NCBI GenBank assembly: GCA_023701385.1
Contig: JAMPXC010000017.1
Location: forward strand, 1-59,845
Direction of reading: 5' to 3'
Length of the DNA: 59,845 nt
Source of the DNA: Pseudobdellovibrio sp.
Lineage (GTDB): Bacteria; Bdellovibrionota; Bdellovibrionia; Bdellovibrionales; Bdellovibrionaceae
In this document: one piece after another, positions 1 to 59,845 of the stretch
How positions within the stretch are numbered: the first letter of the stretch is position 1
Layout of the letters: every line of letters begins with the position of its first letter
The notes under the pieces: model-generated
The model's input: only the letters and a program-made list of their open reading frames with translations
Told to the model about the DNA's origin: nothing
Databases searched by the model: none
Position numbers and translations under genes: made by a program

Positions 1-189
1 CTTATTCTAAAGGGCCGACCTCGCGGTCGTCCTCTGGTACTAACTAAATTCTATGTCTCAGGATGAGCCGTCACAAGGTAGTCCAGATCAGTTCTAGACT
101 ACAATGACTCATAATTTCACATTTTGGACTTTCGGCGTATTACTAAAATACAATTTATGACTTACTATGAAACTTGGGGAGACACTAAT

Positions 190-2487
190 ATGAAACAATT
201 GTTATTGGGTGTGGTCGCATCTTTTGCGGCGGTAAGCATGATTGCTTGTGCGCCGGTGAAATTCACAAAGTCAGATAATCAAAAGCTAACTGTTGATGAT
301 GGCCCAACCGGAGTAACAATCGTGTGTGACCCTCGCATCTCCCCAAATGCAGTGACATACACTTACGCAGCCTCAGGAAATCCAAGTCTTCTTTCAAATT
401 GTGATACAGCAAATATCAACTACGAATGGATTATCAAACGTTCTGATTCCTCGGTAGTAAATGTTTCGATCCCCAATCTTTCTGGTGCTAACCCTGCGAA
501 TATAGATTTAAGAACTTTAGGTGAAGGCACATATTATATTTTCTTAACCGCTCGTGATCCAGATGGGCAAAAAGCTCCGTTCACAGCCACAACGCCACTT
601 GAATTAGTTGTTCCAGGCTCTGGCACAGGCAACTCATTAACATGTGACCCTAAATTAAATGGCAACTTAACAACGATCACTTTAAATTCCGCAGATAATA
701 ACCCAACAGTTTCTGCGAACTGTACGCCAGCCGCAGGTTCTTATATCTGGACAGTTACTAAAAATGGATCAACAATTACGATTGCCGGTTTAAGTGGAGC
801 AAGTTCTTCTCCTAATATTAAAGGTTACGGTGCGGGTACTTATCGGATCTCTTTATATGCAACAGCCAGCGGTTCAGCGCACTGGCAAACTTCGGTTCCA
901 TTAACTATAACAGTTAATGATCCACCACCGTCCCAAACTCCGATTTTATGTAATCCGAAAATTAATGGTTCGCTTAATAGCTTAACGGTAACAACAACAA
1001 CAAATAACCCGTTAATTTCTGCTAACTGCGCACCTTCAGATGTAACTTACTCTTGGAGCGTGACTAAGAACGGTCAAACGGTAAGCCTTCCCTCGTTAAA
1101 TGATGCGAACTCGAATCCTGATTTCGTAGCTTTAGGTAATGGAACTTATTTAATTTACTTAACTGCGACAAAAGCAAATCATGTAACATACAATACAACA
1201 AACGCGTTAACAATTACTGTAGATAACTCTGGTGTAAATAATTTAACGATCGATTGTTCACCTCGCTTAAATGTGGATTCAACGGCAATCACAATTAATA
1301 GTTCTACAGGTAATCCAACGTTAAATGCTAACTGTAACCCGAGCACGGTGACCTATAATTGGTCGGTTTACCGTAACGGTGTACCGGTTACGATCAGCGG
1401 TATCGGTGGCGCAACGTCAGTACCAAACTTCTTAGCTGCAGGTCTTGGCACTTACTATGTTTATTTAAGCGCAAACCAAACTAACTACAATGCCTATACA
1501 ATTCCAACGCCATTGGAAGTAACTGTAGCCAATGTGGTTACACCAACACGCCGTGTGACTTTAGCTAAAGACGTGCAAGTGACAGATAATAAAGTAGATA
1601 TCGTTCTTATCGTGGATGATTCTAACTCGATGTTGTCAGACAACAGAAAACTAGCACAGCGTTTACAAGGTTTTGTAAACAATCTGACTTCGCAAAATGT
1701 TGACTGGCAAATGTGCGCGACGGTAACACATTCACAATTAATCGGACAATATTACTACTGGGGAGCTTCTCGTAACTGGGTAGACTATGTTGGATCGCCA
1801 CAATGGATCTTAAAACGTGGTGCTGCAGATCCGTATTCAATTTTCACAAAAACAATTGATGCCATCGGTGCAGGTTGGGCAGATACAGATGACGAACGTG
1901 CTATTAAAGCCGCTTTCTGGCATGCTGAATACGCTTCAAGCAACACTTGTTACAGAAGTGATGCATCGATTTCTGTGATTATTATTTCAGACGAAGATGT
2001 TCGTTCAGTAGGTGGCGATTCGGCACAAGTGTTCTATGGTGGCGAATTAAAACAACTTGAAGCAGATGATCTTCCGCAAGCTTACGTGAATAAAATCAAA
2101 CAGAAATTCGGTATGAATAAACGTTTCACAGTGAACTCAATCATTGTTAAGCCAGGTGATACAGCTTGTATGCAGGCACAAGACAGCGGTGGTTCGAAAT
2201 CTCACTACGGTAAATACTACGCTGAACTTTCAAGTTTAACGAATGGTTTTACTTCAAGTATTTGTGCGAACGATTATTCTGAAAACTTAAATTACTTCCG
2301 CGATCGTATCATAAGCTCTTTAGCTTCGATCCCACTTGAGTGTGCCCCGGTAGGTACAATTGATGTAACAGTGACTCCAGCGGTTGCCGGCATGTCAACG
2401 CGTATTGAGAATAACGCACTTATCTTCTCGCCAGCGGTTCCGGCAGGCCACCATATTGATGTTGGCTACGATTGCCCGCGTAACTAA
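190..2487 (+). CDS. Lipoprotein with four tandem Ig/PKD-like repeats and a C-terminal VWA domain
   Basis: 765 aa. The ATG at 190 is chosen over an upstream ATG at 124 because GGGGAG lies 8 bases before it and the protein then opens with a lipoprotein signal (lipobox Cys20 in SMIAC). Four repeats start at Cys46, Cys152, Cys254 and Cys356, about 102 residues apart; each opens C-[DNS]-P-[RK], has a second Cys about 25 residues on, and ends in a GTYxIxL-like strand, so each looks like a disulfide-bonded beta sandwich. A von Willebrand A domain follows with MIDAS motif DDSNS at 476-480 and later SDED. The likely site is the outer membrane or cell surface, with metal-dependent adhesion or protein binding (inference). 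The partner is unknown. Confidence 0.85.
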   Translation: MKQLLLGVVASFAAVSMIACAPVKFTKSDNQKLTVDDGPTGVTIVCDPRISPNAVTYTYAASGNPSLLSNCDTANINYEWIIKRSDSSVVNVSIPNLSGANPANIDLRTLGEGTYYIFLTARDPDGQKAPFTATTPLELVVPGSGTGNSLTCDPKLNGNLTTITLNSADNNPTVSANCTPAAGSYIWTVTKNGSTITIAGLSGASSSPNIKGYGAGTYRISLYATASGSAHWQTSVPLTITVNDPPPSQTPILCNPKINGSLNSLTVTTTTNNPLISANCAPSDVTYSWSVTKNGQTVSLPSLNDANSNPDFVALGNGTYLIYLTATKANHVTYNTTNALTITVDNSGVNNLTIDCSPRLNVDSTAITINSSTGNPTLNANCNPSTVTYNWSVYRNGVPVTISGIGGATSVPNFLAAGLGTYYVYLSANQTNYNAYTIPTPLEVTVANVVTPTRRVTLAKDVQVTDNKVDIVLIVDDSNSMLSDNRKLAQRLQGFVNNLTSQNVDWQMCATVTHSQLIGQYYYWGASRNWVDYVGSPQWILKRGAADPYSIFTKTIDAIGAGWADTDDERAIKAAFWHAEYASSNTCYRSDASISVIIISDEDVRSVGGDSAQVFYGGELKQLEADDLPQAYVNKIKQKFGMNKRFTVNSIIVKPGDTACMQAQDSGGSKSHYGKYYAELSSLTNGFTSSICANDYSENLNYFRDRIISSLASIPLECAPVGTIDVTVTPAVAGMSTRIENNALIFSPAVPAGHHIDVGYDCPRN

Positions 2488-2499
2488 TTGAATCTGTAA

Positions 2500-2542
2500 A
2501 AATCCTTCGCTTAAATTTAAATATAAATTAAGCGAGGGATTT
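2500..2542 (+). promoter_or_regulatory. Long hairpin that buries the ribosome binding site of the 2546 gene
   Basis: Bases 2500-2514 pair with 2528-2542 over 15 positions, with one G-U wobble (2506/2536) and a 13-base AT-rich loop. The 3' arm contains GCGAGGGA, the only good Shine-Dalgarno for the ATG at 2546. It begins 12 bases after the stop of the VWA gene. There is no T-run after it, so a simple terminator is less likely than translational control or an RNA-processing or stability element. Confidence 0.6.
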
Positions 2543-2545
2543 CAA

Positions 2546-2962
2546 ATGAAACTAATCACGTTATTAGCTGCGACTTTATTATTAAGTGTTTCTGCTTATT
2601 CAGCAGAAGCTCCGCAAAAGCCTGTTGAAAAAGGTTATATCGATTTCGGGCTTGTTCCTTATCATGGACAACGCACGCAAGTTTTAACTTTAACGAACAA
2701 TTCTGCAGAGCCGTTAACGGATATCTCATTAAAAATTAATGGCGATTTTTATATGAAACACAATTGTCCTCAGACATTACAAGCTAAAGAAGCTTGTAAA
2801 GCTAAAATCACATTCTGGGCAACTCGCGAGGGTGGTCATTACGGCCGTCTAAAAGTAACGACTTCGGCCAAGGATTATCATTACGAACTATATGGTTATG
2901 GTGATAGAGATCCGCTCGGCAATATTCCAAACCCGCCGATTCCTAATCCGCCACGTCCGTAA
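2546..2962 (+). CDS. Small secreted protein with an ASH/choice-of-anchor-like beta domain
   Basis: 138 aa with a clear signal peptide (cleavage near SAYSA-EA). The mature part reads DFGLVPYHGQ, then LTLTNNS, then NCPQTLQAKEACKAKITFW, the pattern of ASH/HYDIN-type and choice-of-anchor-D sandwiches in which a conserved DFG turn leads into an Ig-like fold. Two cysteines (NCP and EAC) may form a disulfide. The tail is proline-rich (PNPPIPNPPRP). It lies 58 bases after the VWA lipoprotein on the same strand and may act with it in the periplasm. Its function is not known. Confidence 0.75.
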   Translation: MKLITLLAATLLLSVSAYSAEAPQKPVEKGYIDFGLVPYHGQRTQVLTLTNNSAEPLTDISLKINGDFYMKHNCPQTLQAKEACKAKITFWATREGGHYGRLKVTTSAKDYHYELYGYGDRDPLGNIPNPPIPNPPRP

Positions 2963-3030
2963 GCTTTGCCGTTGGCGAATCTTACTTGCGGTCGTCCTTA
3001 GTGCTGGAATCGTAGTTTGTGTGAAAAATA

Positions 3031-3065
3031 AAAAAGGGTTTTAGTGATGAGCTAAAACCCTTTTT
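3031..3065. terminator. Bidirectional intrinsic terminator
   Basis: A perfect 14-bp stem (3031-3044 with 3052-3065) has a 7-base loop, and T-rich DNA follows on both strands. It sits between convergent genes ending at 2962 and 3089, so it can stop transcription from either side. Confidence 0.9.
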
Positions 3066-3088
3066 CTTTTTTTTGATTTTGAATTTAA

Positions 3089-3688
3089 TTAGCGAGCAGA
3101 ATCTTTGATAAATAACGTCATGTAGTGACGAACTAAGTACTGCGTTTTGAAAGGTTGGCCTTTGAATGACCAAAGAACTTCTTCAAAAGCGCCCCATTTC
3201 GCTTCAAAGATCTCTTCATCCATAACGATTGTAACGTTTTCTTTAGCTTGAGGTTGTGGGATCGCTGTATTTCCCACGTAGTGGAAACGCATGCTAACGA
3301 CTCCAGCAGCTTTGATTGAGAAAATCATTTTATAACCGTTACGGAATAACATGAAGTCAGCATGAGTTTTTGCAATCCCATAAACTTTGATACGGCCTAA
3401 AACTGAAGGTTTTAATTCATTGAATGACGCTGCAGCTTCGGCGAAGTCATTTTTTAAACGTAATAAGAACTGGATTGATTCGTTAACAAGAATTCTTTGA
3501 GTATCTAAACCCAAGTTCATGTCGATCATGACTGATTTTTCAAGCTGTTCATCAGCTGAAACTAACTCGCGGATCCAACCGTTTTGGTTAGGTTGAGATT
3601 GTTGGCCGTGGGTGGTGTGCGTAGCACCAGCGTGGCTAGTACCAGTACTTGGACTCATATCAGGCATTTTGTTTTTAAAAATATCCAT
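3089..3688 (-). CDS. Conserved-looking hypothetical protein
   Basis: 199 aa. The start ATG at 3688 (MDIFKNKMPDM) is preferred over one at 3733 because TGGAGTG precedes it. There is no signal peptide or membrane segment. The first ~40 residues are a low-complexity Ser/Thr/His/Gln linker. The rest is mixed alpha/beta with regular hydrophobic spacing, suggesting a folded cytoplasmic domain that ends in a Phe/Tyr-rich stretch. I recognise no family motif. It is probably monocistronic: a terminator lies downstream and an unrelated convergent gene beyond that. Confidence 0.7.
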   Translation of the reverse strand: MDIFKNKMPDMSPSTGTSHAGATHTTHGQQSQPNQNGWIRELVSADEQLEKSVMIDMNLGLDTQRILVNESIQFLLRLKNDFAEAAASFNELKPSVLGRIKVYGIAKTHADFMLFRNGYKMIFSIKAAGVVSMRFHYVGNTAIPQPQAKENVTIVMDEEIFEAKWGAFEEVLWSFKGQPFKTQYLVRHYMTLFIKDSAR

Positions 3689-3772
3689 AGGTTTACACTC
3701 CAATCGACGCTCTACGCGCACGACATCTCTCATTTTTCAAGGACACCCTAGACCTTGTCAATGGTTAATCCC

Positions 3773-6670
3773 TTAATTTGAAGACTGGCGACCTGGAATT
3801 CCGCCGCCAATTTGTAGGCTTAAACCTGTTTGGAAATCATCCTGTGCGTATTGGGGCGATAGAGGAGCATAAACACCAAATATAAAATTTACAGGAAGTA
3901 AATAGCCCAAAGTTGTCTCTAGGCGCGCCTCTGCGCCGGCACTCCAGAATGAGCGGCTCATGTTTTCAGCTTTAAGAAAGTCGTTTTTATCAAAAGCGCC
4001 ACCTGAAACAGTCAGGCCATCAACAACGATTGCGCCATTAATGCGTTTTAAATAATACAAATAAGTTCCTGAGCCGCTGTTTACGGTACCTACCGGAAAG
4101 CGGTATTCGGTATTTAGCGTTGTCATGCGTGAACCAAAAAATTGACCCACACCGTAACCGCGCAAGACGAAATCAGGCATCGTGCTATCTGATAACGATG
4201 GCATCACAGCACTGCTTGTTCCGAAGCGGGTAGAAACTTTTTGAAACGTGTGCATAAAGCTCAGTTTTGCATAAAGTGAATGATCCTCAGGTAACCAACG
4301 TGAATTATAACCAATTAAGGCCCCCGTGGCTTGGTCGTAATCGCCTAATAAATCGGGCGCATCTTTTTTTGTCGATTTTTGATTTTCTAATTGTAAAAAA
4401 ATGCCCCAGCCGCTTGTTGGGTAAATATCAAAAAGTGTTTGATCAATACTTTTATAAGAAGCTTGAATGTAAGGGCCTGCGTGCTGTGTGCGAACATCAG
4501 ATTGTTCAACTTCAGAATATTGCAGGCCTGCATTCATAGCTAATTTAGAACTGATTTTGAAAGTATCTGGAATAAATCCTAAAGCCGCCAAACTGCGATC
4601 GATAAAAATATCGGTGTTACCGATTGGTCTAAAATTTCTTGTGGCACTTAAGGTAAATGGCCAAGTAAAGGCTGAATTGATGTAATCAAAATCGTAACCA
4701 ACTTTTTTGATAAATGAGTCGTAATCTACGGCTAAATTATAACGGTGGATTAATAACGGGTCTTGGCTTCCGGTCACAGCTTGAAAGAAAACGCTGTTGT
4801 TGGCACTTGAAGTAGAAACAAAAGGAATCCAGTAATGCGGGTACAAATACTTTAAAGATTCTGCATCTTCGATAGTGTATTCGTAATCGGCAATCGGTGT
4901 TTCAGTGTATTGGTAACGCTCACGAAATTTATTCGAAATTTTTGGTAAAGCTTTGTACTGATGCAGATCAAAACCTTGCACCTGAAAACCACCGGCTGTG
5001 TGAACAGTGGCAATCGCGTAACCTTCTTTGTTTACATCAAAATCAAGAGCGCCAGTTAATAAATGGCTGACAGGAACGTCACCACCGACATCTCTGTATT
5101 GGTAAATATTTGAAACGCCGCTTTTAACTGAAGTGAAATAGATTTTTCCAAAGCGGTTTTTAAGATGTTCAACTTCAGGTGCTGAGACTTTGAAGTCTGA
5201 CAGTTTGTGAGTTTTTAGATTGAATAATTTCGCTTGAATATGGCCCTTAACATCTTTAATTCCAACGAATAATTCGTTGTCGTTGTAGATTGAAATTTCA
5301 TGCAAGCGTTCGTTAAAGCCAAGTTCTAAAAGCTGATCAATGCTTTCGGTGGCTACGTTCATGGCTTTTAACTGCGTTTTACCGTTGAACGTTGAGATAA
5401 AGTAAATGATGTTACCGTGTGAATTCCAGATCGGGTTTCTGGCTCTGGCTGCCGTGGTTAATTTTTTTTCTTTATCTTCAGTTAAATCAAAAGTGTAAAG
5501 ATCAGAAAAAAGTCTTTTTGAATCCACTAAATCAAGTTTTGCAAAAACGATTTTATTTTGTTCAGGATGGAATTCAAAAGTTGAAATATCTCCGTCCGGA
5601 GCTTTTTTAAACTTTTGGCGTTCCCATTTGTTTTCCTGCTTATTAAAATTGTAAAAAGCAATTTTTTTGCCTTTTTTATTCGTAGAAACTAAGGCTAGCG
5701 TTTCACCCGTTGAATTAAATCTTGGATGACGGCCTGAGATCAGAGAAGGATCAATCGGAGTGGCTTGGCTTGTGGGTTCAACGCTTTGTAAAGTTTTAAG
5801 CTGTTCTTCGGCCTGGCGTTGGTAAGTATCTAACGTCAGTAAATAATGGCTTTCGTAATTGTAACCGTAAATTCTTTCGTGTGGAGCTTCAACCCAGTAA
5901 GGAAGGCGAGACGCATGACCTAAAGTTAGTTCATTGATCGCTTTACCTTGATCTTTGGTTCCGATATCAGACATCAACATCGAACCAAATAGGTAAGGTC
6001 TGCTTCCATACGGCCAAGTCGGTAACATTTCGTTGGCTTCAGCTAAAGTGTAGTGAAAAAGTTTTTTCTCTAAAACAAGGGCGCGAATTCCCGCATCCTG
6101 AAAGTAGGATTTTGTTCTTCCTCGGTGAGTAAAGCGGCTTTCGATTTCAACCGCCATACCTTCTTTCCACCACAGAGGTAAAAGAAGATTTGGGGCTACG
6201 ATATTTCCAAAAAGGGGTTTAGCAAGCTTGTAAAGATCTTCGGCAGGGTAGAGTTGCATCACGTGGGCTAATTCGTGGATAAAAAGCTCTTTGGCCCATT
6301 CGCCGGATTCAGATAACGCATCATCGCGACCGGCTTGCACCGGATAAATCATGATATAAGCGTATGGAAGTAGAGTCGTAAATCCATTCGGGGCATCGGT
6401 GGAATCATTTAAAATCACCACAATCTTTTCTTTGGGCGCTACAGTGAAAATAGTCATTATTTCGGCATATGACTGCTCGGCAATGCGAGCATAGTATAGA
6501 CCTAGGTCCTGCTGCTCAGCAGAATAAAAGATCTCAAAGTGCGGAGTGGTCAGCATTTGCCATTTTTCTCGAGAATCTCCAATGCGTTGTGCAAAAATCG
6601 ACTCAATCGGCGTACAAAGCGAGACAAGCAAAACCAAAATTAGGTAGAATCTTGAGATAAATTTAATCAT
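3773..6670 (-). CDS. Secreted HExxH metallopeptidase-like / beta-propeller / outer-membrane barrel protein
   Basis: 965 aa with signal peptide (about residues 1-28). Three parts can be read. First is a peptidase-MA-like zinc domain with HELAH at 132-136 and WKEGMAVE giving a candidate third ligand Glu170. Second, from about 300 to 580, are TolB/WD40-like propeller repeats (GRHPRFNSTGETLALVS, ARNPIWNSHGNIIYFIS). Third, from about 640, is a strand-rich region like a BamA/surface-antigen barrel, ending near GGGIPGR. It is divergently transcribed from pal. The domain order suggests a surface protease or an outer-membrane assembly factor; the substrate is unknown. Confidence 0.8.
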   Translation of the reverse strand: MIKFISRFYLILVLLVSLCTPIESIFAQRIGDSREKWQMLTTPHFEIFYSAEQQDLGLYYARIAEQSYAEIMTIFTVAPKEKIVVILNDSTDAPNGFTTLLPYAYIMIYPVQAGRDDALSESGEWAKELFIHELAHVMQLYPAEDLYKLAKPLFGNIVAPNLLLPLWWKEGMAVEIESRFTHRGRTKSYFQDAGIRALVLEKKLFHYTLAEANEMLPTWPYGSRPYLFGSMLMSDIGTKDQGKAINELTLGHASRLPYWVEAPHERIYGYNYESHYLLTLDTYQRQAEEQLKTLQSVEPTSQATPIDPSLISGRHPRFNSTGETLALVSTNKKGKKIAFYNFNKQENKWERQKFKKAPDGDISTFEFHPEQNKIVFAKLDLVDSKRLFSDLYTFDLTEDKEKKLTTAARARNPIWNSHGNIIYFISTFNGKTQLKAMNVATESIDQLLELGFNERLHEISIYNDNELFVGIKDVKGHIQAKLFNLKTHKLSDFKVSAPEVEHLKNRFGKIYFTSVKSGVSNIYQYRDVGGDVPVSHLLTGALDFDVNKEGYAIATVHTAGGFQVQGFDLHQYKALPKISNKFRERYQYTETPIADYEYTIEDAESLKYLYPHYWIPFVSTSSANNSVFFQAVTGSQDPLLIHRYNLAVDYDSFIKKVGYDFDYINSAFTWPFTLSATRNFRPIGNTDIFIDRSLAALGFIPDTFKISSKLAMNAGLQYSEVEQSDVRTQHAGPYIQASYKSIDQTLFDIYPTSGWGIFLQLENQKSTKKDAPDLLGDYDQATGALIGYNSRWLPEDHSLYAKLSFMHTFQKVSTRFGTSSAVMPSLSDSTMPDFVLRGYGVGQFFGSRMTTLNTEYRFPVGTVNSGSGTYLYYLKRINGAIVVDGLTVSGGAFDKNDFLKAENMSRSFWSAGAEARLETTLGYLLPVNFIFGVYAPLSPQYAQDDFQTGLSLQIGGGIPGRQSSN

Positions 6671-6697
6671 GGTTGATTGTTGAATGCCAATCGGGGT

Positions 6698-6725
6698 TTG
6701 ACAAGGTTTTACAATGGTCTAAATT
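6698..6725 (+). promoter_or_regulatory. Candidate sigma-70 promoter of the pal operon
   Basis: A perfect -35 TTGACA (6698-6703) is followed after 16 bases by TAAATT (6720-6725), which keeps the first two bases and the last T of the -10 consensus. It lies 58 bases upstream of the pal ATG, within the 112-base gap to the divergent 965-residue gene. Confidence 0.55.
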
Positions 6726-6741
6726 GGAAATTCATACATGT

Positions 6742-6756
6742 CGTGCCGAAGGCACG
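6742..6756 (+). promoter_or_regulatory. GAA-loop hairpin in the pal leader
   Basis: CGTGCC-GAA-GGCACG forms a perfect 6-bp stem with a 3-base loop, 14 bases before the AGGAGG ribosome site of pal. No T-run follows, so it is not a terminator. It is one of five similar palindromes in the window. Confidence 0.5.
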
Positions 6757-6782
6757 CAGAGGTACAACTTAGGAGGATATCG

Positions 6783-7334
6783 ATGAATCAAAATTTAAAA
6801 AAATCACTAACTACAGTTGCAGCAGCTTTAGTAATCGCATCAATGGTGTCAGGCTGTTCTTTATTCAGAAAGAAAAGTGGTGATGGTTCATCTGGTGATG
6901 GCTCAAACATCCGCAGCGAAACTACAGCTTCAGGATCTTCAGAAACTTTAGATAACTCACCCATCAATTTAGGTGTAACTGGTTCTGACTCTGGTTCTAT
7001 CGAAGGTTTAAAAACTGTGTTCTTCCCTTACGACTCTTCTTCTTTATCTGAAACTGAGTCGCAAAAATTAATGGGTAATATCGAGTGGATGAAAAAAAAT
7101 CCAAACGCTAAATTAACTATCGAAGGTCACTGTGACCAACGTGGTTCTGCTGAATACAACTTAGCTTTAGGTGAGCGTCGTGCAAATGCAGTTCGCCAAG
7201 TGTTTGTTTCTAACGGCATTAAAGGTAACCGCGTAACTGTTGTTAGCTTTGGTAAAGAGAAATTATTAGCGCAAGGTGATTCTGACGAAGCGATGGCTAA
7301 AAATCGTCGTGCTAACTTTGTTCCGGTTCAATAA
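6783..7334 (+). CDS. pal: Peptidoglycan-associated lipoprotein Pal
   Basis: 183 aa. Pal anchors the outer membrane to peptidoglycan and works with the Tol complex during constriction. The start at 6783 is fixed by a perfect AGGAGG (6771-6776). The lipobox is MVSGC with Cys25. After a Ser/Gly-rich linker comes the OmpA-like peptidoglycan-binding domain, with FFPYDSSSLS, IEGHCDQRGSAEYNLALGER and RANAVRQVF; the Asp and Arg that hold meso-diaminopimelate are present. Its stop overlaps the next start (TAATG), so the three lipoprotein genes form one operon. tolQRAB are not in this window. Confidence 0.95.
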   Translation: MNQNLKKSLTTVAAALVIASMVSGCSLFRKKSGDGSSGDGSNIRSETTASGSSETLDNSPINLGVTGSDSGSIEGLKTVFFPYDSSSLSETESQKLMGNIEWMKKNPNAKLTIEGHCDQRGSAEYNLALGERRANAVRQVFVSNGIKGNRVTVVSFGKEKLLAQGDSDEAMAKNRRANFVPVQ

Positions 7335-7639
7335 TGATTAGAATTTTATTAGCGACACTGTATTTCTTTTTTGTTGTGGGGTGCGTGACCGTACCTCCTC
7401 CAAATGAAGAGTACACTCTTGCTAAGGCAGCCATTGATGCTGCCAAAGCCGTTCAAGCAGCCCGATATTCACCGGGCTTCTGGCATCAGGCTGAAGAATT
7501 TTACCGTCAGGCCAAAATTCTTTATAACGAGCGTGAATACGCCGAAGCCAAGTACTTATTCTTAAGTGCCAAAAGTTCTGCCGAAAAAGCCGAAAACTCA
7601 GCGCGCCTATTGCGCCAAAAAAGTGGAGACGTTTTATGA
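7334..7639 (+). CDS. Small DUF4398-type lipoprotein
   Basis: 101 aa. The lipobox is FFVVGC. The mature protein is a helical hairpin rich in Ala, Glu and Lys (AKAAIDAAKAVQAARYSPG, then AEEFYRQAKILYNEREYAEA), the pattern of DUF4398 proteins often found next to OmpA/Pal-family genes. It overlaps pal by one base at its start and the next gene by four bases (ATGA) at its end, so translation is probably coupled. It may act as a periplasmic partner or spacer for Pal; that role is inferred from context only. Confidence 0.8.
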   Translation: MIRILLATLYFFFVVGCVTVPPPNEEYTLAKAAIDAAKAVQAARYSPGFWHQAEEFYRQAKILYNEREYAEAKYLFLSAKSSAEKAENSARLLRQKSGDVL

Positions 7640-8373
7640 ATAAATTTAACTTAATGGTATCTATCGGAGCTGTTTTGTTTTTATCTTCGTGTTTAAAAAC
7701 ACGTTCAGAGCTTGGCGAAGGTTACCAATCACAAGTTTATTCAAAAAAACAAGCTGATAACCAAAAGCAAAATGCGAACGAGCCTTCTGAAATCGTTAAG
7801 GTTGATGAAAAAGACGAATTAATCCGTAACCTCAACGGCCGTGTTGAATCGTTAGAAAATCAAATCACGCAATTAAATAAAGAAAAACAAGAAGCTGACA
7901 AGCAAGGCAGCACAGACGGGCAAAAAATCCAAGTCTTACAAGATTCTTTAATTAAAATGGAAGCGCAGTTAACAAAGCTTGAGGCTGAATTAGCAGCGGC
8001 TAAAGTACAAGGTTCAACGGCTTCACATGCAACAGCTCCGGCGCCGAATTCTTCAGATGCTAAAGTTCCACCGGTTAAAGGTGAACTTAAGTCTTCAAAA
8101 AATACGACGTTTGATTTAGCTCAAGAATACTTTGCAAAAAAAGATTTCAAAAATGCGATCTTAGAATACCAAAAGTTTGTTGATGCTAATGTAAAAACAA
8201 AAAACAAACTAGTTCCTGAAGCGAAATACAAAATCGGTCTTTGCTTTGAATCAATGGGCTTAAAAGATGAAGCACAGTCTTTCTATGAAGAAGTAGCAGC
8301 TCAGCATGGCAACACTGAATTTGGTAAAAAAGCCAAAGCTAAAGTAACTAAAACTAATAAAACAAAAAAGTAA
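7636..8373 (+). CDS. CpoB/YbgF-like lipoprotein with coiled coil and TPR repeats
   Basis: 245 aa. Lipobox LSSC. A predicted coiled coil (about residues 55-120, heptads such as NLNGRVESLENQITQLNKEK) is followed by an Ala/Pro/Ser linker and two TPR units (YFAKKDFKNAILEYQKFV and AKYKIGLCFESMGLKDEA). This order (coiled coil, then C-terminal TPR) matches CpoB, which coordinates peptidoglycan synthesis with Tol-Pal constriction. Unlike classical CpoB it carries a lipid anchor. The third gene of the pal operon is the usual place for cpoB. A Lys-rich tail ends the protein. Confidence 0.8.
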   Translation: MNKFNLMVSIGAVLFLSSCLKTRSELGEGYQSQVYSKKQADNQKQNANEPSEIVKVDEKDELIRNLNGRVESLENQITQLNKEKQEADKQGSTDGQKIQVLQDSLIKMEAQLTKLEAELAAAKVQGSTASHATAPAPNSSDAKVPPVKGELKSSKNTTFDLAQEYFAKKDFKNAILEYQKFVDANVKTKNKLVPEAKYKIGLCFESMGLKDEAQSFYEEVAAQHGNTEFGKKAKAKVTKTNKTKK

Positions 8374-8388
8374 TAAATAGGGCTATTG

Positions 8389-9444
8389 ATGTTTCGACAA
8401 ATTCTTTCAGTTGAAACCAGTTGTGACGACACATCAGTAGCCATCGTGAATGCTGAGGGCTTTGTTTTAGCCCAATGTTCAGCAAGCCAAGATTTACAAC
8501 ATGCGCCGTTTGGCGGTGTTGTTCCAGAAGTCGCGAGCCGCAATCACACAATCGCGTTATTACCTTTAATCGAAGAAACTTTAAAAAAAGCGAATCTTTC
8601 AATGAATGATTTAGATGGCTTTACGGTGACAAACCGTCCGGGCCTTATTGGATCATTGATTGTAGGAGTTATGACCGTAAAAGCGCTTTCGCAAGCGTAT
8701 AACAAACCTTTTATCGGAGTGAATCATCTTGAAGGTCATTTGTTAGCTCCTTTTTTAAAAGATAACGAATACGCACCGCCGACTGATTTTAATTATCCCT
8801 ATATCGCCTTAGCCGTAAGTGGCGGGCATAGCTCTTTGTACTGGGTTGAAGATTTTAATAAATACACCATCATTGGCACTACCAAAGATGATGCAGCCGG
8901 TGAAGCCTTTGATAAGTTCGCAAAAATGTTAGGTCTGCCTTTTCCAGGGGGAGTTAACGTTGACCGCTTAAGTAAAGGTGGAGATCGTAAAAAATATGAT
9001 TTTCCGCGCGGACTTCTGCATGAAAAAAATCTGATGATGAGCTTTAGTGGCTTAAAATCAGCAGCTCACAGGCTTTTAACAAAAATGTCTGATGAAGAGA
9101 AAAAATCTGAAACACCACACTTATGTGCTTCGTTTCAAGAAGCGGTTGTTGAAACTCTTGTGGGCAAAATGACTTTAGCAGCGGCTTTATTTAAAACTAA
9201 AAAAATCGTGATTACCGGCGGGGTTAGTGCAAATTCACGTTTACGTGAAATGGCCGCAGAATTAACAGCTAAAGGTTATCAAATCGTGATTCCACCAATT
9301 CGTTACTGCACTGATAACGCAGGTATGATTGGTTACGCCGGCATTCAACATTTAAACGCTGGCGAAAAATCAACGTTAGATCAAGGGCCCGCTTCAAGTT
9401 CATACGATTCAGATTTTACAGTGAGATTAAGAGAGCAGATATGA
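8389..9444 (+). CDS. tsaD: tRNA N6-threonylcarbamoyladenosine transferase TsaD
   Basis: 351 aa, usual length. TsaD moves the threonylcarbamoyl group onto A37 of tRNAs reading ANN codons, in complex with TsaB and TsaE. Visible motifs: SVETSCDDTS near the N-terminus, metal ligands His113 and His117 in NHLEGH, a glycine-rich SGGHSSL nucleotide region, GGVNVDRLSKGGD, and a late TDNAGMIG motif. The ATG at 8389 is preferred over an adjacent in-frame TTG. It starts 15 bases after the CpoB-like gene and overlaps rsmA by four bases. Confidence 0.97.
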   Translation: MFRQILSVETSCDDTSVAIVNAEGFVLAQCSASQDLQHAPFGGVVPEVASRNHTIALLPLIEETLKKANLSMNDLDGFTVTNRPGLIGSLIVGVMTVKALSQAYNKPFIGVNHLEGHLLAPFLKDNEYAPPTDFNYPYIALAVSGGHSSLYWVEDFNKYTIIGTTKDDAAGEAFDKFAKMLGLPFPGGVNVDRLSKGGDRKKYDFPRGLLHEKNLMMSFSGLKSAAHRLLTKMSDEEKKSETPHLCASFQEAVVETLVGKMTLAAALFKTKKIVITGGVSANSRLREMAAELTAKGYQIVIPPIRYCTDNAGMIGYAGIQHLNAGEKSTLDQGPASSSYDSDFTVRLREQI

Positions 9445-10244
9445 CCATGCCATTAGCCAAAGATCGTTTAAAAAACCGCATGGAAGCTCTTTCGCATTAC
9501 ACGAAAAAAGCTTTAGGCCAAAACTTTTTAGTGTCAGATGTGGTGATTGGTCGAATCATTCAAGCGGTTGATGACGAAAAACCAGAAAAGCTATTAGAGA
9601 TCGGCCCAGGTCTTGGTGCTTTAACCGATTTATTAATTGAAAAATATGGCCGTTATCAATTGATGGAGCTTGATTCAAGCTTAGTTAAATTCTGGGAAAG
9701 CCAAGAAATGCCGGTGATGGAAGGCGATGCGCTTCAAGCGGACTGGACTAAAATTGATTACGATATTTTAGTGAGTAATCTTCCATACCAAATTTCTTCA
9801 TCGATTGTGATTGATCGAAGTACTGATCAGAACCAATGCCGTGCTATGGTTTTGATGTTTCAAAAAGAAGTGGCGCAAAGAATTCGCGCTAAACACCACA
9901 CCGAAGAGTACGGCCTATTAACTGTGATTGCCCAGGAATTTTGGGACATCACCACTGTTTCTGAAGCAGGGCCTAGGGATTTTAACCCTCCGCCACGCGT
10001 GGCAAGCCGTGTTTTAAAGTTTAAACGCAAAGAAAGCCCGGTTACTGATCGTAAAGACTATTTAAAATTTGTTAAAACTTGCTTTCAACAGCGTCGTCGC
10101 ATATTAAAATCTAATCTTGAATCTAAATTGCACGAACCGTTCTTGGCTTGGGTTGAAAAAAACAAGTTATCAGATAAAGTGCGTGTTGAAGAGTTAAGTA
10201 TTGTTCAAATCCGTGATTTATATTTTCATCTGAAAGGGGGCTAA
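9441..10244 (+). CDS. rsmA: 16S rRNA dimethyladenosine transferase RsmA (KsgA)
   Basis: 267 aa. It dimethylates two adjacent adenines in helix 45 of 16S rRNA late in small-subunit assembly. Motifs in order: KALGQNFL substrate/SAM entry, LEIGPGLGALT (SAM motif I), LMELDSSL acidic loop, SNLPYQISS (catalytic NLPY) and FNPPPRVASRVL. ATG overlaps the tsaD stop (ATGA), so the two are probably translationally coupled. Full length, with no missing key residue. Confidence 0.97.
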   Translation: MTMPLAKDRLKNRMEALSHYTKKALGQNFLVSDVVIGRIIQAVDDEKPEKLLEIGPGLGALTDLLIEKYGRYQLMELDSSLVKFWESQEMPVMEGDALQADWTKIDYDILVSNLPYQISSSIVIDRSTDQNQCRAMVLMFQKEVAQRIRAKHHTEEYGLLTVIAQEFWDITTVSEAGPRDFNPPPRVASRVLKFKRKESPVTDRKDYLKFVKTCFQQRRRILKSNLESKLHEPFLAWVEKNKLSDKVRVEELSIVQIRDLYFHLKGG

Positions 10245-10247
10245 TTC

Positions 10248-10700
10248 GTGGGTATTTTAATTATTCAAGAAAACAAACAAGCCCGTTTCGATTATTTTAT
10301 CACTGAAACATTTGAAGCAGGTCTTGAGTTAACGGGCAGTGAAGTTAAATCATTGCGCTTAAAGCAGATCACTTTTAAAGATTCATATATTTCTTTTATT
10401 AAAGATGAAGCGTTTTTACAGAACGCTCATATCGCTGAATACCGTGCAAGTTCATATAACAACCACGTTCCTGAACGTTTACGTAAATTATTATTACACC
10501 GTAAAGAGCTGGATAAAATTTACGGATCGCTTCGTGAACAGGGATTAACCTGCGTGCCTTTAAAAATTTATTTTAAAGAGGGGCGAGTTAAACTTGAGAT
10601 CGGTTTAGCTAAGGGTAAAAAACTTCACGATAAGCGTGAGTCGATTAAGAAACGTGACGTTGACCAGCAGCTTCGTCAGGCGAAAGCTCGATCACGTTAG
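10248..10700 (+). CDS. smpB: SsrA-binding protein SmpB
   Basis: 150 aa. SmpB binds tmRNA and delivers it to stalled ribosomes for trans-translation. GTG start at 10248 with AAAGGGGG before it. Family landmarks: ARFDYFITETFEAGLELTGSEVKSL cut here to its core ELTGSEVKSLR, then RKLLLHRKEL, then GRVKLEIGLAKGKKLHDKRE, and a basic C-terminal tail (KARSR) that enters the decoding site. It follows rsmA by 3 bases. Its last 56 bases are also coding on the other strand. The ssrA gene itself is not in the window. Confidence 0.97.
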   Translation: MGILIIQENKQARFDYFITETFEAGLELTGSEVKSLRLKQITFKDSYISFIKDEAFLQNAHIAEYRASSYNNHVPERLRKLLLHRKELDKIYGSLREQGLTCVPLKIYFKEGRVKLEIGLAKGKKLHDKRESIKKRDVDQQLRQAKARSR

Positions 10701-11034
10701 CATAATCAATCGCTTGGCGGGTTAAGATGCGTGAAAATAAAAAGAAATTCACAACACCCGTCATGACCGTACAAATACCAAACAGCAATAAAACCCAGTT
10801 GCGTTCGAATTCCAGATAGCTGCGTAAGTTATACGAATGTGGAATATTGTTTTCAAAGAAAGCGTAATTTTGCAGAGACCAGTAAAGCACTGGCGAAAGA
10901 ACGATAGCTTGAAGTAAGGCGCTCACTAGAGCGTACTTCAAGGTCGCACCATGGCGTTTAGTTAAGCTTTGATGCTTTTCTAAAAAGAAATTCCAACGGG
11001 GCTTACGTTTGCCGAAGTGTAATCCAATCTGCAT
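10645..11034 (-). CDS. Small inner-membrane protein, convergent with and overlapping smpB
   Basis: 129 aa with two strong membrane segments (about YALVSALLQAIVLSPVLYW and WVLLLFGICTVMTGVVNFF) and a basic N-terminus (GKRKPRWNFFLEKHQ) that should face the cytoplasm. No family recognised. The last 17 codons plus stop (10645-10700) are read antisense through the end of smpB. Because smpB's basic tail is under strong constraint, this tail (DEAAGQRHVS) may be a by-product of a lost upstream stop. The start ATG at 11034 has only a weak AAGAAG before it. Confidence 0.7.
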   Translation of the reverse strand: MQIGLHFGKRKPRWNFFLEKHQSLTKRHGATLKYALVSALLQAIVLSPVLYWSLQNYAFFENNIPHSYNLRSYLEFERNWVLLLFGICTVMTGVVNFFLFSRILTRQAIDYANVIELSPDEAAGQRHVS

Positions 11035-11073
11035 GCTTCTTAGTTTAAATTAAAATCTATTGTCATCTAGTCC

Positions 11074-11766
11074 ATGATTTATAAGAATAAATATATGAAA
11101 CAATATCTTTATATTCTGTTCTTTAGTTGTGTCGTGTTTGGCTGCCAAATTAAAACCGAGCGCGGCGAAGGTCCTGACGAAAGCAGCGTTTCTGCAGCTG
11201 AAAAAACCGCGGCTGAAAAAATGAAAGCCACCGATCCACGTAAGAATGAACGCTACAGTCTTACAGAAGACCGCTCTAAATTTGAAGAATTACGTAAAGA
11301 TATCCCCGCTGAAACGAAAAGCCGTAATGACGAAAAGGCTTTGTATATGGAATGGATGTCGGGTTACGAGCGTGAACCTTCAGATATTCGCTCTAAGTAT
11401 TCATCGTTAGTTGCTAAAAAACGCGAGAACTTTAATAAAGACATGAATCAGATTCGTGATCTTTATAGTAAAGAAGAAACTAAGAAAAAAGACGCGTTCT
11501 CAAAAGCTATTGCAGAAGAACGTAACGAAATTAAAGATCAAAAGCTTTCACGTGAAGACCGCACAGAAGCGTATAATAAAATCGATACTAAAAGAAGAGA
11601 CTTCTACGCCGGGTTACGGGAAGACCGTGATTCTTTTGAAGCCGATTACCGCCAAAAAAGAAAAGATTTTGAAGAATATATTAAAGAGAGAAGCGATATC
11701 TTCAACGGTCAGTTAAAAGAGTACACAGCAAAATTTAATGATTTGAAAAAAGCTAAGGGTAAGTAG
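11074..11766 (+). CDS. Charged coiled-coil lipoprotein
   Basis: 230 aa. Signal peptide with lipobox VFGC (Cys24; an in-frame ATG at 11095 would give Cys17). The mature protein is almost entirely charged and helical: about half the residues are Lys, Arg, Glu or Asp with heptad-like spacing (EEYIKERSDIFNGQLKEYTA), so a long periplasmic coiled coil is likely. Just after the lipidated Cys it reads CQIKTERGEG, close to CLKTRSELGEG in the CpoB-like lipoprotein at 7636. A good terminator follows. Function unknown. Confidence 0.8.
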   Translation: MIYKNKYMKQYLYILFFSCVVFGCQIKTERGEGPDESSVSAAEKTAAEKMKATDPRKNERYSLTEDRSKFEELRKDIPAETKSRNDEKALYMEWMSGYEREPSDIRSKYSSLVAKKRENFNKDMNQIRDLYSKEETKKKDAFSKAIAEERNEIKDQKLSREDRTEAYNKIDTKRRDFYAGLREDRDSFEADYRQKRKDFEEYIKERSDIFNGQLKEYTAKFNDLKKAKGK

Positions 11767-11771
11767 GCTAG

Positions 11772-11800
11772 AAGCGAAGAAATTACTCTTCGCTTTTTTT
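11772..11800 (+). terminator. Intrinsic terminator of the coiled-coil lipoprotein gene
   Basis: AAGCGAAGA (11772-11780) pairs with TCTTCGCTT (11787-11795) across a 6-base loop and runs into seven T. It begins 6 bases after the stop codon. The loop also contains the stop codon of the convergent PilZ gene. Confidence 0.85.
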
Positions 11801-12454
11801 ACTGCGGGCGATGCGATCGACTTGAATCAGTGTTTGGTGCAGGGTCGAAAGAAGACCTGCTTCAATATAGCCAAATTTAATGCCTACGATTTGTGTGTTG
11901 ATTTCTTGATAAAACTTAGTGAAAGCCACAGTCGCATCTAAAGTCACGCCACCGAATTCTAATAACTGCACCCAGATACGAATATCTGACTCAATCGGAA
12001 GATCAATAGCACTTGTGGTTTTGATTCCCACTTTGCAGCCACCAAGACTGATATCTTGTAATTCATATTTAAATCTTGGATGGTCTAAGATTTTAAATTC
12101 ATGAGTTAAATTCATCGGTACGCTAAAACGAAAGTTCGCGCGTCTTTGAATTTTATAAATCTTTTCAGGAAATTTAACTAAGTAGTAATTATCTGACGTC
12201 GACATTTTCGCACGAAAGAAATGAGGCTCGCCACCACAAGTAAAGGTACAAAGAATATTTGTTGTTTCGTAGTCGTACGGATATTTTTTAAAAATCGCAA
12301 GGTCTGCGCCATCCACTTTAACGAACGAAGATTTGCTGTGGATGTCGTAAATTTTAAATGTCACTTCAACATTATTGTCAGCAAGGTACGTCACGATATC
12401 TTGATAGGCGTAGCTATCAAGCGGCGTGAAGTAGTTCACCATATTGCTGTCCAT
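11783..12454 (-). CDS. YcgR-like PilZ-domain protein, probable c-di-GMP receptor
   Basis: 223 aa. An N-terminal ~95-residue beta domain resembles the YcgR-N/flagellar-brake module. The PilZ domain then has the full c-di-GMP signature: RRANFR at 104-109 (RxxxR) and DISLGG at 134-139 (D/NxSxxG). It is therefore expected to bind c-di-GMP and to modulate motility or surface behaviour; the effector partner is not shown. Start ATG at 12454 has AGGGG before it. It lies 22 bases downstream of the RlmM-like gene on the same strand, so co-transcription is plausible. Confidence 0.85.
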   Translation of the reverse strand: MDSNMVNYFTPLDSYAYQDIVTYLADNNVEVTFKIYDIHSKSSFVKVDGADLAIFKKYPYDYETTNILCTFTCGGEPHFFRAKMSTSDNYYLVKFPEKIYKIQRRANFRFSVPMNLTHEFKILDHPRFKYELQDISLGGCKVGIKTTSAIDLPIESDIRIWVQLLEFGGVTLDATVAFTKFYQEINTQIVGIKFGYIEAGLLSTLHQTLIQVDRIARSKKSEE

Positions 12455-12476
12455 ATTTACCCCTGCTTTATCCAGG

Positions 12477-13421
12477 TTACCTGTCAGTGGTAACTTTCAC
12501 CCAAGTCACTTCGTTCTTATTGTGATAAAGTCTGACTATTTTAGAATCAGGTATTTTTAGTAATTTATCAATAACTTCGAAAGGGGTATCGCCTTTAAAT
12601 TTGATCGTGCAAACAAAGTTTCTTACGCGACTATGGGCCAGCCAAAATTCGATGGTTTCGTGAATTTTTTCGGGTGTACAAATCAAATCAGAAAAAAACC
12701 ACGTCACATCTTTAAAGTCATCAGGACTGATCTTAAATGCATCCCCCTGAACGTGGGTGATATTTTTAATTTTCTTAACTTGCGGAGCTAGATCTGCGCG
12801 ATCAAACGTATAAACCTTTTTAAAATATTGGCTTAATACCCAACTCCAACCACCAGGGGCCGCGCCAATTTCTAATGCGCAATCGTCTTGTTTGATTTTT
12901 AACTGCTGAGTCGTAAACACTTCCCAAAGTTTTAAGTAAGCTCTGTTTGGTGGAAACTCTTTATCTTCTTCAAACTCATGCCAGCCAGCCGGATAAGTTT
13001 TCTCTGGGTTGAGAGAGTAAATCACTAAATCTTGGTAAGTTGTCCAAATGTAATATTTAAAATTAAAAGGTTTAGCCACAGGAAATTTAATTCGCTTTTC
13101 AGGAATTTGTTTTAAACGGCCCAGTAAACTTTCAACAGCTTTATTTTTTTCGGTTTTGTAATGGTAGCCAAAGATGTTTAAGGCTTTAAGTTTTAGCTGT
13201 AATTCTTTATCGGGAATAGCCGAATGACAGTCGCGCCAATGATCTTGCGCCCAGATCACTTGTTGATCTGTCGGTTCGATAATAAATAATTTTTCGGTTT
13301 TTAAATAGACTTTGATTTTTTTGGCCAAGAGCTCTTTTTCAAGCTCTTGGTCAAATTTAAGAAACGGAATTATAGTGTGAAAATTAAGCTGCGACTTTTT
13401 GAGCTGGTGATAATAATCCAT
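12477..13421 (-). CDS. RlmM/FtsJ-like 2'-O-ribose RNA methyltransferase
   Basis: 314 aa. The C-terminal half is a FtsJ-type Rossmann methyltransferase. SAM motif I is EIGAAPGGW at 184-192. The K-D-K-E tetrad can be placed at Lys164 (NRAYLKLWE), Asp245 (SDLICTP), Lys274 (CTIKFKG) and Glu304 (NKNEVTW). The PNRAYLKLWE block matches RlmM, which methylates C2498 of 23S rRNA; the N-terminal ~120 residues would be the RNA-binding part. The start at 13421 lies 38 bases inside the upstream gene and has no clear Shine-Dalgarno, so coupling to that gene is likely. Confidence 0.85.
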   Translation of the reverse strand: MDYYHQLKKSQLNFHTIIPFLKFDQELEKELLAKKIKVYLKTEKLFIIEPTDQQVIWAQDHWRDCHSAIPDKELQLKLKALNIFGYHYKTEKNKAVESLLGRLKQIPEKRIKFPVAKPFNFKYYIWTTYQDLVIYSLNPEKTYPAGWHEFEEDKEFPPNRAYLKLWEVFTTQQLKIKQDDCALEIGAAPGGWSWVLSQYFKKVYTFDRADLAPQVKKIKNITHVQGDAFKISPDDFKDVTWFFSDLICTPEKIHETIEFWLAHSRVRNFVCTIKFKGDTPFEVIDKLLKIPDSKIVRLYHNKNEVTWVKVTTDR

Positions 13422-13677
13422 GTTGATTTAATGCGTTTGTACACAGCTCCCAAAATTTTTCTTTTAATACGATCTCTTTAGCATTGTATTTCAATTTTGG
13501 AAATGTGGCTGCATAAAAATGATCGCAGAATTCGTTTTCACTCGTTCTTACGAATTTCATCAGCATATTAAAATGCACATCAGTGAATGGTCCTGAAATT
13601 AACATTTTACGAAGTGCGCTCTCAGGTGTGTTAACTAAGAAACTATGTAATAGATTGCCGTCATAAATCGCGCTCAT
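13384..13677 (-). CDS. Small hypothetical protein upstream of the RlmM-like gene
   Basis: 97 aa, preceded by a perfect AGGAGG. Predicted all-helical, cytoplasmic, with two Cys and many aromatics (FVRTSENEFCDHFYAATFPK). No family recognised. Because the RlmM-like gene begins inside it and lacks its own ribosome site, this ORF may act as the entry point for ribosomes on that message, whatever the protein itself does. Confidence 0.75.
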   Translation of the reverse strand: MSAIYDGNLLHSFLVNTPESALRKMLISGPFTDVHFNMLMKFVRTSENEFCDHFYAATFPKLKYNAKEIVLKEKFWELCTNALNQHGLLSPAQKVAA

Positions 13678-13962
13678 GGAGCCTCCTTAAAAAAATTAAC
13701 GTGGGCTTTTGCCCTTGATATTAAGACTATCGGCCTAAAGTCGGGGTGAATTGAATAATATTTTAAATTCGATTTAATTGAGGCTAATCAGCCACTTAGG
13801 CCGTCTCAAAGTGGTGCAAAAGCCCTAGTGGGTATAAGGGGTGACGAAGCTTGTAACGGTCGTGAAGTTTCTTCATGAAATTGCGTGAAAGAACCACAAT
13901 TTACGAGTGAAAAACAGCTGCCGTTTTCCTTTGCAAGTGGCTTGGTGTAAAACCGTAGCCCT
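13678..13962. other. Divergent intergenic region before the Wzz-like gene
   Basis: 285 bases, one of the longest gaps here. GGGCTTTTGC (13703-13712) recurs as its reverse complement GCAAAAGCCC (13816-13825). The first copy also lies in a short GGGC-TTTT-GCCC hairpin. No clear promoter or known RNA motif was identified. Confidence 0.4.
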
Positions 13963-15438
13963 ATGGCAACAGACAATCAAAATACCGGTAACGCAAATTC
14001 TGAGGGGTTAGTTCACCCTCATATCGAAATCGAAAACCGTTCGCAGGAACTTCACCGCGAACTAAGTTTAAGCGAAATCACAACCATTGCTCTACGCAAC
14101 TGGCCGCTATTTTTGGTTTTATTGGTAGCCACAACAACGATCGGGTTATCGTTCTACAAATGGAAAAACCCATTCGTTGCTAAAACCACAATCATCATTA
14201 ACGACAATCAAAATTCACAATTACAATCGTTTTCAATGGCTTTAGCCGGTAATGCTAAAACAAACGAAGCAAAAAAAGCGAATTCAACAGCGCAAAAACA
14301 TTTAGAGTATTTTAAAACCACTGAGTTCTTACAAAAAGTTTTAGACGCCGCTAACAGCACTGTCACTAATGCGCAGTTAACGTTATCTGAAAAATCAGGT
14401 CAGAATTTATTCTTCTCACAAGTGATGGGCGATAAAGTGGCAATGAATGAAGACGAAAAATTAAAAGCCTACCAAAAATTAGATCGTATGCTTTCGTTTA
14501 AAGTAAAAAGCGATTACGAAATTGAAATTTCATCATCTGATGATCAAAAAGACTTAGCCTTATACGCAACAAACTTAACAACGACAGTAGCATTACAAAG
14601 CTTAAAACAAAATGAAGCTTCTGATATTCAACAAATCAACGATCACTTAACAAAAGAAAAAACAGCCGTTGATGCTGAGCTTTTAGATTTAAATACAAAA
14701 ATGGCTAAGTTTAACGACAAGCCTGAAAACTTAATGTCGTTAACTTCAATGGATAAAATCGGTGAGTACTTATCAACTTTAAAAATTGAAAAGAACGCCG
14801 TCATGCTTAAGCTTGCTGAAAACAACAAGCTGATCCAAACATTAAGTGCTAACAGCAACGGCCGCCGTGAAAGTGAACTTTACGGTAACAACGGCCGTAT
14901 CCAGGCTTTAAAATTAGAAAACGATCAATTACGTGCAAAGCTTGGAAATCTTCAAGCGGCTTTCGATCGTACATCATCAGAAGCTAAAGGTATGCCTTAC
15001 GCAGCCCAAATGTACGAAGAACTAAAAAAGCGCGCCGATTTACAATTAGCCAGATTTAAAGAATTAACTGAAGGTTTATCAAAAGTAGAAGCGTTAAAAT
15101 TAGCTGCGGCTAATAAGTATGAAATCTTAGAGCGTGCACGCATTGATAAAGTCGCACCGGCCGTGTCATTAACTGTGGTGTTATTCTTAGCGGTATTAAT
15201 GTCGCAAGTGCTTGGAAGTTTAATCATCTACTTACGCGCTATCTGGAACTCAAACATTGTGACTGCCGAATCAACTCGTAACGTGGTGGTGCTTGATAGT
15301 CATTCACTAGATCCGCGTGTGATTATTGAAAATTCAAAAATCCGTTTCCGCTTACGTCATTCTTCAATGGATGATCAAGACCAAGAAAACGGACAGACTA
15401 AAAAATTAGGTTTTAATTTTAAATCTAAAGATCAATGA
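13963..15438 (+). CDS. Wzz-type polysaccharide chain-length determinant / co-polymerase
   Basis: 491 aa. Two membrane segments bracket a long periplasmic part, the topology of polysaccharide co-polymerases: TM1 at about 47-67 (WPLFLVLLVATTTIGLSFYK) and TM2 near 400-425 (VSLTVVLFLAVLMSQVLGSL). The periplasmic region has long coiled-coil stretches (ESELYGNNGRIQALKLEN). After TM2 there is a ~65-residue cytoplasmic tail with no Walker motif, so it is not a fused BY-kinase. No glycosyltransferases or wzx/wzy lie nearby, so the polysaccharide is unknown. Overlaps the next gene by four bases. Confidence 0.8.
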   Translation: MATDNQNTGNANSEGLVHPHIEIENRSQELHRELSLSEITTIALRNWPLFLVLLVATTTIGLSFYKWKNPFVAKTTIIINDNQNSQLQSFSMALAGNAKTNEAKKANSTAQKHLEYFKTTEFLQKVLDAANSTVTNAQLTLSEKSGQNLFFSQVMGDKVAMNEDEKLKAYQKLDRMLSFKVKSDYEIEISSSDDQKDLALYATNLTTTVALQSLKQNEASDIQQINDHLTKEKTAVDAELLDLNTKMAKFNDKPENLMSLTSMDKIGEYLSTLKIEKNAVMLKLAENNKLIQTLSANSNGRRESELYGNNGRIQALKLENDQLRAKLGNLQAAFDRTSSEAKGMPYAAQMYEELKKRADLQLARFKELTEGLSKVEALKLAAANKYEILERARIDKVAPAVSLTVVLFLAVLMSQVLGSLIIYLRAIWNSNIVTAESTRNVVVLDSHSLDPRVIIENSKIRFRLRHSSMDDQDQENGQTKKLGFNFKSKDQ

Positions 15439-15815
15439 GCTATGTAGATAAGGACCGCCCGTCCACTTGGAAAAAATACGATAAAGACTTCTGCGTTTCG
15501 TGTAGAGCTAACTGCTGCTGCATGCCCGTAGAAGTTAAATCTGATGACTTAATTCGTTTAGGTGTAACCGACATCGACGAAGTCACAAACTCAATCAAAA
15601 AAACTGCAAAGCGCCTTAAAAAAGAAGGCATCATCATGAGCTACCGCGAAGGCACCGAGTTCTTTATGCTCGCGCAAAAAGCCAATAGCGAATGTATTTT
15701 CATGGATTCAAAAACACGTTTTTGCACAGTGTATGATAAGCGCCCAGAAACCTGTCGTGATTTCCCAGCAAGAGTGGGAACGCGTGTTGGATTTTGTCCG
15801 GCTGAGAAAAAGTAA
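15435..15815 (+). CDS. YkgJ-family cysteine-cluster protein
   Basis: 126 aa. Carries CVSCRANCCCMPVEV near the N-terminus (Cys20, 23, 27, 28, 29), then single Cys in SECIF and RFCTVYDKRPETCRDFP and a final GFCP. This is the CxxCxxCC-type pattern of UPF0153/YkgJ proteins, thought to bind zinc or an Fe-S cluster; their biochemical role is not settled. ATG overlaps the Wzz-like stop (ATGA), so the two are co-translated. Confidence 0.85.
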   Translation: MSYVDKDRPSTWKKYDKDFCVSCRANCCCMPVEVKSDDLIRLGVTDIDEVTNSIKKTAKRLKKEGIIMSYREGTEFFMLAQKANSECIFMDSKTRFCTVYDKRPETCRDFPARVGTRVGFCPAEKK

Positions 15816-15863
15816 ATAATATTATATTTGTAAAAATGATTGAATGTCTTTAGGCTAATTCCT

Positions 15864-16361
15864 ATGGATGCAGAGTTTCGTGCAAAATTGATTGATTTGT
15901 TAGAGCAAGATATAATTTTTTTTGAAGCCGGTCGTTTTGAATCTATGGGAAAAGGATTTGATGCTTTCGAAGCCGAGGCGTATGGAAATGCTCATCGGCC
16001 TGGAGAAGATATTAATTTCGCATACGAGTTCTATGAAGCATGGTTAGATGAAAACAGTCATAACTATAAGATTAACAACTGCGGTTTTTTGAAAAATGAA
16101 TGGCCTAAATATGCGCAAATTATTGTTCATAGTTTGAAACATAATTCAAAAATTACTGATTCAAAATTAATCTCAAATTTTTCTCCTGAAGCAATTGCAA
16201 AGAAAAATACTGAAAGCAAAAAAATACTCGTTATGCTTGGGGCTGCAGCATTGGCCGTCATTTTTTTAATCGCTCAATGCTATCGAGACCAAAATAGAAC
16301 AAAGCAATGTTTAAATAAATTAAACGGTGAGTGGAACTATAAAAAGCCTGGGTGCGAGTAA
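15864..16361 (+). CDS. Hypothetical protein with C-terminal membrane segment
   Basis: 165 aa from the ATG at 15864; an in-frame TTG at 15840 is also possible. The N-terminal ~115 residues are soluble and acidic (FFEAGRFESMGKGFDAFEAE, then FAYEFYEAWLDEN). One membrane segment near the C-terminus (KILVMLGAAALAVIFLIAQC) is followed by a ~25-residue tail with two Cys. This is a tail-anchored-like layout, with the soluble part probably cytoplasmic. I recognise no family. Confidence 0.65.
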   Translation: MDAEFRAKLIDLLEQDIIFFEAGRFESMGKGFDAFEAEAYGNAHRPGEDINFAYEFYEAWLDENSHNYKINNCGFLKNEWPKYAQIIVHSLKHNSKITDSKLISNFSPEAIAKKNTESKKILVMLGAAALAVIFLIAQCYRDQNRTKQCLNKLNGEWNYKKPGCE

Positions 16362-16372
16362 AAGAAAAGGTG

Positions 16373-16405
16373 CACGCGCGCTTGACGCCAATCAAAGCGC
16401 ACGTG
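16373..16405 (-). terminator. Hairpin terminator of the nitroreductase gene
   Basis: CACGCGCGCTTGA (16373-16385) pairs with TCAAAGCGCACGTG (16392-16405) with one mismatch and one bulged base, loop CGCCAA. On the minus strand it is followed by CACCTTTTCTTTT, a usable U-tract. The plus side lacks a T-run. Confidence 0.65.
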
Positions 16406-16415
16406 GGGAAATAAA

Positions 16416-17051
16416 TTATTTTACGTATTGAATTAAAGTTTCGTCCGTGAAACGTACTTTTTTGAAATTTTGAGTCGTGTCCTCAGCGTGACGATAACCA
16501 AGGGCAGTTACCACGGTTGTTTTCCAACCAGAGTTTTCTAAACCTAAAATTTTATCGTACGCTTGTGGGTCAAAACCTTCCATTGGGGTCGCATCTACTT
16601 TTAACAGCGCCGCTGTTTCAAGTAGAAAACCCATCGCAATGTAAGTTTGGCGTTGTGCCCATTGAGTGCTGGTTGGTGACTTCGCCACATTTTCAATCAT
16701 CATATTTTTATAACCATCTAACGCTTCTAACGGAAGCCCACGCACTTCAGCCACGCGGTTGATATATTTTTGCACGAAATCGACATCAACTTTTTCACGC
16801 GCTAAGAACACCACTAAGTGGCTGGCATCAGTAATTTGTGTTTGATTCCATGAAGCTGCTTTTAGTTTTTCACGCACTTCAGGGTTTTCAATCACAAGAA
16901 ATTTCCACGGCTGTAAACCATAAGAGGAAGGGGCGAGGGATAATGAATCGGTTAAGGTTTTCCAGTCTTGGGCAGAGATCTTTTTAATCGCATCGTATTT
17001 TTTCGTTGCGTATCTCCATTGTAAAGCTTCTTGGATTTGATTATGTGCCAT
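16416..17051 (-). CDS. NAD(P)H-dependent flavin nitroreductase-family oxidoreductase
   Basis: 211 aa, typical of NfsB/YfkO-like enzymes that use FMN and NAD(P)H to reduce nitroaromatics or quinones. Motifs: WRYATKKYD near residue 12, SLAPSSYGLQPWKFLVI (FMN contact), NVAKSPTSTQWAQRQTYIA and a late GYRHAED. AGGAG precedes the ATG. A 14-base palindrome (CTATCT-GT-AGATAG, 17062-17075) lies just upstream. It is transcribed divergently from an Rrf2-family regulator across two matching operators, so it is probably that regulator's main target. Confidence 0.9.
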   Translation of the reverse strand: MAHNQIQEALQWRYATKKYDAIKKISAQDWKTLTDSLSLAPSSYGLQPWKFLVIENPEVREKLKAASWNQTQITDASHLVVFLAREKVDVDFVQKYINRVAEVRGLPLEALDGYKNMMIENVAKSPTSTQWAQRQTYIAMGFLLETAALLKVDATPMEGFDPQAYDKILGLENSGWKTTVVTALGYRHAEDTTQNFKKVRFTDETLIQYVK

Positions 17052-17075
17052 CTTATATCTCCTATCTGTAGATAG

Positions 17076-17108
17076 TTTTAAATGTAACTGTTATGGTTAC
17101 AATATGAA
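17076..17108. promoter_or_regulatory. Operator site 1 (inverted repeat) between nitroreductase and Rrf2-family regulator
   Basis: The left arm is TTTTAAATGTAAC, the spacer is 7 bases (TGTTATG) and the right arm is GTTACAATATGAA. The central TGTAAC-N7-GTTACA is perfect and the outer part of the right arm is degenerate. The left arm equals the consensus of site 2 exactly, apart from C for T at one position there. Confidence 0.75.
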
Positions 17109-17117
17109 CCTAAACGA

Positions 17118-17150
17118 TTTTAAATGCAACAATAAATGTTACATTTAAAA
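17118..17150. promoter_or_regulatory. Operator site 2 (inverted repeat) between nitroreductase and Rrf2-family regulator
   Basis: TTTTAAATGCAAC-AATAAAT-GTTACATTTAAAA: 13-base arms with a single mismatch and the same 7-base spacer as site 1. The centre is exactly 42 bases from the centre of site 1, four turns of B-DNA, so two bound dimers would sit on the same face. Confidence 0.8.
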
Positions 17151-17231
17151 TAATGCCTGTAAAAACGTCTTAAAACGCGTTAAATGTGCTTATTATTGTT
17201 TCTTTTTGAGTTTTAGGTTAAGATTTTAAAT

Positions 17232-17639
17232 ATGTTAGACCAACGCTTTGCCGCTTCGGTACACATTATGGCTTTGTTAGCTGCTCACGATGAAGGGCTG
17301 CAAACATCGGAATTTTTAGCTGAAGGACTTCGCACGAACCCTACTGTGGTTCGTCGTCTGTTAGCAAAACTCGTTGAAGCCGGTCTTGTGAAATCTTTTA
17401 AAGGAAAATCGGGCGGAGTCAAAATCGCTAAACTTCCTAAAGAAATCACTCTGAAAGATATTTATAAAGCTTCGACGGATAAAGCGTTAATTAACTGCCG
17501 CGAGGCTGATGTTCCGAAGGCGTGTAAAGTCTCTTGCTCAATGAAAGAAATTTTCGAAGGTGTTGCCGATGGCTTAGAGGCCACTTCAATGGCTTATCTT
17601 TCTAAAATTAAGCTTTCAGATATTCTAGCTAAAATCTAA
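17232..17639 (+). CDS. Rrf2-family winged-helix transcriptional regulator
   Basis: 135 aa. N-terminal winged helix: recognition segment TNPTVVRRLLAKLVEAGLV (about 35-53) then the wing GKSGGVKIAK. The dimerisation region carries three Cys at 89, 98 and 102 (C-x8-C-x3-C), where IscR and NsrR carry Fe-S ligands with different spacing. It could therefore bind a metal cluster or act as a thiol sensor, or be a plain YwnA-like repressor. It is divergent from the nitroreductase and probably autoregulated through the two palindromes. Confidence 0.88.
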   Translation: MLDQRFAASVHIMALLAAHDEGLQTSEFLAEGLRTNPTVVRRLLAKLVEAGLVKSFKGKSGGVKIAKLPKEITLKDIYKASTDKALINCREADVPKACKVSCSMKEIFEGVADGLEATSMAYLSKIKLSDILAKI

Positions 17640-17822
17640 TACCTTAGTTCTTACGGTATCACTCTGAGACAACTGTTAGCTCTCTATACAAGTGTCATAG
17701 CCAAAAATGTCCATTTACGCTGTCATCTCAGAATGGCATGCCTATAAGCCACCAGATGCGTGTACAGCGTGCCAACTTGGTCTGATTGCTGCTCTTAGTA
17801 TTCGTATAACGAGGAGGCAATT

Positions 17823-18950
17823 ATGACTCAATCATTAACGAAACAAGAAAAGCTGGTTTTAGCTGGTTTACTGGTTTGCTGCATTGGTGTTGCTTCTTTC
17901 ATTACAAACTTTCAAATCATCTCTAAAACAACAACAGTTGTTGAAAATGTAATTAATTATAAAATGGGTAAAGCCACTGAAGAGATCTCTACATACTCTT
18001 TAGACGGCCGTGAAATCGATCGCACTATCGTAAAACCAGAAGAAGAAGGTTTTATCGCTAAAACAGCTCGTAAAATCTCTCAAGCTTTAGGTCTTAAAAA
18101 AGATTCTAAAAAAACAGCAGCTGCTAAAAAAGCTCAAGACGCTAAAAAAGCCCAAGCAGCTCAAGCTAAAAAAATGCCTAAAGGTGATTTTTCTAAACCA
18201 GTTCAACAAGTATCAGCGCAAAAACAAGCTCCTGTAGCTAAAAACGAAACTGAAGTGCAAACTCAAAACTTCAATAACGGCGGTGGTTACGTGGCTCCAA
18301 CTGAAACACCTAACCAAGCGACTCAACCTACAGAAGAAACTAAAAAAGTTAAAAAGACTTTAGAGCAAATCAGAACTGAATTTATGGCTAACCCAACTCG
18401 TGAAGCAATGATGGCTTTAGTATCTTCATATAAAAAAGATGAAGTAAATGCTGCTGATTTCTACCAATTACAATCTGAGTTATTAGAATCAGAAAACGAT
18501 ACATTAGTAGGCCACGCTTTATACGCTTTACGTTTAACGCCATCTAATGAGTCTTTCAGCATGATGGCACAATACCAGCCAGCAGCTAAAGTGGCTTACC
18601 AAACTTATATCGAAGAAGCTTTATTGTCTTACAACCAATCTTCACAAATTAATGTGTTAGGTTCAGTGATTCGTTCAGGTGATAAAGTCGTTGTGATGAA
18701 AGCTTTACGCGTCATCGAAGCGGGTATCAACAGCATCAAAAACGGTACGGTATCACAATTAGTTGATGGTCGCGGTCGCCGCGAAACAACATTCGCTGGT
18801 TTTAGCTTACAAAACTACTTAAGTTTATTACCGGTAATCACTCAAGCTTTAGCAGCTTCTCAAGACAACGAATTAACAGCGTCTTTAGAGTCTTTAAAGA
18901 ACTTAATTACAGATATCAAAGACAGCAATACAGCGGTAGCAGCTAACTAA
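17823..18950 (+). CDS. Membrane-anchored hypothetical protein with Lys/Ala-rich linker
   Basis: 375 aa with AGGAGG before the ATG. One N-terminal membrane segment (about 11-30, [20 protein letters not shown]) then a TonB/TolA-like Lys/Ala/Gln-rich stretch (about 95-180) that should span the periplasm. The C-terminal ~190 residues are helical and Ser/Gln-rich ([20 protein letters not shown]) and resemble a HEAT/TPR-type repeat fold. No family recognised. The 183-base leader has arms CTGAGACA/CTCAG about 60 bases apart but no known RNA motif. The gene overlaps the convergent hldC gene by four bases. Confidence 0.75.
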
Positions 18951-19423
18951 GTTTTAGATTTTGCGATGATGTTGGTTGTCGATTTACCATCAACAAATTG
19001 CAGAGATTTGACCGTTCCGCCATAGCCTTCTACGAAATCCCAGCCAATGATCTGTTCTTTCTTCCAGTCGCCACCTTTAACTAAGATGTCTGGTTTAACT
19101 TGTTTGATCAGATTAATCGGCGTTTGTTCGCCAAAGAGCACGGTATGATCTACAGATTTTAATGAAGCTAAGATCTCGGCTCTGTCATTTTCGTTTTGAA
19201 TCGGGCGAGTAGGGCCTTTTAAAACTTGCACAGAAGCGTCCGTGTTGATGCCTACGATAAGAATATCACCTAATGATTTGGCTTGTTCTAAATAGCGAAC
19301 ATGGCCGATATGAAGTAAATCAAAACAACCATTGGTGAAGACGATTTTTTTACCAGCTTTTTTAAAGTCCGCGATGGCCTGTTCAAGAGATTGAGCTGAT
19401 AGAACTTTAGGTAGCGCAGACAT
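18947..19423 (-). CDS. rfaE2: D-glycero-beta-D-manno-heptose 1-phosphate adenylyltransferase (HldC/RfaE domain II)
   Basis: 158 aa. It transfers AMP to heptose-1-phosphate to make ADP-heptose for the LPS inner core. Motifs: [18 protein letters not shown] (HxGH nucleotidyltransferase signature), [23 protein letters not shown] and a late DGKSTTNI. Only the adenylyltransferase half of HldE is present, so a separate kinase (hldA/rfaE1) must lie elsewhere. It is the last gene of a run rsmE/RDD/rfaE2, 5 bases after the RDD gene. Confidence 0.95.
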
Positions 19424-19428
19424 CGAAA

Positions 19429-20298
19429 TTACGTTTTCTGTTTTTGGATTTGTGTGCCAGTCACTGCGGCTAACACATCAAAACGTAAAACTAATGAGAT
19501 TAAAGTCATTAAAACAAAACCAGTAGCTACGTTAATCACTGAACGGGCTGCTACACGTAATACATACGTTGATGAAGCTTGCTGTAATTCGTTACCACAA
19601 CGTTGATCAAACGCCCATTCACCTGGAGTGCAGCCTAAGAAAGCGCGGCAAGCCACATAGTAAATGATTTGAATTCCACCTAATAGACTAAGAGTTGCCC
19701 AGTAAATTAAGTATTGTGGATCTGGATTAGAAATATTGGCAATTAAATCGATTTTTGTAATCGCTAACATCGCAATTAAACTTAATAAGAAAAACGCTGC
19801 GATTAACATCGTATCTAAGAAACCAGCTGATAAAGAAGGAACAGCGGCAATCCATTCAGGACGGCGCGTGTTGCGAGCTAAAGCTTCTTCTTGTTGTTTC
19901 TTTTGATTTAAATTTTTTAAAATTTCATTAACAGCAGTTTGGGCTTTAGAAATTGAATCATCTTCAATTGTTGGCACGTTGATCGAAGCTTTACGTTGAG
20001 TATTTGTCGCCGTTGTTTGCATAGCTGTACGAGGCTGGTCAGTGTATGCCGCTCGCGGCAGTGGAGAATTTAAATTAAAACCAGCAGGTGTTGTTGTATT
20101 AACAGAAGTTGAAGCAGCTGAAGCTGTCGCCGGAGTATCAAAAGTTAAGTGGGAACTTTTAAAGTCAACTTTTGAAGTTACAGACGGAGTCGACGTTTTA
20201 GTCGAAGTCGATTCTTTATGAAAACCTAAGCCCGAAGTTAATGGCTTGAACTCGAATTCATCAAATGGATCATTCATGATATCTGTCTTCTTTGACAT
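19429..20298 (-). CDS. RDD-family membrane protein with long disordered N-terminus
   Basis: 289 aa. Residues 1-150 are Ser/Thr/Ala-rich and look unfolded, ending in a helix ([20 protein letters not shown]). The RDD domain follows with membrane segments [40 protein letters not shown] and [20 protein letters not shown], including the [12 protein letters not shown] loop (RDD proteins have GKTLGKxxxGLR there). Substrate unknown; some RDD proteins transport ions. An upstream GGAGAG supports the ATG at 20298. Confidence 0.85.
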
Positions 20299-20326
20299 AA
20301 AGTTTCTCTCCGTGCCAGGCCGCTGA

Positions 20327-21100
20327 TTACTTCATCAACCCGAACTCATACTTTAGGACAGCGACCAAGGTCAGGCAAGCCGTTTCCACTCGTAAAATTT
20401 GCGATCCTAGGGTCACTGGATGAAGGCCTAGTTTGTGCATTTGTTCGGCCTCACTTGTCGAAAAGCCACCTTCTGACCCCACAATAATCCAAATATTTTC
20501 AGGTAATTGGGCATTAGGTGACAGATATTGTTCCCTAAGTGATTTTATTTCATCAGCAATAGGTTTAATTGACTGACCCTCATATGCAAAAAGACACCAA
20601 TTCTGAGCCGAAGGGTTAATTGTTTGCAGCATATTCTGCCAGTTTGTCACTTCGTGTATTTGCATTAACTCGCCACGGCCACATTGCTGGGTAGCAGAAA
20701 CGATGATCTTTTGCCAGCGTTCTTGTTTACCTTGAGGAAGCTCTTTTTCTTTGCGAATAAAACTGTATTGCGAAACAAACGGTAAAATCGAACTTACCCC
20801 CATTTCGGTCGCACGTTCGATTGTTGAATCCATCACATTATATCTTGGAATAGAAAGCGCTAAGTGAATATGAGGTTTAGGTAAGGCTTTGATGACTCGT
20901 TCTTCGATAATTTCAGCGAGCGCATCTTTTTTTGTAACTGATTTAACTTCAACTAAGTAAGCTTTTGAATCCTCAGTGATCACTTCAAAGTGATGACCCA
21001 CTTCTTGTCTGCATACATCGAAAATGTGATGGTGCTGGTCACCTTTAAAAGTCACTTGATTATTATATATCTGATTTTTTTCAATCCAATAACGGCGCAT
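20327..21100 (-). CDS. rsmE: 16S rRNA m3U1498 methyltransferase RsmE
   Basis: 257 aa, usual length for this SPOUT enzyme, which methylates N3 of U1498 in 16S rRNA. Motifs: MRRYWIE N-terminus with PUA-like domain, a LALSIPRYNVMDSTIERATEMG stretch (core ERATEMGV), SATQQCGRGELM, and the knotted SAM site IIVGSEGGFSTSEAE ... LGSQILRVETA. It starts 5 bases after prmA, a common pairing, and has no Shine-Dalgarno of its own, so coupling is likely. Confidence 0.96.
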   Translation of the reverse strand: MRRYWIEKNQIYNNQVTFKGDQHHHIFDVCRQEVGHHFEVITEDSKAYLVEVKSVTKKDALAEIIEERVIKALPKPHIHLALSIPRYNVMDSTIERATEMGVSSILPFVSQYSFIRKEKELPQGKQERWQKIIVSATQQCGRGELMQIHEVTNWQNMLQTINPSAQNWCLFAYEGQSIKPIADEIKSLREQYLSPNAQLPENIWIIVGSEGGFSTSEAEQMHKLGLHPVTLGSQILRVETACLTLVAVLKYEFGLMK

Positions 21101-21105
21101 GGCGA

Positions 21106-22014
21106 TTAGTTAATTCTTTGCACCCAGTAACCAACCCATTCATCTTTTTGAATGCGTTTGATTACTTTTAGTTCTGGAGAAGCTTCGATGAATTTTTCAA
21201 AGAATAAATTATCACGCTCTTGTAAGATACCAGTTAAGAATAAATGACCTTGTGGTTTTACAACGCGGATTAAATCTTTACGTAATTTAATTAAAACGCC
21301 ATCGATGATGTTGGCAATAACCACATCAAACTGTTCACGCACTTCTTCTAAAAGTTGGTCGGTCACAATAACGTCTTTAGTTTGATTTAAGATTAAATTT
21401 TCACGCGCTTTTCTGCGGGCTTCGGGATCAATTTCGATACCTGTGATCATGCCGTAACCAACACGCTCAGCTAATACCGCTAAAATTGCTGTACCAGTTC
21501 CCACATCAAGCACAGTCCAATCTTTAACTTTGTCTGCATTTTCTTGCGCTAATTTGTGAACGAAGTACGAAGCCATTTTTGTTGTAGCGTGAGTGCCTGT
21601 ACCGAATGCCATACCTGGATCAATACGAACTTGTAATTGTGCTTCAGGTGGTTTTTCTAACCAAGAAGGAACAACCCAAACCGGGCCCACAAGTTTAAAA
21701 GGTACGAAACCTTTTTTCCATTCTTCTAACCAATCTTTTTGGTCTTCAGTGATTGTTTCGATTTGGATAAGGGGATTTAATCCTTTAACGCCATCAAAGA
21801 ATTTTTGTTCAGGTTTTGTTTCAAAAAAAACATCAACATCTAAAAAACGTTTTGGAATCAAAGACGGGTCGTAAGTTAAATCAGGCTGAGTAAAACTTAA
21901 CGCTTCAGAAACACCTAAAGCCCCATGGCCAAAGGCAATAACAGATAGTTCATCTTCTTGCGTGCGTGGAATATTTGTAAGGCGAATACGGTAGTATTGA
22001 GCTGTCTCTGACAT
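21106..22014 (-). CDS. prmA: Ribosomal protein L11 methyltransferase PrmA
   Basis: 302 aa. PrmA trimethylates lysines and the N-terminus of ribosomal protein L11. The N-terminal ~90-residue substrate-recognition domain precedes a Rossmann domain with RIDPGMAFGTGTHATTKM (DPGxAFGTGTH signature), DVGTGTAILAV (motif I), GIEIDPEA and VIANII (NxxN-like). Its leader holds a GAA-loop hairpin overlapping the probable ribosome site. Confidence 0.95.
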   Translation of the reverse strand: MSETAQYYRIRLTNIPRTQEDELSVIAFGHGALGVSEALSFTQPDLTYDPSLIPKRFLDVDVFFETKPEQKFFDGVKGLNPLIQIETITEDQKDWLEEWKKGFVPFKLVGPVWVVPSWLEKPPEAQLQVRIDPGMAFGTGTHATTKMASYFVHKLAQENADKVKDWTVLDVGTGTAILAVLAERVGYGMITGIEIDPEARRKARENLILNQTKDVIVTDQLLEEVREQFDVVIANIIDGVLIKLRKDLIRVVKPQGHLFLTGILQERDNLFFEKFIEASPELKVIKRIQKDEWVGYWVQRIN

Positions 22015-22026
22015 GATATTATTTTC

Positions 22027-22041
22027 CCTGCTTTCAGCAGG
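22027..22041 (-). promoter_or_regulatory. GAA-loop hairpin at the prmA ribosome site
   Basis: On the minus strand CCTGCT-GAA-AGCAGG is a perfect 6-bp stem. Its 3' arm runs into AGCAGGG, the best Shine-Dalgarno candidate for prmA (11 bases before the ATG), so folding could limit initiation. Confidence 0.45.
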
Positions 22042-22074
22042 AGGTTAATCTGCCATGGTCAGAGGCAAAAGGCA

Positions 22075-22503
22075 CTATTTTTTCTTATTATCGATGAAGC
22101 TTCCGTCCGTGTCGATTTGGTCGCCGATCATGATGCCGGTTTGCTCTAGCATAGGGTGTTCTTCACGGGGTGTAAGCTCGAATAAACGGGCAATAGCTAC
22201 GCCACCGTCAACCTGAATAATTTTCAATAAACCCACAGTGGTCTTAAAAGTACCGATCACTTTTGAGCCTTGGTTTTTCACCGTAATTTTGCGGGTCGCT
22301 TTAACAACCAGGTTCTTTTTTAAACCTGAACTGTCAGAAGCATTAAGGTAAAAATCTTTATAAATAGGGTCAGTGTCAGCCAGTTGAATGTTACGACGAA
22401 CATCAACAACTTCAATGGCATCAGCCGCCACCGCGCGCGAAAAAATCACGCCGAAAATGATATATAAAACAGCGAATAAATTTAAAAGATGAATCTTGCG
22501 CAT
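22075..22503 (-). CDS. Small exported hypothetical protein
   Basis: 142 aa. N-terminal signal peptide (about LLNLFAVLYIIFGVIFSRAVAA). The mature part has a beta-rich pattern (KNLVVKATRKITVKNQGSKV, then GLLKIIQVDGGVAIARLFEL) compatible with a small beta-barrel, SH3-like or FlgT-C-like fold. That last idea rests only on the strand pattern. It ends in a Lys-rich tail. Periplasmic role unknown. It faces a divergent lipoprotein gene with 99 bases between starts. Confidence 0.7.
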   Translation of the reverse strand: MRKIHLLNLFAVLYIIFGVIFSRAVAADAIEVVDVRRNIQLADTDPIYKDFYLNASDSSGLKKNLVVKATRKITVKNQGSKVIGTFKTTVGLLKIIQVDGGVAIARLFELTPREEHPMLEQTGIMIGDQIDTDGSFIDNKKK

Positions 22504-22602
22504 ATACAGTTGTATCGGAATGAACGACTCAAAACTGTGCAGGACTTTAGGTTTATTTAGGTCCAGTTAATGACACAGCTTTAAGCTGACGATAAATAGA
22601 AA

Positions 22603-23580
22603 ATGATGAAAAACATTTTATTATTAGCAATGGTCTTAGGATTCGTGAGCTGTACATTGTTCACAAAACGTGAACCACAAACCGCTGAAGCGTCACGTTG
22701 GTTTATCGAGCAAACTTTTTATGACGTTAAACATCCTTACTTAGCTAATCCCTTAGTACGTGATGTAAATTTACGAACAGGGTACTACCGTGAATCTGCA
22801 CAAGCTGAATTTAAAGGCTGTGTTATGTATTTAGAAGGTTTAGCGGATTCAGTCGCAAACCAACAGCCGTTATTTCATCACTTAAGTGAAAGCGGGTATC
22901 GCACAGTTTTTTTTGATTACATGGGCCAAGGTGGTTCAGAAGGTTCAATGAACAATTCGCGCGTGTTAGATCCGATCAATAATTCATTACAAATTTCAAC
23001 GCAGGCACAGTTTGTTTGGAACAAATATTCTGAGGGCTGTAAAAACAGCAAAAAAATCGTCATCGGTTGGTCAACGGGCGGGCTTGTCAGCTATAAAATG
23101 GCTGCTGAAGGCTGGGCAGATGCCGTTGTTTTAATTGCACCGGGAATTCACACGAAGATGTTTATCGGTGAAGCCGCTAAAAATCCTAGCGACCTACTGA
23201 CATTTCAACAGGTGATCAGCGAACGCACGTTAACACGTAATACATTTTCTGATGGGCGTAATCCACACGTTGAACCGATAAAACCGACTTCGCCGGCAAA
23301 AGTACCGTTGTTTGCCACCAATTTAGTGGCGGCTTCAAAAGTTTCACAGACTTGGAAAATTTCAGAAAAAGTAAAAGGATTAGTATTCTTATCAGGTGTT
23401 GAAGATACTTATGTGGACCGCGATGCCACGATCGCCACGTTAAAAAGAAATGCTGCACATTTTGGAGTGGTTTCTTATGATGGGGCTTTACATGAAATTC
23501 AGAATGAAATCCCTGAAGTGGCCCATGATATGTATCAGAAGACCACTCAGTTCTTAAATCACATTACTTCAGCGTATTAA
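22603..23580 (+). CDS. Lipoprotein alpha/beta hydrolase (serine esterase/lysophospholipase-like)
   Basis: 325 aa. Lipobox FVSC near residue 17. The alpha/beta-hydrolase core shows the nucleophile elbow GWSTGG, an acid in the loop VEDTYVDRDAT and the catalytic His in GALHEIQNE, the triad order of the S33/monoglyceride-lipase group. An oxyanion-type region FFDYMGQGGSEGS precedes it. Being lipidated, it probably acts on lipids or esters in the periplasm or at the surface. Tandem ATGs at 22603 and 22606 are equally possible starts. The last 17 bases overlap the convergent pseudouridine synthase gene. Confidence 0.85.
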   Translation: MMKNILLLAMVLGFVSCTLFTKREPQTAEASRWFIEQTFYDVKHPYLANPLVRDVNLRTGYYRESAQAEFKGCVMYLEGLADSVANQQPLFHHLSESGYRTVFFDYMGQGGSEGSMNNSRVLDPINNSLQISTQAQFVWNKYSEGCKNSKKIVIGWSTGGLVSYKMAAEGWADAVVLIAPGIHTKMFIGEAAKNPSDLLTFQQVISERTLTRNTFSDGRNPHVEPIKPTSPAKVPLFATNLVAASKVSQTWKISEKVKGLVFLSGVEDTYVDRDATIATLKRNAAHFGVVSYDGALHEIQNEIPEVAHDMYQKTTQFLNHITSAY

Positions 23581-24421
23581 GTTTACGCTGGAAATTTTTA
23601 CGGTTTCCAGTTTCGATTTTCTTTTTCGAAGCTGTGCGTACTTCACGACGACCGTGCGTTTCAGTCGGAAGATCCGGCATGAAAATACGATCTTTAGCAG
23701 CGTCATTAATGTAAACGTAGTCGCCAGTTTCAAGAGCACCTAGACGTAATTTGCCGATGGCTACACGTTGAAGTTTCATCACATCAAAACCGATTTTTTT
23801 GAACATTTCACGAACTTGATGGTTTTTACCTTCAGTGATCACGATTTTGTACCAATCGTATTTATCAGAAGTCTTAGTTGTAGATGACTTCTTCATTTTT
23901 AATTTTTCGATATGTTTAGCGCGAACGCGGCCATCTGGAATCGATACACCTTTTAAAAGTTTGTCGATTTTTTCTTTAGCGGGTTGGCCATTTACTTTTA
24001 CGTGATAAGTTTTTGTAACTTCTGTTTTTGGGTGCATAACAGAGTTTGCGAAATCACCATCATTTGTCATTAACAGTAAGCCTTCAGAATCCCAGTCAAG
24101 ACGACCAATTGGGAATACGCGGCCCGGAACTTCAGCGACATAGTCAGCGACTGTAGGGCGGTCTAAAGGATCGGTCATTGATGTAATCACGTTCTTAGGT
24201 TTGTTAAACATGATATAGAACATTTGGTTTTTGGCGCGTAGAGGTTTTCCGTCAACTACAACTTTGTCGTTAACTTCGTCGACTTTGATACCAAGTTCGT
24301 ACACTTTTTTACCGTTAACAGTCACAAGACCTTCGGCAATGAGTTTATCAGCGCCACGGCGAGAAGATAAGCCACGGTCTGCTAATAGTTTATTTAATCG
24401 GATAAGATTTTTTTCTGACAT
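23564..24421 (-). CDS. RluB/RsuA-family pseudouridine synthase
   Basis: 285 aa. N-terminal S4 RNA-binding domain (IRLNKLLADRGLSSRRGADKL) then the catalytic domain with FNKPKNVITSM, the motif GRLDWDSEGLLLMTNDG (catalytic Asp in RLD), and EGKNHQVREMF. This is the RluB/RluE/RluF/RsuA group. Length and S4 domain favour RluB (23S rRNA U2605) but substrate cannot be fixed from sequence alone. A basic C-terminal tail (KKKIETGNRKNFQRKLN) would add rRNA contact. Confidence 0.92.
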   Translation of the reverse strand: MSEKNLIRLNKLLADRGLSSRRGADKLIAEGLVTVNGKKVYELGIKVDEVNDKVVVDGKPLRAKNQMFYIMFNKPKNVITSMTDPLDRPTVADYVAEVPGRVFPIGRLDWDSEGLLLMTNDGDFANSVMHPKTEVTKTYHVKVNGQPAKEKIDKLLKGVSIPDGRVRAKHIEKLKMKKSSTTKTSDKYDWYKIVITEGKNHQVREMFKKIGFDVMKLQRVAIGKLRLGALETGDYVYINDAAKDRIFMPDLPTETHGRREVRTASKKKIETGNRKNFQRKLNTLK

Positions 24422-24460
24422 AGGTATTCACTTTCTGCGCGTCTCCCGACGGGCAAGTTA

Positions 24461-24488
24461 TATATTCATTCGCTGGTGGCGAAATATA
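24461..24488 (-). terminator. AT-flanked hairpin after dsbD
   Basis: TTCGC (24469-24473) pairs with GCGAA (24479-24483) across TGGTG, and TATAT (24461-24465) pairs with ATATA (24484-24488), leaving a 3-base bulge. It begins just past the dsbD stop. A proper T-run is lacking, so terminator function is uncertain. Confidence 0.3.
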
Positions 24489-24490
24489 TC

Positions 24491-26239
24491 CTATTCTAGA
24501 GTTTTTTCCATTTTAGGTTTTAGCTCATTCCACTCAAGAAATTGAGTAAAGGTTAACTCAGAAAGAATGTCCCCTTTTTTATTGATAAATATGACTGTTG
24601 GCAAGCCTTTGACTTTATATTTCTCAATAATCTGTTTAACTTCAGGAGTGTCCTCGGTAGCGTCAATTTTAACCAGTTTAAACTGCTTAGATAACTCTAC
24701 AAATTCAGGATTCGTGTAAGTTTTTTCCTCTAGCTCGTGGCAGGCGGCACACCATTCAGCAAAGAAATCTAACATCACAGGCTGGTTATCGGCCTTAGCT
24801 TGGGCAAGAACCGCCTCAGAATATGGGGTCCATTTGATCAGGCTTTCACCCACAACACCTTCAACTTGGTTGCTGAAAATAGGGCTTACTTGATCACGTT
24901 TAAAGACCGCTAAAAGAGTTAGTGTAAGGGAGGCTACAAATACCACAATAAAAAGACCTTGTCGGTAAGGGTGCTTTCTTTGAAAGTGGAAAGCACCTTG
25001 CCAGATGGAAATTGCCATTAAAGTTAAGCCTAAAATGATGATCCAATATTCCATCGGAACTACAAATTTTAAATAATAAAGAGCCACACCGATCATTAAA
25101 AGACCAAGAGTAAACTTGATAAATTCCATCCACGGACCAGAGCGTGGAAGTTTTTTTAAGATCTGGCTTGAAGCACCGATCGCGATGAAAATTAAACCTA
25201 AGCCCATCGCGTAAGTGAATAATAAACTAAAACCAAGAAGCGCGTTTTGTGTTGTTGATACGAAACTTAAAATCGAAACAAGCACAGGTCCCACACAAGG
25301 GCTAGCAACGATTCCCGCAACCATACCCATAAAGAAGGCGCCTGTGTAACCTTGGCTTTTTCCTGATCCGCCGAAACGGCTTCTGATAAACGCCGGTACT
25401 TGTAATTCGAAAGCGCCCCACATACTTAACGCCATCAAGACGAATAAGCCAACTAGTGAAGATAAAACCCATTTGTTTTGTAAAGCTTGTCCAAAGATCG
25501 CACCTGTTAAAGCCGCAATAACACCTAAAGACGAGTAGGTGACTGCGATGCCTAAAACATAAAACACCGAACGTAAAATATTTTGCATGCGGGATTTATT
25601 ATGAGCGTCGTTTCCTAAGATTGAAAGTGTGATCGGGATCATCGGAAAAATACAAGGCGTAAAGCTTGTTAAAATTCCGGCTAAGAAAACTAACAGAAAA
25701 GTTAAATAAAAGTTTTTCGCTAATTGGTTCTCGATAGTTCCCGCAGAAAACATCGACATCGATGGTTTTACATCTTCTTTCATTTGTGTGAAATTCACAT
25801 CAATAACTACATTATAAGTTTTTGGTAAATAACAAACTTGGTCGCTGCAAATTTGATATTTTAAATCAAACATGAGCTTTTCCATTTTGTTTTTTACTTT
25901 TTCTGGAGATTCGATTTGTAGTTCAATTTCGCCATCTTCAAATAAACCTTTGCGTTTTTTTTTCGAAAACTTATCAAAGAATTCAATTTCTGGTTTTAGC
26001 TTTAACTGACCAACTTTGAAATTATCTGGATTAACATTTAAAATTTTAAATTGATCCGCATAGGCATGGAAACCTTTTGGTAAAGTGACAGAAATACGGG
26101 CCGATTTGATTTGGCCTTCCTGCAGCGTTAGCGGTTGAGTCAGAATATGAAACTGCGCTTCGCCAGCCAAATCATTGGCAGCAAAAACAGAGCAGAAAGA
26201 AATAAGAACTAAACAAAAAACACTTACGACCTTAGTCAT
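24491..26239 (-). CDS. dsbD: Thiol:disulfide interchange protein DsbD
   Basis: 582 aa from the ATG at 26239, where a signal peptide starts and GAAGGG sits upstream (an in-frame ATG at 26296 is less likely). DsbD passes electrons from cytoplasmic thioredoxin to periplasmic substrates. All three modules are present: the alpha domain with its Cys pair in ICSDQVCYLP, eight membrane segments with FTPCIFPMIP and ASPCVGPVLV (the two buried redox Cys), and the C-terminal thioredoxin domain with WCAACHELEE. No accessory dsb genes lie nearby. Confidence 0.95.
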   Translation of the reverse strand: MTKVVSVFCLVLISFCSVFAANDLAGEAQFHILTQPLTLQEGQIKSARISVTLPKGFHAYADQFKILNVNPDNFKVGQLKLKPEIEFFDKFSKKKRKGLFEDGEIELQIESPEKVKNKMEKLMFDLKYQICSDQVCYLPKTYNVVIDVNFTQMKEDVKPSMSMFSAGTIENQLAKNFYLTFLLVFLAGILTSFTPCIFPMIPITLSILGNDAHNKSRMQNILRSVFYVLGIAVTYSSLGVIAALTGAIFGQALQNKWVLSSLVGLFVLMALSMWGAFELQVPAFIRSRFGGSGKSQGYTGAFFMGMVAGIVASPCVGPVLVSILSFVSTTQNALLGFSLLFTYAMGLGLIFIAIGASSQILKKLPRSGPWMEFIKFTLGLLMIGVALYYLKFVVPMEYWIIILGLTLMAISIWQGAFHFQRKHPYRQGLFIVVFVASLTLTLLAVFKRDQVSPIFSNQVEGVVGESLIKWTPYSEAVLAQAKADNQPVMLDFFAEWCAACHELEEKTYTNPEFVELSKQFKLVKIDATEDTPEVKQIIEKYKVKGLPTVIFINKKGDILSELTFTQFLEWNELKPKMEKTLE

Positions 26240-26337
26240 ACTTACCCTTCGGAACGTTATGGGAATTAATTTACCATTATTCATTCTTAAAGGCATCGTA
26301 AAAACCTAGACCTTTTTCTAGTTTCACCAGGACTGCA

Positions 26338-26365
26338 TTAACTTTGGTCACCAGTCTACCGATGA
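26338..26365 (+). promoter_or_regulatory. Candidate flagellar sigma-28-type promoter of motAB
   Basis: TTAACTTT (26338-26345), 12 bases, then ACCGATGA (26358-26365). Each half matches the FliA consensus (TAAAGTTT / GCCGATAA) at six of eight positions, with the spacer one base longer than usual. It lies 26 bases before the motA ATG. Confidence 0.35.
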
Positions 26366-26391
26366 AACGATTGTAGAAAAAAGAGGTCTCA

Positions 26392-27261
26392 ATGGGATTT
26401 GTAGGTATATTAGTAGTTTTCGCCATGGTGTTTGGTGGATACGCGTTAGCCGGTGGTGGCTTCGGCGTTATCATTCACTCTGCGCCGCTAGAGCTAATGA
26501 TCATCGGTGGTGCCGCGTTAGGTGCTTACATCATTGCAAATCCAATGAAAGTTATCAAAGCAGGTTTCAAATTAGGAATCCATGCGATGACTTCAAAAGG
26601 CCCGCAGAAAAAAGATTACTTAGATTTGTTACAAATGCTTTTTCAATTATTCCAAGTGTTCCGTAAAGAAGGTCCACAAGGGGTAGAGAAGCATATCGAG
26701 CAACCAGAACAATCTGATATTTTTAAAGCTTACCCAACGGTAATGAAGAATCACCACGCAGTTCACTTTTTATGTGACACGATGAAAGTAATTTTATCGA
26801 CTGACTTATCACAATACGACATCGACGATTTAATGGATAATGACTTAAAAGCAATCCACGCCGAAGAACACTTAGCGCAACATGCGGTGCAAATGGTGGC
26901 GGATGGTTTCCCTGGTTTAGGTATCGTTGCCGCCGTATTAGGTATCGTGAAAACGATGGGTCACTTAACTGAAGGTAATGAAAAGATCGGTCAGTTAGTT
27001 GCCGGTGCCTTAGTAGGAACGATGTTAGGGGTATTCGGTGCGTACGGTCTTATTGGTCCAACAGCGACTAAGATGGCTGCAGACATCGAAGCTGAAGGCA
27101 GATTTTTAAACTGTATTAAAGCAGCGGTTGTTGCGCTTCAACGTGGTTCGCCTCCGTTGGTGTGTGTTGAGTACGCTCGCCGTACAATCATGCCGGAAGA
27201 GCGCCCGACATTTGATGAGTTAGATAAAGCGACAAAAGATATTAAAAAAGCTGCGGCTTAA
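26392..27261 (+). CDS. motA: Flagellar stator protein MotA
   Basis: 289 aa, typical. With MotB it forms the proton-driven stator. Four membrane segments can be placed: VGILVVFAMVFGGYALAG, APLELMIIGGAALGAYIIAN, FPGLGIVAAVLGIVKTMG and ALVGTMLGVFGAYGLIGPTA; the Pro in the TM3 and TM4 motifs is conserved. The large cytoplasmic loop carries the charged region that touches FliG (FRKEGPQGVEKHIEQP). GAGG precedes the ATG. motB follows after 25 bases. Confidence 0.96.
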   Translation: MGFVGILVVFAMVFGGYALAGGGFGVIIHSAPLELMIIGGAALGAYIIANPMKVIKAGFKLGIHAMTSKGPQKKDYLDLLQMLFQLFQVFRKEGPQGVEKHIEQPEQSDIFKAYPTVMKNHHAVHFLCDTMKVILSTDLSQYDIDDLMDNDLKAIHAEEHLAQHAVQMVADGFPGLGIVAAVLGIVKTMGHLTEGNEKIGQLVAGALVGTMLGVFGAYGLIGPTATKMAADIEAEGRFLNCIKAAVVALQRGSPPLVCVEYARRTIMPEERPTFDELDKATKDIKKAAA

Positions 27262-27286
27262 TTTATAAGAACTTAATTAGGAATAT

Positions 27287-28246
27287 ATGGCTAAGAAACA
27301 GCAAATCGTTATTAAAAAGATTATCGTACAAGGCGGCGGTCACCATGGTGGATCGTGGAAGGTTGCCTTGGCCGATTTCATGACAGCGATGATGGCGTTC
27401 TTCTTAGTTATGTGGTTAATGAGTCAATCAGATCAAACTAAAAAGGCGATCTCTGATTATTTCTCGACTCCTTCAGTGATCGAATATAATTTCCAAAACT
27501 TCGGTGCGGAAATCACTCTTGAAAAATTATTCTTAGATTTCGTGAATGAACCATTAAAAGCAATGCAAAGTTTTATGGAACCTTCAACGAAGAGCCCGAA
27601 TGTTTTAGATATGGGTTCAGAAAAAGTTGTTGCCGCTTACATGGCTGACAAAATGACTGACATTGCAAAGAACGTAGAAATTTCGCAAGATGGTTTTGAT
27701 TTTGATATTCCAGATGTTTATTTATTCGAACGCGGAAGTTCACAACCTAAAGTGGGCTTTGTCGATGTGATGGATAAATTAACTGCGGTAACAGCGGGTT
27801 TAAAAGATGCTGAGATCAAAGTAACATCAGCATTATTTATTCAGTTAGTGCCAGATCAAAAAGCAAAAACAGCAGATAAAGTAGCGTTAGAGCGTTTAGC
27901 TTTAGTTACAAATAAAGTAAATGCAGCGTTTGATTCCAACACAAACACTGTAGTTGGCGCTACGAACATTAAAGATAAAAAAGGCGATTACGATCCAGAA
28001 CGTTTGATGGGATTTATCCGCATCAGTATCCGTCAAAAAGAAGTTGAAGGTAAAAAACGCCGTAAGCTAGAAAGCTTATTTGGTAATACCAAGCAAGAAA
28101 GTAAATTAGATCTAGTGCCGCAAGAAAAACCTAAAGCAAAGCCTGCTCCGGGTGCGGATCCAAATCTAAATTTAATTAATCCTGTTGATATCGAAGTGAT
28201 GAAGCTTGATCAGGAATTCAATCCTGGCAATAACTCAAAAGACTAA
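27287..28246 (+). CDS. motB: Flagellar stator protein MotB
   Basis: 319 aa. One membrane helix with the proton-carrying Asp30 in [18 protein letters not shown], followed by the plug region ([15 protein letters not shown]). The periplasmic part keeps a [11 protein letters not shown] strand like the start of an OmpA/MotB domain, but the usual TDxxG...LSxxRA peptidoglycan-binding signature is hard to find; [18 protein letters not shown] sits there instead. The Pro/Lys tail is probably disordered. It is co-transcribed with motA and ends 3 bases before a convergent gene. Confidence 0.93.
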
Positions 28247-28249
28247 CTT

Positions 28250-29005
28250 CTAGTAATTTAACTGAAAGCCAAGAAAATAACCGGGCTTAGAACGATCACC
28301 GAATTGTGATGTATTGCTCGGTAATGTCATACCGGCTTCAATACGGCTATTCGGAAAAGCATTGTAATAACCCGTTGCCAATAAATCGATATAGTTAGCG
28401 TAAGCTTGCGAGTATTCCATCGTGTAACCTGCGCCTAACTCGTAGCCCGTTCTTTCGCTAAACTTGGTGTTCATTTTTACACGCGCATAGTAAGCGGATG
28501 AGCCGGTGCCTTCATAGTTATTCTGCCACTCCAAAAGTCCAGAGAAACGCGAATAATCTAATCTAAAACCGTAGCGAATGCCGTTGCGATTTTGCGTTTT
28601 ATAAAAGTGATCATCGTGCACATAAAAAACAAATTTTGAATTTGATTGAAAATCGACAAAAACTTCGGCGACATATTTAAGCCAAAGATTATCATCATCA
28701 TTTCCTAGTTTAGAAATGTTAGAACCCCAGAAGCCCAGTTTAAATTGACTGCCCAGATTAACTAGAACCGTCGCATTCATGGCAAAGCCGTTATTACTAT
28801 AAGAAAGACCACGATCAAGAAAGTTTGAAGTTAAGCGTGCATAACCAGTGATGCCGTAGTTCGGCGTTGCACCGCCGCCACCTTTGTCAGATTTTTTATC
28901 TTTATCACCTGGTTGTGCCGAATAGGTAGGAGCAGCCATTGCTAACTGTGAAGCCAGCGTAAAAACAAAAAGAAGTGAAGCAGCCCTGTGGCGCAAGAAC
29001 GTCAT
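28250..29005 (-). CDS. TorF-like outer-membrane protein (Gcw_chp family)
   Basis: 251 aa from the ATG at 29005, where a signal peptide begins (LRHRAASLLFVFTLASQLAM; ATG at 29065 is also in frame). After a Lys/Gly-rich linker the mature protein is strand-rich with the family opening GYARLTSNFLDRGLSYSNNG and LGFWGSNIS, and a terminal strand ending in Tyr (FLGFQLNY), the usual outer-membrane barrel signal. Probable 12-strand-like barrel; a putative porin or an adhesion-related surface protein. It is divergent from the exonuclease gene with 71 bases between starts. Confidence 0.8.
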   Translation of the reverse strand: MTFLRHRAASLLFVFTLASQLAMAAPTYSAQPGDKDKKSDKGGGGATPNYGITGYARLTSNFLDRGLSYSNNGFAMNATVLVNLGSQFKLGFWGSNISKLGNDDDNLWLKYVAEVFVDFQSNSKFVFYVHDDHFYKTQNRNGIRYGFRLDYSRFSGLLEWQNNYEGTGSSAYYARVKMNTKFSERTGYELGAGYTMEYSQAYANYIDLLATGYYNAFPNSRIEAGMTLPSNTSQFGDRSKPGYFLGFQLNY

Positions 29006-29076
29006 TGTTTTATTGTCAGAATTAATGCACAAATAAGCAATCAAAGCTAGAATGATACATACCAAAGTTGGAGCCT

Positions 29077-29904
29077 ATGAGTCTATTTAACGAACTTTCC
29101 CTGTGGTCGGATTATCCAATCGTTGCTTTTGACACTGAAACGAGTGGTCCATACCCCTTAGAATCAGAAATTGTCGAGCTTGGGGCTGTTAAATGGTTCA
29201 AAGGCGAAATCATCGGCCAGTTTCAGACATTGTTAAAACCTTCAAAACCGATGACTCAAGATAATATCAATATTCATGGTATCACTAACGAAATGGTGGC
29301 CGATGCACCATTCATGAAAGATCAAATCGTGGCTTTTCATGAATTTATCAAAGATTCGTTATTAATCGCCCATCATGCGCCGTTTGATTTAGGTTTTATC
29401 GCCCCTGAGTTTGAAAAAGCGGGATTGCCGTTTCCAACGAACGTGCATCTTTGCTCAAGCTTAATTTCAAGAGCGTTACTGCACACGACAAACCACAAAT
29501 TACAAACTTTAGTGAAAGAATTAAATCTAGTGGGTGGTGATGCGCACCGAGCTTATGACGATGCCTACGCGTGTTTACAAGTTTTTATGAAAGCCGCAGA
29601 AAAATTAGATGTGCCATCGTTAGAAAAACTAAAAGCGGTACAAGCTAAAAAATTAGAGTGGGCCAATTACACACTATTTTCAAAACAAACAGAGCAGATT
29701 AAATCTCTAGTCGATGCGATTCAAAAGCAAAAAACGATTCAGATTGTTTATGAAGGCGGGCAAAGTAAAAACAAATTACGCCCGATTACTCCCAAGGGTA
29801 TCGTTAGAAACCCTGACGGAGATTACGTGCACGCTGAGTGTGGTTTAGATAATCAGCGTAAACGTTTTTATCTCTCTAAAATTATTGATATCGAACTAGT
29901 TTAG
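29077..29904 (+). CDS. DEDDh 3'-5' exonuclease with C-terminal WYL-like domain
   Basis: 275 aa from the ATG at 29077 (GGAG upstream). Residues 10-180 are a DnaQ-like exonuclease: FDTET at 18-22 (Asp19, Glu21), IHGITNEMV, AHHAPFDLGF (third Asp) and HRAYDDA (His and Asp). The last ~70 residues (LVDAIQKQKTIQIVYEGG ... LRPITPKGIV ... KRFYLSKIIDIEL) match the WYL sensor-domain pattern, though the W-Y-L tripeptide itself is altered. WYL domains bind nucleotide or DNA-end ligands in other proteins, so the nuclease may be ligand-controlled (inference). Not a replicative epsilon subunit. Confidence 0.88.
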   Translation: MSLFNELSLWSDYPIVAFDTETSGPYPLESEIVELGAVKWFKGEIIGQFQTLLKPSKPMTQDNINIHGITNEMVADAPFMKDQIVAFHEFIKDSLLIAHHAPFDLGFIAPEFEKAGLPFPTNVHLCSSLISRALLHTTNHKLQTLVKELNLVGGDAHRAYDDAYACLQVFMKAAEKLDVPSLEKLKAVQAKKLEWANYTLFSKQTEQIKSLVDAIQKQKTIQIVYEGGQSKNKLRPITPKGIVRNPDGDYVHAECGLDNQRKRFYLSKIIDIELV

Positions 29905-30800
29905 TCTTTGTGGATTTCTATCAGGCGGGCTTTGATTTTTTCGGCCAGCTTTTCTAAGTGTTTGAAATCATCGCCAGCTCTAAGCTGTAAGGCTTTTTTC
30001 TCTTCGTCTAAGCCCTTGCCATCAAGCGCTGCGCTTAAGAAGCGTTCGAAGGCGTAAACTGGGCCTGCGATTCTGTGCGAGATAAATTTTGCTACCGAAA
30101 ATAGGACGATTGAAAACGCTAGAACTAGAATTCCAAAAGAATATAAGAAGGCTTTTGTATATTCTTCGTGGGATTCGTAAACACCTAATTCTTTAAGGGC
30201 GATTTTAAAATACGTGTATGAGAATACCATACACACTAGCGAAACTAACACGCCTGTGCCGATGAAAATAAAAGCGTATTTTAATTGGAAGCGTTTGTTG
30301 ATCCAGAATTTATTTCGGTAATCTTGATCAGGCCATAGTAGCTTGCCGTCTTTGAATAAGGAATAAATTAACAGCGCGTAACCAACCCATTGGATCATGT
30401 CGGCCACATTCCAAATTGGTGTGTGGTAGTTGCTGATTTTCATACTGATAAAATCTAAAACATAACCATAGTACGTGCGGTCTAAAACGTTTCCTAAAAT
30501 ACCGCCCACTAAAAGTGATAAACCTAAACGTAGGCGCATCACTTTCACGGGAACCATAAATTGTAAGAATGCATATAAGCTTAAAATAAAAAAGCCGCTT
30601 GTTGACAAAGTAACGATACGAAGAAACGCAGGTAGTTTTGAAAACATACCTAACATGGCGCCATCATTGTTTACGAGGACGAAGTGGATTGGTCCCACCC
30701 AGTGCTCTGTCATAGTCCACGCCCAATTTTTTGAAGCTTGATCGGCAAACACTGCTAAAAGTAGTGTTGCGACAACCAAAAGCCAATCTCTAGTTTTCAT
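29901..30800 (-). CDS. lspA: Lipoprotein signal peptidase II fused to a two-TM HAMP-like module
   Basis: 299 aa, about twice the usual ~165. Residues 1-155 are a complete LspA: Asp20 in ADQASKNW, NNDGAMLG, catalytic Asp107 in GGILGNVLDR and Asp134 in WNVADM, four membrane helices. Then come two more membrane helices (FQLKYAFIFIGTGVLVSLVC and SFGILVLAFSIVLFSVAKFI) with a ~20-residue loop between, and a HAMP-like cytoplasmic segment (SHRIAGPVYAFERFLSA ... RAGDDFKHLEKLAEKIKARL). The fusion is in one frame with no sign of a sequencing break. It overlaps the exonuclease end by four bases and lies 29 bases from dacB. Confidence 0.9.
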   Translation of the reverse strand: MKTRDWLLVVATLLLAVFADQASKNWAWTMTEHWVGPIHFVLVNNDGAMLGMFSKLPAFLRIVTLSTSGFFILSLYAFLQFMVPVKVMRLRLGLSLLVGGILGNVLDRTYYGYVLDFISMKISNYHTPIWNVADMIQWVGYALLIYSLFKDGKLLWPDQDYRNKFWINKRFQLKYAFIFIGTGVLVSLVCMVFSYTYFKIALKELGVYESHEEYTKAFLYSFGILVLAFSIVLFSVAKFISHRIAGPVYAFERFLSAALDGKGLDEEKKALQLRAGDDFKHLEKLAEKIKARLIEIHKD

Positions 30801-30829
30801 ATCACTATTTTGCCGATACAGTTTATAAA

Positions 30830-32215
30830 ATGAACTACATATTGCGATTATTAATTTTACTCAACTATGGTCTGGCGCCAGCGATAGCGACAGCGCAAAC
30901 ATCTCAATCATTGCAGGGAACAGTTAAAGAAATTCTAACCAAAAATAAGATTAGCCTTGAGCATGTGGGTCTTGTTATTTCTTTGAAAGATCAAGATATC
31001 GCCGAAAACAACGCTAAAAAATTATATATTCCGGCCTCGATTTCAAAACTTTTAACTTCATATTCAGTTCTGAAAAATATTGATCTGACAGAGAAGTTTA
31101 AAACCGAGTTGTATTTTGACGGAAAAAATCTTTACTTAAAAGGTAATGGCGATCCTAGTTTTGTCTCTGAAAATCTATGGTATCTAGTGAATGAATTTAC
31201 CCGTCAGAAAGTTCGCTTAATTTCCGGAGATATTATTGTTGACGATTATTATTTTGATGATGTCAGATTCGATAATTCGCGCGAAGCAACACGCGTGGAT
31301 CGTTCATATGATGCGCCGGTTGGGGCGATGAGCTTTAATTGGAACTCGGTGAATATATTTGTTAAACCGGGTGAGAAAGAAAATGATAAAGCCCAGGTCG
31401 TACTTGATCCGGAAAATTTGTATTTCGGTTTAATCAATAAAACAGTGACTAAGAAAAAGTTGAGCCGTGAGTTAATTATCGATGTGAACCAGAAAGAGCG
31501 CACCATCACGGTAACAGGTGATGTGTTAAAAGGTGGGCTTGAAAAAGCTTACTATAAAAATGTGGCTGATCCTGAACAGTGGGCCGGCGAAAACTTACGG
31601 GCTTTTTTGAGCCAAAGAGGCATCGAAGTTAAAGGCAAGGTTAAGCACGGAAAAACTCCTTCAGCAGCAGAGAAAATTGTTACTTTCGAGAGTAAAAGTT
31701 TGTCGATGATCTTGGCTGATATGAATAAGTTTTCGAATAACTACGTGGCTGAAATGTTAACTAAGAATATGGCGGCCTTGTCAGGTGAAACTCCGGCGAC
31801 ATTAGCCACTGGTGTAAAGGTGATTCAGAAAGACCTTAAAGAGCTTGGGTTAGGTAAAGAAGATTTTAAAATTTTTAATCCATCAGGATTAACTCGCGAT
31901 AACCAACTGTCAGCTCACGCCATGGGATCTGTGTTAAAGGCCATGCAAAATGATTTTCGCTATTTTCCAACGCTGTTAGAGTCGCTTCCGATTGCAGCTA
32001 TTGATGGTACATTGAAAAAACGTATGAAAAATTCTCCGGCCTCAGGCTTTGTGCGTGCAAAAACGGGATATTTAGACGGTGTTGTCACTTTAGCGGGCTA
32101 TGCTGGACAAAAGAACGGGGATATTTACCGCTTCGCGTTTCTATACAATGGTCCACAAGATGAGGCGCGTGTGCGTGAAGCTTTTGATCAAATCCTAATT
32201 TATCTTCTAAAATAA
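30830..32215 (+). CDS. dacB: D-alanyl-D-alanine carboxypeptidase/endopeptidase DacB (PBP4 type)
   Basis: 461 aa, class C penicillin-binding protein. Signal peptide at 1-22. Active-site motifs: SISK with Ser70 and Lys73 (PASISKLL), SNN (NKFSNNYVAEM) and KTG (RAKTGYLDG). The large insert between motifs 1 and 2 is typical of PBP4. It trims or cleaves peptidoglycan cross-links in the periplasm. It has no Shine-Dalgarno and starts only 29 bases from the divergent lsp start. The lytic transglycosylase gene follows 4 bases after its stop. Confidence 0.95.
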   Translation: MNYILRLLILLNYGLAPAIATAQTSQSLQGTVKEILTKNKISLEHVGLVISLKDQDIAENNAKKLYIPASISKLLTSYSVLKNIDLTEKFKTELYFDGKNLYLKGNGDPSFVSENLWYLVNEFTRQKVRLISGDIIVDDYYFDDVRFDNSREATRVDRSYDAPVGAMSFNWNSVNIFVKPGEKENDKAQVVLDPENLYFGLINKTVTKKKLSRELIIDVNQKERTITVTGDVLKGGLEKAYYKNVADPEQWAGENLRAFLSQRGIEVKGKVKHGKTPSAAEKIVTFESKSLSMILADMNKFSNNYVAEMLTKNMAALSGETPATLATGVKVIQKDLKELGLGKEDFKIFNPSGLTRDNQLSAHAMGSVLKAMQNDFRYFPTLLESLPIAAIDGTLKKRMKNSPASGFVRAKTGYLDGVVTLAGYAGQKNGDIYRFAFLYNGPQDEARVREAFDQILIYLLK

Positions 32216-32219
32216 AGAG

Positions 32220-33311
32220 GTGAGATTTTTATTTCTAGCGATCGCTATTTTTCTAATAAGCCTTCAAAGCGAAGCTCTGGTGACAGAGTGGAAGTCGACT
32301 CTTCCAAAAAAAACGGTATTTAAAGCTAACGAAGATATGCGCGGTCGCGTGGATTTCTGGAAGAAGATTTACTCTGAAGTTCCAGAAACAGCGGGGCTTT
32401 TTCATGACCCTGATTTTCCTGAATACGTGTTTGGTGAAATTAGCTGGGAACATATCCAAAACGATAAAAAACTATCAGCCGCTGAAAAAAGAAAAAAGAT
32501 CAATAATCTAATTAATTATGAGCGTATTCGTTTAGCAGCTAAGTGGAAAATTAAAAACATAAAGCGCATTCGGTTACAAACGGGCCTTAAAGAGCGCATG
32601 CAAAAAGCGTTGTTCTTATCTGGCCAATATCTTCCGATGATGGAAGACGTGTTTCGAAAAAAAAATCTTCCGGTTGAATTATCACGTCTTCCTTTTGTAG
32701 AAAGTTCTTTTAACGTCAATGCGCAGTCAAAAGTAGGAGCCAGCGGTTTATGGCAAATCATGCCGTTTGTAGCGCGCCCTGAAGGTTATATTAAAAACTT
32801 CTACGATAAACGTAATCACCCGTATTATGCCACGTTACTTGCTGCTGACATGTTACAAGATAACTACCGGGCTTTAAAAAAATGGCCATTAGCGATCTCG
32901 GCTTACAATCACGGTTTAGGTGGAATTAAAAAAATGGTTCGAGTCAGTAACTCGAGTTATTTGCCAGATTTAATTGAATCAGACGATAAAACAAGAAGCT
33001 GGGGTTTTGCTTCAGAAAATTTCTACGCTTGTTTCTTAGCGGTATTAGAAGTTGAAAGAGAAGCTAAGTCGTTGTTTGGCGATGATCTTTTAAAAGCAAA
33101 ACCACTTCCAATGAACCGCGTGATCACAGCGAAAGCTGTTCCGAAAAAAGTAGCACTTAAATATTTCGGTGGAAGCTTGGATAAATTAAGAAAATTCAAC
33201 CCGCACTTGAACATGACTTTACTTAAGAAAAGCAAAGTTATCCCGTCAGGTGTGCCGTTAGTATTACCTAAAAAAGCCAGCGCTAAGTACTTTAAAACAG
33301 CTGGTCTTTAA
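32220..33311 (+). CDS. Periplasmic lytic transglycosylase (SLT family, MltD-like)
   Basis: 363 aa. GTG start at 32220 with AAAGAG immediately before it. Signal peptide about 1-19. The SLT goose-lysozyme-like domain has the catalytic Glu in RLPFVESSFN, then SKVGASGLWQIMPF, NHPYYATLLAA and ISAYNHGLGGI, as in MltC/MltD enzymes that cut glycan strands to 1,6-anhydro-MurNAc. The C-terminal ~50 residues resemble a LysM-type unit (KKVALKYFGGSLDKLRKFN). Directly follows dacB, giving a paired peptidoglycan-remodelling operon. Confidence 0.92.
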   Translation: MRFLFLAIAIFLISLQSEALVTEWKSTLPKKTVFKANEDMRGRVDFWKKIYSEVPETAGLFHDPDFPEYVFGEISWEHIQNDKKLSAAEKRKKINNLINYERIRLAAKWKIKNIKRIRLQTGLKERMQKALFLSGQYLPMMEDVFRKKNLPVELSRLPFVESSFNVNAQSKVGASGLWQIMPFVARPEGYIKNFYDKRNHPYYATLLAADMLQDNYRALKKWPLAISAYNHGLGGIKKMVRVSNSSYLPDLIESDDKTRSWGFASENFYACFLAVLEVEREAKSLFGDDLLKAKPLPMNRVITAKAVPKKVALKYFGGSLDKLRKFNPHLNMTLLKKSKVIPSGVPLVLPKKASAKYFKTAGL

Positions 33312-33321
33312 TTTTTAAAAA

Positions 33322-33771
33322 TTAATTCAAATTACTGCAGTTCGATTTTAAGTAGCGGCCTTTTTCTGGAAAACGAAACATTTTAGACATTGTTTCACAA
33401 GTCGCTTTATTGATTGTCGATTCAAACTGTGAATAGCAGTTAAATAAAGCCGCATCGTGATTTTCAGCATCAGTGAATTGGCGAGCTTTAGCTACACACG
33501 ATTTTAAATTTGGAAATTCAGAAATATGATAGAAGCAGTACTCGCGCACATTTTCTTTTAAGTAGTTTGATTTAACGGTGTTCACTTGCTCAAAGCAGCT
33601 GCTTAACGTGATGTGCTTTGAAGTTTTACCTAAACACTCACGAATCTCGTTCGGTTGCTCGTCTAAACACTTTTCTAGGGTTGACGACGGAGCGTTCGTA
33701 AAAGCCGTTGTTAGCAACATAAATGCTGTCAGAAACAGGGCCGAGATGGAGCTTTTTACTTTTGAGTTCAT
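33322..33771 (-). CDS. Small exported cysteine-rich protein
   Basis: 149 aa from the ATG at 33771, which gives a normal signal peptide; in-frame ATGs at 33786 and 33804 are alternatives. The mature part holds eight Cys in spaced pairs (EKCLDEQ, RECLGK, SSCFEQ, EYCFYH, KSCVAK, FNCYSQ, ATCETM, SNCSN), helical in between. It probably forms four disulfides in the periplasm. I know of no family with this exact pattern. Nearby DsbD and peptidoglycan genes do not fix a function. Confidence 0.7.
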   Translation of the reverse strand: MNSKVKSSISALFLTAFMLLTTAFTNAPSSTLEKCLDEQPNEIRECLGKTSKHITLSSCFEQVNTVKSNYLKENVREYCFYHISEFPNLKSCVAKARQFTDAENHDAALFNCYSQFESTINKATCETMSKMFRFPEKGRYLKSNCSNLN

Positions 33772-33971
33772 TTTCACGTTCAACATGCTTTGGGATTTTT
33801 GCATAAAGCGTTCCAGGATGAAACAGCATAAGCTGCTTATAAACGATAAAACAGGTTTACAGCCTTAGACAGGGGCCGAGAATTGTCAGCTGCCTTGTTA
33901 TAATTCTATACCAAATCGAATATATGAGTTTCTAATTCAAATTTGCCTAAATATTGGGTAGTAAAGGCTTC

Positions 33972-35132
33972 ATGAAAACAGTTACAAAAAGCTTAGTGAG
34001 CTTGTTCACTCTGATATTTTTTTGGTTCTCTTTAGCCGATGCGAAGGTGGGTAAAGCGGCCCAAAGCCTTCTGGCAAAAACCTCTGCTGAGGCATTTCAG
34101 ACCTTTGAAAAAGACGGTCTTAATAACTCGCAAGTAGCCCTTGATTACTTATTCTTAAAACTAGAGAAAAAACAAAATTTTCAACTTTTAACAGAGAAAG
34201 AATTAGCTGATTTTCATTTCGATGTTTTAACGCAAAAAGTTTTAGATTTCGTAAACCGTTTAAATTTAGCTTTTAACTTACCCATCAACTATAAACTTAG
34301 AAAACAAATGCAGTTTGAATTTTATGGTCTAAGCCAGGCCATTAAAAAGGCCAATGAAGTAAGCCTTACGGTTGATTCAGATCACTTCGATAAACTTCAC
34401 GATATGTTAATGGGCCAAGGCACTAGTTTATTCTATGCTTCTGCTAAAGATAAAAAAAGAACAGATATGTTTTTTGCCAGTTATTATCTGCACGAGCTTG
34501 AATATCCGATGGATATGACAGCGCGACACTTAGAGGCTTTAAAAAAATCTTCGAAGTGGAATACCGGTGCGAAAATTTACGCGGCTAAGATTGCGCGTGC
34601 CGCTCTTCATGGGGGAATGAGTTTAAATAAATTAACATCAAAACAAATCGATACTTTGTATAGCGCAAGTTTATTAACAGGCCTTGATGATGGCGCCAAA
34701 TTAACGATTCAAAAGATTTACTTAAAACAACTGCAAATGATCGGTGACCAAGAAAAAATTAAAGAAGTAAAACGTGAGTTAGCTTCTTCGATTTTATGGC
34801 AAGAAACTAAAAACTTAATGAATAATCCGATGGATATTTTAAAGTTTATCCAGTTCTGTGTGGGGTATGTTTTTATTGCATGGCCATTAGAAGTGATCGT
34901 GATTTTAGTATCATTAGTGATTTTCGGTTTCCAAGCATCAACAGTGTTAACACCAGAAGAGAAAAGTAAAAAATCATTCGGTAAAAAGTTATGGATGGTT
35001 TTTCAGAAAGCTTACTTGGGAAGTAACGTGCCGTTTTTTACGAAGTTAGCGGCGTCTTTGATTTTATTCGGAGTAGGTCTCTACTTCAACTCGGCGAAGA
35101 ATTTCGTAGAGACCATGATTTCAAATATGTAA
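33972..35132 (+). CDS. Hypothetical membrane protein with helical periplasmic domain
   Basis: 386 aa from the ATG at 33972 (AAAGG before it; an in-frame TTG at 33954 is less likely). Signal/membrane segment at the N-terminus (SLVSLFTLIFFWFSLADA), a ~270-residue helical domain with HEAT/TPR-like periodicity, then two membrane helices (FCVGYVFIAWPLEVIVILVS and LAASLILFGVGLYF) around a basic loop (TPEEKSKKSFGKKL). No family recognised. It may hold a sensor or scaffold domain between membrane anchors. Confidence 0.7.
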   Translation: MKTVTKSLVSLFTLIFFWFSLADAKVGKAAQSLLAKTSAEAFQTFEKDGLNNSQVALDYLFLKLEKKQNFQLLTEKELADFHFDVLTQKVLDFVNRLNLAFNLPINYKLRKQMQFEFYGLSQAIKKANEVSLTVDSDHFDKLHDMLMGQGTSLFYASAKDKKRTDMFFASYYLHELEYPMDMTARHLEALKKSSKWNTGAKIYAAKIARAALHGGMSLNKLTSKQIDTLYSASLLTGLDDGAKLTIQKIYLKQLQMIGDQEKIKEVKRELASSILWQETKNLMNNPMDILKFIQFCVGYVFIAWPLEVIVILVSLVIFGFQASTVLTPEEKSKKSFGKKLWMVFQKAYLGSNVPFFTKLAASLILFGVGLYFNSAKNFVETMISNM

Positions 35133-35150
35133 GGGGCTGCGGGGCCCCTT
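35131..35150 (+). terminator. Hairpin at the end of the 33972 gene
   Basis: AAGGGGC-TGCGGG-GCCCCTT: a 7-bp GC-rich stem that starts inside the stop codon. No T-run follows, so it would be a weak intrinsic terminator or a stabilising 3' hairpin. The convergent M14 gene ends 8 bases beyond. Confidence 0.4.
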
Positions 35151-35157
35151 GGCTGTT

Positions 35158-36429
35158 CTACGGCGCTGGATTAATAGGCCCGATACTTACATTGATTGTA
35201 CGGTATGGATTATCTGCGTATTCCATTAAATATAAAGCGGGTTCAATATTTTTATTAAATACCGGTTGAATCACGCCAGCACCTGGGTAGAAGCCGCCAC
35301 CACCAAAACCACCTGAAGCCTGAGATGGATCTAATTCAAACGTAAAAGCAAAAATCTTGTGTTCGCCATAAGCCCAATCCGTTGTGTCGCCACTTGCGAT
35401 GTAAAGATCAGAAGCTTGTTGCGGAGTATACTTGTTCCATTCAGCCATTTTCTTGGCCATTGTTTCGAAAACTTTCGCATCTTTTGTGTTTTCGATGCCA
35501 TCGTATTTGTGGCCCCATGGGTAAAGAATTAGCTGCGAATAGGTATGGAATGAAAGTAGCGTAGTGATATTTGTGTGAGCTTCAACGTAGTTTTTAATGT
35601 TGATTGTTTCAGGTTCAGAGAAGGGTTTTGTTCCCATGTACGTATCGCTGTTTGGATTAGTAGAAGAGCCGCCAGTGCCCCATTTGTAACTGTAGTTGCG
35701 ATTTAAATCCGTACCGAAAGTACCATTCGCATTGCGTGAACGGTTTTTTCTCCACATTTTGTAGCTACCGTCTTGAATGTCATATTCAGCGCCATCAGGA
35801 TTCACCATCGGAATAATGTGAATATCACGGTTATTCATTAAACCTATGATACGCTCATTGCCAGCTTTGTATTGTTCAACTAAGTGTTGCGCAAGCATCA
35901 ATGGCATTTCCATTGATAAGTGTTCACGCGCATGGTGACCACCCATATAAATTACAGCTGGTTTTTCTGAAGCGTGGGATTGATCAGCTCCTAAACGTAA
36001 AACCCAAGTGTCGCGGCCTTCAGTTGATTTGCCGACGGAGCCCATTGTGACAAGTGTTGGATTTTCGTTAGCTAGCTTAGTTAGCTCAGCTGTCATCTCA
36101 GCGTAGTTATGAAAAGCTGAATCTTTTGTTGGAAAATCTTTTCCGCTAAACAGAGCTTCATCAGCTAAGTTTGAGTACGACATTAACCAACCTAGTTTTT
36201 GGATTTGTTTTAATTCCGTATCGCCACCGAATGCGACAACGTAATCTTCTGTCGTATTTTCGATACCGACGATATTGGCGATCACTGAGCGCTCGAATTT
36301 ATCTTTCGCGCGGATTTTCATCCAATATCTGTTGTTTGATGTTGATTGCGCAAACTGCGCGATAGAAACAGCGATTAAGATCACCGTGGCCAATAAGGCC
36401 GACTTTTTTAAGTTAAATCTGACTGACAT
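35158..36429 (-). CDS. Secreted M14-family zinc carboxypeptidase
   Basis: 423 aa. Signal peptide (LLATVILIAVSIAQFAQS), ~90-residue propeptide, then the M14 catalytic domain: HAREH with zinc ligands His166 and Glu169, the RNRSRNANG ... TDLNRNY substrate-carboxylate region, the third ligand His in SFHTYSQ and catalytic Glu in FTFELDP. Closest in look to carboxypeptidase T-type enzymes, which remove C-terminal residues from peptides. Exported peptidases fit a bacterium that digests proteins outside its cytoplasm, but this one could act on any periplasmic substrate. AAGGGA precedes the ATG. Confidence 0.93.
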   Translation of the reverse strand: MSVRFNLKKSALLATVILIAVSIAQFAQSTSNNRYWMKIRAKDKFERSVIANIVGIENTTEDYVVAFGGDTELKQIQKLGWLMSYSNLADEALFSGKDFPTKDSAFHNYAEMTAELTKLANENPTLVTMGSVGKSTEGRDTWVLRLGADQSHASEKPAVIYMGGHHAREHLSMEMPLMLAQHLVEQYKAGNERIIGLMNNRDIHIIPMVNPDGAEYDIQDGSYKMWRKNRSRNANGTFGTDLNRNYSYKWGTGGSSTNPNSDTYMGTKPFSEPETINIKNYVEAHTNITTLLSFHTYSQLILYPWGHKYDGIENTKDAKVFETMAKKMAEWNKYTPQQASDLYIASGDTTDWAYGEHKIFAFTFELDPSQASGGFGGGGFYPGAGVIQPVFNKNIEPALYLMEYADNPYRTINVSIGPINPAP

Positions 36430-36450
36430 TATAATCCCTTCCGTGGGTGA

Positions 36451-36484
36451 TAATAGTTAGTTTGTTTACACGAATTAACTATTA
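36451..36484 (-). repeat. Inverted repeat upstream of the M14 gene
   Basis: TAATAGTTA (36451-36459) and TAACTATTA (36476-36484) are perfect 9-base arms 16 bases apart, between the PilZ gene and the M14 peptidase gene. It could be an operator or a weak 3' hairpin of the PilZ gene. No T-run follows. Confidence 0.45.
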
Positions 36485-36523
36485 CCGTAGCACGAAAGTC
36501 CAGTATGTCTACAAGCTTTAACT

Positions 36524-36859
36524 TTAATTATTTTGATTCGAAAAAAGAACATTCGCTAATTTGTCTTGAAGCTCTTCGCGTTTTAAAAATTGAACGCCAA
36601 CACCTAGACCTTTGGCCCAGACAACTTCGCAATCCACAACGTGAACGCGGTTTAAACTTCTTAAATTAATTGTAACACGGGCGATGTCGCCTTTTTTTAC
36701 TGAAAAATTTGGGCTTAACACATCAAAGAAAGCACCTGTTGAAGAAAGGTTTCCCATCTTAGTTAAGATGCGACCGTTCTTTCCGTAGATTTCAATATGA
36801 GCTAATTCTTGAGTAACAAAGCGGCGGGCGCCCTGTGGCTGTGTATTTTGATTGTCCAT
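36524..36859 (-). CDS. Single-domain PilZ protein with altered c-di-GMP motif
   Basis: 111 aa, about the size of a lone PilZ domain. It keeps NLSSTG at 37-42 (D/NxSxxG) and the closing strand GLGVGVQF. In RxxxR the second Arg is missing (RRFVTQ at 12-17), so c-di-GMP binding may be weak or lost; several lone PilZ proteins act as protein partners instead. It lies between folA and the M14 gene on the same strand. Confidence 0.85.
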   Translation of the reverse strand: MDNQNTQPQGARRFVTQELAHIEIYGKNGRILTKMGNLSSTGAFFDVLSPNFSVKKGDIARVTINLRSLNRVHVVDCEVVWAKGLGVGVQFLKREELQDKLANVLFSNQNN

Positions 36860-36952
36860 AACTCTACTCCAATTCTTATTTTAAATCGGATTCTCGGACA
36901 GCAATATTGAATTTTTTTTTATGTTGAGATCGTCAATTATTTCGACGAATTA

Positions 36953-37465
36953 TTAGCTTTTGCGCGTCTTCGACGCGACATTTTCCCACACTTCGTAAGC
37001 TAGACCTGGATGAACGTCTGATGTTTGGCGATTTTGCAATGCAAAGCCATCTTGAAAATCAGCAGGGTAAAATGTATCGCCCTCATACTGGCCAGGGATG
37101 CGGGTTACATAAAGCAGGTCACAAAGCGTACGTGTCTGTTTGTAAATTTCAGCACCACCGACAACCATCACTTCATCGGGCCATTCGCCAATTTTAGTTT
37201 TAGCAAAAGCGATCGCTTCGTTGATCGTTGTGACAAAATGCACATTGGGAAATTCAGTCGTTTGGGTTTTGCGTGAAATCACGATGTGAAAACGTTTAGG
37301 TAAAGGTTTACCTAAAGAATCATAAGTCTTACGACCCATGATCATGATTTTTCCTGATGTTTGGGTTTTAAAATATTTTAAGTCTTCAGGAAAATGCCAC
37401 AGAAGTTTGTTATCTTTACCGATGGCAAAGTTTTCTCCGATGGCAACGATTTGTGACAATATCAT
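36953..37465 (-). CDS. folA: Dihydrofolate reductase
   Basis: 170 aa. It reduces dihydrofolate with NADPH. Motifs: IVAIGENFAIGKDNKLLWHFPEDLKYF shortened to GKDNKLLWHFPEDL with the catalytic acid before LKYF, MGRKTYDSLGKPLP, HIVISRKTQ, and VVGGAEIY (the cis-Gly pair). The start ATG overlaps the thyA stop by one base (TAATG), so thyA-folA are co-translated: ThyA makes dihydrofolate and FolA recycles it. The C-terminus contains a short palindromic stretch. Confidence 0.96.
   Translation of the reverse strand: MILSQIVAIGENFAIGKDNKLLWHFPEDLKYFKTQTSGKIMIMGRKTYDSLGKPLPKRFHIVISRKTQTTEFPNVHFVTTINEAIAFAKTKIGEWPDEVMVVGGAEIYKQTRTLCDLLYVTRIPGQYEGDTFYPADFQDGFALQNRQTSDVHPGLAYEVWENVASKTRKS
36963..36977 (-). 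other. GAA-loop palindrome in the last codons of folA
   Basis: On the minus strand CGCGTC-GAA-GACGCG forms a 6-bp stem inside the folA coding end, 10 bases before its stop. It could stabilise the 3' end of the message. Same shape as the palindromes before pal, prmA and ftsW. Confidence 0.4.
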
Positions 37466-38259
37466 TACACCGCTACCTCACCCTTAATAGCCGGGTGTGG
37501 ATCGTAGCCAGTGATTTCGATATCTTCGTATTTAAAATCAAAAATATTTTTCACATTTGGATTTAACTTTAATTTCGGAAGCGGACGACACTCGCGTGAT
37601 AACTGAAGTTTTACTTGCTCTAAGTGATTCGAGTAAATATGCGCGTCACCCAGTGTATGAATAAACTCACCCACTTCAAGATTACAAACTTGCGCCACCA
37701 TATGAACTAACAACGCATAACTTGCGATATTAAACGGAACACCTAAGAAAATATCCGCACTTCGTTGGTAAAGCTGGCAAGAAAGTTTTCCGTCAGCTAC
37801 GTAGAACTGAAAAAACGCATGACAAGGCGGTAACGCCATTTTGCTAATGTCAGACGGGTTGAACGCCACAACTAATAAACGACGAGAATCCGGATTCTTT
37901 TTGATCTCTTCGATCACGTTGCTGATTTGGTCGATGGTTGTACCATCAGCGGCTTCCCACGAACGCCATTGTTTGCCGTACACCGGACCAAGTTCGCCTT
38001 GTTCGTCAGCCCATTCATCCCAGATAGAAACTTTATTTTCTTTTAAATATTTAATATTTGTTTCGCCTTTTAAGAACCATAAAAGTTCGTGAAAGATCGA
38101 ACGTGTGTGAAGTTTTTTAGTTGTTAAAAGAGGAAAACCTTTTTGTAGATCAAAACGCATCTGATAACCGAAAACACTGATCGTGCCTGTGCCGGTGCGG
38201 TCTGATTTTACTGTGCCTTCATTTAAAACGTGCTTTAGAAGATCGTGGTATTGTTTCAT
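37465..38259 (-). CDS. thyA: Thymidylate synthase
   Basis: 264 aa, the size of E. coli ThyA. It methylates dUMP to dTMP with methylene-tetrahydrofolate. Motifs: [52 protein letters not shown], active-site Cys in [29 protein letters not shown] and HIYSNH. Its leader has a nested pair of stem-loops with the Shine-Dalgarno GAGAGG in the loop of the inner one. Confidence 0.97.
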
Positions 38260-38261
38260 AG

Positions 38262-38327
38262 GGATAACCTCTCTCTGAGTGAAATTATCCGTGAAAAGGA
38301 GCGTTGCTGTCGAGAAGACCGCAACGC
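38262..38327 (-). promoter_or_regulatory. Structured thyA leader: two stem-loops, ribosome site in a loop
   Basis: GCGTTGC/GCAACGC (38301-38307 and 38321-38327) makes a 7-bp stem with a 13-base loop. Nearer the gene, GGATAA/TTATCC (38262-38267 and 38285-38290) closes a loop that holds GAGAGAGG, the thyA Shine-Dalgarno. A role in autoregulation is possible but unproven. Confidence 0.4.
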
Positions 38328-38331
38328 GGCT

Positions 38332-38355
38332 AAAGAAAAAAAATCCTTCGGATTT
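38332..38355 (-). terminator. Terminator of the 38370-38600 gene
   Basis: On the minus strand AAATCC-GAA-GGATTT is followed by TTTTT-C-TTT. The stem is short (6 bp) but the T-run is good. It stops readthrough into thyA. Confidence 0.65.
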
Positions 38356-38369
38356 CTGTAAAAAAATTA

Positions 38370-38600
38370 TTAGTCTTTTTTGTGTTTCTTTTTAAGCTTT
38401 TTCGCTCGTACAGCGGCTTTGCTGACCGCTGCTGTTTGTTCAGTCGTTGGTTTTACGATAGTGCCTTTAATATCTTCAACTTTTTCCTTAACTTCCTGAT
38501 TTGGTTGTTGCGGAACATTTGGCGCTGGTGTTGTTGCTGGATCAGCTGCTAAAGCCGACACAGAAAACGCTAAAACAAGAGCAGATAGAAATAGTCTCAT
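38370..38600 (-). CDS. Small exported Pro/Lys-rich protein
   Basis: 76 aa. Signal peptide ([17 protein letters not shown]), then a short Pro/Gln-rich stretch ([14 protein letters not shown]) and a very basic C-terminus ([12 protein letters not shown]). AAAGGA lies before the ATG. Small, basic and exported, it could bind anionic envelope polymers such as LPS or nucleic acid, but nothing in the sequence proves that. It is followed by its own terminator. Confidence 0.65.
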
Positions 38601-38615
38601 GACATTTCCTTTCTA

Positions 38616-39152
38616 TTATTGAAAGTTTTGTACTTGGGCAATGTAAGGAAGATTACGGAAATAACCTTGATAATCTAAACCATAACCAACCACGAATTCA
38701 TTCGTGATTTGAAAACCAACATAATCTAATTTGCACGGAACTTTTAAAGCTTCAGGTTTTTCTAATAACGTCACAGTCGTTACAGAAGCTGGTTTGCGTG
38801 ACTCGATCGAATGTTTTAAGTAGTTCATTGTAAGACCCGTATCAACGATGTCTTCAACTAGAATCACGTGCATGCCTTCAACCGGGCTTGCTAAGTCTAA
38901 AGTGACTTTCACTTCACCAGAAGAAGAAGTTCCACCGTGGTAGCTTGATACGCCGAAAAATTCACAAGTGATGTCAGTGTTAATTTGGCGGATAAGATCA
39001 GAGTAAAATAAGAACGAACCTTTTAATACGCAAACCGCTACAACTTTTTGGCCCTTAAATTTTGCCGTTAATTGTTCGCCGATTTGTTTTACTTTCTCTT
39101 GGATTTTTTCTTCAGAGATATAAGATTTAAGATTCAGATTCTTTGGGTTCAT
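38616..39152 (-). CDS. hpt: Hypoxanthine phosphoribosyltransferase
   Basis: 178 aa. It salvages hypoxanthine (and guanine) with PRPP. The PRPP loop is VEDIVDTGLTMNYL, with the family's earlier VLKGSFLFYSDLIRQ and later VGYGLDYQGYFRNLPYIA. AAGGA precedes the ATG. It is in a minus-strand run with upp, 19 bases downstream of it, suggesting one purine/pyrimidine salvage unit. Confidence 0.95.
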   Translation of the reverse strand: MNPKNLNLKSYISEEKIQEKVKQIGEQLTAKFKGQKVVAVCVLKGSFLFYSDLIRQINTDITCEFFGVSSYHGGTSSSGEVKVTLDLASPVEGMHVILVEDIVDTGLTMNYLKHSIESRKPASVTTVTLLEKPEALKVPCKLDYVGFQITNEFVVGYGLDYQGYFRNLPYIAQVQNFQ

Positions 39153-39171
39153 ATGATGTCCTTATCAGCCT

Positions 39172-39930
39172 TTACACGAAAGAATTATTTAATAACTCGC
39201 CAAGGCCACCGGCCCCAGGAATGATGTATTGTTTGTCATTCAACCCTTTTTCTTGCTCCCAGTAAAGGCCTAAAGGTGAATTTAAGACGTGCGCCGGAGA
39301 TAAACCGCGATCTACGCGCAGAGCAAAAACTTGCAGAGGCGCTTTCACAGATTGGATTTTTTTAAGGTATTCAGGAGTCACAATTAGATGAAGAGCGATA
39401 TAGCTCTTAACGGGGCCTTGAACTTGGCTTTGGTAATAATCAATAGCTGATAAAATCGTTCCGCCAGTGGCACCCATCGGATCAGGAAATAAAACATAAC
39501 TGTTTTCGATACTGCCGCCGATTTTAAAGCTGCCTAAGTTTGTTCCGGTCACTTGCTCGTTCGCATCGGTTTTACGGGCCGCAAAGATATGATCTTGTCT
39601 TACATTTTCAGCATTTAAGAACCAGTGCAGATATTCATAGCAAATATGGCTAGGGAATGTTCCGGCGCGGGCTAAGTTCACCGTTACAGCTTTGGTTTCT
39701 TGGGTCAAAGTTTCAGCAGTGAGCGATTCGCCCATACGGGTTTTAACTTCGACCTTACCTTTAGGAAATAAAGTATTCGCGGTGTGAACAATCAGGCCGT
39801 TGTAGATCAGTTGAATCAGACGGTTAATCTGCGGCTGAATTGTTTTACTTTGGCAAAGTTCGGTTAATAGAGTTTGCAAAAAAGGATCATTGATTAAATG
39901 AAAATTCGGACCGTAGTGATGTTCTTGCAT
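39172..39930 (-). CDS. upp: Uracil phosphoribosyltransferase-like protein (divergent Upp)
   Basis: 252 aa, longer than the usual ~208. The C-terminal half keeps the PRPP-binding DPMGATGGTIL (Upp has DPMLATGGS) and the uracil-binding end QYIIPGAGGLGELLNN (Upp has DYIVPGLGDAGDR). In the latter, GAGGLG replaces GLGDAG, so the usual Asp is missing. The N-terminal ~85 residues diverge and include a long helix. It probably converts uracil and PRPP to UMP, but a changed base preference is possible. Neighbour of hpt, thyA and folA. Confidence 0.8.
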   Translation of the reverse strand: MQEHHYGPNFHLINDPFLQTLLTELCQSKTIQPQINRLIQLIYNGLIVHTANTLFPKGKVEVKTRMGESLTAETLTQETKAVTVNLARAGTFPSHICYEYLHWFLNAENVRQDHIFAARKTDANEQVTGTNLGSFKIGGSIENSYVLFPDPMGATGGTILSAIDYYQSQVQGPVKSYIALHLIVTPEYLKKIQSVKAPLQVFALRVDRGLSPAHVLNSPLGLYWEQEKGLNDKQYIIPGAGGLGELLNNSFV

Positions 39931-39939
39931 GATCTGTTT

Positions 39940-40902
39940 TTACTGCAGATCTATGATGATGGCAAAAGTTGTTTTTTGATTACGGTAGTCAGTGGATTTG
40001 AAAATTGTAAATGGGGCTACGCTGGCTAAATCAGGTTCTAAATCGAAATAAGTAAGTAGCCCTGTTCCGGAAAGGTATAATTGTTCGCCGGGGCCTAAGC
40101 TAAGATCTATTGGAATTTGCTGAGTATCGTTAGGATGATTTTTGATGTACATAGCGGTGAATGATTTTTGCATAGAACTTATATCCTGCGCGTTGATAGC
40201 CAGCCTGATCCAACGTGTGCTATTGCCTGCACTCACGGAATTATTTTTTGTTTCGCTAAAAGTCATAATGTCTGTTTTTAAAATACGTACATTTGCTAGA
40301 TTCAATTTTATTGGTGCAGATGATTTATACGAAATAACATCACCACCGATGGTTGTGCGGTCGCCGTAGCTTTCATTCATGATGTTGTTAAGATAGTCGT
40401 GATCAATCTCAACCATTTGAATACGAACTTTGGCTGTTTGTGAAACTGTTTGCGTTGGACTTGCATCGCCATTTCCAGCTCTAAAAGCTTGGGCTTGAGG
40501 GGCACCACCGGTAGCAGCAGCGCCTTCTGCAGTAGCCGCCATTTCTGTAGGGCTTGCTGTACGCGCCGCCCAAGTGTTGGCTTGTGGTGGAGGAGCTTCA
40601 AATTCAGCTTGGTCTTCAGCAATGCCGGCTTCAGTTTTAGCCTGTTGAGAGGGGTTCGGACTAACTGATGCGAAACGATTGATTTTTTGAATCCATTGTT
40701 GCGGTTGATCCGTGCGAACAACAAATGTCGTAACGGCCACGCCCAAAAGAACCACCATTAAAAACTGAAACATTCCGCTCTTAGCGATTTTAATCAGAAA
40801 CGGATCTTCTTTAGGTTTATACGCCAACATATCCACACCGCAGTTAGCGCAGTATTGATCTTGGGGTTGTCTAAAATGGCATCGTGGACATTCTACAAGC
40901 AC
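39940..40902 (-). CDS. Zinc-ribbon membrane protein of unknown function
   Basis: 320 aa. GTG start at 40902. The N-terminus has a zinc ribbon CPRC...CANC (Cys5, 8, 18, 21), then one membrane helix (FQFLMVVLLGVAVTTFVV), a ~100-residue Ala/Pro/Gln-rich linker and a C-terminal beta-rich domain (KIQMVEIDHDYLNNIMNES ... PFTIFKSTDY). The ribbon would be cytoplasmic and the rest periplasmic. No family recognised. It is divergent from rsmH and sits first in the upp-hpt run. Confidence 0.75.
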   Translation of the reverse strand: MLVECPRCHFRQPQDQYCANCGVDMLAYKPKEDPFLIKIAKSGMFQFLMVVLLGVAVTTFVVRTDQPQQWIQKINRFASVSPNPSQQAKTEAGIAEDQAEFEAPPPQANTWAARTASPTEMAATAEGAAATGGAPQAQAFRAGNGDASPTQTVSQTAKVRIQMVEIDHDYLNNIMNESYGDRTTIGGDVISYKSSAPIKLNLANVRILKTDIMTFSETKNNSVSAGNSTRWIRLAINAQDISSMQKSFTAMYIKNHPNDTQQIPIDLSLGPGEQLYLSGTGLLTYFDLEPDLASVAPFTIFKSTDYRNQKTTFAIIIDLQ

Positions 40903-40994
40903 GACTTAGTTTAGTGTATTCTGTCTTGACCGACAAATAAGCGAATTTTACACTCATACCTTAGTCTGGGTTTTGTTAATTATAAGGGGTTGTT

Positions 40995-41933
40995 TTGAGT
41001 CAAGTTTCACTTGCATTGAATGGTCATGTGCCGGTTTTAGCTGAAGAAGTGATTGCAGCGTTTGATTCGCTGACTGGAAAAAATAATCTATCGTATTTTG
41101 ACGGCACTTTTGGTCGCGGTGGTCACTACACCTTATTAAAAAATAAATACAACATCACCAGAGCGGTTGCGACCGATCAAGATTTACAGGCGATTGCTTA
41201 CGCTAAAGAAAATTATCCTGAAGTGACAATTCATCATATTAATTTTCATAACTTTTCTGAAACCAACACAGAAAAATTTGACATGATGTTAGCCGATCTT
41301 GGCGTGAGTTCTCCGCAACTTGATCAAGCCGATCGTGGATTTAGTTTTAACAAAGACGGTCCATTAGATATGCGCATGAATCAAAATCAAAGCATGACGG
41401 CCGCCCGAATCATCAATGAATTTACTGAAGATGATTTGTTCAAACTTTTTCGCGAATACGGTGAAATTCAAAATCCTGCGCGTGTGATTAGGGCTATTGT
41501 CCAGGACAGAAAAACAAAACCTTTTGAGACAACTCTGCAACTAGCTGGATTGATTGAAAGAGTTGAGGGCTGGCATAAGAAGGGCTTCCATCCTGCGACT
41601 CAGTACTTTATGGCCTTAAGACTAGTGGTGAATCAAGAATTGTACGTTGTTGAAGAAGGCGTAAAAAATTTAATGCTGCAGTTAAACGATGGCGGGCGAC
41701 TGGCCGTAATTTCATTTCACTCGCTTGAAGATCGCATAATTAAAAACTTATTTAAGGACTCAGATCTAGGTTTTTCTGTGAACAAGAAAGTAATTGTTCC
41801 CTCTGAGGAAGAGTGTAAAACTAATCCTAGGGCGCGGAGCGCCAAATTGCGTATCTTTCAAAAAGGACCGCAACCGGAAAAACCGGATAAGTTTGCGTTA
41901 CGCAGAATGCAACGCGAACAAAACGACAACTAG
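40995..41933 (+). CDS. rsmH: 16S rRNA m4C1402 methyltransferase RsmH (MraW)
   Basis: 312 aa. It methylates N4 of C1402 in the decoding centre. TTG start at 40995, supported by AAGGGG 7 bases before it. Motifs: HVPVLAEEV, DGTFGRGGHY (SAM motif I), ATDQDLQAI, LADLGVSSPQLDQADRGFSF (core DLGVSSPQLD), GPLDMRM and FHSLEDRI. First gene of the dcw cluster here; mraZ, which usually precedes it, is absent. Confidence 0.96.
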   Translation: MSQVSLALNGHVPVLAEEVIAAFDSLTGKNNLSYFDGTFGRGGHYTLLKNKYNITRAVATDQDLQAIAYAKENYPEVTIHHINFHNFSETNTEKFDMMLADLGVSSPQLDQADRGFSFNKDGPLDMRMNQNQSMTAARIINEFTEDDLFKLFREYGEIQNPARVIRAIVQDRKTKPFETTLQLAGLIERVEGWHKKGFHPATQYFMALRLVVNQELYVVEEGVKNLMLQLNDGGRLAVISFHSLEDRIIKNLFKDSDLGFSVNKKVIVPSEEECKTNPRARSAKLRIFQKGPQPEKPDKFALRRMQREQNDN

Positions 41934-41959
41934 ATTTGCAAATTTGCAACGAGGTCAGG

Positions 41960-42277
41960 ATGAGCTCAGAGCACGTTAGGCAGTTAAAGCCTTTTTTAAG
42001 TGTGTTTTTTGTTATTGCTACATTATTTTCAATCGTGTTTTTAAAAATGGAAGAGCGCCGCATGTCTTATGTCGTTCTGAAAAACACTCGTGAATTCAAA
42101 AAAAATAAAGAAATGAAAAAGCAAAAAGAAATTCAACTGGCGAAGTTAACTCGTCCGCAATTGGTTGAAACTGTTGCCACAAAAAAGCTTACGCTAAAAC
42201 GTGCAACACAAGCTCAGATCATTCATTTAAATCCATCAGTATCTTTAAGTTATTTGCATAAAGAGGGGCGTCCTTGA
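41960..42277 (+). CDS. ftsL: Cell-division protein FtsL-like
   Basis: 105 aa with GAGG 5 bases before the ATG at 41960. One membrane segment (FLSVFFVIATLFSIVFL) then a short coiled-coil-like periplasmic tail (REFKKNKEMKKQKEIQLAKL) ending near PSVSLSYLHKEG. FtsL has little sequence conservation, so the name rests on topology, size and the rsmH-X-ftsI position. FtsL links FtsB/FtsQ with FtsWI. The stop overlaps ftsI (TTGA). Confidence 0.85.
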   Translation: MSSEHVRQLKPFLSVFFVIATLFSIVFLKMEERRMSYVVLKNTREFKKNKEMKKQKEIQLAKLTRPQLVETVATKKLTLKRATQAQIIHLNPSVSLSYLHKEGRP

Positions 42278-44232
42278 AATCCAAAATAATCACTCTGTTT
42301 ATTTTCGTTTGTACTCTTTGGTCCGCTTTAGTTTTCCGTGCAGCTTATCTTCAGTTTGTTCCCCATGAAAAATTAAATACACTTCAGGAAAAACAGTTTC
42401 AAACTGTAGTTTCACTTCCAGCGCGCCGTGGAAATATCATTGATCGTAACGGCAAAGAGTTAGCTATGTCGTCACCGACATATTCAATTTACGCTGACCC
42501 CAAAATTATCGAAGATAGAAAAGGCACAGCTAAGTTCTTAGCTAAAGTTTTAAAAGAAAATCAAAACGAAATTTATTCAAAAATTAAAGATAAAAATAAA
42601 CGTTTTATCTGGATTGAACGTTTAGTTTCTGTTTCGCAAGTTGAAGAAATTAAAACGCAGAAGATTCGCGGTTTAGGCTTTGTTGAAGAGTGGAAACGTG
42701 TTTATCCAAACGACCAATTACTTTCAACGACTTTAGGCTTTACAGGTAAAGAAGGCCAAGGCTTAGAAGGTTTAGAACTTTTCTATGACCAGCAATTAAA
42801 AGGTGAAAGTAAAAAAGTATCTATGCGCAAAGATGCGCGTGGCAGACCGTTAATTCAAGACGGGATGTTGTTCACTGAAACTCCGCAAGGAAAAGAAATT
42901 AAGCTAACGATTGATTCTGATTTGCAATACTTTGTTGAAACAGAATTAAAAGAAGCTTTACAAAAACACGAAGCGGAAGCGGCTTACGCGGTGGTGCTTG
43001 ATGCAAAAACATCAGCGATTCGTGCGATTGCGTCACTTCCATCATTTAATCCAAACGATGCTTCAAAAGTTTCTCCGGGGGCTCGCCGTAATAGATCAGT
43101 AACAGATACTTACGAACCAGGTTCAACACTTAAAACTTTTGTTATTGCTCAAGCGTTAGAAGAAAAAGTATTTCAGCCAAATTCAAAAATCTGGTGTGAA
43201 AACGGTTATTTTAAAATTGGTAAACGTGTAATCCGAGAAGCTGAAGCGAATCACTCGCAAGGGTTAATTTCTGTCAGTGAAGTTTTAGCTTACTCTTCAA
43301 ATATCGGAACAAGTAAAATCGCGTTAAAACTGGGAGATGAAAAATTACGTCAGGGTTTAATGAAATTCGGTTTCGGGCAAAAAGCAGGGACCGATCTTCC
43401 GGGCGAAGCTAAAGGTATTATCTTAGGTCTTCCTTGGCGCGATCACTTATTAGCTAACGTTTCTTTCGGTCAAGGTATGACAGCATCTCCGTTACAAATG
43501 GCCAATGCTTATGCAGTGATTGCCAATGGTGGAATGTTAAACGCACCACATATCGTTGAATCAATCACTGATCTTGAAACTAACCAAACGGTAACAACTG
43601 AAACAAAACAAATTCGTCGTGTGATTTCAGAAGAGACGGCTCAGCAAATGCGTTTGATGTTGGCCGCTGTAACTTCAGGAAAAGGCTCAGGGGTTTCAGC
43701 TCGTGTTGAAGGTTATATCGTTGGCGGTAAAACGGGTACGGCACAAAAAGTGAGAACTGAAGGCCGCGGTTATATTCCGGGTGGTTATATCGGAAGTTTC
43801 ACGGGTTTTATTCCTGCAAATGATCCGCAATACGTTATTTACGTAGCTTTAGATCATCCGAAAAAAGGTTATTACGGTGCTCAAGTAGCTGCTCCGCTAT
43901 TTTCACGCATTGCTTCTTATGCTGTTCGCCGCGAAGGTGTAGCTCCAGAAGTCTTAGCCGAGAAAAATATTTCAAATGTTCCTGTAGCACAAAGCGAAAA
44001 AACGGAAAAAGAAGTAGAAGAATTTTCGTATGCGGATTTAAATAAAACTACAACAACGTTAACTACGGTTCCTGACTTTAAAGACTTATCAATGCGCGAA
44101 GTATTGCAACAAGCAGCCAATCAGAATATTAAAATTAAAATGATTGGCCGTGGAAAAGTTGATCAAACTGTACCTGCCGCAGGCGAAGCTTTAGCTGAAG
44201 ACCGTACGATGACTATTATTCTAAAAGAATAA
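42274..44232 (+). CDS. ftsI: Septal peptidoglycan transpeptidase FtsI (PBP3) with PASTA domain
   Basis: 652 aa. TTG start at 42274 inside the ftsL stop, backed by GAGGGG. N-terminal membrane anchor, a dimerisation domain (RRGNIIDRNG), then the transpeptidase motifs SxxK at Ser284-Lys287 (GSTLKTF), SSN at 341-343 and KTG at 486-488. Residues ~590-652 form a PASTA domain (VPDFKDLSMREVLQQA). It makes septal cross-links with FtsW, which is 12 kb away in the same cluster. PASTA domains are usual in Gram-positive FtsI and less so in diderms. Confidence 0.95.
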   Translation: MKSKIITLFIFVCTLWSALVFRAAYLQFVPHEKLNTLQEKQFQTVVSLPARRGNIIDRNGKELAMSSPTYSIYADPKIIEDRKGTAKFLAKVLKENQNEIYSKIKDKNKRFIWIERLVSVSQVEEIKTQKIRGLGFVEEWKRVYPNDQLLSTTLGFTGKEGQGLEGLELFYDQQLKGESKKVSMRKDARGRPLIQDGMLFTETPQGKEIKLTIDSDLQYFVETELKEALQKHEAEAAYAVVLDAKTSAIRAIASLPSFNPNDASKVSPGARRNRSVTDTYEPGSTLKTFVIAQALEEKVFQPNSKIWCENGYFKIGKRVIREAEANHSQGLISVSEVLAYSSNIGTSKIALKLGDEKLRQGLMKFGFGQKAGTDLPGEAKGIILGLPWRDHLLANVSFGQGMTASPLQMANAYAVIANGGMLNAPHIVESITDLETNQTVTTETKQIRRVISEETAQQMRLMLAAVTSGKGSGVSARVEGYIVGGKTGTAQKVRTEGRGYIPGGYIGSFTGFIPANDPQYVIYVALDHPKKGYYGAQVAAPLFSRIASYAVRREGVAPEVLAEKNISNVPVAQSEKTEKEVEEFSYADLNKTTTTLTTVPDFKDLSMREVLQQAANQNIKIKMIGRGKVDQTVPAAGEALAEDRTMTIILKE

Positions 44233-44258
44233 CTCTTTTAGACACGCCAGGAGTACGT

Positions 44259-45014
44259 ATGAAGTTTTTAGGCCTGAAATTTTTTGTAAGTGCCGCCATG
44301 ATTTTCTCTTGTTCATTGGCTATGGCAGAAGTAGCCCCAGCTTTAATTAAAGTGGGAAGCTTCTCAGAAAAAAATATTGATCCCAATATCATGAATATCA
44401 ATCTGCAGATCTGGGCCAAAGCAGCAACGGCTGCGCAAGCTCAAGAGATGGCGAATAAACACGTTAAACGTATCAAAGAATTAACTGAAAAATTCAAAGT
44501 TAAAAAAGAAGACGTACAAACAGAGTACTACAGCGTAACTCCTGAATATGCTTACGAGCACAAAACAGGAATCAGCCGAATTCAAGGTTACAGCGCCATG
44601 CACTCATTAACCGTGACTTTCAAAAACCTAGATCAAGCCGGTCAATTTATTGATCAAGCGGCGAGTGGTAGTAAAGCTGATAAAGAAAAATCAGGAGTTA
44701 CAATCGGCAATATCGGCTGGGATTCTGATAAAAAAGGTGAAGCCGAAGAAGCCTGTATCAGCCAAGCGGTTAAACAAGCACGCGGTAGAGCTGATGACTT
44801 AGCCAAAGCGGCTGGTGTAAAAATCAAAGGTGTTTACAGCATCACCAATCAACAGGTTTACGCGAACTACGAGTCAGCACCGATGGCCGGAGCGGCTCGT
44901 GCGCAAAATAAAATGATGATGTCAGCCGATGCAGAATCAGGTGGAACTGATTTTAGCCCAGGCAAAATCAAAATCCGCGCTGATGTAAATATTGAGTATC
45001 TAATCCAGAATTAA
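44259..45014 (+). CDS. SIMPL-domain (DUF541) periplasmic protein
   Basis: 251 aa with AGGAG before the ATG. Signal peptide (AAMIFSCSLAMA), then the SIMPL fold with typical blocks: a repeated alpha/beta unit with ANKHVKRIKELTEKFKVK, YSVTPEYAYEHKTGISRIQGY and ARGRADDLAKAAGVKIKGVY. SIMPL proteins (E. coli YggE) have been tied to oxidative-stress tolerance and outer-membrane or oligomer assembly. It follows ftsI by 26 bases inside the dcw cluster and may be co-transcribed with it. Overlaps the convergent ABC permease by four bases. Confidence 0.88.
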   Translation: MKFLGLKFFVSAAMIFSCSLAMAEVAPALIKVGSFSEKNIDPNIMNINLQIWAKAATAAQAQEMANKHVKRIKELTEKFKVKKEDVQTEYYSVTPEYAYEHKTGISRIQGYSAMHSLTVTFKNLDQAGQFIDQAASGSKADKEKSGVTIGNIGWDSDKKGEAEEACISQAVKQARGRADDLAKAAGVKIKGVYSITNQQVYANYESAPMAGAARAQNKMMMSADAESGGTDFSPGKIKIRADVNIEYLIQN

Positions 45015-45805
45015 GATGAAGCGCTTGAATAAAAGCGCATGCAGAACTTCCAGTACCAGTTCATAAATGTCATTAAAAGCACTGGCATAGCGACGGCCCA
45101 AGCAATAAATCCAATTTGTACGGGCTCTAATAAAAAGCGTGTTGGAATTGAGGCGACCATTGCAAATGGTAAAACAAATAACAGAATGTATCTTAAAAAA
45201 CCTTTGTAAATCGCATCAGGGCGTAAACCTAATCTGAAAATACTGTACCAAACATACTGCAAGAAATCAGCGCGCGAAAAAATAATCGCTGTCGAATTAA
45301 GAGCTAAACGACCTACGAAAATTACGCTTAAGCCTGAAGGGATTAATAAAAATAACCAGAATAGGCGATACCAGCTAAAATCAGGAATCGCTTGTAAGGC
45401 CCAAATAAGTCCGGCGCCAGTGAATAATAAGCACGGAATATGCGATACTGAAACTTTTTGCGAACTGATCATAAACATCGAGTTCACAGGTTTAGTTAAT
45501 AATAAATCCAGGTTTCCTTTTCTAACTTCGTCATTGAATTTAGAAAAGTTCGGATCCCATAAGATCATGTAAATAGAATCTACAAATAGCGCTAAGAAAA
45601 CAAACACGCGCATTTGTTCTAAAGTCCAATCGCCGATAATGTTGGTGTGGCGATAGATGACTTCATATAAAAGTAATTGGGTTCCGTACCAGATACATTC
45701 AGAAGCCACTAATAAAATAAAATTAAAACGATACTCAAGGTCGGCCACAAAGCTGGCTTTAAAAAACGCACCATAGAGGCTTAGATATTTTAAAAGCTTT
45801 TTCAC
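45011..45805 (-). CDS. ABC-2 type exporter permease (COG3694-like)
   Basis: 264 aa, six membrane segments (e.g. LYGAFFKASFVADLEYRFNF at the N-terminus and FWLFLLIPSGLSVIFVGRLA). It carries the family block RKGNLDLLLTKPVNSMFMI after TM2. GTG start overlaps the upstream permease stop by one base (TAGTG). With the second permease and the ATPase it makes a heteromeric exporter; the cargo is unknown, but COG3694/COG4587 pairs move drugs or lipids. Confidence 0.85.
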   Translation of the reverse strand: MKKLLKYLSLYGAFFKASFVADLEYRFNFILLVASECIWYGTQLLLYEVIYRHTNIIGDWTLEQMRVFVFLALFVDSIYMILWDPNFSKFNDEVRKGNLDLLLTKPVNSMFMISSQKVSVSHIPCLLFTGAGLIWALQAIPDFSWYRLFWLFLLIPSGLSVIFVGRLALNSTAIIFSRADFLQYVWYSIFRLGLRPDAIYKGFLRYILLFVLPFAMVASIPTRFLLEPVQIGFIAWAVAMPVLLMTFMNWYWKFCMRFYSSASS

Positions 45806-46623
45806 TAGGCACCGGTCCCTGTGTAGGACTGAAGGCCTTTACGCCATAACCAAGCGCCGATCGCTATGGCAATGATCGTCGAGATCGTCACTGAAATAAA
45901 ACTTTGTAAAACTAATTCTGAACCCACGCGCCCTGTGATGTACGCCACTGGTGTGTAAACTCCCGCAGGAAACGGTGATAATAATAAAAATTTGGCAATC
46001 GCCGGAGGCATTAAATCAATAGGCACTAATTCGCCGGCTAATAACCATAATGTTAAGTTTTTAACTAGCGTTAAAGAGCGAACGCGGGTCATATAAAACG
46101 CAAATGTCGAAATCACAAAGCTTAGTGTGTGAACTAAGAACAGATAATAAAAAACTAAACCTATCGCAATCGGTAAACGCGAATAATGAATCGGTAAATC
46201 AAAAATAAGCGACACAGCTAAAGGCGCAATCATCGAGATAAACGTGGTCGCAATTTTATAACCCATTAATTGTGACAGGTAATATTCATAAAAACTAATC
46301 GGGCGGGTTAGGATCACGTTGATTGAGCCGCTGGCCACTTCTTCAACCATCATGGATTCGTACATCCAGCTAACCGCAATACGCCCTAAAAACGGAGCCC
46401 AGACGCCATAAGCTAAATAGCTTTCGCGGCCAAAACCACCGATTTGAGCGGCATTGGCCGCTTCAAAGATGGCAAACCACATAAGAAGTTCGATGCCCAC
46501 CGTGATTAACGGCTGCACGAACGCATCAATAAAGAAATTGAAGCGGTATTCTAAATTTGAAACGATGGCAAGCTCACTAAACGCGAGATTCCTTCGCCAA
46601 AAAGCGATGAATAACTTCTTCAA
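45805..46623 (-). CDS. ABC-2 type exporter permease (COG4587-like)
   Basis: 272 aa from a TTG at 46623, which has AGAGG 6 bases before it; a TTG at 46629 is also in frame. Six membrane segments and the family block ASGSINVILTRPISFYEY. The first 47 bases overlap the end of the ATPase gene. The two permeases share the N-terminal SNLEYRFNFF / ADLEYRFNFI motif, showing they are paralogues. Confidence 0.85.
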   Translation of the reverse strand: MKKLFIAFWRRNLAFSELAIVSNLEYRFNFFIDAFVQPLITVGIELLMWFAIFEAANAAQIGGFGRESYLAYGVWAPFLGRIAVSWMYESMMVEEVASGSINVILTRPISFYEYYLSQLMGYKIATTFISMIAPLAVSLIFDLPIHYSRLPIAIGLVFYYLFLVHTLSFVISTFAFYMTRVRSLTLVKNLTLWLLAGELVPIDLMPPAIAKFLLLSPFPAGVYTPVAYITGRVGSELVLQSFISVTISTIIAIAIGAWLWRKGLQSYTGTGA

Positions 46624-47515
46624 AATCAACCTCTTCGATTTTTAAATTAACAACTTCACCAGATTTTACCACTTCATTTAATTTTTGTGATAATTCTGAA
46701 TCTTGGAAAATCAACTCGCGCTCTTGCTGATCGTTTTTGTAGCGGTAAATTAATTTTTTACTGGTCTCAGTTGATTGTAAGAAACGATCAACGGTTCCAT
46801 CATAAACCATTTCGCCTTTTGAAATTAATAATAAACGATCTGCTAACTGCGCAATATCATCCATGTAGTGTGATGTTAGAATCACAACCGGTTTGTATTC
46901 TTTAACGTAATTTTCAAGAAAGTCACGAATCGCTGATTGTGCCACGATATCTAAACCGATTGTCGGTTCATCGAGAAATAAAACGCGCGGCGAATGAAGT
47001 AACGATCCGATAATTTCCATCTTCATGCGTTCGCCTAAGCTTAGGCGGCGTAATTGTGTATCAAGCACATGCTCACAAGAAAGCATTTGTGCCAAATCGG
47101 TTACACGTTTTTTGGCTGTATCAACATCAAGATCATAAATTTTAGTTAATAACGAATAACTATCGCGAGCAGAAATATCCCACCACAACTGGTTTTTCTG
47201 GCCTAACAATAAACTCATCTGGCGTAAAAATTCAGTTTCACGCTTCCAGGGTTCAAAGCCAAGAACGCGAACTTCACCCTGAGTTGGATAGATTAAGCCT
47301 GAAAGAATTTTTAATAACGTCGTTTTGCCGGCGCCATTAGCTCCCACTAAACCAACGATTTGTCCGCCTTCGATTTCAAGCGAAACATTTTTTAAGGCCG
47401 GTTTTGATGTGTATTCACGGTTCCAAAAACCTTTGATCGAATTAACGATGCCTTCTTTTTTTTGATAGGTCTTATATTCACGACCTAAATTTTTTGTTTC
47501 AATGACGTAACTCAT
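46577..47515 (-). CDS. ABC transporter ATPase for the ABC-2 exporter
   Basis: 312 aa. Walker A GANGAGKTT, signature LSLGERMKMEI (an LSLGE variant of LSGGQ), Walker B VLFLDEP, and H-loop LTSHYMDDI. A ~90-residue C-terminal extension follows, as in NodI/CcmA-type exporters. ATG overlaps the upstream esterase stop (ATGA). Esterase, ATPase and two permeases form one minus-strand operon. Confidence 0.92.
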   Translation of the reverse strand: MSYVIETKNLGREYKTYQKKEGIVNSIKGFWNREYTSKPALKNVSLEIEGGQIVGLVGANGAGKTTLLKILSGLIYPTQGEVRVLGFEPWKRETEFLRQMSLLLGQKNQLWWDISARDSYSLLTKIYDLDVDTAKKRVTDLAQMLSCEHVLDTQLRRLSLGERMKMEIIGSLLHSPRVLFLDEPTIGLDIVAQSAIRDFLENYVKEYKPVVILTSHYMDDIAQLADRLLLISKGEMVYDGTVDRFLQSTETSKKLIYRYKNDQQERELIFQDSELSQKLNEVVKSGEVVNLKIEEVDFEEVIHRFLAKESRV

Positions 47516-48168
47516 ATTAACCCGTTAATGTATTGAGTAATGCCCTGTAAAGCTTTCGGTGGAATTTCATGACCACCTGGGAAAGTTACCCACTGTGGTT
47601 CTAACCCTTTTTGTTTAAAAATATTTAATAATTTTTGACTGCCTTTAATCGGCAATACTTGATCGTTTTCGCCGTGGCATAAGAAAACTTTAGCGCCTTT
47701 GCGCTCTTCAAGTTTTTTTGTCCATTCTGTTTGGCGAATTAAGCTTCCCGACATGCTGATTAAGCCCAGTGGTTTTTCTGGAGCTTGCAAATAAATTTCA
47801 GTGGCTAACATCGCCCCTTGAGAAAAGCCACCTAAGATAACTTTATTCCAAGGCACTTTTAAATCTTCGATCATTTTGATAACTGCAGGCACTAAAGTAT
47901 TCATAACCTCTGGAGTGTAATCACTCCAATCACTCGGTAGCGAACTTAAAGTTAACGGCCACCAAGCACGGCCAGTCCAACCAGGGCCGATCGGAACTTC
48001 AAATACACCATTCGGAAAACGCCAGTTCACTTTTGAATTTAGAAAAATATAATCTCTTAAACCTTCTAGGTCATGAGCATCGGCACCGAAACCATGAAAT
48101 AGAATAACCCACGGACGGTCCGCAGCATCAGTCGGGTGGTCAAAATACTGTATACGTTTGAAGTTCAT
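47512..48168 (-). CDS. Carboxylesterase/phospholipase-type alpha/beta hydrolase
   Basis: 218 aa, cytoplasmic (no signal). Nucleophile elbow GFSQGA, oxyanion loop FHGFGADAHDL, acid in HGENDQVLP, catalytic His in FPGGHEIP: the YpfH/EstB-type small esterase layout. It leads the ABC exporter operon, so it may process the exported compound, or the pairing may be chance. Its start is only 13 bases from murE on the other strand. Confidence 0.88.
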   Translation of the reverse strand: MNFKRIQYFDHPTDAADRPWVILFHGFGADAHDLEGLRDYIFLNSKVNWRFPNGVFEVPIGPGWTGRAWWPLTLSSLPSDWSDYTPEVMNTLVPAVIKMIEDLKVPWNKVILGGFSQGAMLATEIYLQAPEKPLGLISMSGSLIRQTEWTKKLEERKGAKVFLCHGENDQVLPIKGSQKLLNIFKQKGLEPQWVTFPGGHEIPPKALQGITQYINGLI

Positions 48169-48181
48169 AAGAAAGTATCCT

Positions 48182-49693
48182 ATGCTTTTTGCAATGAAAC
48201 TGCAGCAGTTATTATCATTTTCTGATCTTGGAACGCAAAGCCAACCTGAAGCTCTTGAAAAAGAAGTAACGGGGATATTTTTTGATGCGCGACAAATAGA
48301 AAAATCCGGTCAACAAGGCTCTGTTTTTGTAGCGATTAAAGGCACGCAGGCCGATGGCCACAAATATATTGGCGATGCGATCAAAGCTGGAGCGATTGCT
48401 TTAGTTGTTGAAGATAAATCGGCGGTACCTGCAGATTATCAAGGGCATGTTTCTGTAGTTCCTGATTCACGCCAAATGCTGGATTTGCTGGCAGCCAGAT
48501 TTTACGATTATCCTTCACAAAAACTTTTCTGTTTCGGAGTCACTGGCACGAATGGCAAAACTTCGATCACTTATTTGCTCGAACATATTTTAAATGCCCG
48601 TGGCAAATCAACGGGTGTTATCGGAACTGTGAATCACCGCGCTGGTCACAAAACTTGGGAAAACCAAGGCACAACTCCTGATCCAGTGACGTTACAAAGT
48701 CGTTTAAATGATTTTATCAAAGAAGGTGCAATCGCTGCCGCTTTAGAAGTGACATCACATGCTTTAGATCAGCGCCGTGCGGACAGTGTTCATTTTAATA
48801 CCGTGATCTACACGAATCTTACGCACGATCATTTAGATTATCACAATGACATGAAGTCATATTTTGAATCAAAACAAAGGTTGTTCACTGATTTGATGTG
48901 GTCTTCATTAAAACGCCCACTTTTTGCAATTATTAATATCGACGACGAGTACGGAAGAAAATTAAAACTAGCAGAGCCGGTTTTAGGTTGGACATATGGG
49001 CAAAAAGAATCTGATTTTCAGTTTAAGATTTTAAAAATGAATTTTGCTGAAACAGAGTTTGAATTAAAAACTCCGCTAGAAACAATTATCGTGAAAGTGC
49101 CGTTAACAGGCGTTCATACGATCTACAACGTAGTGGCAAGTTTGGCTGCAGGGTTAACGTGTGGGGTCACTCTTGAGCAAGGTATTAAAGCCTTAGCCGA
49201 TTTTAATGGAATTCCGGGGCGCTTACAAAAAGTTGTACATAGCTCAGATAAAACGGTTTTTATTGATTACGCTCACACACCAGATGCTTTAGAAAACTCG
49301 CTGAAGTCTTTATTAAAAGTAAAAACCGATGCGAAGCTTACAAGCCGAGTAATTACCGTATTTGGTTGCGGTGGGGACCGCGATAAAACAAAACGTCCGA
49401 AGATGGCCGAAATCGCTGCGCGCTTAAGTGACTATGTGTTTTTAACTTCAGATAATCCACGTACTGAAGATCCAATGACGATTCTGAGCGATGCTGAAAA
49501 AGGTTTTCCGGCTAATTTTAAAAACTACACTAAAGAAGTTGATCGTGAAAAAGCGATTGCGCAAGCGATTGCCATGGCAAAACCAGGTGATGTGATTTTA
49601 ATCGCTGGCAAAGGTCACGAAGATTATCAAATTATGGGAACGACAAAAACTCACTTCAGCGACTATGAAGTTGCCGAGAAATATTTAGGTTAA
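48182..49693 (+). CDS. murE: UDP-MurNAc-tripeptide synthetase MurE (meso-DAP-adding)
   Basis: 503 aa from the ATG at 48182 (an in-frame ATG at 48194 is an alternative). It adds the third stem residue. Motifs: the ATP loop TGTNGKTSI, NLTHDHLDYH, and DNPRTEDP, whose DNPR is the signature for meso-diaminopimelate, so the wall is of the DAP type. GHEDYQ near the end is also conserved. Its promoter must lie inside the divergent esterase gene, or it is read from ftsI through the opposite-strand island. Confidence 0.95.
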   Translation: MLFAMKLQQLLSFSDLGTQSQPEALEKEVTGIFFDARQIEKSGQQGSVFVAIKGTQADGHKYIGDAIKAGAIALVVEDKSAVPADYQGHVSVVPDSRQMLDLLAARFYDYPSQKLFCFGVTGTNGKTSITYLLEHILNARGKSTGVIGTVNHRAGHKTWENQGTTPDPVTLQSRLNDFIKEGAIAAALEVTSHALDQRRADSVHFNTVIYTNLTHDHLDYHNDMKSYFESKQRLFTDLMWSSLKRPLFAIINIDDEYGRKLKLAEPVLGWTYGQKESDFQFKILKMNFAETEFELKTPLETIIVKVPLTGVHTIYNVVASLAAGLTCGVTLEQGIKALADFNGIPGRLQKVVHSSDKTVFIDYAHTPDALENSLKSLLKVKTDAKLTSRVITVFGCGGDRDKTKRPKMAEIAARLSDYVFLTSDNPRTEDPMTILSDAEKGFPANFKNYTKEVDREKAIAQAIAMAKPGDVILIAGKGHEDYQIMGTTKTHFSDYEVAEKYLG

Positions 49694-49694
49694 T

Positions 49695-51113
49695 ATGAAA
49701 CCACAATGGACACTGGAACAAATTGCTAGATGGTCTCACGGAAAAGTTATTTCCACTCACCAAACGACATTTCATGAAGTGGGCACTGACACACGTAAAG
49801 ATTTAACAGGCCAAGTTTTCGTAGCGCTTAAAGGTGATAACTTTGATGCTCACGATTATTTAGATAAAGCTGTAGAAAAAGGTGCCGGTCTTTTATTCGT
49901 TCACCGTTTAGATGCTAAATTTGCTGGCCTTAAAGATAAAGTCAGTATTATTGAAGTGCCTGATACATTAAAAGGTTTACAAGATTTTTCTCACGGTTAC
50001 CGAAATACTTTGAGTACAAAAATTTTAAGTATCACAGGCTCAAATGGTAAAACGACAACTAAAGAATTTACTGCTGCGATTTTATCACAGTATAAAAAAA
50101 CGCACTTTAACCAAGGTAGTTTTAATAATCATTGGGGTGTGCCGCTGACTTTATTACAAATTTCACCGAATGCTGATTATGCTGTGGTTGAAATGGGTAT
50201 GAATCACGCTGGCGAAATCACTGAGTTAGTTAAAATCGCTGATCCAGATATCGTTGTTTGTACTATGGTGGGCCGCGCCCATATTGAATACTTCGGAACG
50301 CAAAAGAAAATCGCTGAAGCTAAAGCCGAAATCTACATGGATTCACGCGAAGATACGATTCGTGTGTTTAATCAAGATCAAGATTTAACTTACGATATGA
50401 TGTATCCGATTGCGAAAAAATATCCGGCAAGCCGCATGTTAAGTTTTTCTGAACGTAACAAAGATGCCGATGTGTTTTTTAAAATCGAAGAGCTATCAGC
50501 GGCGGGTTTAAAAATTTCTGGAAATATCGCAGGCCAATGGGGTTCGGCAGATGTTCCGGTATTTGGTAAACATAACTTAACAAACTTACTAGCGGCAGCG
50601 AATTTAGCTTACGCTGCCGGAATGCCTGCTGAAAAAATCTGGCAAGCTTTACCAGCTTGTAAATCAACATGGGGTAGAAACCAGTTTGTTGATACAGCGA
50701 TTGGTGTACAAATTTTATTTGATGGTTACAACGCAAATCCAGATAGCATGAAAGCTCTTCTTGAGAATATTCCATTATTAAAAACAGCAGGTAAAAAAGT
50801 CGGTGTCTTTGGGCAGATGAAGGAACTCGGCACTGTAGCTCCTGAAATGCACCGTGAACTTGCGATCGCGGCTTCAATGAGTGATTACGATTTTATTTAT
50901 TTCGTTGGTGAAAATTATAAAGATTTTGAAGCGGGATTGAATCACACCGATTACAAACACTATAAAGTTGATGCAGATTTAACTGAAGCCATGGGGCAAC
51001 ACTTTGTAACTCACATTTCTAAAGGTGATTTAATTACGGTTAAAGGTTCGCGTGGTGCAAAAACAGAACGTTTCGTTGAACTTTGCGAACCTATTAATTG
51101 GGAAAAGAAATAG
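49695..51113 (+). CDS. murF: UDP-MurNAc-pentapeptide synthetase MurF
   Basis: 472 aa. It adds D-Ala-D-Ala to the tripeptide. Motifs: substrate domain DTRKDLTGQVFVALKGDNFDAHDY shortened to TRKDLTGQVFVALKG, ATP loop ITGSNGKTTTKEF, VVEMGMNHAGEI, GRNQF and FDGYNANPDSMKA. It starts one base after the murE stop. Its downstream neighbour in a normal dcw cluster, mraY, is instead 2.9 kb away. Confidence 0.96.
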   Translation: MKPQWTLEQIARWSHGKVISTHQTTFHEVGTDTRKDLTGQVFVALKGDNFDAHDYLDKAVEKGAGLLFVHRLDAKFAGLKDKVSIIEVPDTLKGLQDFSHGYRNTLSTKILSITGSNGKTTTKEFTAAILSQYKKTHFNQGSFNNHWGVPLTLLQISPNADYAVVEMGMNHAGEITELVKIADPDIVVCTMVGRAHIEYFGTQKKIAEAKAEIYMDSREDTIRVFNQDQDLTYDMMYPIAKKYPASRMLSFSERNKDADVFFKIEELSAAGLKISGNIAGQWGSADVPVFGKHNLTNLLAAANLAYAAGMPAEKIWQALPACKSTWGRNQFVDTAIGVQILFDGYNANPDSMKALLENIPLLKTAGKKVGVFGQMKELGTVAPEMHRELAIAASMSDYDFIYFVGENYKDFEAGLNHTDYKHYKVDADLTEAMGQHFVTHISKGDLITVKGSRGAKTERFVELCEPINWEKK

Positions 51114-51117
51114 TCTT

Positions 51118-51870
51118 TTAAGCGGGTAGGGTCATGATCAAAGGTTTATCTTTGGTGATGACCATCGTGTGTTCAAACTGTGCTGTGAAAATTCCTGAAT
51201 GAGTGGCTAAAGTCCAACCATCACCTGTATCAAAAACTTCTGTACCACCACTTGAAACAAAAGGCTCAATCGTAATAACTTGGCCTTCTTTTAAAATGCG
51301 TTTATCTTTCGGATCGAAATAGTTCGGAATAAAATCAGGTTCTTCGTGCAAAGCACGGCCGACGCCGTGGCTTCCGATATTTTCAATCACGGTAAAACCA
51401 TGGCGTTTAGCTTCTTGTTCAACGGCGTAACCAATACGATTAAGACGGGCATTAGCTTTGGCTTCATTCATCGCTAACTGCAGAGCACTTTTAGCAGCGA
51501 AGCAAAGTTTTTGTTTTAGTGTTGTCTCAGGCGGAATAATAAACGAGCCGCCTGTATCAGCGAAATAACCATTTAATTCAGCTGATACATCGATATTTAC
51601 CAGATCACCAGCTTTAAGAATTGTTGTGGATGAAGGGATACCATGAGCGGCTTCTTCATTCACGCTAATGCAAGTTGTGCCGGGAAATTGATAAACTAAT
51701 TTCGGAGCAGATTTCGCTCCATGTTTTTCTAGAAAACGACGACCTAATTCATCAAGTTCCAGAGTCGTAATACCTGGTTCAAGATTTTTAGACATAAACT
51801 GTAAGCACTGAGCGACAATGCGGCCAATGGTTCTAAGAGCTTTTAGATCGTTATCATTTTCAATAGACAT
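51118..51870 (-). CDS. map: Methionine aminopeptidase, type I
   Basis: 250 aa. It removes N-terminal Met. The five metal ligands are visible: two Asp in NIDVSAELNGYFADTGG, His in GSHGVGRALHEEP, Glu in TIEPFV and Glu in QFEHTMVI. There is no N-terminal zinc-finger extension. It lies on the opposite strand inside the dcw cluster, ending 4 bases from the murF stop. Confidence 0.96.
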   Translation of the reverse strand: MSIENDNDLKALRTIGRIVAQCLQFMSKNLEPGITTLELDELGRRFLEKHGAKSAPKLVYQFPGTTCISVNEEAAHGIPSSTTILKAGDLVNIDVSAELNGYFADTGGSFIIPPETTLKQKLCFAAKSALQLAMNEAKANARLNRIGYAVEQEAKRHGFTVIENIGSHGVGRALHEEPDFIPNYFDPKDKRILKEGQVITIEPFVSSGGTEVFDTGDGWTLATHSGIFTAQFEHTMVITKDKPLIMTLPA

Positions 51871-52045
51871 TGGAACATAATAGCATTTGTTTAAGGCAAA
51901 GTCACCTTGAGCGCTAACAGGACCTTAACCGAGTTCGTTAAGTTTCAGTTACGGCTGCGCGACCTTCGTCTGATTTATTTAAAATTAGTTTAGAACCTTA
52001 ACATAATAAGCCGATTACTAATGTAAACACCACGAGGTCGGCATC

Positions 52046-53362
52046 ATGTCGCAATCAAGAAGAGATTTTCTTAAACAAACAGGCGTTCTATCTGCAAGCT
52101 TATTAACAATTCCCTCTCTGGGTTCAGCCCAACATGACTTAGAAATTTTAGCAGGCAGAAATAAATTCGGCGCGTTTCCCATACATCAAGGATTAACTCT
52201 TGAAGATTTAAGTTACTTCACAGTTTTAAGAACAATAAATGCCGAAATTTCATTTGAAGTGGTGGATAGCAAAAATCAACTTATGCCACTGTTAATGATT
52301 AGCACTCATCGTATGGCAGACTCTGATGATCAGTTAGATAAATTAAAAGTATCAGGCTTGAAGTTAGGTGAACAGTACCGCCTGCGCGTTTTAGATTCTA
52401 AAAAACAAATTATCGACGAACGTTTTTTTAAAGCCTTAGATACAAATAAAAAAATGCCGAAGTTCGCGGTCATCAGCTGCATGTCTGACTTTTTTAAATC
52501 AGCCTGCAAAATTATGTGGAACAAAGTAAAAGCGCAAGGTCCCGATTTACTATTTTTACTTGGTGACACTTGTTACGCCGACCAGGGCAGTGGTGGAACG
52601 CCAGAAGGTTTTTGGAAACGTTACGTTGAAACAAGAAGCCGCATCGGTGTATTTCGTCACCAAGTTTTAACTCCGATTTTAGCTTCGTGGGATGATCACG
52701 ATTTTGGTAAAAACAACTCTGATGGTTCATTTGAACATAAAAAATTTATGCTAGAACTTTTTTCGGCATTTTGGTTGTTTCCAGAAGAAAGAAATTACCG
52801 TCGTGATTTAGGTATCTATCAAGATTTTACAGCCTTTGGGCAAAAATTTTATTTAATGGATTGCCGTTATTTCAGATCACCAGAAACTCATTACGGCGAT
52901 GAGCAAGAAGAACTGTTATATGATTCATTAAATAAATATAACATGCCTTCGTGGATTATGAATGGCAGCCAGTTTTTTGGCGGTTATCTAAAAAAAGAAT
53001 CTTACGAGTACACGCAGAACGCGAGTTTTAAGAAGTTTTGCCAAAAGCTTTCAGAAGTTGAAGCGCCATTTGTGCTTGTCTCAGGTGATATTCACTATTC
53101 AGAGATTATGGAAATCGAACGTGAGGCTTTTGGTTTTAAAACTTATGAAATCACATCAAGTTCAATTCATAGCTTTACGTTCTTACAACATCACAATTTT
53201 AAAAAGAACCCTCGTCGTATGAAAAAATGCGCGACCAGCAAACATAACTTTAAAATCGTGACGATCGACAACACCACTGGCAAATTCAAATTTAAGGTGT
53301 CTTGCCAGGGCGATGAAAAAGAAATCTATTACGAAAAAACGCTAGAGATCGTTAAGGATTAA
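52046..53362 (+). CDS. Tat-exported PhoD-like phosphatase
   Basis: 438 aa. Twin-arginine signal [10 protein letters not shown] then a hydrophobic stretch. The PhoD-type metallophosphatase core shows [33 protein letters not shown] and [10 protein letters not shown]. PhoD enzymes are Ca/Fe-dependent phosphodiesterases or alkaline phosphatases working outside the cytoplasm, releasing phosphate from polymers. AGG lies before the ATG. The last four bases overlap the queF end. Confidence 0.87.
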
Positions 53363-53874
53363 TAAACCTTGCTTAAATCGCAAGAATACTTACCGGGCGC
53401 GTAGTTAAACATACGCGTCTTACGAAGCTCTTTAAAATGTGCATCGCTATTTGAGGCTGAAGCGTAAGGAAAGATCGCAATGCCCCCGCGCGGAGTAAAT
53501 TCGCCGATCACTTCGATATATTTCGGTTTCATTAATTTCACCAAGTCATTGCAAATTGTTTGAATACAATCTTCATGAAAATCACCATGATTGCGAAAGC
53601 TGAAAAGATAAAGTTTTAAAGATTTGCTTTCGACCATTTTTTTATCGGCGATATAGTTAATAAATACTTTTGCAAAATCTGGCTGGCCTGTTTTTGGACA
53701 AAGCGAAGTAAACTCTGTGCAAACAAAAGTAGTCCAAGCAACGTCATTTGGATTTTTGTTATCGAAAGCTTCTAACAATTTCGGAGAGTATTCGAAAGTG
53801 TATTGTGTGTTGTTTTCACCAAGTTTGAAATTCTTAAGTTCAGCTTCAGAGCGGCCAGATTTATTTTTTCTCAT
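53359..53874 (-). CDS. queF: 7-cyano-7-deazaguanine reductase QueF (type I)
   Basis: 171 aa, unimodular. It reduces preQ0 to preQ1 for queuosine in tRNA. Motifs: catalytic Cys59 in [13 protein letters not shown] with the NADPH-side Asp, and the QueF motif [19 protein letters not shown]. There is no Shine-Dalgarno before the ATG, and no preQ1 riboswitch was found in its 156-base leader region. Other que genes are not here. Confidence 0.95.
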
Positions 53875-54030
53875 AGGGGAGTGATACCTGATTTATGTGT
53901 GAAATGCTAATGCTTTCGTCAAAACAGGCAAAACTTCACTCTCTCGAAAAACGCAGAAAACATTAGTGTTTTCAAATGCTTATAAACTTTTTCTTGCTAT
54001 TGCTTCCAGAGGTGTGCTACTTATCTAAAA

Positions 54031-55107
54031 ATGTTTTATCAATGGCTTTACTCACTTGCTGAACAACACTCGATTTTCAACGTATTTCGCTACATCACAG
54101 TTAGAACATTTATCTCGTTTTTTACGGGTTTTTTCTTATGTTTAATCTGGGGCCCTTACTTCATTGAAAGTTTAAAAAAGAAACATTTCGGTCAGTCAAT
54201 TCGTGATGATGGTCCGCAAACTCACAAGAAAAAAGCAGGTACGCCAACAATGGGTGGTTGGCTGATTCTTTTAAGTTCATTAATTTCATTAACATTATGG
54301 ATTGATGTTTTTAATCCGTTAGTTGTTGCAACTGTAGTCATCACTTGGGGTTTTGGAATGATCGGTTATGCTGACGATTATTTAAAAGTTTCAAAGAAAA
54401 ATACAAAAGGCTTATCAGGTAAACTTCGTTTAACGGGCGAATTTTTAATCTCTGGTATCGCGTTATTTATTTTAATTAAGTACTACAACTTCAACACGAA
54501 CTTAACTTTACCATTTGTTAAAAACATTTCGTGGGATCTAGGCTATGCCTACATTATCTTCGGAGCGTTAGTTATCACGGGAACTGCAAATGCGGTGAAC
54601 TTAACTGACGGTTTAGATGGTTTAGCTATCGTACCAGTTATTATTTCAGCTTCGACACTAGCGATTTTTGCTTACGTGTCAGGCCATGCTTCGATTGCGA
54701 ACTACTTACAAATTCCTCATATCTCAGGTGCGGGTGAATTAACTCCGCTAGCGGCGGCGATGATTGCCGGAAGTTTAGGTTTTTTATGGTTTAACACTTA
54801 CCCAGCGCAAGTTTTCATGGGCGATGTGGGAAGTTTAAGTCTTGGCGGTTTTTTAGGAACAATGGCAGTTATCACAAAGAATGAACTATTAATGGTTGTT
54901 CTTGGTGGTGTGTTCGTTGTTGAAGCGTTATCAGTGATCACGCAAGTCGCTTCATTTAAGTTAACTGGAAAGCGCGTATTTAAAATGGCGCCGTTACACC
55001 ATCACTTCGAACTGGGTGGTTTAACTGAAACTAAGATTATTGTTCGTTTTTGGATTATTTCAATTTTATTAGCGATGTTAAGTTTAGCAACGCTGAAGTT
55101 AAGATAG
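54031..55107 (+). CDS. mraY: Phospho-MurNAc-pentapeptide transferase MraY
   Basis: 358 aa, ten membrane segments. It makes lipid I. Motifs: the cytoplasmic [35 protein letters not shown] (catalytic DD), [16 protein letters not shown] and [11 protein letters not shown]. Start ATG at 54031 has no Shine-Dalgarno, so it may be leaderless or use a distant site. A normal promoter is likely in the 156-base gap to queF, since the preceding island is partly on the other strand. Confidence 0.96.
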
Positions 55108-55116
55108 GATTAAGGT

Positions 55117-56508
55117 ATGTGGACAGAGTTATCAGAACTAAAAGATAAAAAGATCCTTGTAGTAGGTCTTGGTAAAACAGGCGTTTCATTAGCGAAGTTT
55201 TTAACAAAATACGAAGCTAACGTAACAATTACGGATCATAAATCAAAGCCAGAATTATCGGCGCAATTAGACCAGCTTGAAGGTTACACAAACATCAAGT
55301 TTGAATTAGGTTCGCATTCGCCAAAAACATTCTTATCGCAAGATTTAGTTATTCTTTCTCCGGGTGTGGCTTCACACTTGAAGATTTTTGAATATGCGCG
55401 CCAACAAGGTGTAAAAATCACGGGTGAATTTGAATTCGCTGCGGGTTTTATCAAAGAACCAGTTGCGGCAGTAACTGGTACAAACGGTAAAACAACAATC
55501 GCACGTTTATGTGAATCAATGCTTAAAGAATCTGGCATTGACGTGTGGGTGGGTGGTTCAAATGAAAATCCAATCACCAATTACCTTTTAGAAGAGAAAA
55601 AAGCGAAACTTGTGATCGCCGAAGTGTCAGGTTTTATGCTTGAACACTGCGTGAATTTTAATCCAGCCAACGTAGTTTTCTCGAACTTAGCGGAAAATCA
55701 CTTAGACCGTTACCGTTCAATGGAAGAGTACGTAAACGCAAAACGTAAAGTGTTTAAAAACACCAACCAGGCGACAACATCGATTTTAAATGCGGATGAT
55801 AATGCCGTTGTTGAATTAGCCCGTGATCCGGCGGTTCAACGTGGACGTATTTTCTACTTCTCTAGAAAACCAGCTTTAGAACCACAAATCATGAATATCG
55901 GCGGTGCGGTTAATATCGGTGATGAAATCAAAGTTCGCACCGGTCCAGATATCGAGTCTTTCAGTGTTAAAGCGATTAAAATGAAAGGTAAACACTCGGT
56001 TGAAAACGTTATGGCGGCTTTACTTTTAGCCCGTGAATACGGTGCTAACCATGACGCAATCCAAAGAGCGATTGATGGTTTCGGCGGTCTTAAACACCGT
56101 TTAGAATATGTGCGTAAAGTAGGCGGAGTTCTGTTCTACAATGACTCTAAAGCCACTAACGTGCATGCGGTGTTACGTTCCCTAGACTGTTTTGATGAAA
56201 ACGTAATTTTGATTGCTGGTGGTAAAGATACAAATCTTAACTACGAACCATTACGTAATATGATTAAACGTAAGGTGAAGTCGTTAATCTTAGTGGGTGA
56301 GGCTAAAGAGCGCATCAACCGTGATTTAGGCGATTTTACTGAAACTTACCTGATCGGGACGTTTGAAGAGGCGGTTTTAATTGCTTACCAAAAATCTCGT
56401 ATTGGCGATATCGTTCTTCTTTCTCCGGCCTGCTCAAGCTTTGATATGTTTGACAGTTACGAGGAGAGAGGCGACTATTTTAAAGAGATCGTCAAAAAAT
56501 TCAGATAG
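55117..56508 (+). CDS. murD: UDP-MurNAc-L-Ala:D-Glu ligase MurD
   Basis: 463 aa. It adds D-Glu to UDP-MurNAc-Ala. Motifs: VVGLGKTGVSLAK at the N-terminus, ATP loop TGTNGKTTIA, ENHLDRY, FGGLKHRLEYV, FYNDSKATN, LIAGGKDTN and LSPACSSFDMF, all as in MurD. GGATTAAGG precedes the ATG. mraY ends 9 bases earlier. Confidence 0.96.
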   Translation: MWTELSELKDKKILVVGLGKTGVSLAKFLTKYEANVTITDHKSKPELSAQLDQLEGYTNIKFELGSHSPKTFLSQDLVILSPGVASHLKIFEYARQQGVKITGEFEFAAGFIKEPVAAVTGTNGKTTIARLCESMLKESGIDVWVGGSNENPITNYLLEEKKAKLVIAEVSGFMLEHCVNFNPANVVFSNLAENHLDRYRSMEEYVNAKRKVFKNTNQATTSILNADDNAVVELARDPAVQRGRIFYFSRKPALEPQIMNIGGAVNIGDEIKVRTGPDIESFSVKAIKMKGKHSVENVMAALLLAREYGANHDAIQRAIDGFGGLKHRLEYVRKVGGVLFYNDSKATNVHAVLRSLDCFDENVILIAGGKDTNLNYEPLRNMIKRKVKSLILVGEAKERINRDLGDFTETYLIGTFEEAVLIAYQKSRIGDIVLLSPACSSFDMFDSYEERGDYFKEIVKKFR

Positions 56509-56524
56509 GTTGTTTTTCCGAGAT

Positions 56525-56539
56525 CGCGCTGAAAGCGCG
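56525..56539 (+). promoter_or_regulatory. GAA-loop hairpin after murD
   Basis: CGCGCT-GAA-AGCGCG: 6-bp GC stem, 16 bases past the murD stop. No T-run, so it is unlikely to be a terminator within the operon; an RNA-stability or processing hairpin is more plausible. Confidence 0.45.
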
Positions 56540-56550
56540 TGAGGGTTAAA

Positions 56551-56589
56551 GTCACTCCGTCTGGATCAAATCCATCGACGGAGTTAGAC
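56551..56589 (+). promoter_or_regulatory. Strong hairpin masking the ftsW ribosome site
   Basis: The outer 8-bp stem is ACTCCGTC (56554-56561) with GACGGAGT (56577-56584), and GTC/GAC extends it across a 2-base bulge. The inner stem is TGGAT (56562-56566) with ATCCA (56570-56574), loop CAA. The only Shine-Dalgarno for ftsW, GGAG at 56580-56583 (10 bases before ATG), is fully paired. Initiation on ftsW should need the hairpin to open. Confidence 0.65.
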
Positions 56590-56593
56590 TTAC

Positions 56594-57703
56594 ATGAAAA
56601 ACATCAAGCTTCAGACAAAATTTTTATCTTCAAGTCTTTTTCTTTCTATCTTTGCGCTTTTAGGCGTTGGCTTAGTTCAAGTTTACAGTTCAAGTTATAT
56701 TTTCGCGATCGAATCTTACGGCGATGGTCTTTACTTTTTTAAACGCCAAGCGATCTTTACGGTCATCGGTATTTTAGCTTTAGTGTTTGCAGTGCAAATC
56801 CCGTTTGAAAAAATTCGTAAATATGGCTGGACCGTTTGGATTGCCGCTGCGATTTTATTATTTGCTACTTTTATTCCGGGGCTTGGTGTTCGCGTAGGTG
56901 GAGCGCTTCGTTGGATTCAACTACCGATGGGTTTTCGTTTTGAGCCTTCAGAGTTATTAAAAATCGCATTTAGCTTTTTTATTGCCAGTATCGTTTGTAA
57001 AAATCAAAACACGCTTCGTAATGTGAAGTGGGGCTGGATTGGCTTAATGTTGCTTGTTCCTATTTTAGTTTTATTAAAACAACCTGACTTCGGAAGTTTT
57101 GCGATTATCTTGGCTGTGGGTGTAGCGTTACTTTTTACTTTTGGCTTATCGCTAAAATATTTTGTAGGTTTCGGCTTAGCAGCTATTCCGATGTTTTACT
57201 TTCTTGTGTGGAATGTAGCCTACCGCAAAGCGCGTGTGATGGCGTTCTTAGATCCATGGTCAGATCCGGCAAAAAAAGGTTTCCAAGTGATTCAGTCGAT
57301 GCTTTCAATTCACTCGGGCGGATTAACTGGCGAAGGTTTAGGTCAAAGCCAGGGTAAATTATTTTTCTTACCTGAGGCGCACACTGATTTTACAATGGCG
57401 ATCTTAGGTGAAGAAATGGGATTCCTCGGAATCTGTGCTGTCTTATTGCTTTTTGGTTTTGTGGTGTTTCGTGGATTTCGTATCGCGATCAAAACAGAAG
57501 ATTTATTTAAAAAGACTTTAGCTCTAGGTTTAACAATCACCTTCGCCCTTTCAGTTTTTATTAACATGGGTGTTGTGATGGGATTACTTCCAACTAAAGG
57601 TTTAACGATGCCATTTTTAAGTTACGGTGGTAGTTCGTTAGTGATTATTTGTTTAATGTTTGGAATTTTACTGAACATCGAAGCTTCAGAAAATTATCGT
57701 TAA
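56594..57703 (+). CDS. ftsW: Septal peptidoglycan glycosyltransferase FtsW
   Basis: 369 aa, SEDS family, about ten membrane segments. It polymerises lipid II at the septum with FtsI. Motifs: VYSSSYIFAIESYGDGLYFFKRQ shortened to YSSSYIFAIESYGDG, FRFEPSELLKI (family FQPSE), LKQPDFG (conserved Asp loop) and LPTKGLTMPFLSYGGSSL. It follows murD by 85 bases holding two hairpins, an unusual gap in this tight operon. Confidence 0.95.
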   Translation: MKNIKLQTKFLSSSLFLSIFALLGVGLVQVYSSSYIFAIESYGDGLYFFKRQAIFTVIGILALVFAVQIPFEKIRKYGWTVWIAAAILLFATFIPGLGVRVGGALRWIQLPMGFRFEPSELLKIAFSFFIASIVCKNQNTLRNVKWGWIGLMLLVPILVLLKQPDFGSFAIILAVGVALLFTFGLSLKYFVGFGLAAIPMFYFLVWNVAYRKARVMAFLDPWSDPAKKGFQVIQSMLSIHSGGLTGEGLGQSQGKLFFLPEAHTDFTMAILGEEMGFLGICAVLLLFGFVVFRGFRIAIKTEDLFKKTLALGLTITFALSVFINMGVVMGLLPTKGLTMPFLSYGGSSLVIICLMFGILLNIEASENYR

Positions 57704-57710
57704 GGATTGT

Positions 57711-58817
57711 ATGACGGCAAAAAGAAATGCCCAGCAAAATAAAATTATCATCGCAGGTGGCGGAACTGGTGGACACATCTATCCAGCTATCTCTATTGCT
57801 GAAGCTATTCTAAAAAAAGACGCTCAGGCTGATATTTTATTTGTCGGTACTCCGCAGGGTATGGAGTCGCGTATTGTTCCTAAAGCCGGTTACAAATTAC
57901 AACTGATTCAAAGTGGTAAGTTAAATATGAAAGGGCAGATTTTTGCTAAACTTAAAACATTAGTCAAAATCCCATTCGGTATTCTGCAATCATTCTGGAT
58001 TATCTTAACTCACAAGCCTCAGTTCGTGCTGGGTGTTGGTGGTTACGCTTCAGCGCCGATGTTGTTAGCGGCACTTTTATGTGGCCGTAAAACAGCGTTG
58101 TGGGAAGGTAATGCTCATCCGGGCATGGCCAATCGTTTATTATCAAAATTTATTTCTAAAGCTTACTTGGTTTTTGGCGACGCTAAAGATGGTATGGCCT
58201 CAACACAAGTGAACGTGTGGGGAATGCCTTTGCGTTCAGAGATCGAAAGAATCTGTGAAGGTGCACAAACGAAAGAGCACAAAGTATTCACGATCGTCTG
58301 CACAGGCGGAAGCCAAGGCAGTATGTTTTTAAATGACCAATTAAGTGATTTAATTTTAAAAAATCCTGAATGGCACAGTAAAATCAAAGTTTACCACCAA
58401 ACAGGTACTTTAGATTTTCAACGTATTAAAAATAAATACGGCAATACTTTTTGTGTAGAAGTGATGGATTATATCTACGATATGCCACGCTACTATCAAG
58501 AAGCTGATATGCACTTCTGCCGTGGCGGTGCGGGAAGTTTATCTGAAACAGCAGCATTTGGTGTTGTTCCAGTCGTTGTTCCTCTTCCAGCCGCAGATAA
58601 TCACCAGCAGCACAACGCAGAAGCGTTAGTGCGTGCTGATGCGGGATTTATGTTATTGCAAAAAACTTTTGATCCCGCTCAATTTAAAAAAATCGTCTCA
58701 GATCTGATGAGTAATCCAGAGCTGAAAAATAAAATGTCAAAAAATCTGAAACAATTAGCTCCATTAAAAGCTTCGCAAAAGATTGCTTCAGATATTTTAG
58801 AAAGCATTCAACAGTAA
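57711..58817 (+). CDS. murG: Lipid II synthase MurG
   Basis: 368 aa. It transfers GlcNAc from UDP-GlcNAc to lipid I. Motifs: AGGGTGGHIYPAISIAEA (GGTGGH), ESRIVPKAGY, LGVGGYASAPM, EGNAHPGMANRLL, TGGSQGSMFLND and CRGGAGSLSETAAFGVVPVVVPLP (core GGAGSLSE). TAAGGA before the ATG. It begins 7 bases after ftsW. Confidence 0.97.
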   Translation: MTAKRNAQQNKIIIAGGGTGGHIYPAISIAEAILKKDAQADILFVGTPQGMESRIVPKAGYKLQLIQSGKLNMKGQIFAKLKTLVKIPFGILQSFWIILTHKPQFVLGVGGYASAPMLLAALLCGRKTALWEGNAHPGMANRLLSKFISKAYLVFGDAKDGMASTQVNVWGMPLRSEIERICEGAQTKEHKVFTIVCTGGSQGSMFLNDQLSDLILKNPEWHSKIKVYHQTGTLDFQRIKNKYGNTFCVEVMDYIYDMPRYYQEADMHFCRGGAGSLSETAAFGVVPVVVPLPAADNHQQHNAEALVRADAGFMLLQKTFDPAQFKKIVSDLMSNPELKNKMSKNLKQLAPLKASQKIASDILESIQQ

Positions 58818-58829
58818 GGTGTGTTTTAA

Positions 58830-59845
58830 GTGAAAATTGAACAAGCAAAATTTCATTTTATCGGAATCGGCGGAATCGGCATGTGCGGTTTAGCTGAATT
58901 ACTTCATAACTCAGGCGCCGTTGTGACGGGCTCTGATGCCGGCGAAAACGCAAACACTGAGCGTTTAAAAAGCCTAGGTGTTAAAGTTTACAAAGGTCAT
59001 CAAGCTGAAAATCTAGTAGATGCTGACGTGGTTGTGTATTCAAGTGCGATTCCATTTACTAATCCTGAAATCCGCGAAGCTAAAGCGCGTTCAATTCCGT
59101 TAATTCCTCGCGCTGAGGCGCTAGCTGAAATTATGCGGATTCGCCGTGGTATCGCCGTAGCTGGAACTCACGGTAAAACCACAACAACAAGTATGTGTTC
59201 ATCGATTTTCTTAGAAGCGGGTCAAAGCCCTACAATCGTAGTAGGTGGCCGTTTTGAAAGAATTAAATCGACAGCTATTTTGGGTAAAGGTGAATGGTTA
59301 ATCGCTGAAGCCGATGAATCCGACGGAAGTTTTAATAAACTTTCTCCAGAGATTTCAATTATCACAAATATCGATTCAGATCATATGGATCACTATAAAA
59401 CTTTTGAAAACTTAAAAAAAGCTTTCTTAGAATTTGCCTACCGTGTTCCTTTTTACGGAACAGTAATCGTGTACGGTGATGATCCAACAACGCGTCAGAT
59501 CTTTGAGGGTTTTAATAAAAAGATTTTATTCTACGGCTTTAATGAAAATAACGACTACGTCTTAAAAGGCGAAAAAGGTCATTATTCATTATCTCGTGGC
59601 GAAAAAGTTTTAGGTAACTTTAAAATTCAATTACCTGGCTTACATAATGCTTTAAACGCGACAGCCGCGATCGTAGCTTCAATGGCAGCTGGAATTGATT
59701 TTGAATCTTGTGCCAAAGGGATTGCGCAATTTGAAGGTGTAGACCGCCGTTTTCACTTTAAAGGTGAAGCTCACGGCATTAAAATCTACGATGATTACGG
59801 TCATCACCCGACAGAAGTGCGCGCAACACTTCAGGCGTTTAAAGA
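58830..59845 (+). CDS. murC: UDP-N-acetylmuramate-L-alanine ligase MurC (3' end beyond window)
   Basis: Partial, 338 codons before the window edge. GTG start at 58830 with AAGGTG upstream. It adds L-Ala to UDP-MurNAc. Motifs: FIGIGGIGMCGLAELL, GSDAGENANTERLKSLG, GTHGKTTTTSM (ATP loop), EADESDGSF, NIDSDHMDHY, LPGLHNALNATAAI and GVDRRF, with YDDYGHHPTEV near the cut. About 110-140 more residues are expected. Confidence 0.95.
   Translation, partial: MKIEQAKFHFIGIGGIGMCGLAELLHNSGAVVTGSDAGENANTERLKSLGVKVYKGHQAENLVDADVVVYSSAIPFTNPEIREAKARSIPLIPRAEALAEIMRIRRGIAVAGTHGKTTTTSMCSSIFLEAGQSPTIVVGGRFERIKSTAILGKGEWLIAEADESDGSFNKLSPEISIITNIDSDHMDHYKTFENLKKAFLEFAYRVPFYGTVIVYGDDPTTRQIFEGFNKKILFYGFNENNDYVLKGEKGHYSLSRGEKVLGNFKIQLPGLHNALNATAAIVASMAAGIDFESCAKGIAQFEGVDRRFHFKGEAHGIKIYDDYGHHPTEVRATLQAFK

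Follow-up and report, generated by a model that had tools for sequence, protein, structure and literature searches.

The usual picture of LspA, the type II signal peptidase (PF01252), is of one housekeeping enzyme that is not regulated and that serves as an antibiotic target. HAMP modules (PF00672) are parts of two-component kinases and chemoreceptors, and class-specific sortases and the exosortase with PEP-CTERM are processing enzymes encoded beside their substrates. The lipoboxes of spirochaetes and of some cyanobacteria are looser than usual, and that of Ycf48 is reportedly atypical. In the open-access full-text literature we found neither an LspA-HAMP fusion nor an FQNC lipobox.

The gene described here lies in a 59,845-nucleotide stretch of DNA from a Pseudobdellovibrio sp. 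(class Bdellovibrionia), called the window below. The host, which is related to the predator Bdellovibrio, carries a further copy of the lipoprotein-finishing enzyme, permanently joined to a signaling-type membrane module; this LspA-HAMP fusion appears to be a variant form of signal peptidase II. The fusion shares the fold, the four transmembrane (TM) helices, the active-site residues, and the spacing of the Asp pair with LspA of Staphylococcus aureus (6RYO) and Pseudomonas aeruginosa (5DIR), but it is about 140 residues longer, with a 2TM-HAMP module, and has Gln-Trp after the second catalytic Asp; moreover, it coexists with ordinary LspA and is tied to polar lipoboxes in other classes. Its module resembles HAMP in that the second TM helix continues into a helix bearing a Gly-Pro motif, followed by another helix with a conserved Arg and Asp, and homologues of it pass the Pfam cut-off. 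Unlike the HAMP of kinases and chemoreceptors, however, it is divergent, C-terminal, and fused to a protease, and it lacks a kinase or chemoreceptor output domain. As with the sortases and the exosortase, the enzyme gene may stand beside unrelated surface proteins sharing a short sorting signal, but the fusion belongs to the SPase II family of aspartyl peptidases and its presumed signal is N-terminal, so the likeness is one of analogy and not of homology.

Surface lipoproteins matter in prey entry by predatory bacteria (Bd0875; PMC11003981). If the function proposed below is correct, there would be a hidden lipoprotein class with a dedicated enzyme across the whole phylum, bacterial predators included.

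Conservation of the fusion

The fusion gene (positions 29901 to 30800, reverse strand; 299 residues) has 58 distinct orthologues in the order; these have 38 to 84% identity, are open throughout, and align uninterrupted. With the window protein as the query, the fused protein was found in 57 of 60 genomes (its own and those of relatives), and a profile (A1) search of 119 genomes of the class recovered 103 full-length copies, six divergent or decayed full-length ones, and one piece at a contig end. Retention in the class is vertical and near-universal; in other families of the phylum the fusion is patchy, sometimes with two copies per genome. The initial annotation had allowed for a poorly conserved tail. 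Instead, W156, P157, R162, Q172, S241, G246, P247, A250, F251, R274, D277, and F279 of the tail are invariant among the 58 orthologues, as are D20, K24, N45, G47, N104, D107, R108, D116, N131, and D134 of the LspA half, and in comparison with an 84% identical relative dN is 0.126 for the LspA half and 0.129 for the tail (synonymous change is saturated). Purifying selection acts equally on the two halves. Judged by these alignments, the fusion is true, old, and conserved across the class.

The LspA half and its ordinary relatives

Residues 1 to 155 (30336 to 30800, reverse strand) were initially described as a complete LspA, and this assignment holds. Pfam Peptidase_A8 matches residues 14 to 149 (E value of 6.1e-25; 88.5 bits against a cut-off of 25), the closest solved structures by sequence are LspA proteins (6ryo at an E value of 3e-10), and the predicted fold, with four TM helices, matches LspA structures 5dir and 6ryp (Foldseek; E value of about 1e-5). 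The protein nevertheless misses the cut-off of the lspA equivalog model TIGR00077 (57.5 bits against 73.95), and it is best read as a divergent member of the family whose status as a housekeeping equivalog is unsupported by that model.

From a published list of conserved LspA residues (PMC6952399), the window protein has D20, K24, N45, G47, N104, D107, R108, V114, D116, N131, A133, and D134, while Phe132 of the list is replaced by Trp130. The S. aureus enzyme has D109 and R110, and its catalytic pair is D118 and D136 (PMC6952399). By homology, the catalytic pair of the fusion is taken to be Asp116 (30453 to 30455, reverse strand) and Asp134 (30399 to 30401, reverse strand), because the 9- and 18-residue spacings equal those of S. 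aureus; both residues are present in 58/58 fusions of the order and 35/35 of other classes. Asp20, Asp107, and Asp134 had been put forward as the key residues, and all three are present and invariant, but Asp107 (30480 to 30482, reverse strand) belongs to the conserved DR motif and lies outside the catalytic pair.

Shortly after Asp134, Gln137-Trp138 (30387 to 30392, reverse strand) form a signature of the fused type. All 58 fusions of the order have both residues, and in other classes 25 of 35 have the Gln and 24 of 35 the Trp, whereas ordinary LspA proteins have Ile (15/15) and Val (14/15) at the same two positions. A tree built on the LspA part groups every ordinary LspA sampled into one clade (support 99/91), with the fusions of all classes outside it, a topology under which the fused type could have arisen only once. 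The genomes of the class carry one or two ordinary LspAs in addition to the fusion, and nearly all relatives carry at least one. Because the genome of the window has two ordinary LspA genes elsewhere, the fusion is an extra and probably specialized enzyme, and the earlier suggestion that it controls lipoprotein maturation in general is unsupported.

The 2TM-HAMP tail

The tail was predicted from the start to contain two further membrane helices around a short loop and a HAMP-like segment, a description that our data support. In the AlphaFold2 (AF2) monomer model helices span residues 169 to 204, 212 to 259, and 280 to 298; the model is weak, with five input sequences and a mean pLDDT of 59 (about 50 in the tail). 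With this low confidence, the tail would consist of a fifth TM helix with a juxtamembrane motif and the invariant Gln172 (residues 169 to 204; 30189 to 30296, reverse strand), a short loop, a sixth TM helix (residues 212 to 240; 30081 to 30167, reverse strand), and a HAMP-like helix pair. The putative divergent HAMP (residues 241 to 298; 29907 to 30080, reverse strand) is recognized by conservation and homology, carries the motif SHRIAGPVYAFE ... LRxxDDFKHLE, and has S241, G246, P247, A250, F251, R274, D277, and F279 as its invariant residues.

The HAMP assignment, for which a search against PF00672 had been proposed, is indirect. When the tail was searched against Pfam, NCBIfam, and PDB, HAMP was not matched directly; the window tail matches no Pfam family, and HAMP is absent among the 25 Pfam families listed for 50 fusion tails. 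Two free-standing homologues do pass the PF00672 cut-off of 25 bits (L075, 28.7 bits, E value of 1.7e-6; L073, 26.3 bits, 9.4e-6), and a profile of the fusion tails matches that of the free-standing homologues (A2 versus A3; probability 99.8, E value of 2.6e-30), a set that was gathered with the fusion as the query. The tail thus appears HAMP-like by homology, and through its free-standing homologues only. Such free-standing 2TM proteins of 140 to 180 residues with the tail motif occur throughout Bdellovibrionota, as a widespread minimal 2TM-HAMP family without an output domain (L068 to L079 and L009). In one locus (L085) a free-standing 2TM-HAMP gene (5374 to 5883) lies directly downstream of the fusion (5905 to 6900), an arrangement that suggests hetero-oligomers.

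The locus in Bdellovibrionia

In the window the fusion gene is flanked by a divergent dacB gene (30830 to 32215, forward strand; PBP4-type, Peptidase_S13, E value of 4.5e-81), kept in most of the class, and by a convergent gene for an RNase_T exonuclease with a C-terminal WYL domain (29068 to 29904, forward strand; Pfam match). The end of the latter overlaps that of the fusion by 4 bases, and this synteny extends through most of the class.

A gene for a peptide-binding lipoprotein, SBP5 (SBP_bac_5, E value of 1e-58), immediately precedes the fusion on its own strand in 27 of 63 class loci, a REC-GGDEF gene is adjacent in 11, and both are present in 6. A tight string of SBP5 lipoprotein, REC-GGDEF, and LspA-HAMP genes occurs at L062:2582-5960, L064, L055, L180, L182, and L183 and suggests a link to c-di-GMP signaling. 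Neither gene is next to the fusion in the window. A close SBP5 homologue is also absent from the window's genome, in which the best match has 29% identity, and this weakens SBP5 as a candidate for a general partner.

Polar lipoboxes beside the fusion in other classes

The published lipobox consensus is L(VI)-A(STVI)-G(AS)-C (PMC6952399). In family f18, two lipoproteins encoded in a cluster ended by the fusion have instead His, Gln, or Asn before the Cys and Phe or Tyr at position -3. Fusion-adjacent lipoprotein clusters have His, Asn, or Gln at position -1 throughout (c10, 12/12; c13, 11/11; c32, 3/3), and in other families unrelated secreted proteins beside the fusion carry FQNC, YQNC, YQQC, or VLQNC. 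The form [FY]x[HNQ]C accounts for 30 of 50 lipobox candidates in fusion loci outside the class, compared with 0 of 87 in a Ser-for-Cys control; it is found in none of 17 candidates elsewhere in a fusion-bearing f18 genome (G157) and in none of 22 in two fusion-less f18 genomes (G130 and G221). When the loci outside the class were collapsed by shared neighbors into 18 independent groups, 11 groups had a hydrophobic N-terminal segment ended by [FY]-x-[HNQ] at most two genes away, in 10 non-homologous neighbor families. The background rate is 92 of 1,093 genes (8.4%), giving a binomial P value of 2.7e-8, which is flattering since the motif was chosen post hoc, after inspection. Free-standing 2TM-HAMP genes had no FQN-lipobox neighbors, so it is the LspA half that the motif accompanies.

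Most motif neighbors carry Cys as the next residue and hence a noncanonical lipobox. In five (L126, L146, L151, L154, and L158) FQN or FLN is followed by Phe, Met, or Gly; these Cys-less neighbors would be unusable by an ordinary SPase II and count against a strict lipobox reading. Large secreted proteins of the Cys-less kind are encoded at L126:6043-7470, L146:1919-4972, L151:1134-4124, L154:980-4813, L158:2379-4817, and L164. The FQNF, FQNM, FLNF, or FQNG that closes their N-terminal hydrophobic segment might be a sorting signal lacking the Cys to which a lipid would be attached.

The f18 cluster is conserved (L131:2723-10528, L139, L125, L129, L130, L141, and L145) and encodes, in order, a CxxCH protein (c14), a polar-lipobox lipoprotein (c10), an RRDFL-type twin-arginine-like protein (c9), a CxxCH polar-lipobox lipoprotein (c13), LspA-HAMP, a second CxxCH protein, and a TPR-like protein. 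Six members searched against Pfam gave no meaningful match.

For putative polar-lipobox substrates, enrichment was thus found in other classes of the phylum and not beside the window gene. None of the 63 Bdellovibrionia loci has a [FY]x[HNQ]C neighbor, and the SBP5 neighbors there have mostly ordinary lipoboxes, which speaks against a specialized enzyme; their lipobox Cys is kept wherever the N terminus is readable, four cases in reduced genomes excepted.

Lipoboxes across genomes of the class

Lipobox surveys covered about 1.3 Mb of genome samples plus fetched loci. The codon pattern for a hydrophobic segment followed by [FY]QNC was compared with a reversed-pattern control; only this form is usable, the broad pattern [FY]x[HN]C being swamped by chance. 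The [FY]QNC pattern exceeds the control nearly everywhere in the class, with 10 versus 2 occurrences in the window's own genome, 36 versus 2 in G088, and 38 versus 4 in G053. Two fusion-less reduced genomes are at control level (G086, 2 versus 2; G095, 2 versus 3), although genome reduction in itself leaves fewer secreted proteins. Among lipobox candidates, 4 of 42 in a 400-kb sample of G018 are of this type, and no such lipoprotein was found in a 260-kb sample of the window's genome.

Some genomes keep FQNC proteins with no detected fusion (G010, 16 versus 3; G057, 10 versus 2; G121, 15 versus 4), which counts against a specialized enzyme. A closer look at three apparent exceptions shows that the whole dacB-exonuclease locus is missing in G010 and is split over contigs in G026, so that the absence of the fusion looks like an assembly gap in both, and G010 was set aside as a counterexample. 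The absence in G057 may be a true loss.

Possible function of the fusion and alternatives

We favor, at close to even chances, the reading that the fusion is an additional, specialized type II signal peptidase coupled to partners through its HAMP. Its substrates would be a restricted set of secreted proteins with a polar lipobox of the form [FY]-[QNT]-[HNQ]-C in place of [LVI]-x-[GAS]-C, encoded next door in other classes of the phylum and scattered in the genome in Bdellovibrionia. The signal peptide would be placed between TM helices 2, 3, and 4, and D116 and D134 would cut before the lipid-modified Cys. The cytoplasmic HAMP coiled coil would hold a dimer together or tie the enzyme to partners, candidates being the SBP5 lipoprotein, the REC-GGDEF protein, and the free-standing 2TM-HAMP proteins, and processing would thereby be coupled to a signaling or assembly step. 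What the sequences show directly is the conserved fusion with its intact active site, its occurrence alongside ordinary LspA, its linkage in other classes to proteins with polar lipoboxes, and its joint decay with SBP5; both the specialized cleavage of polar signals and the dimerization or partner contact through HAMP we infer from sequence comparison. A broader proposal, which we hold more tentatively and consider somewhat doubtful, is that Bdellovibrionota have a second route of lipoprotein maturation, in which a HAMP-coupled SPase II has altered specificity for [FY]-[QNT]-[HNQ]-C (perhaps also Cys-less FQN), its substrates are co-encoded in several classes, and the HAMP has a role that outlives the peptidase.

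The strongest rival, unlikely in our estimate, is a receptor or scaffold: the LspA domain would dock a particular lipoprotein (SBP5 in the class), the 2TM-HAMP would relay its state to a cytoplasmic partner such as the REC-GGDEF protein, and peptidase activity would be secondary. In six reduced genomes active-site residues of the fusion are missing, including both catalytic Asp in L163, and the HAMP motif of the tail is intact in all six. In four loci (L163, L166, L167, and L168) the SBP5 protein has lost its lipobox Cys and swapped the lipid anchor for a membrane segment, yet its gene still adjoins the fusion, and some genes of the SBP5-REC-GGDEF-fusion strings overlap or lie a few bases apart. 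That the six decayed fusions keep the tail and four SBP5 proteins lose the Cys points to a role of the HAMP part other than service to the peptidase and to linked change in SBP5 and the fusion. However, the six cases are few and mutually related, and D20, N45, N104, D107, D116, N131, and D134, every active-site residue, are kept in 92 of 98 fusions. Further points against a receptor are that the fusion has no output domain of its own, that REC-GGDEF is adjacent in so few of the class loci, and that in the window genome neither proposed partner is beside the fusion.

The initial annotation envisaged a general lipoprotein peptidase that its HAMP would switch in response to a periplasmic or membrane signal or, alternatively, a module that recruits a partner. 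Switching, which we think quite improbable, would fit the usual role of HAMP modules in transmitting signals and a tail that is conserved under the same purifying selection as the peptidase half. Nevertheless, ordinary LspAs coexist in the same genomes, and coupling to a periplasmic signal found no support in the form of a ligand: the loop is very short, in the model apparently too short for a ligand domain. Partner recruitment was the better half of the proposal, given that in reduced genomes the active site of the peptidase is lost before the HAMP motif.

Another reading is a backup LspA that would protect, for instance, against globomycin or myxovirescin from soil neighbors, with the tail as a mere anchor. 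Extra lspA copies can in principle give resistance to these compounds, and the bacteria share habitats with their producers, but near-universal vertical retention in the class, the strong conservation of the tail, and the linkage to particular secreted proteins make this very improbable. A frameshift, as the initial annotation had considered, or an assembly or annotation artefact joining two genes is already refuted: tail homologues do exist free-standing, but the fusion is uninterrupted in the 58 orthologues and in about 109 of the 119 class genomes, and pN is far below pS in both halves.

At one locus (L142:3830-5794) the LspA-HAMP open reading frame is further fused (654 aa) to a CxxCH protein, which is encoded by a separate downstream gene in related loci.
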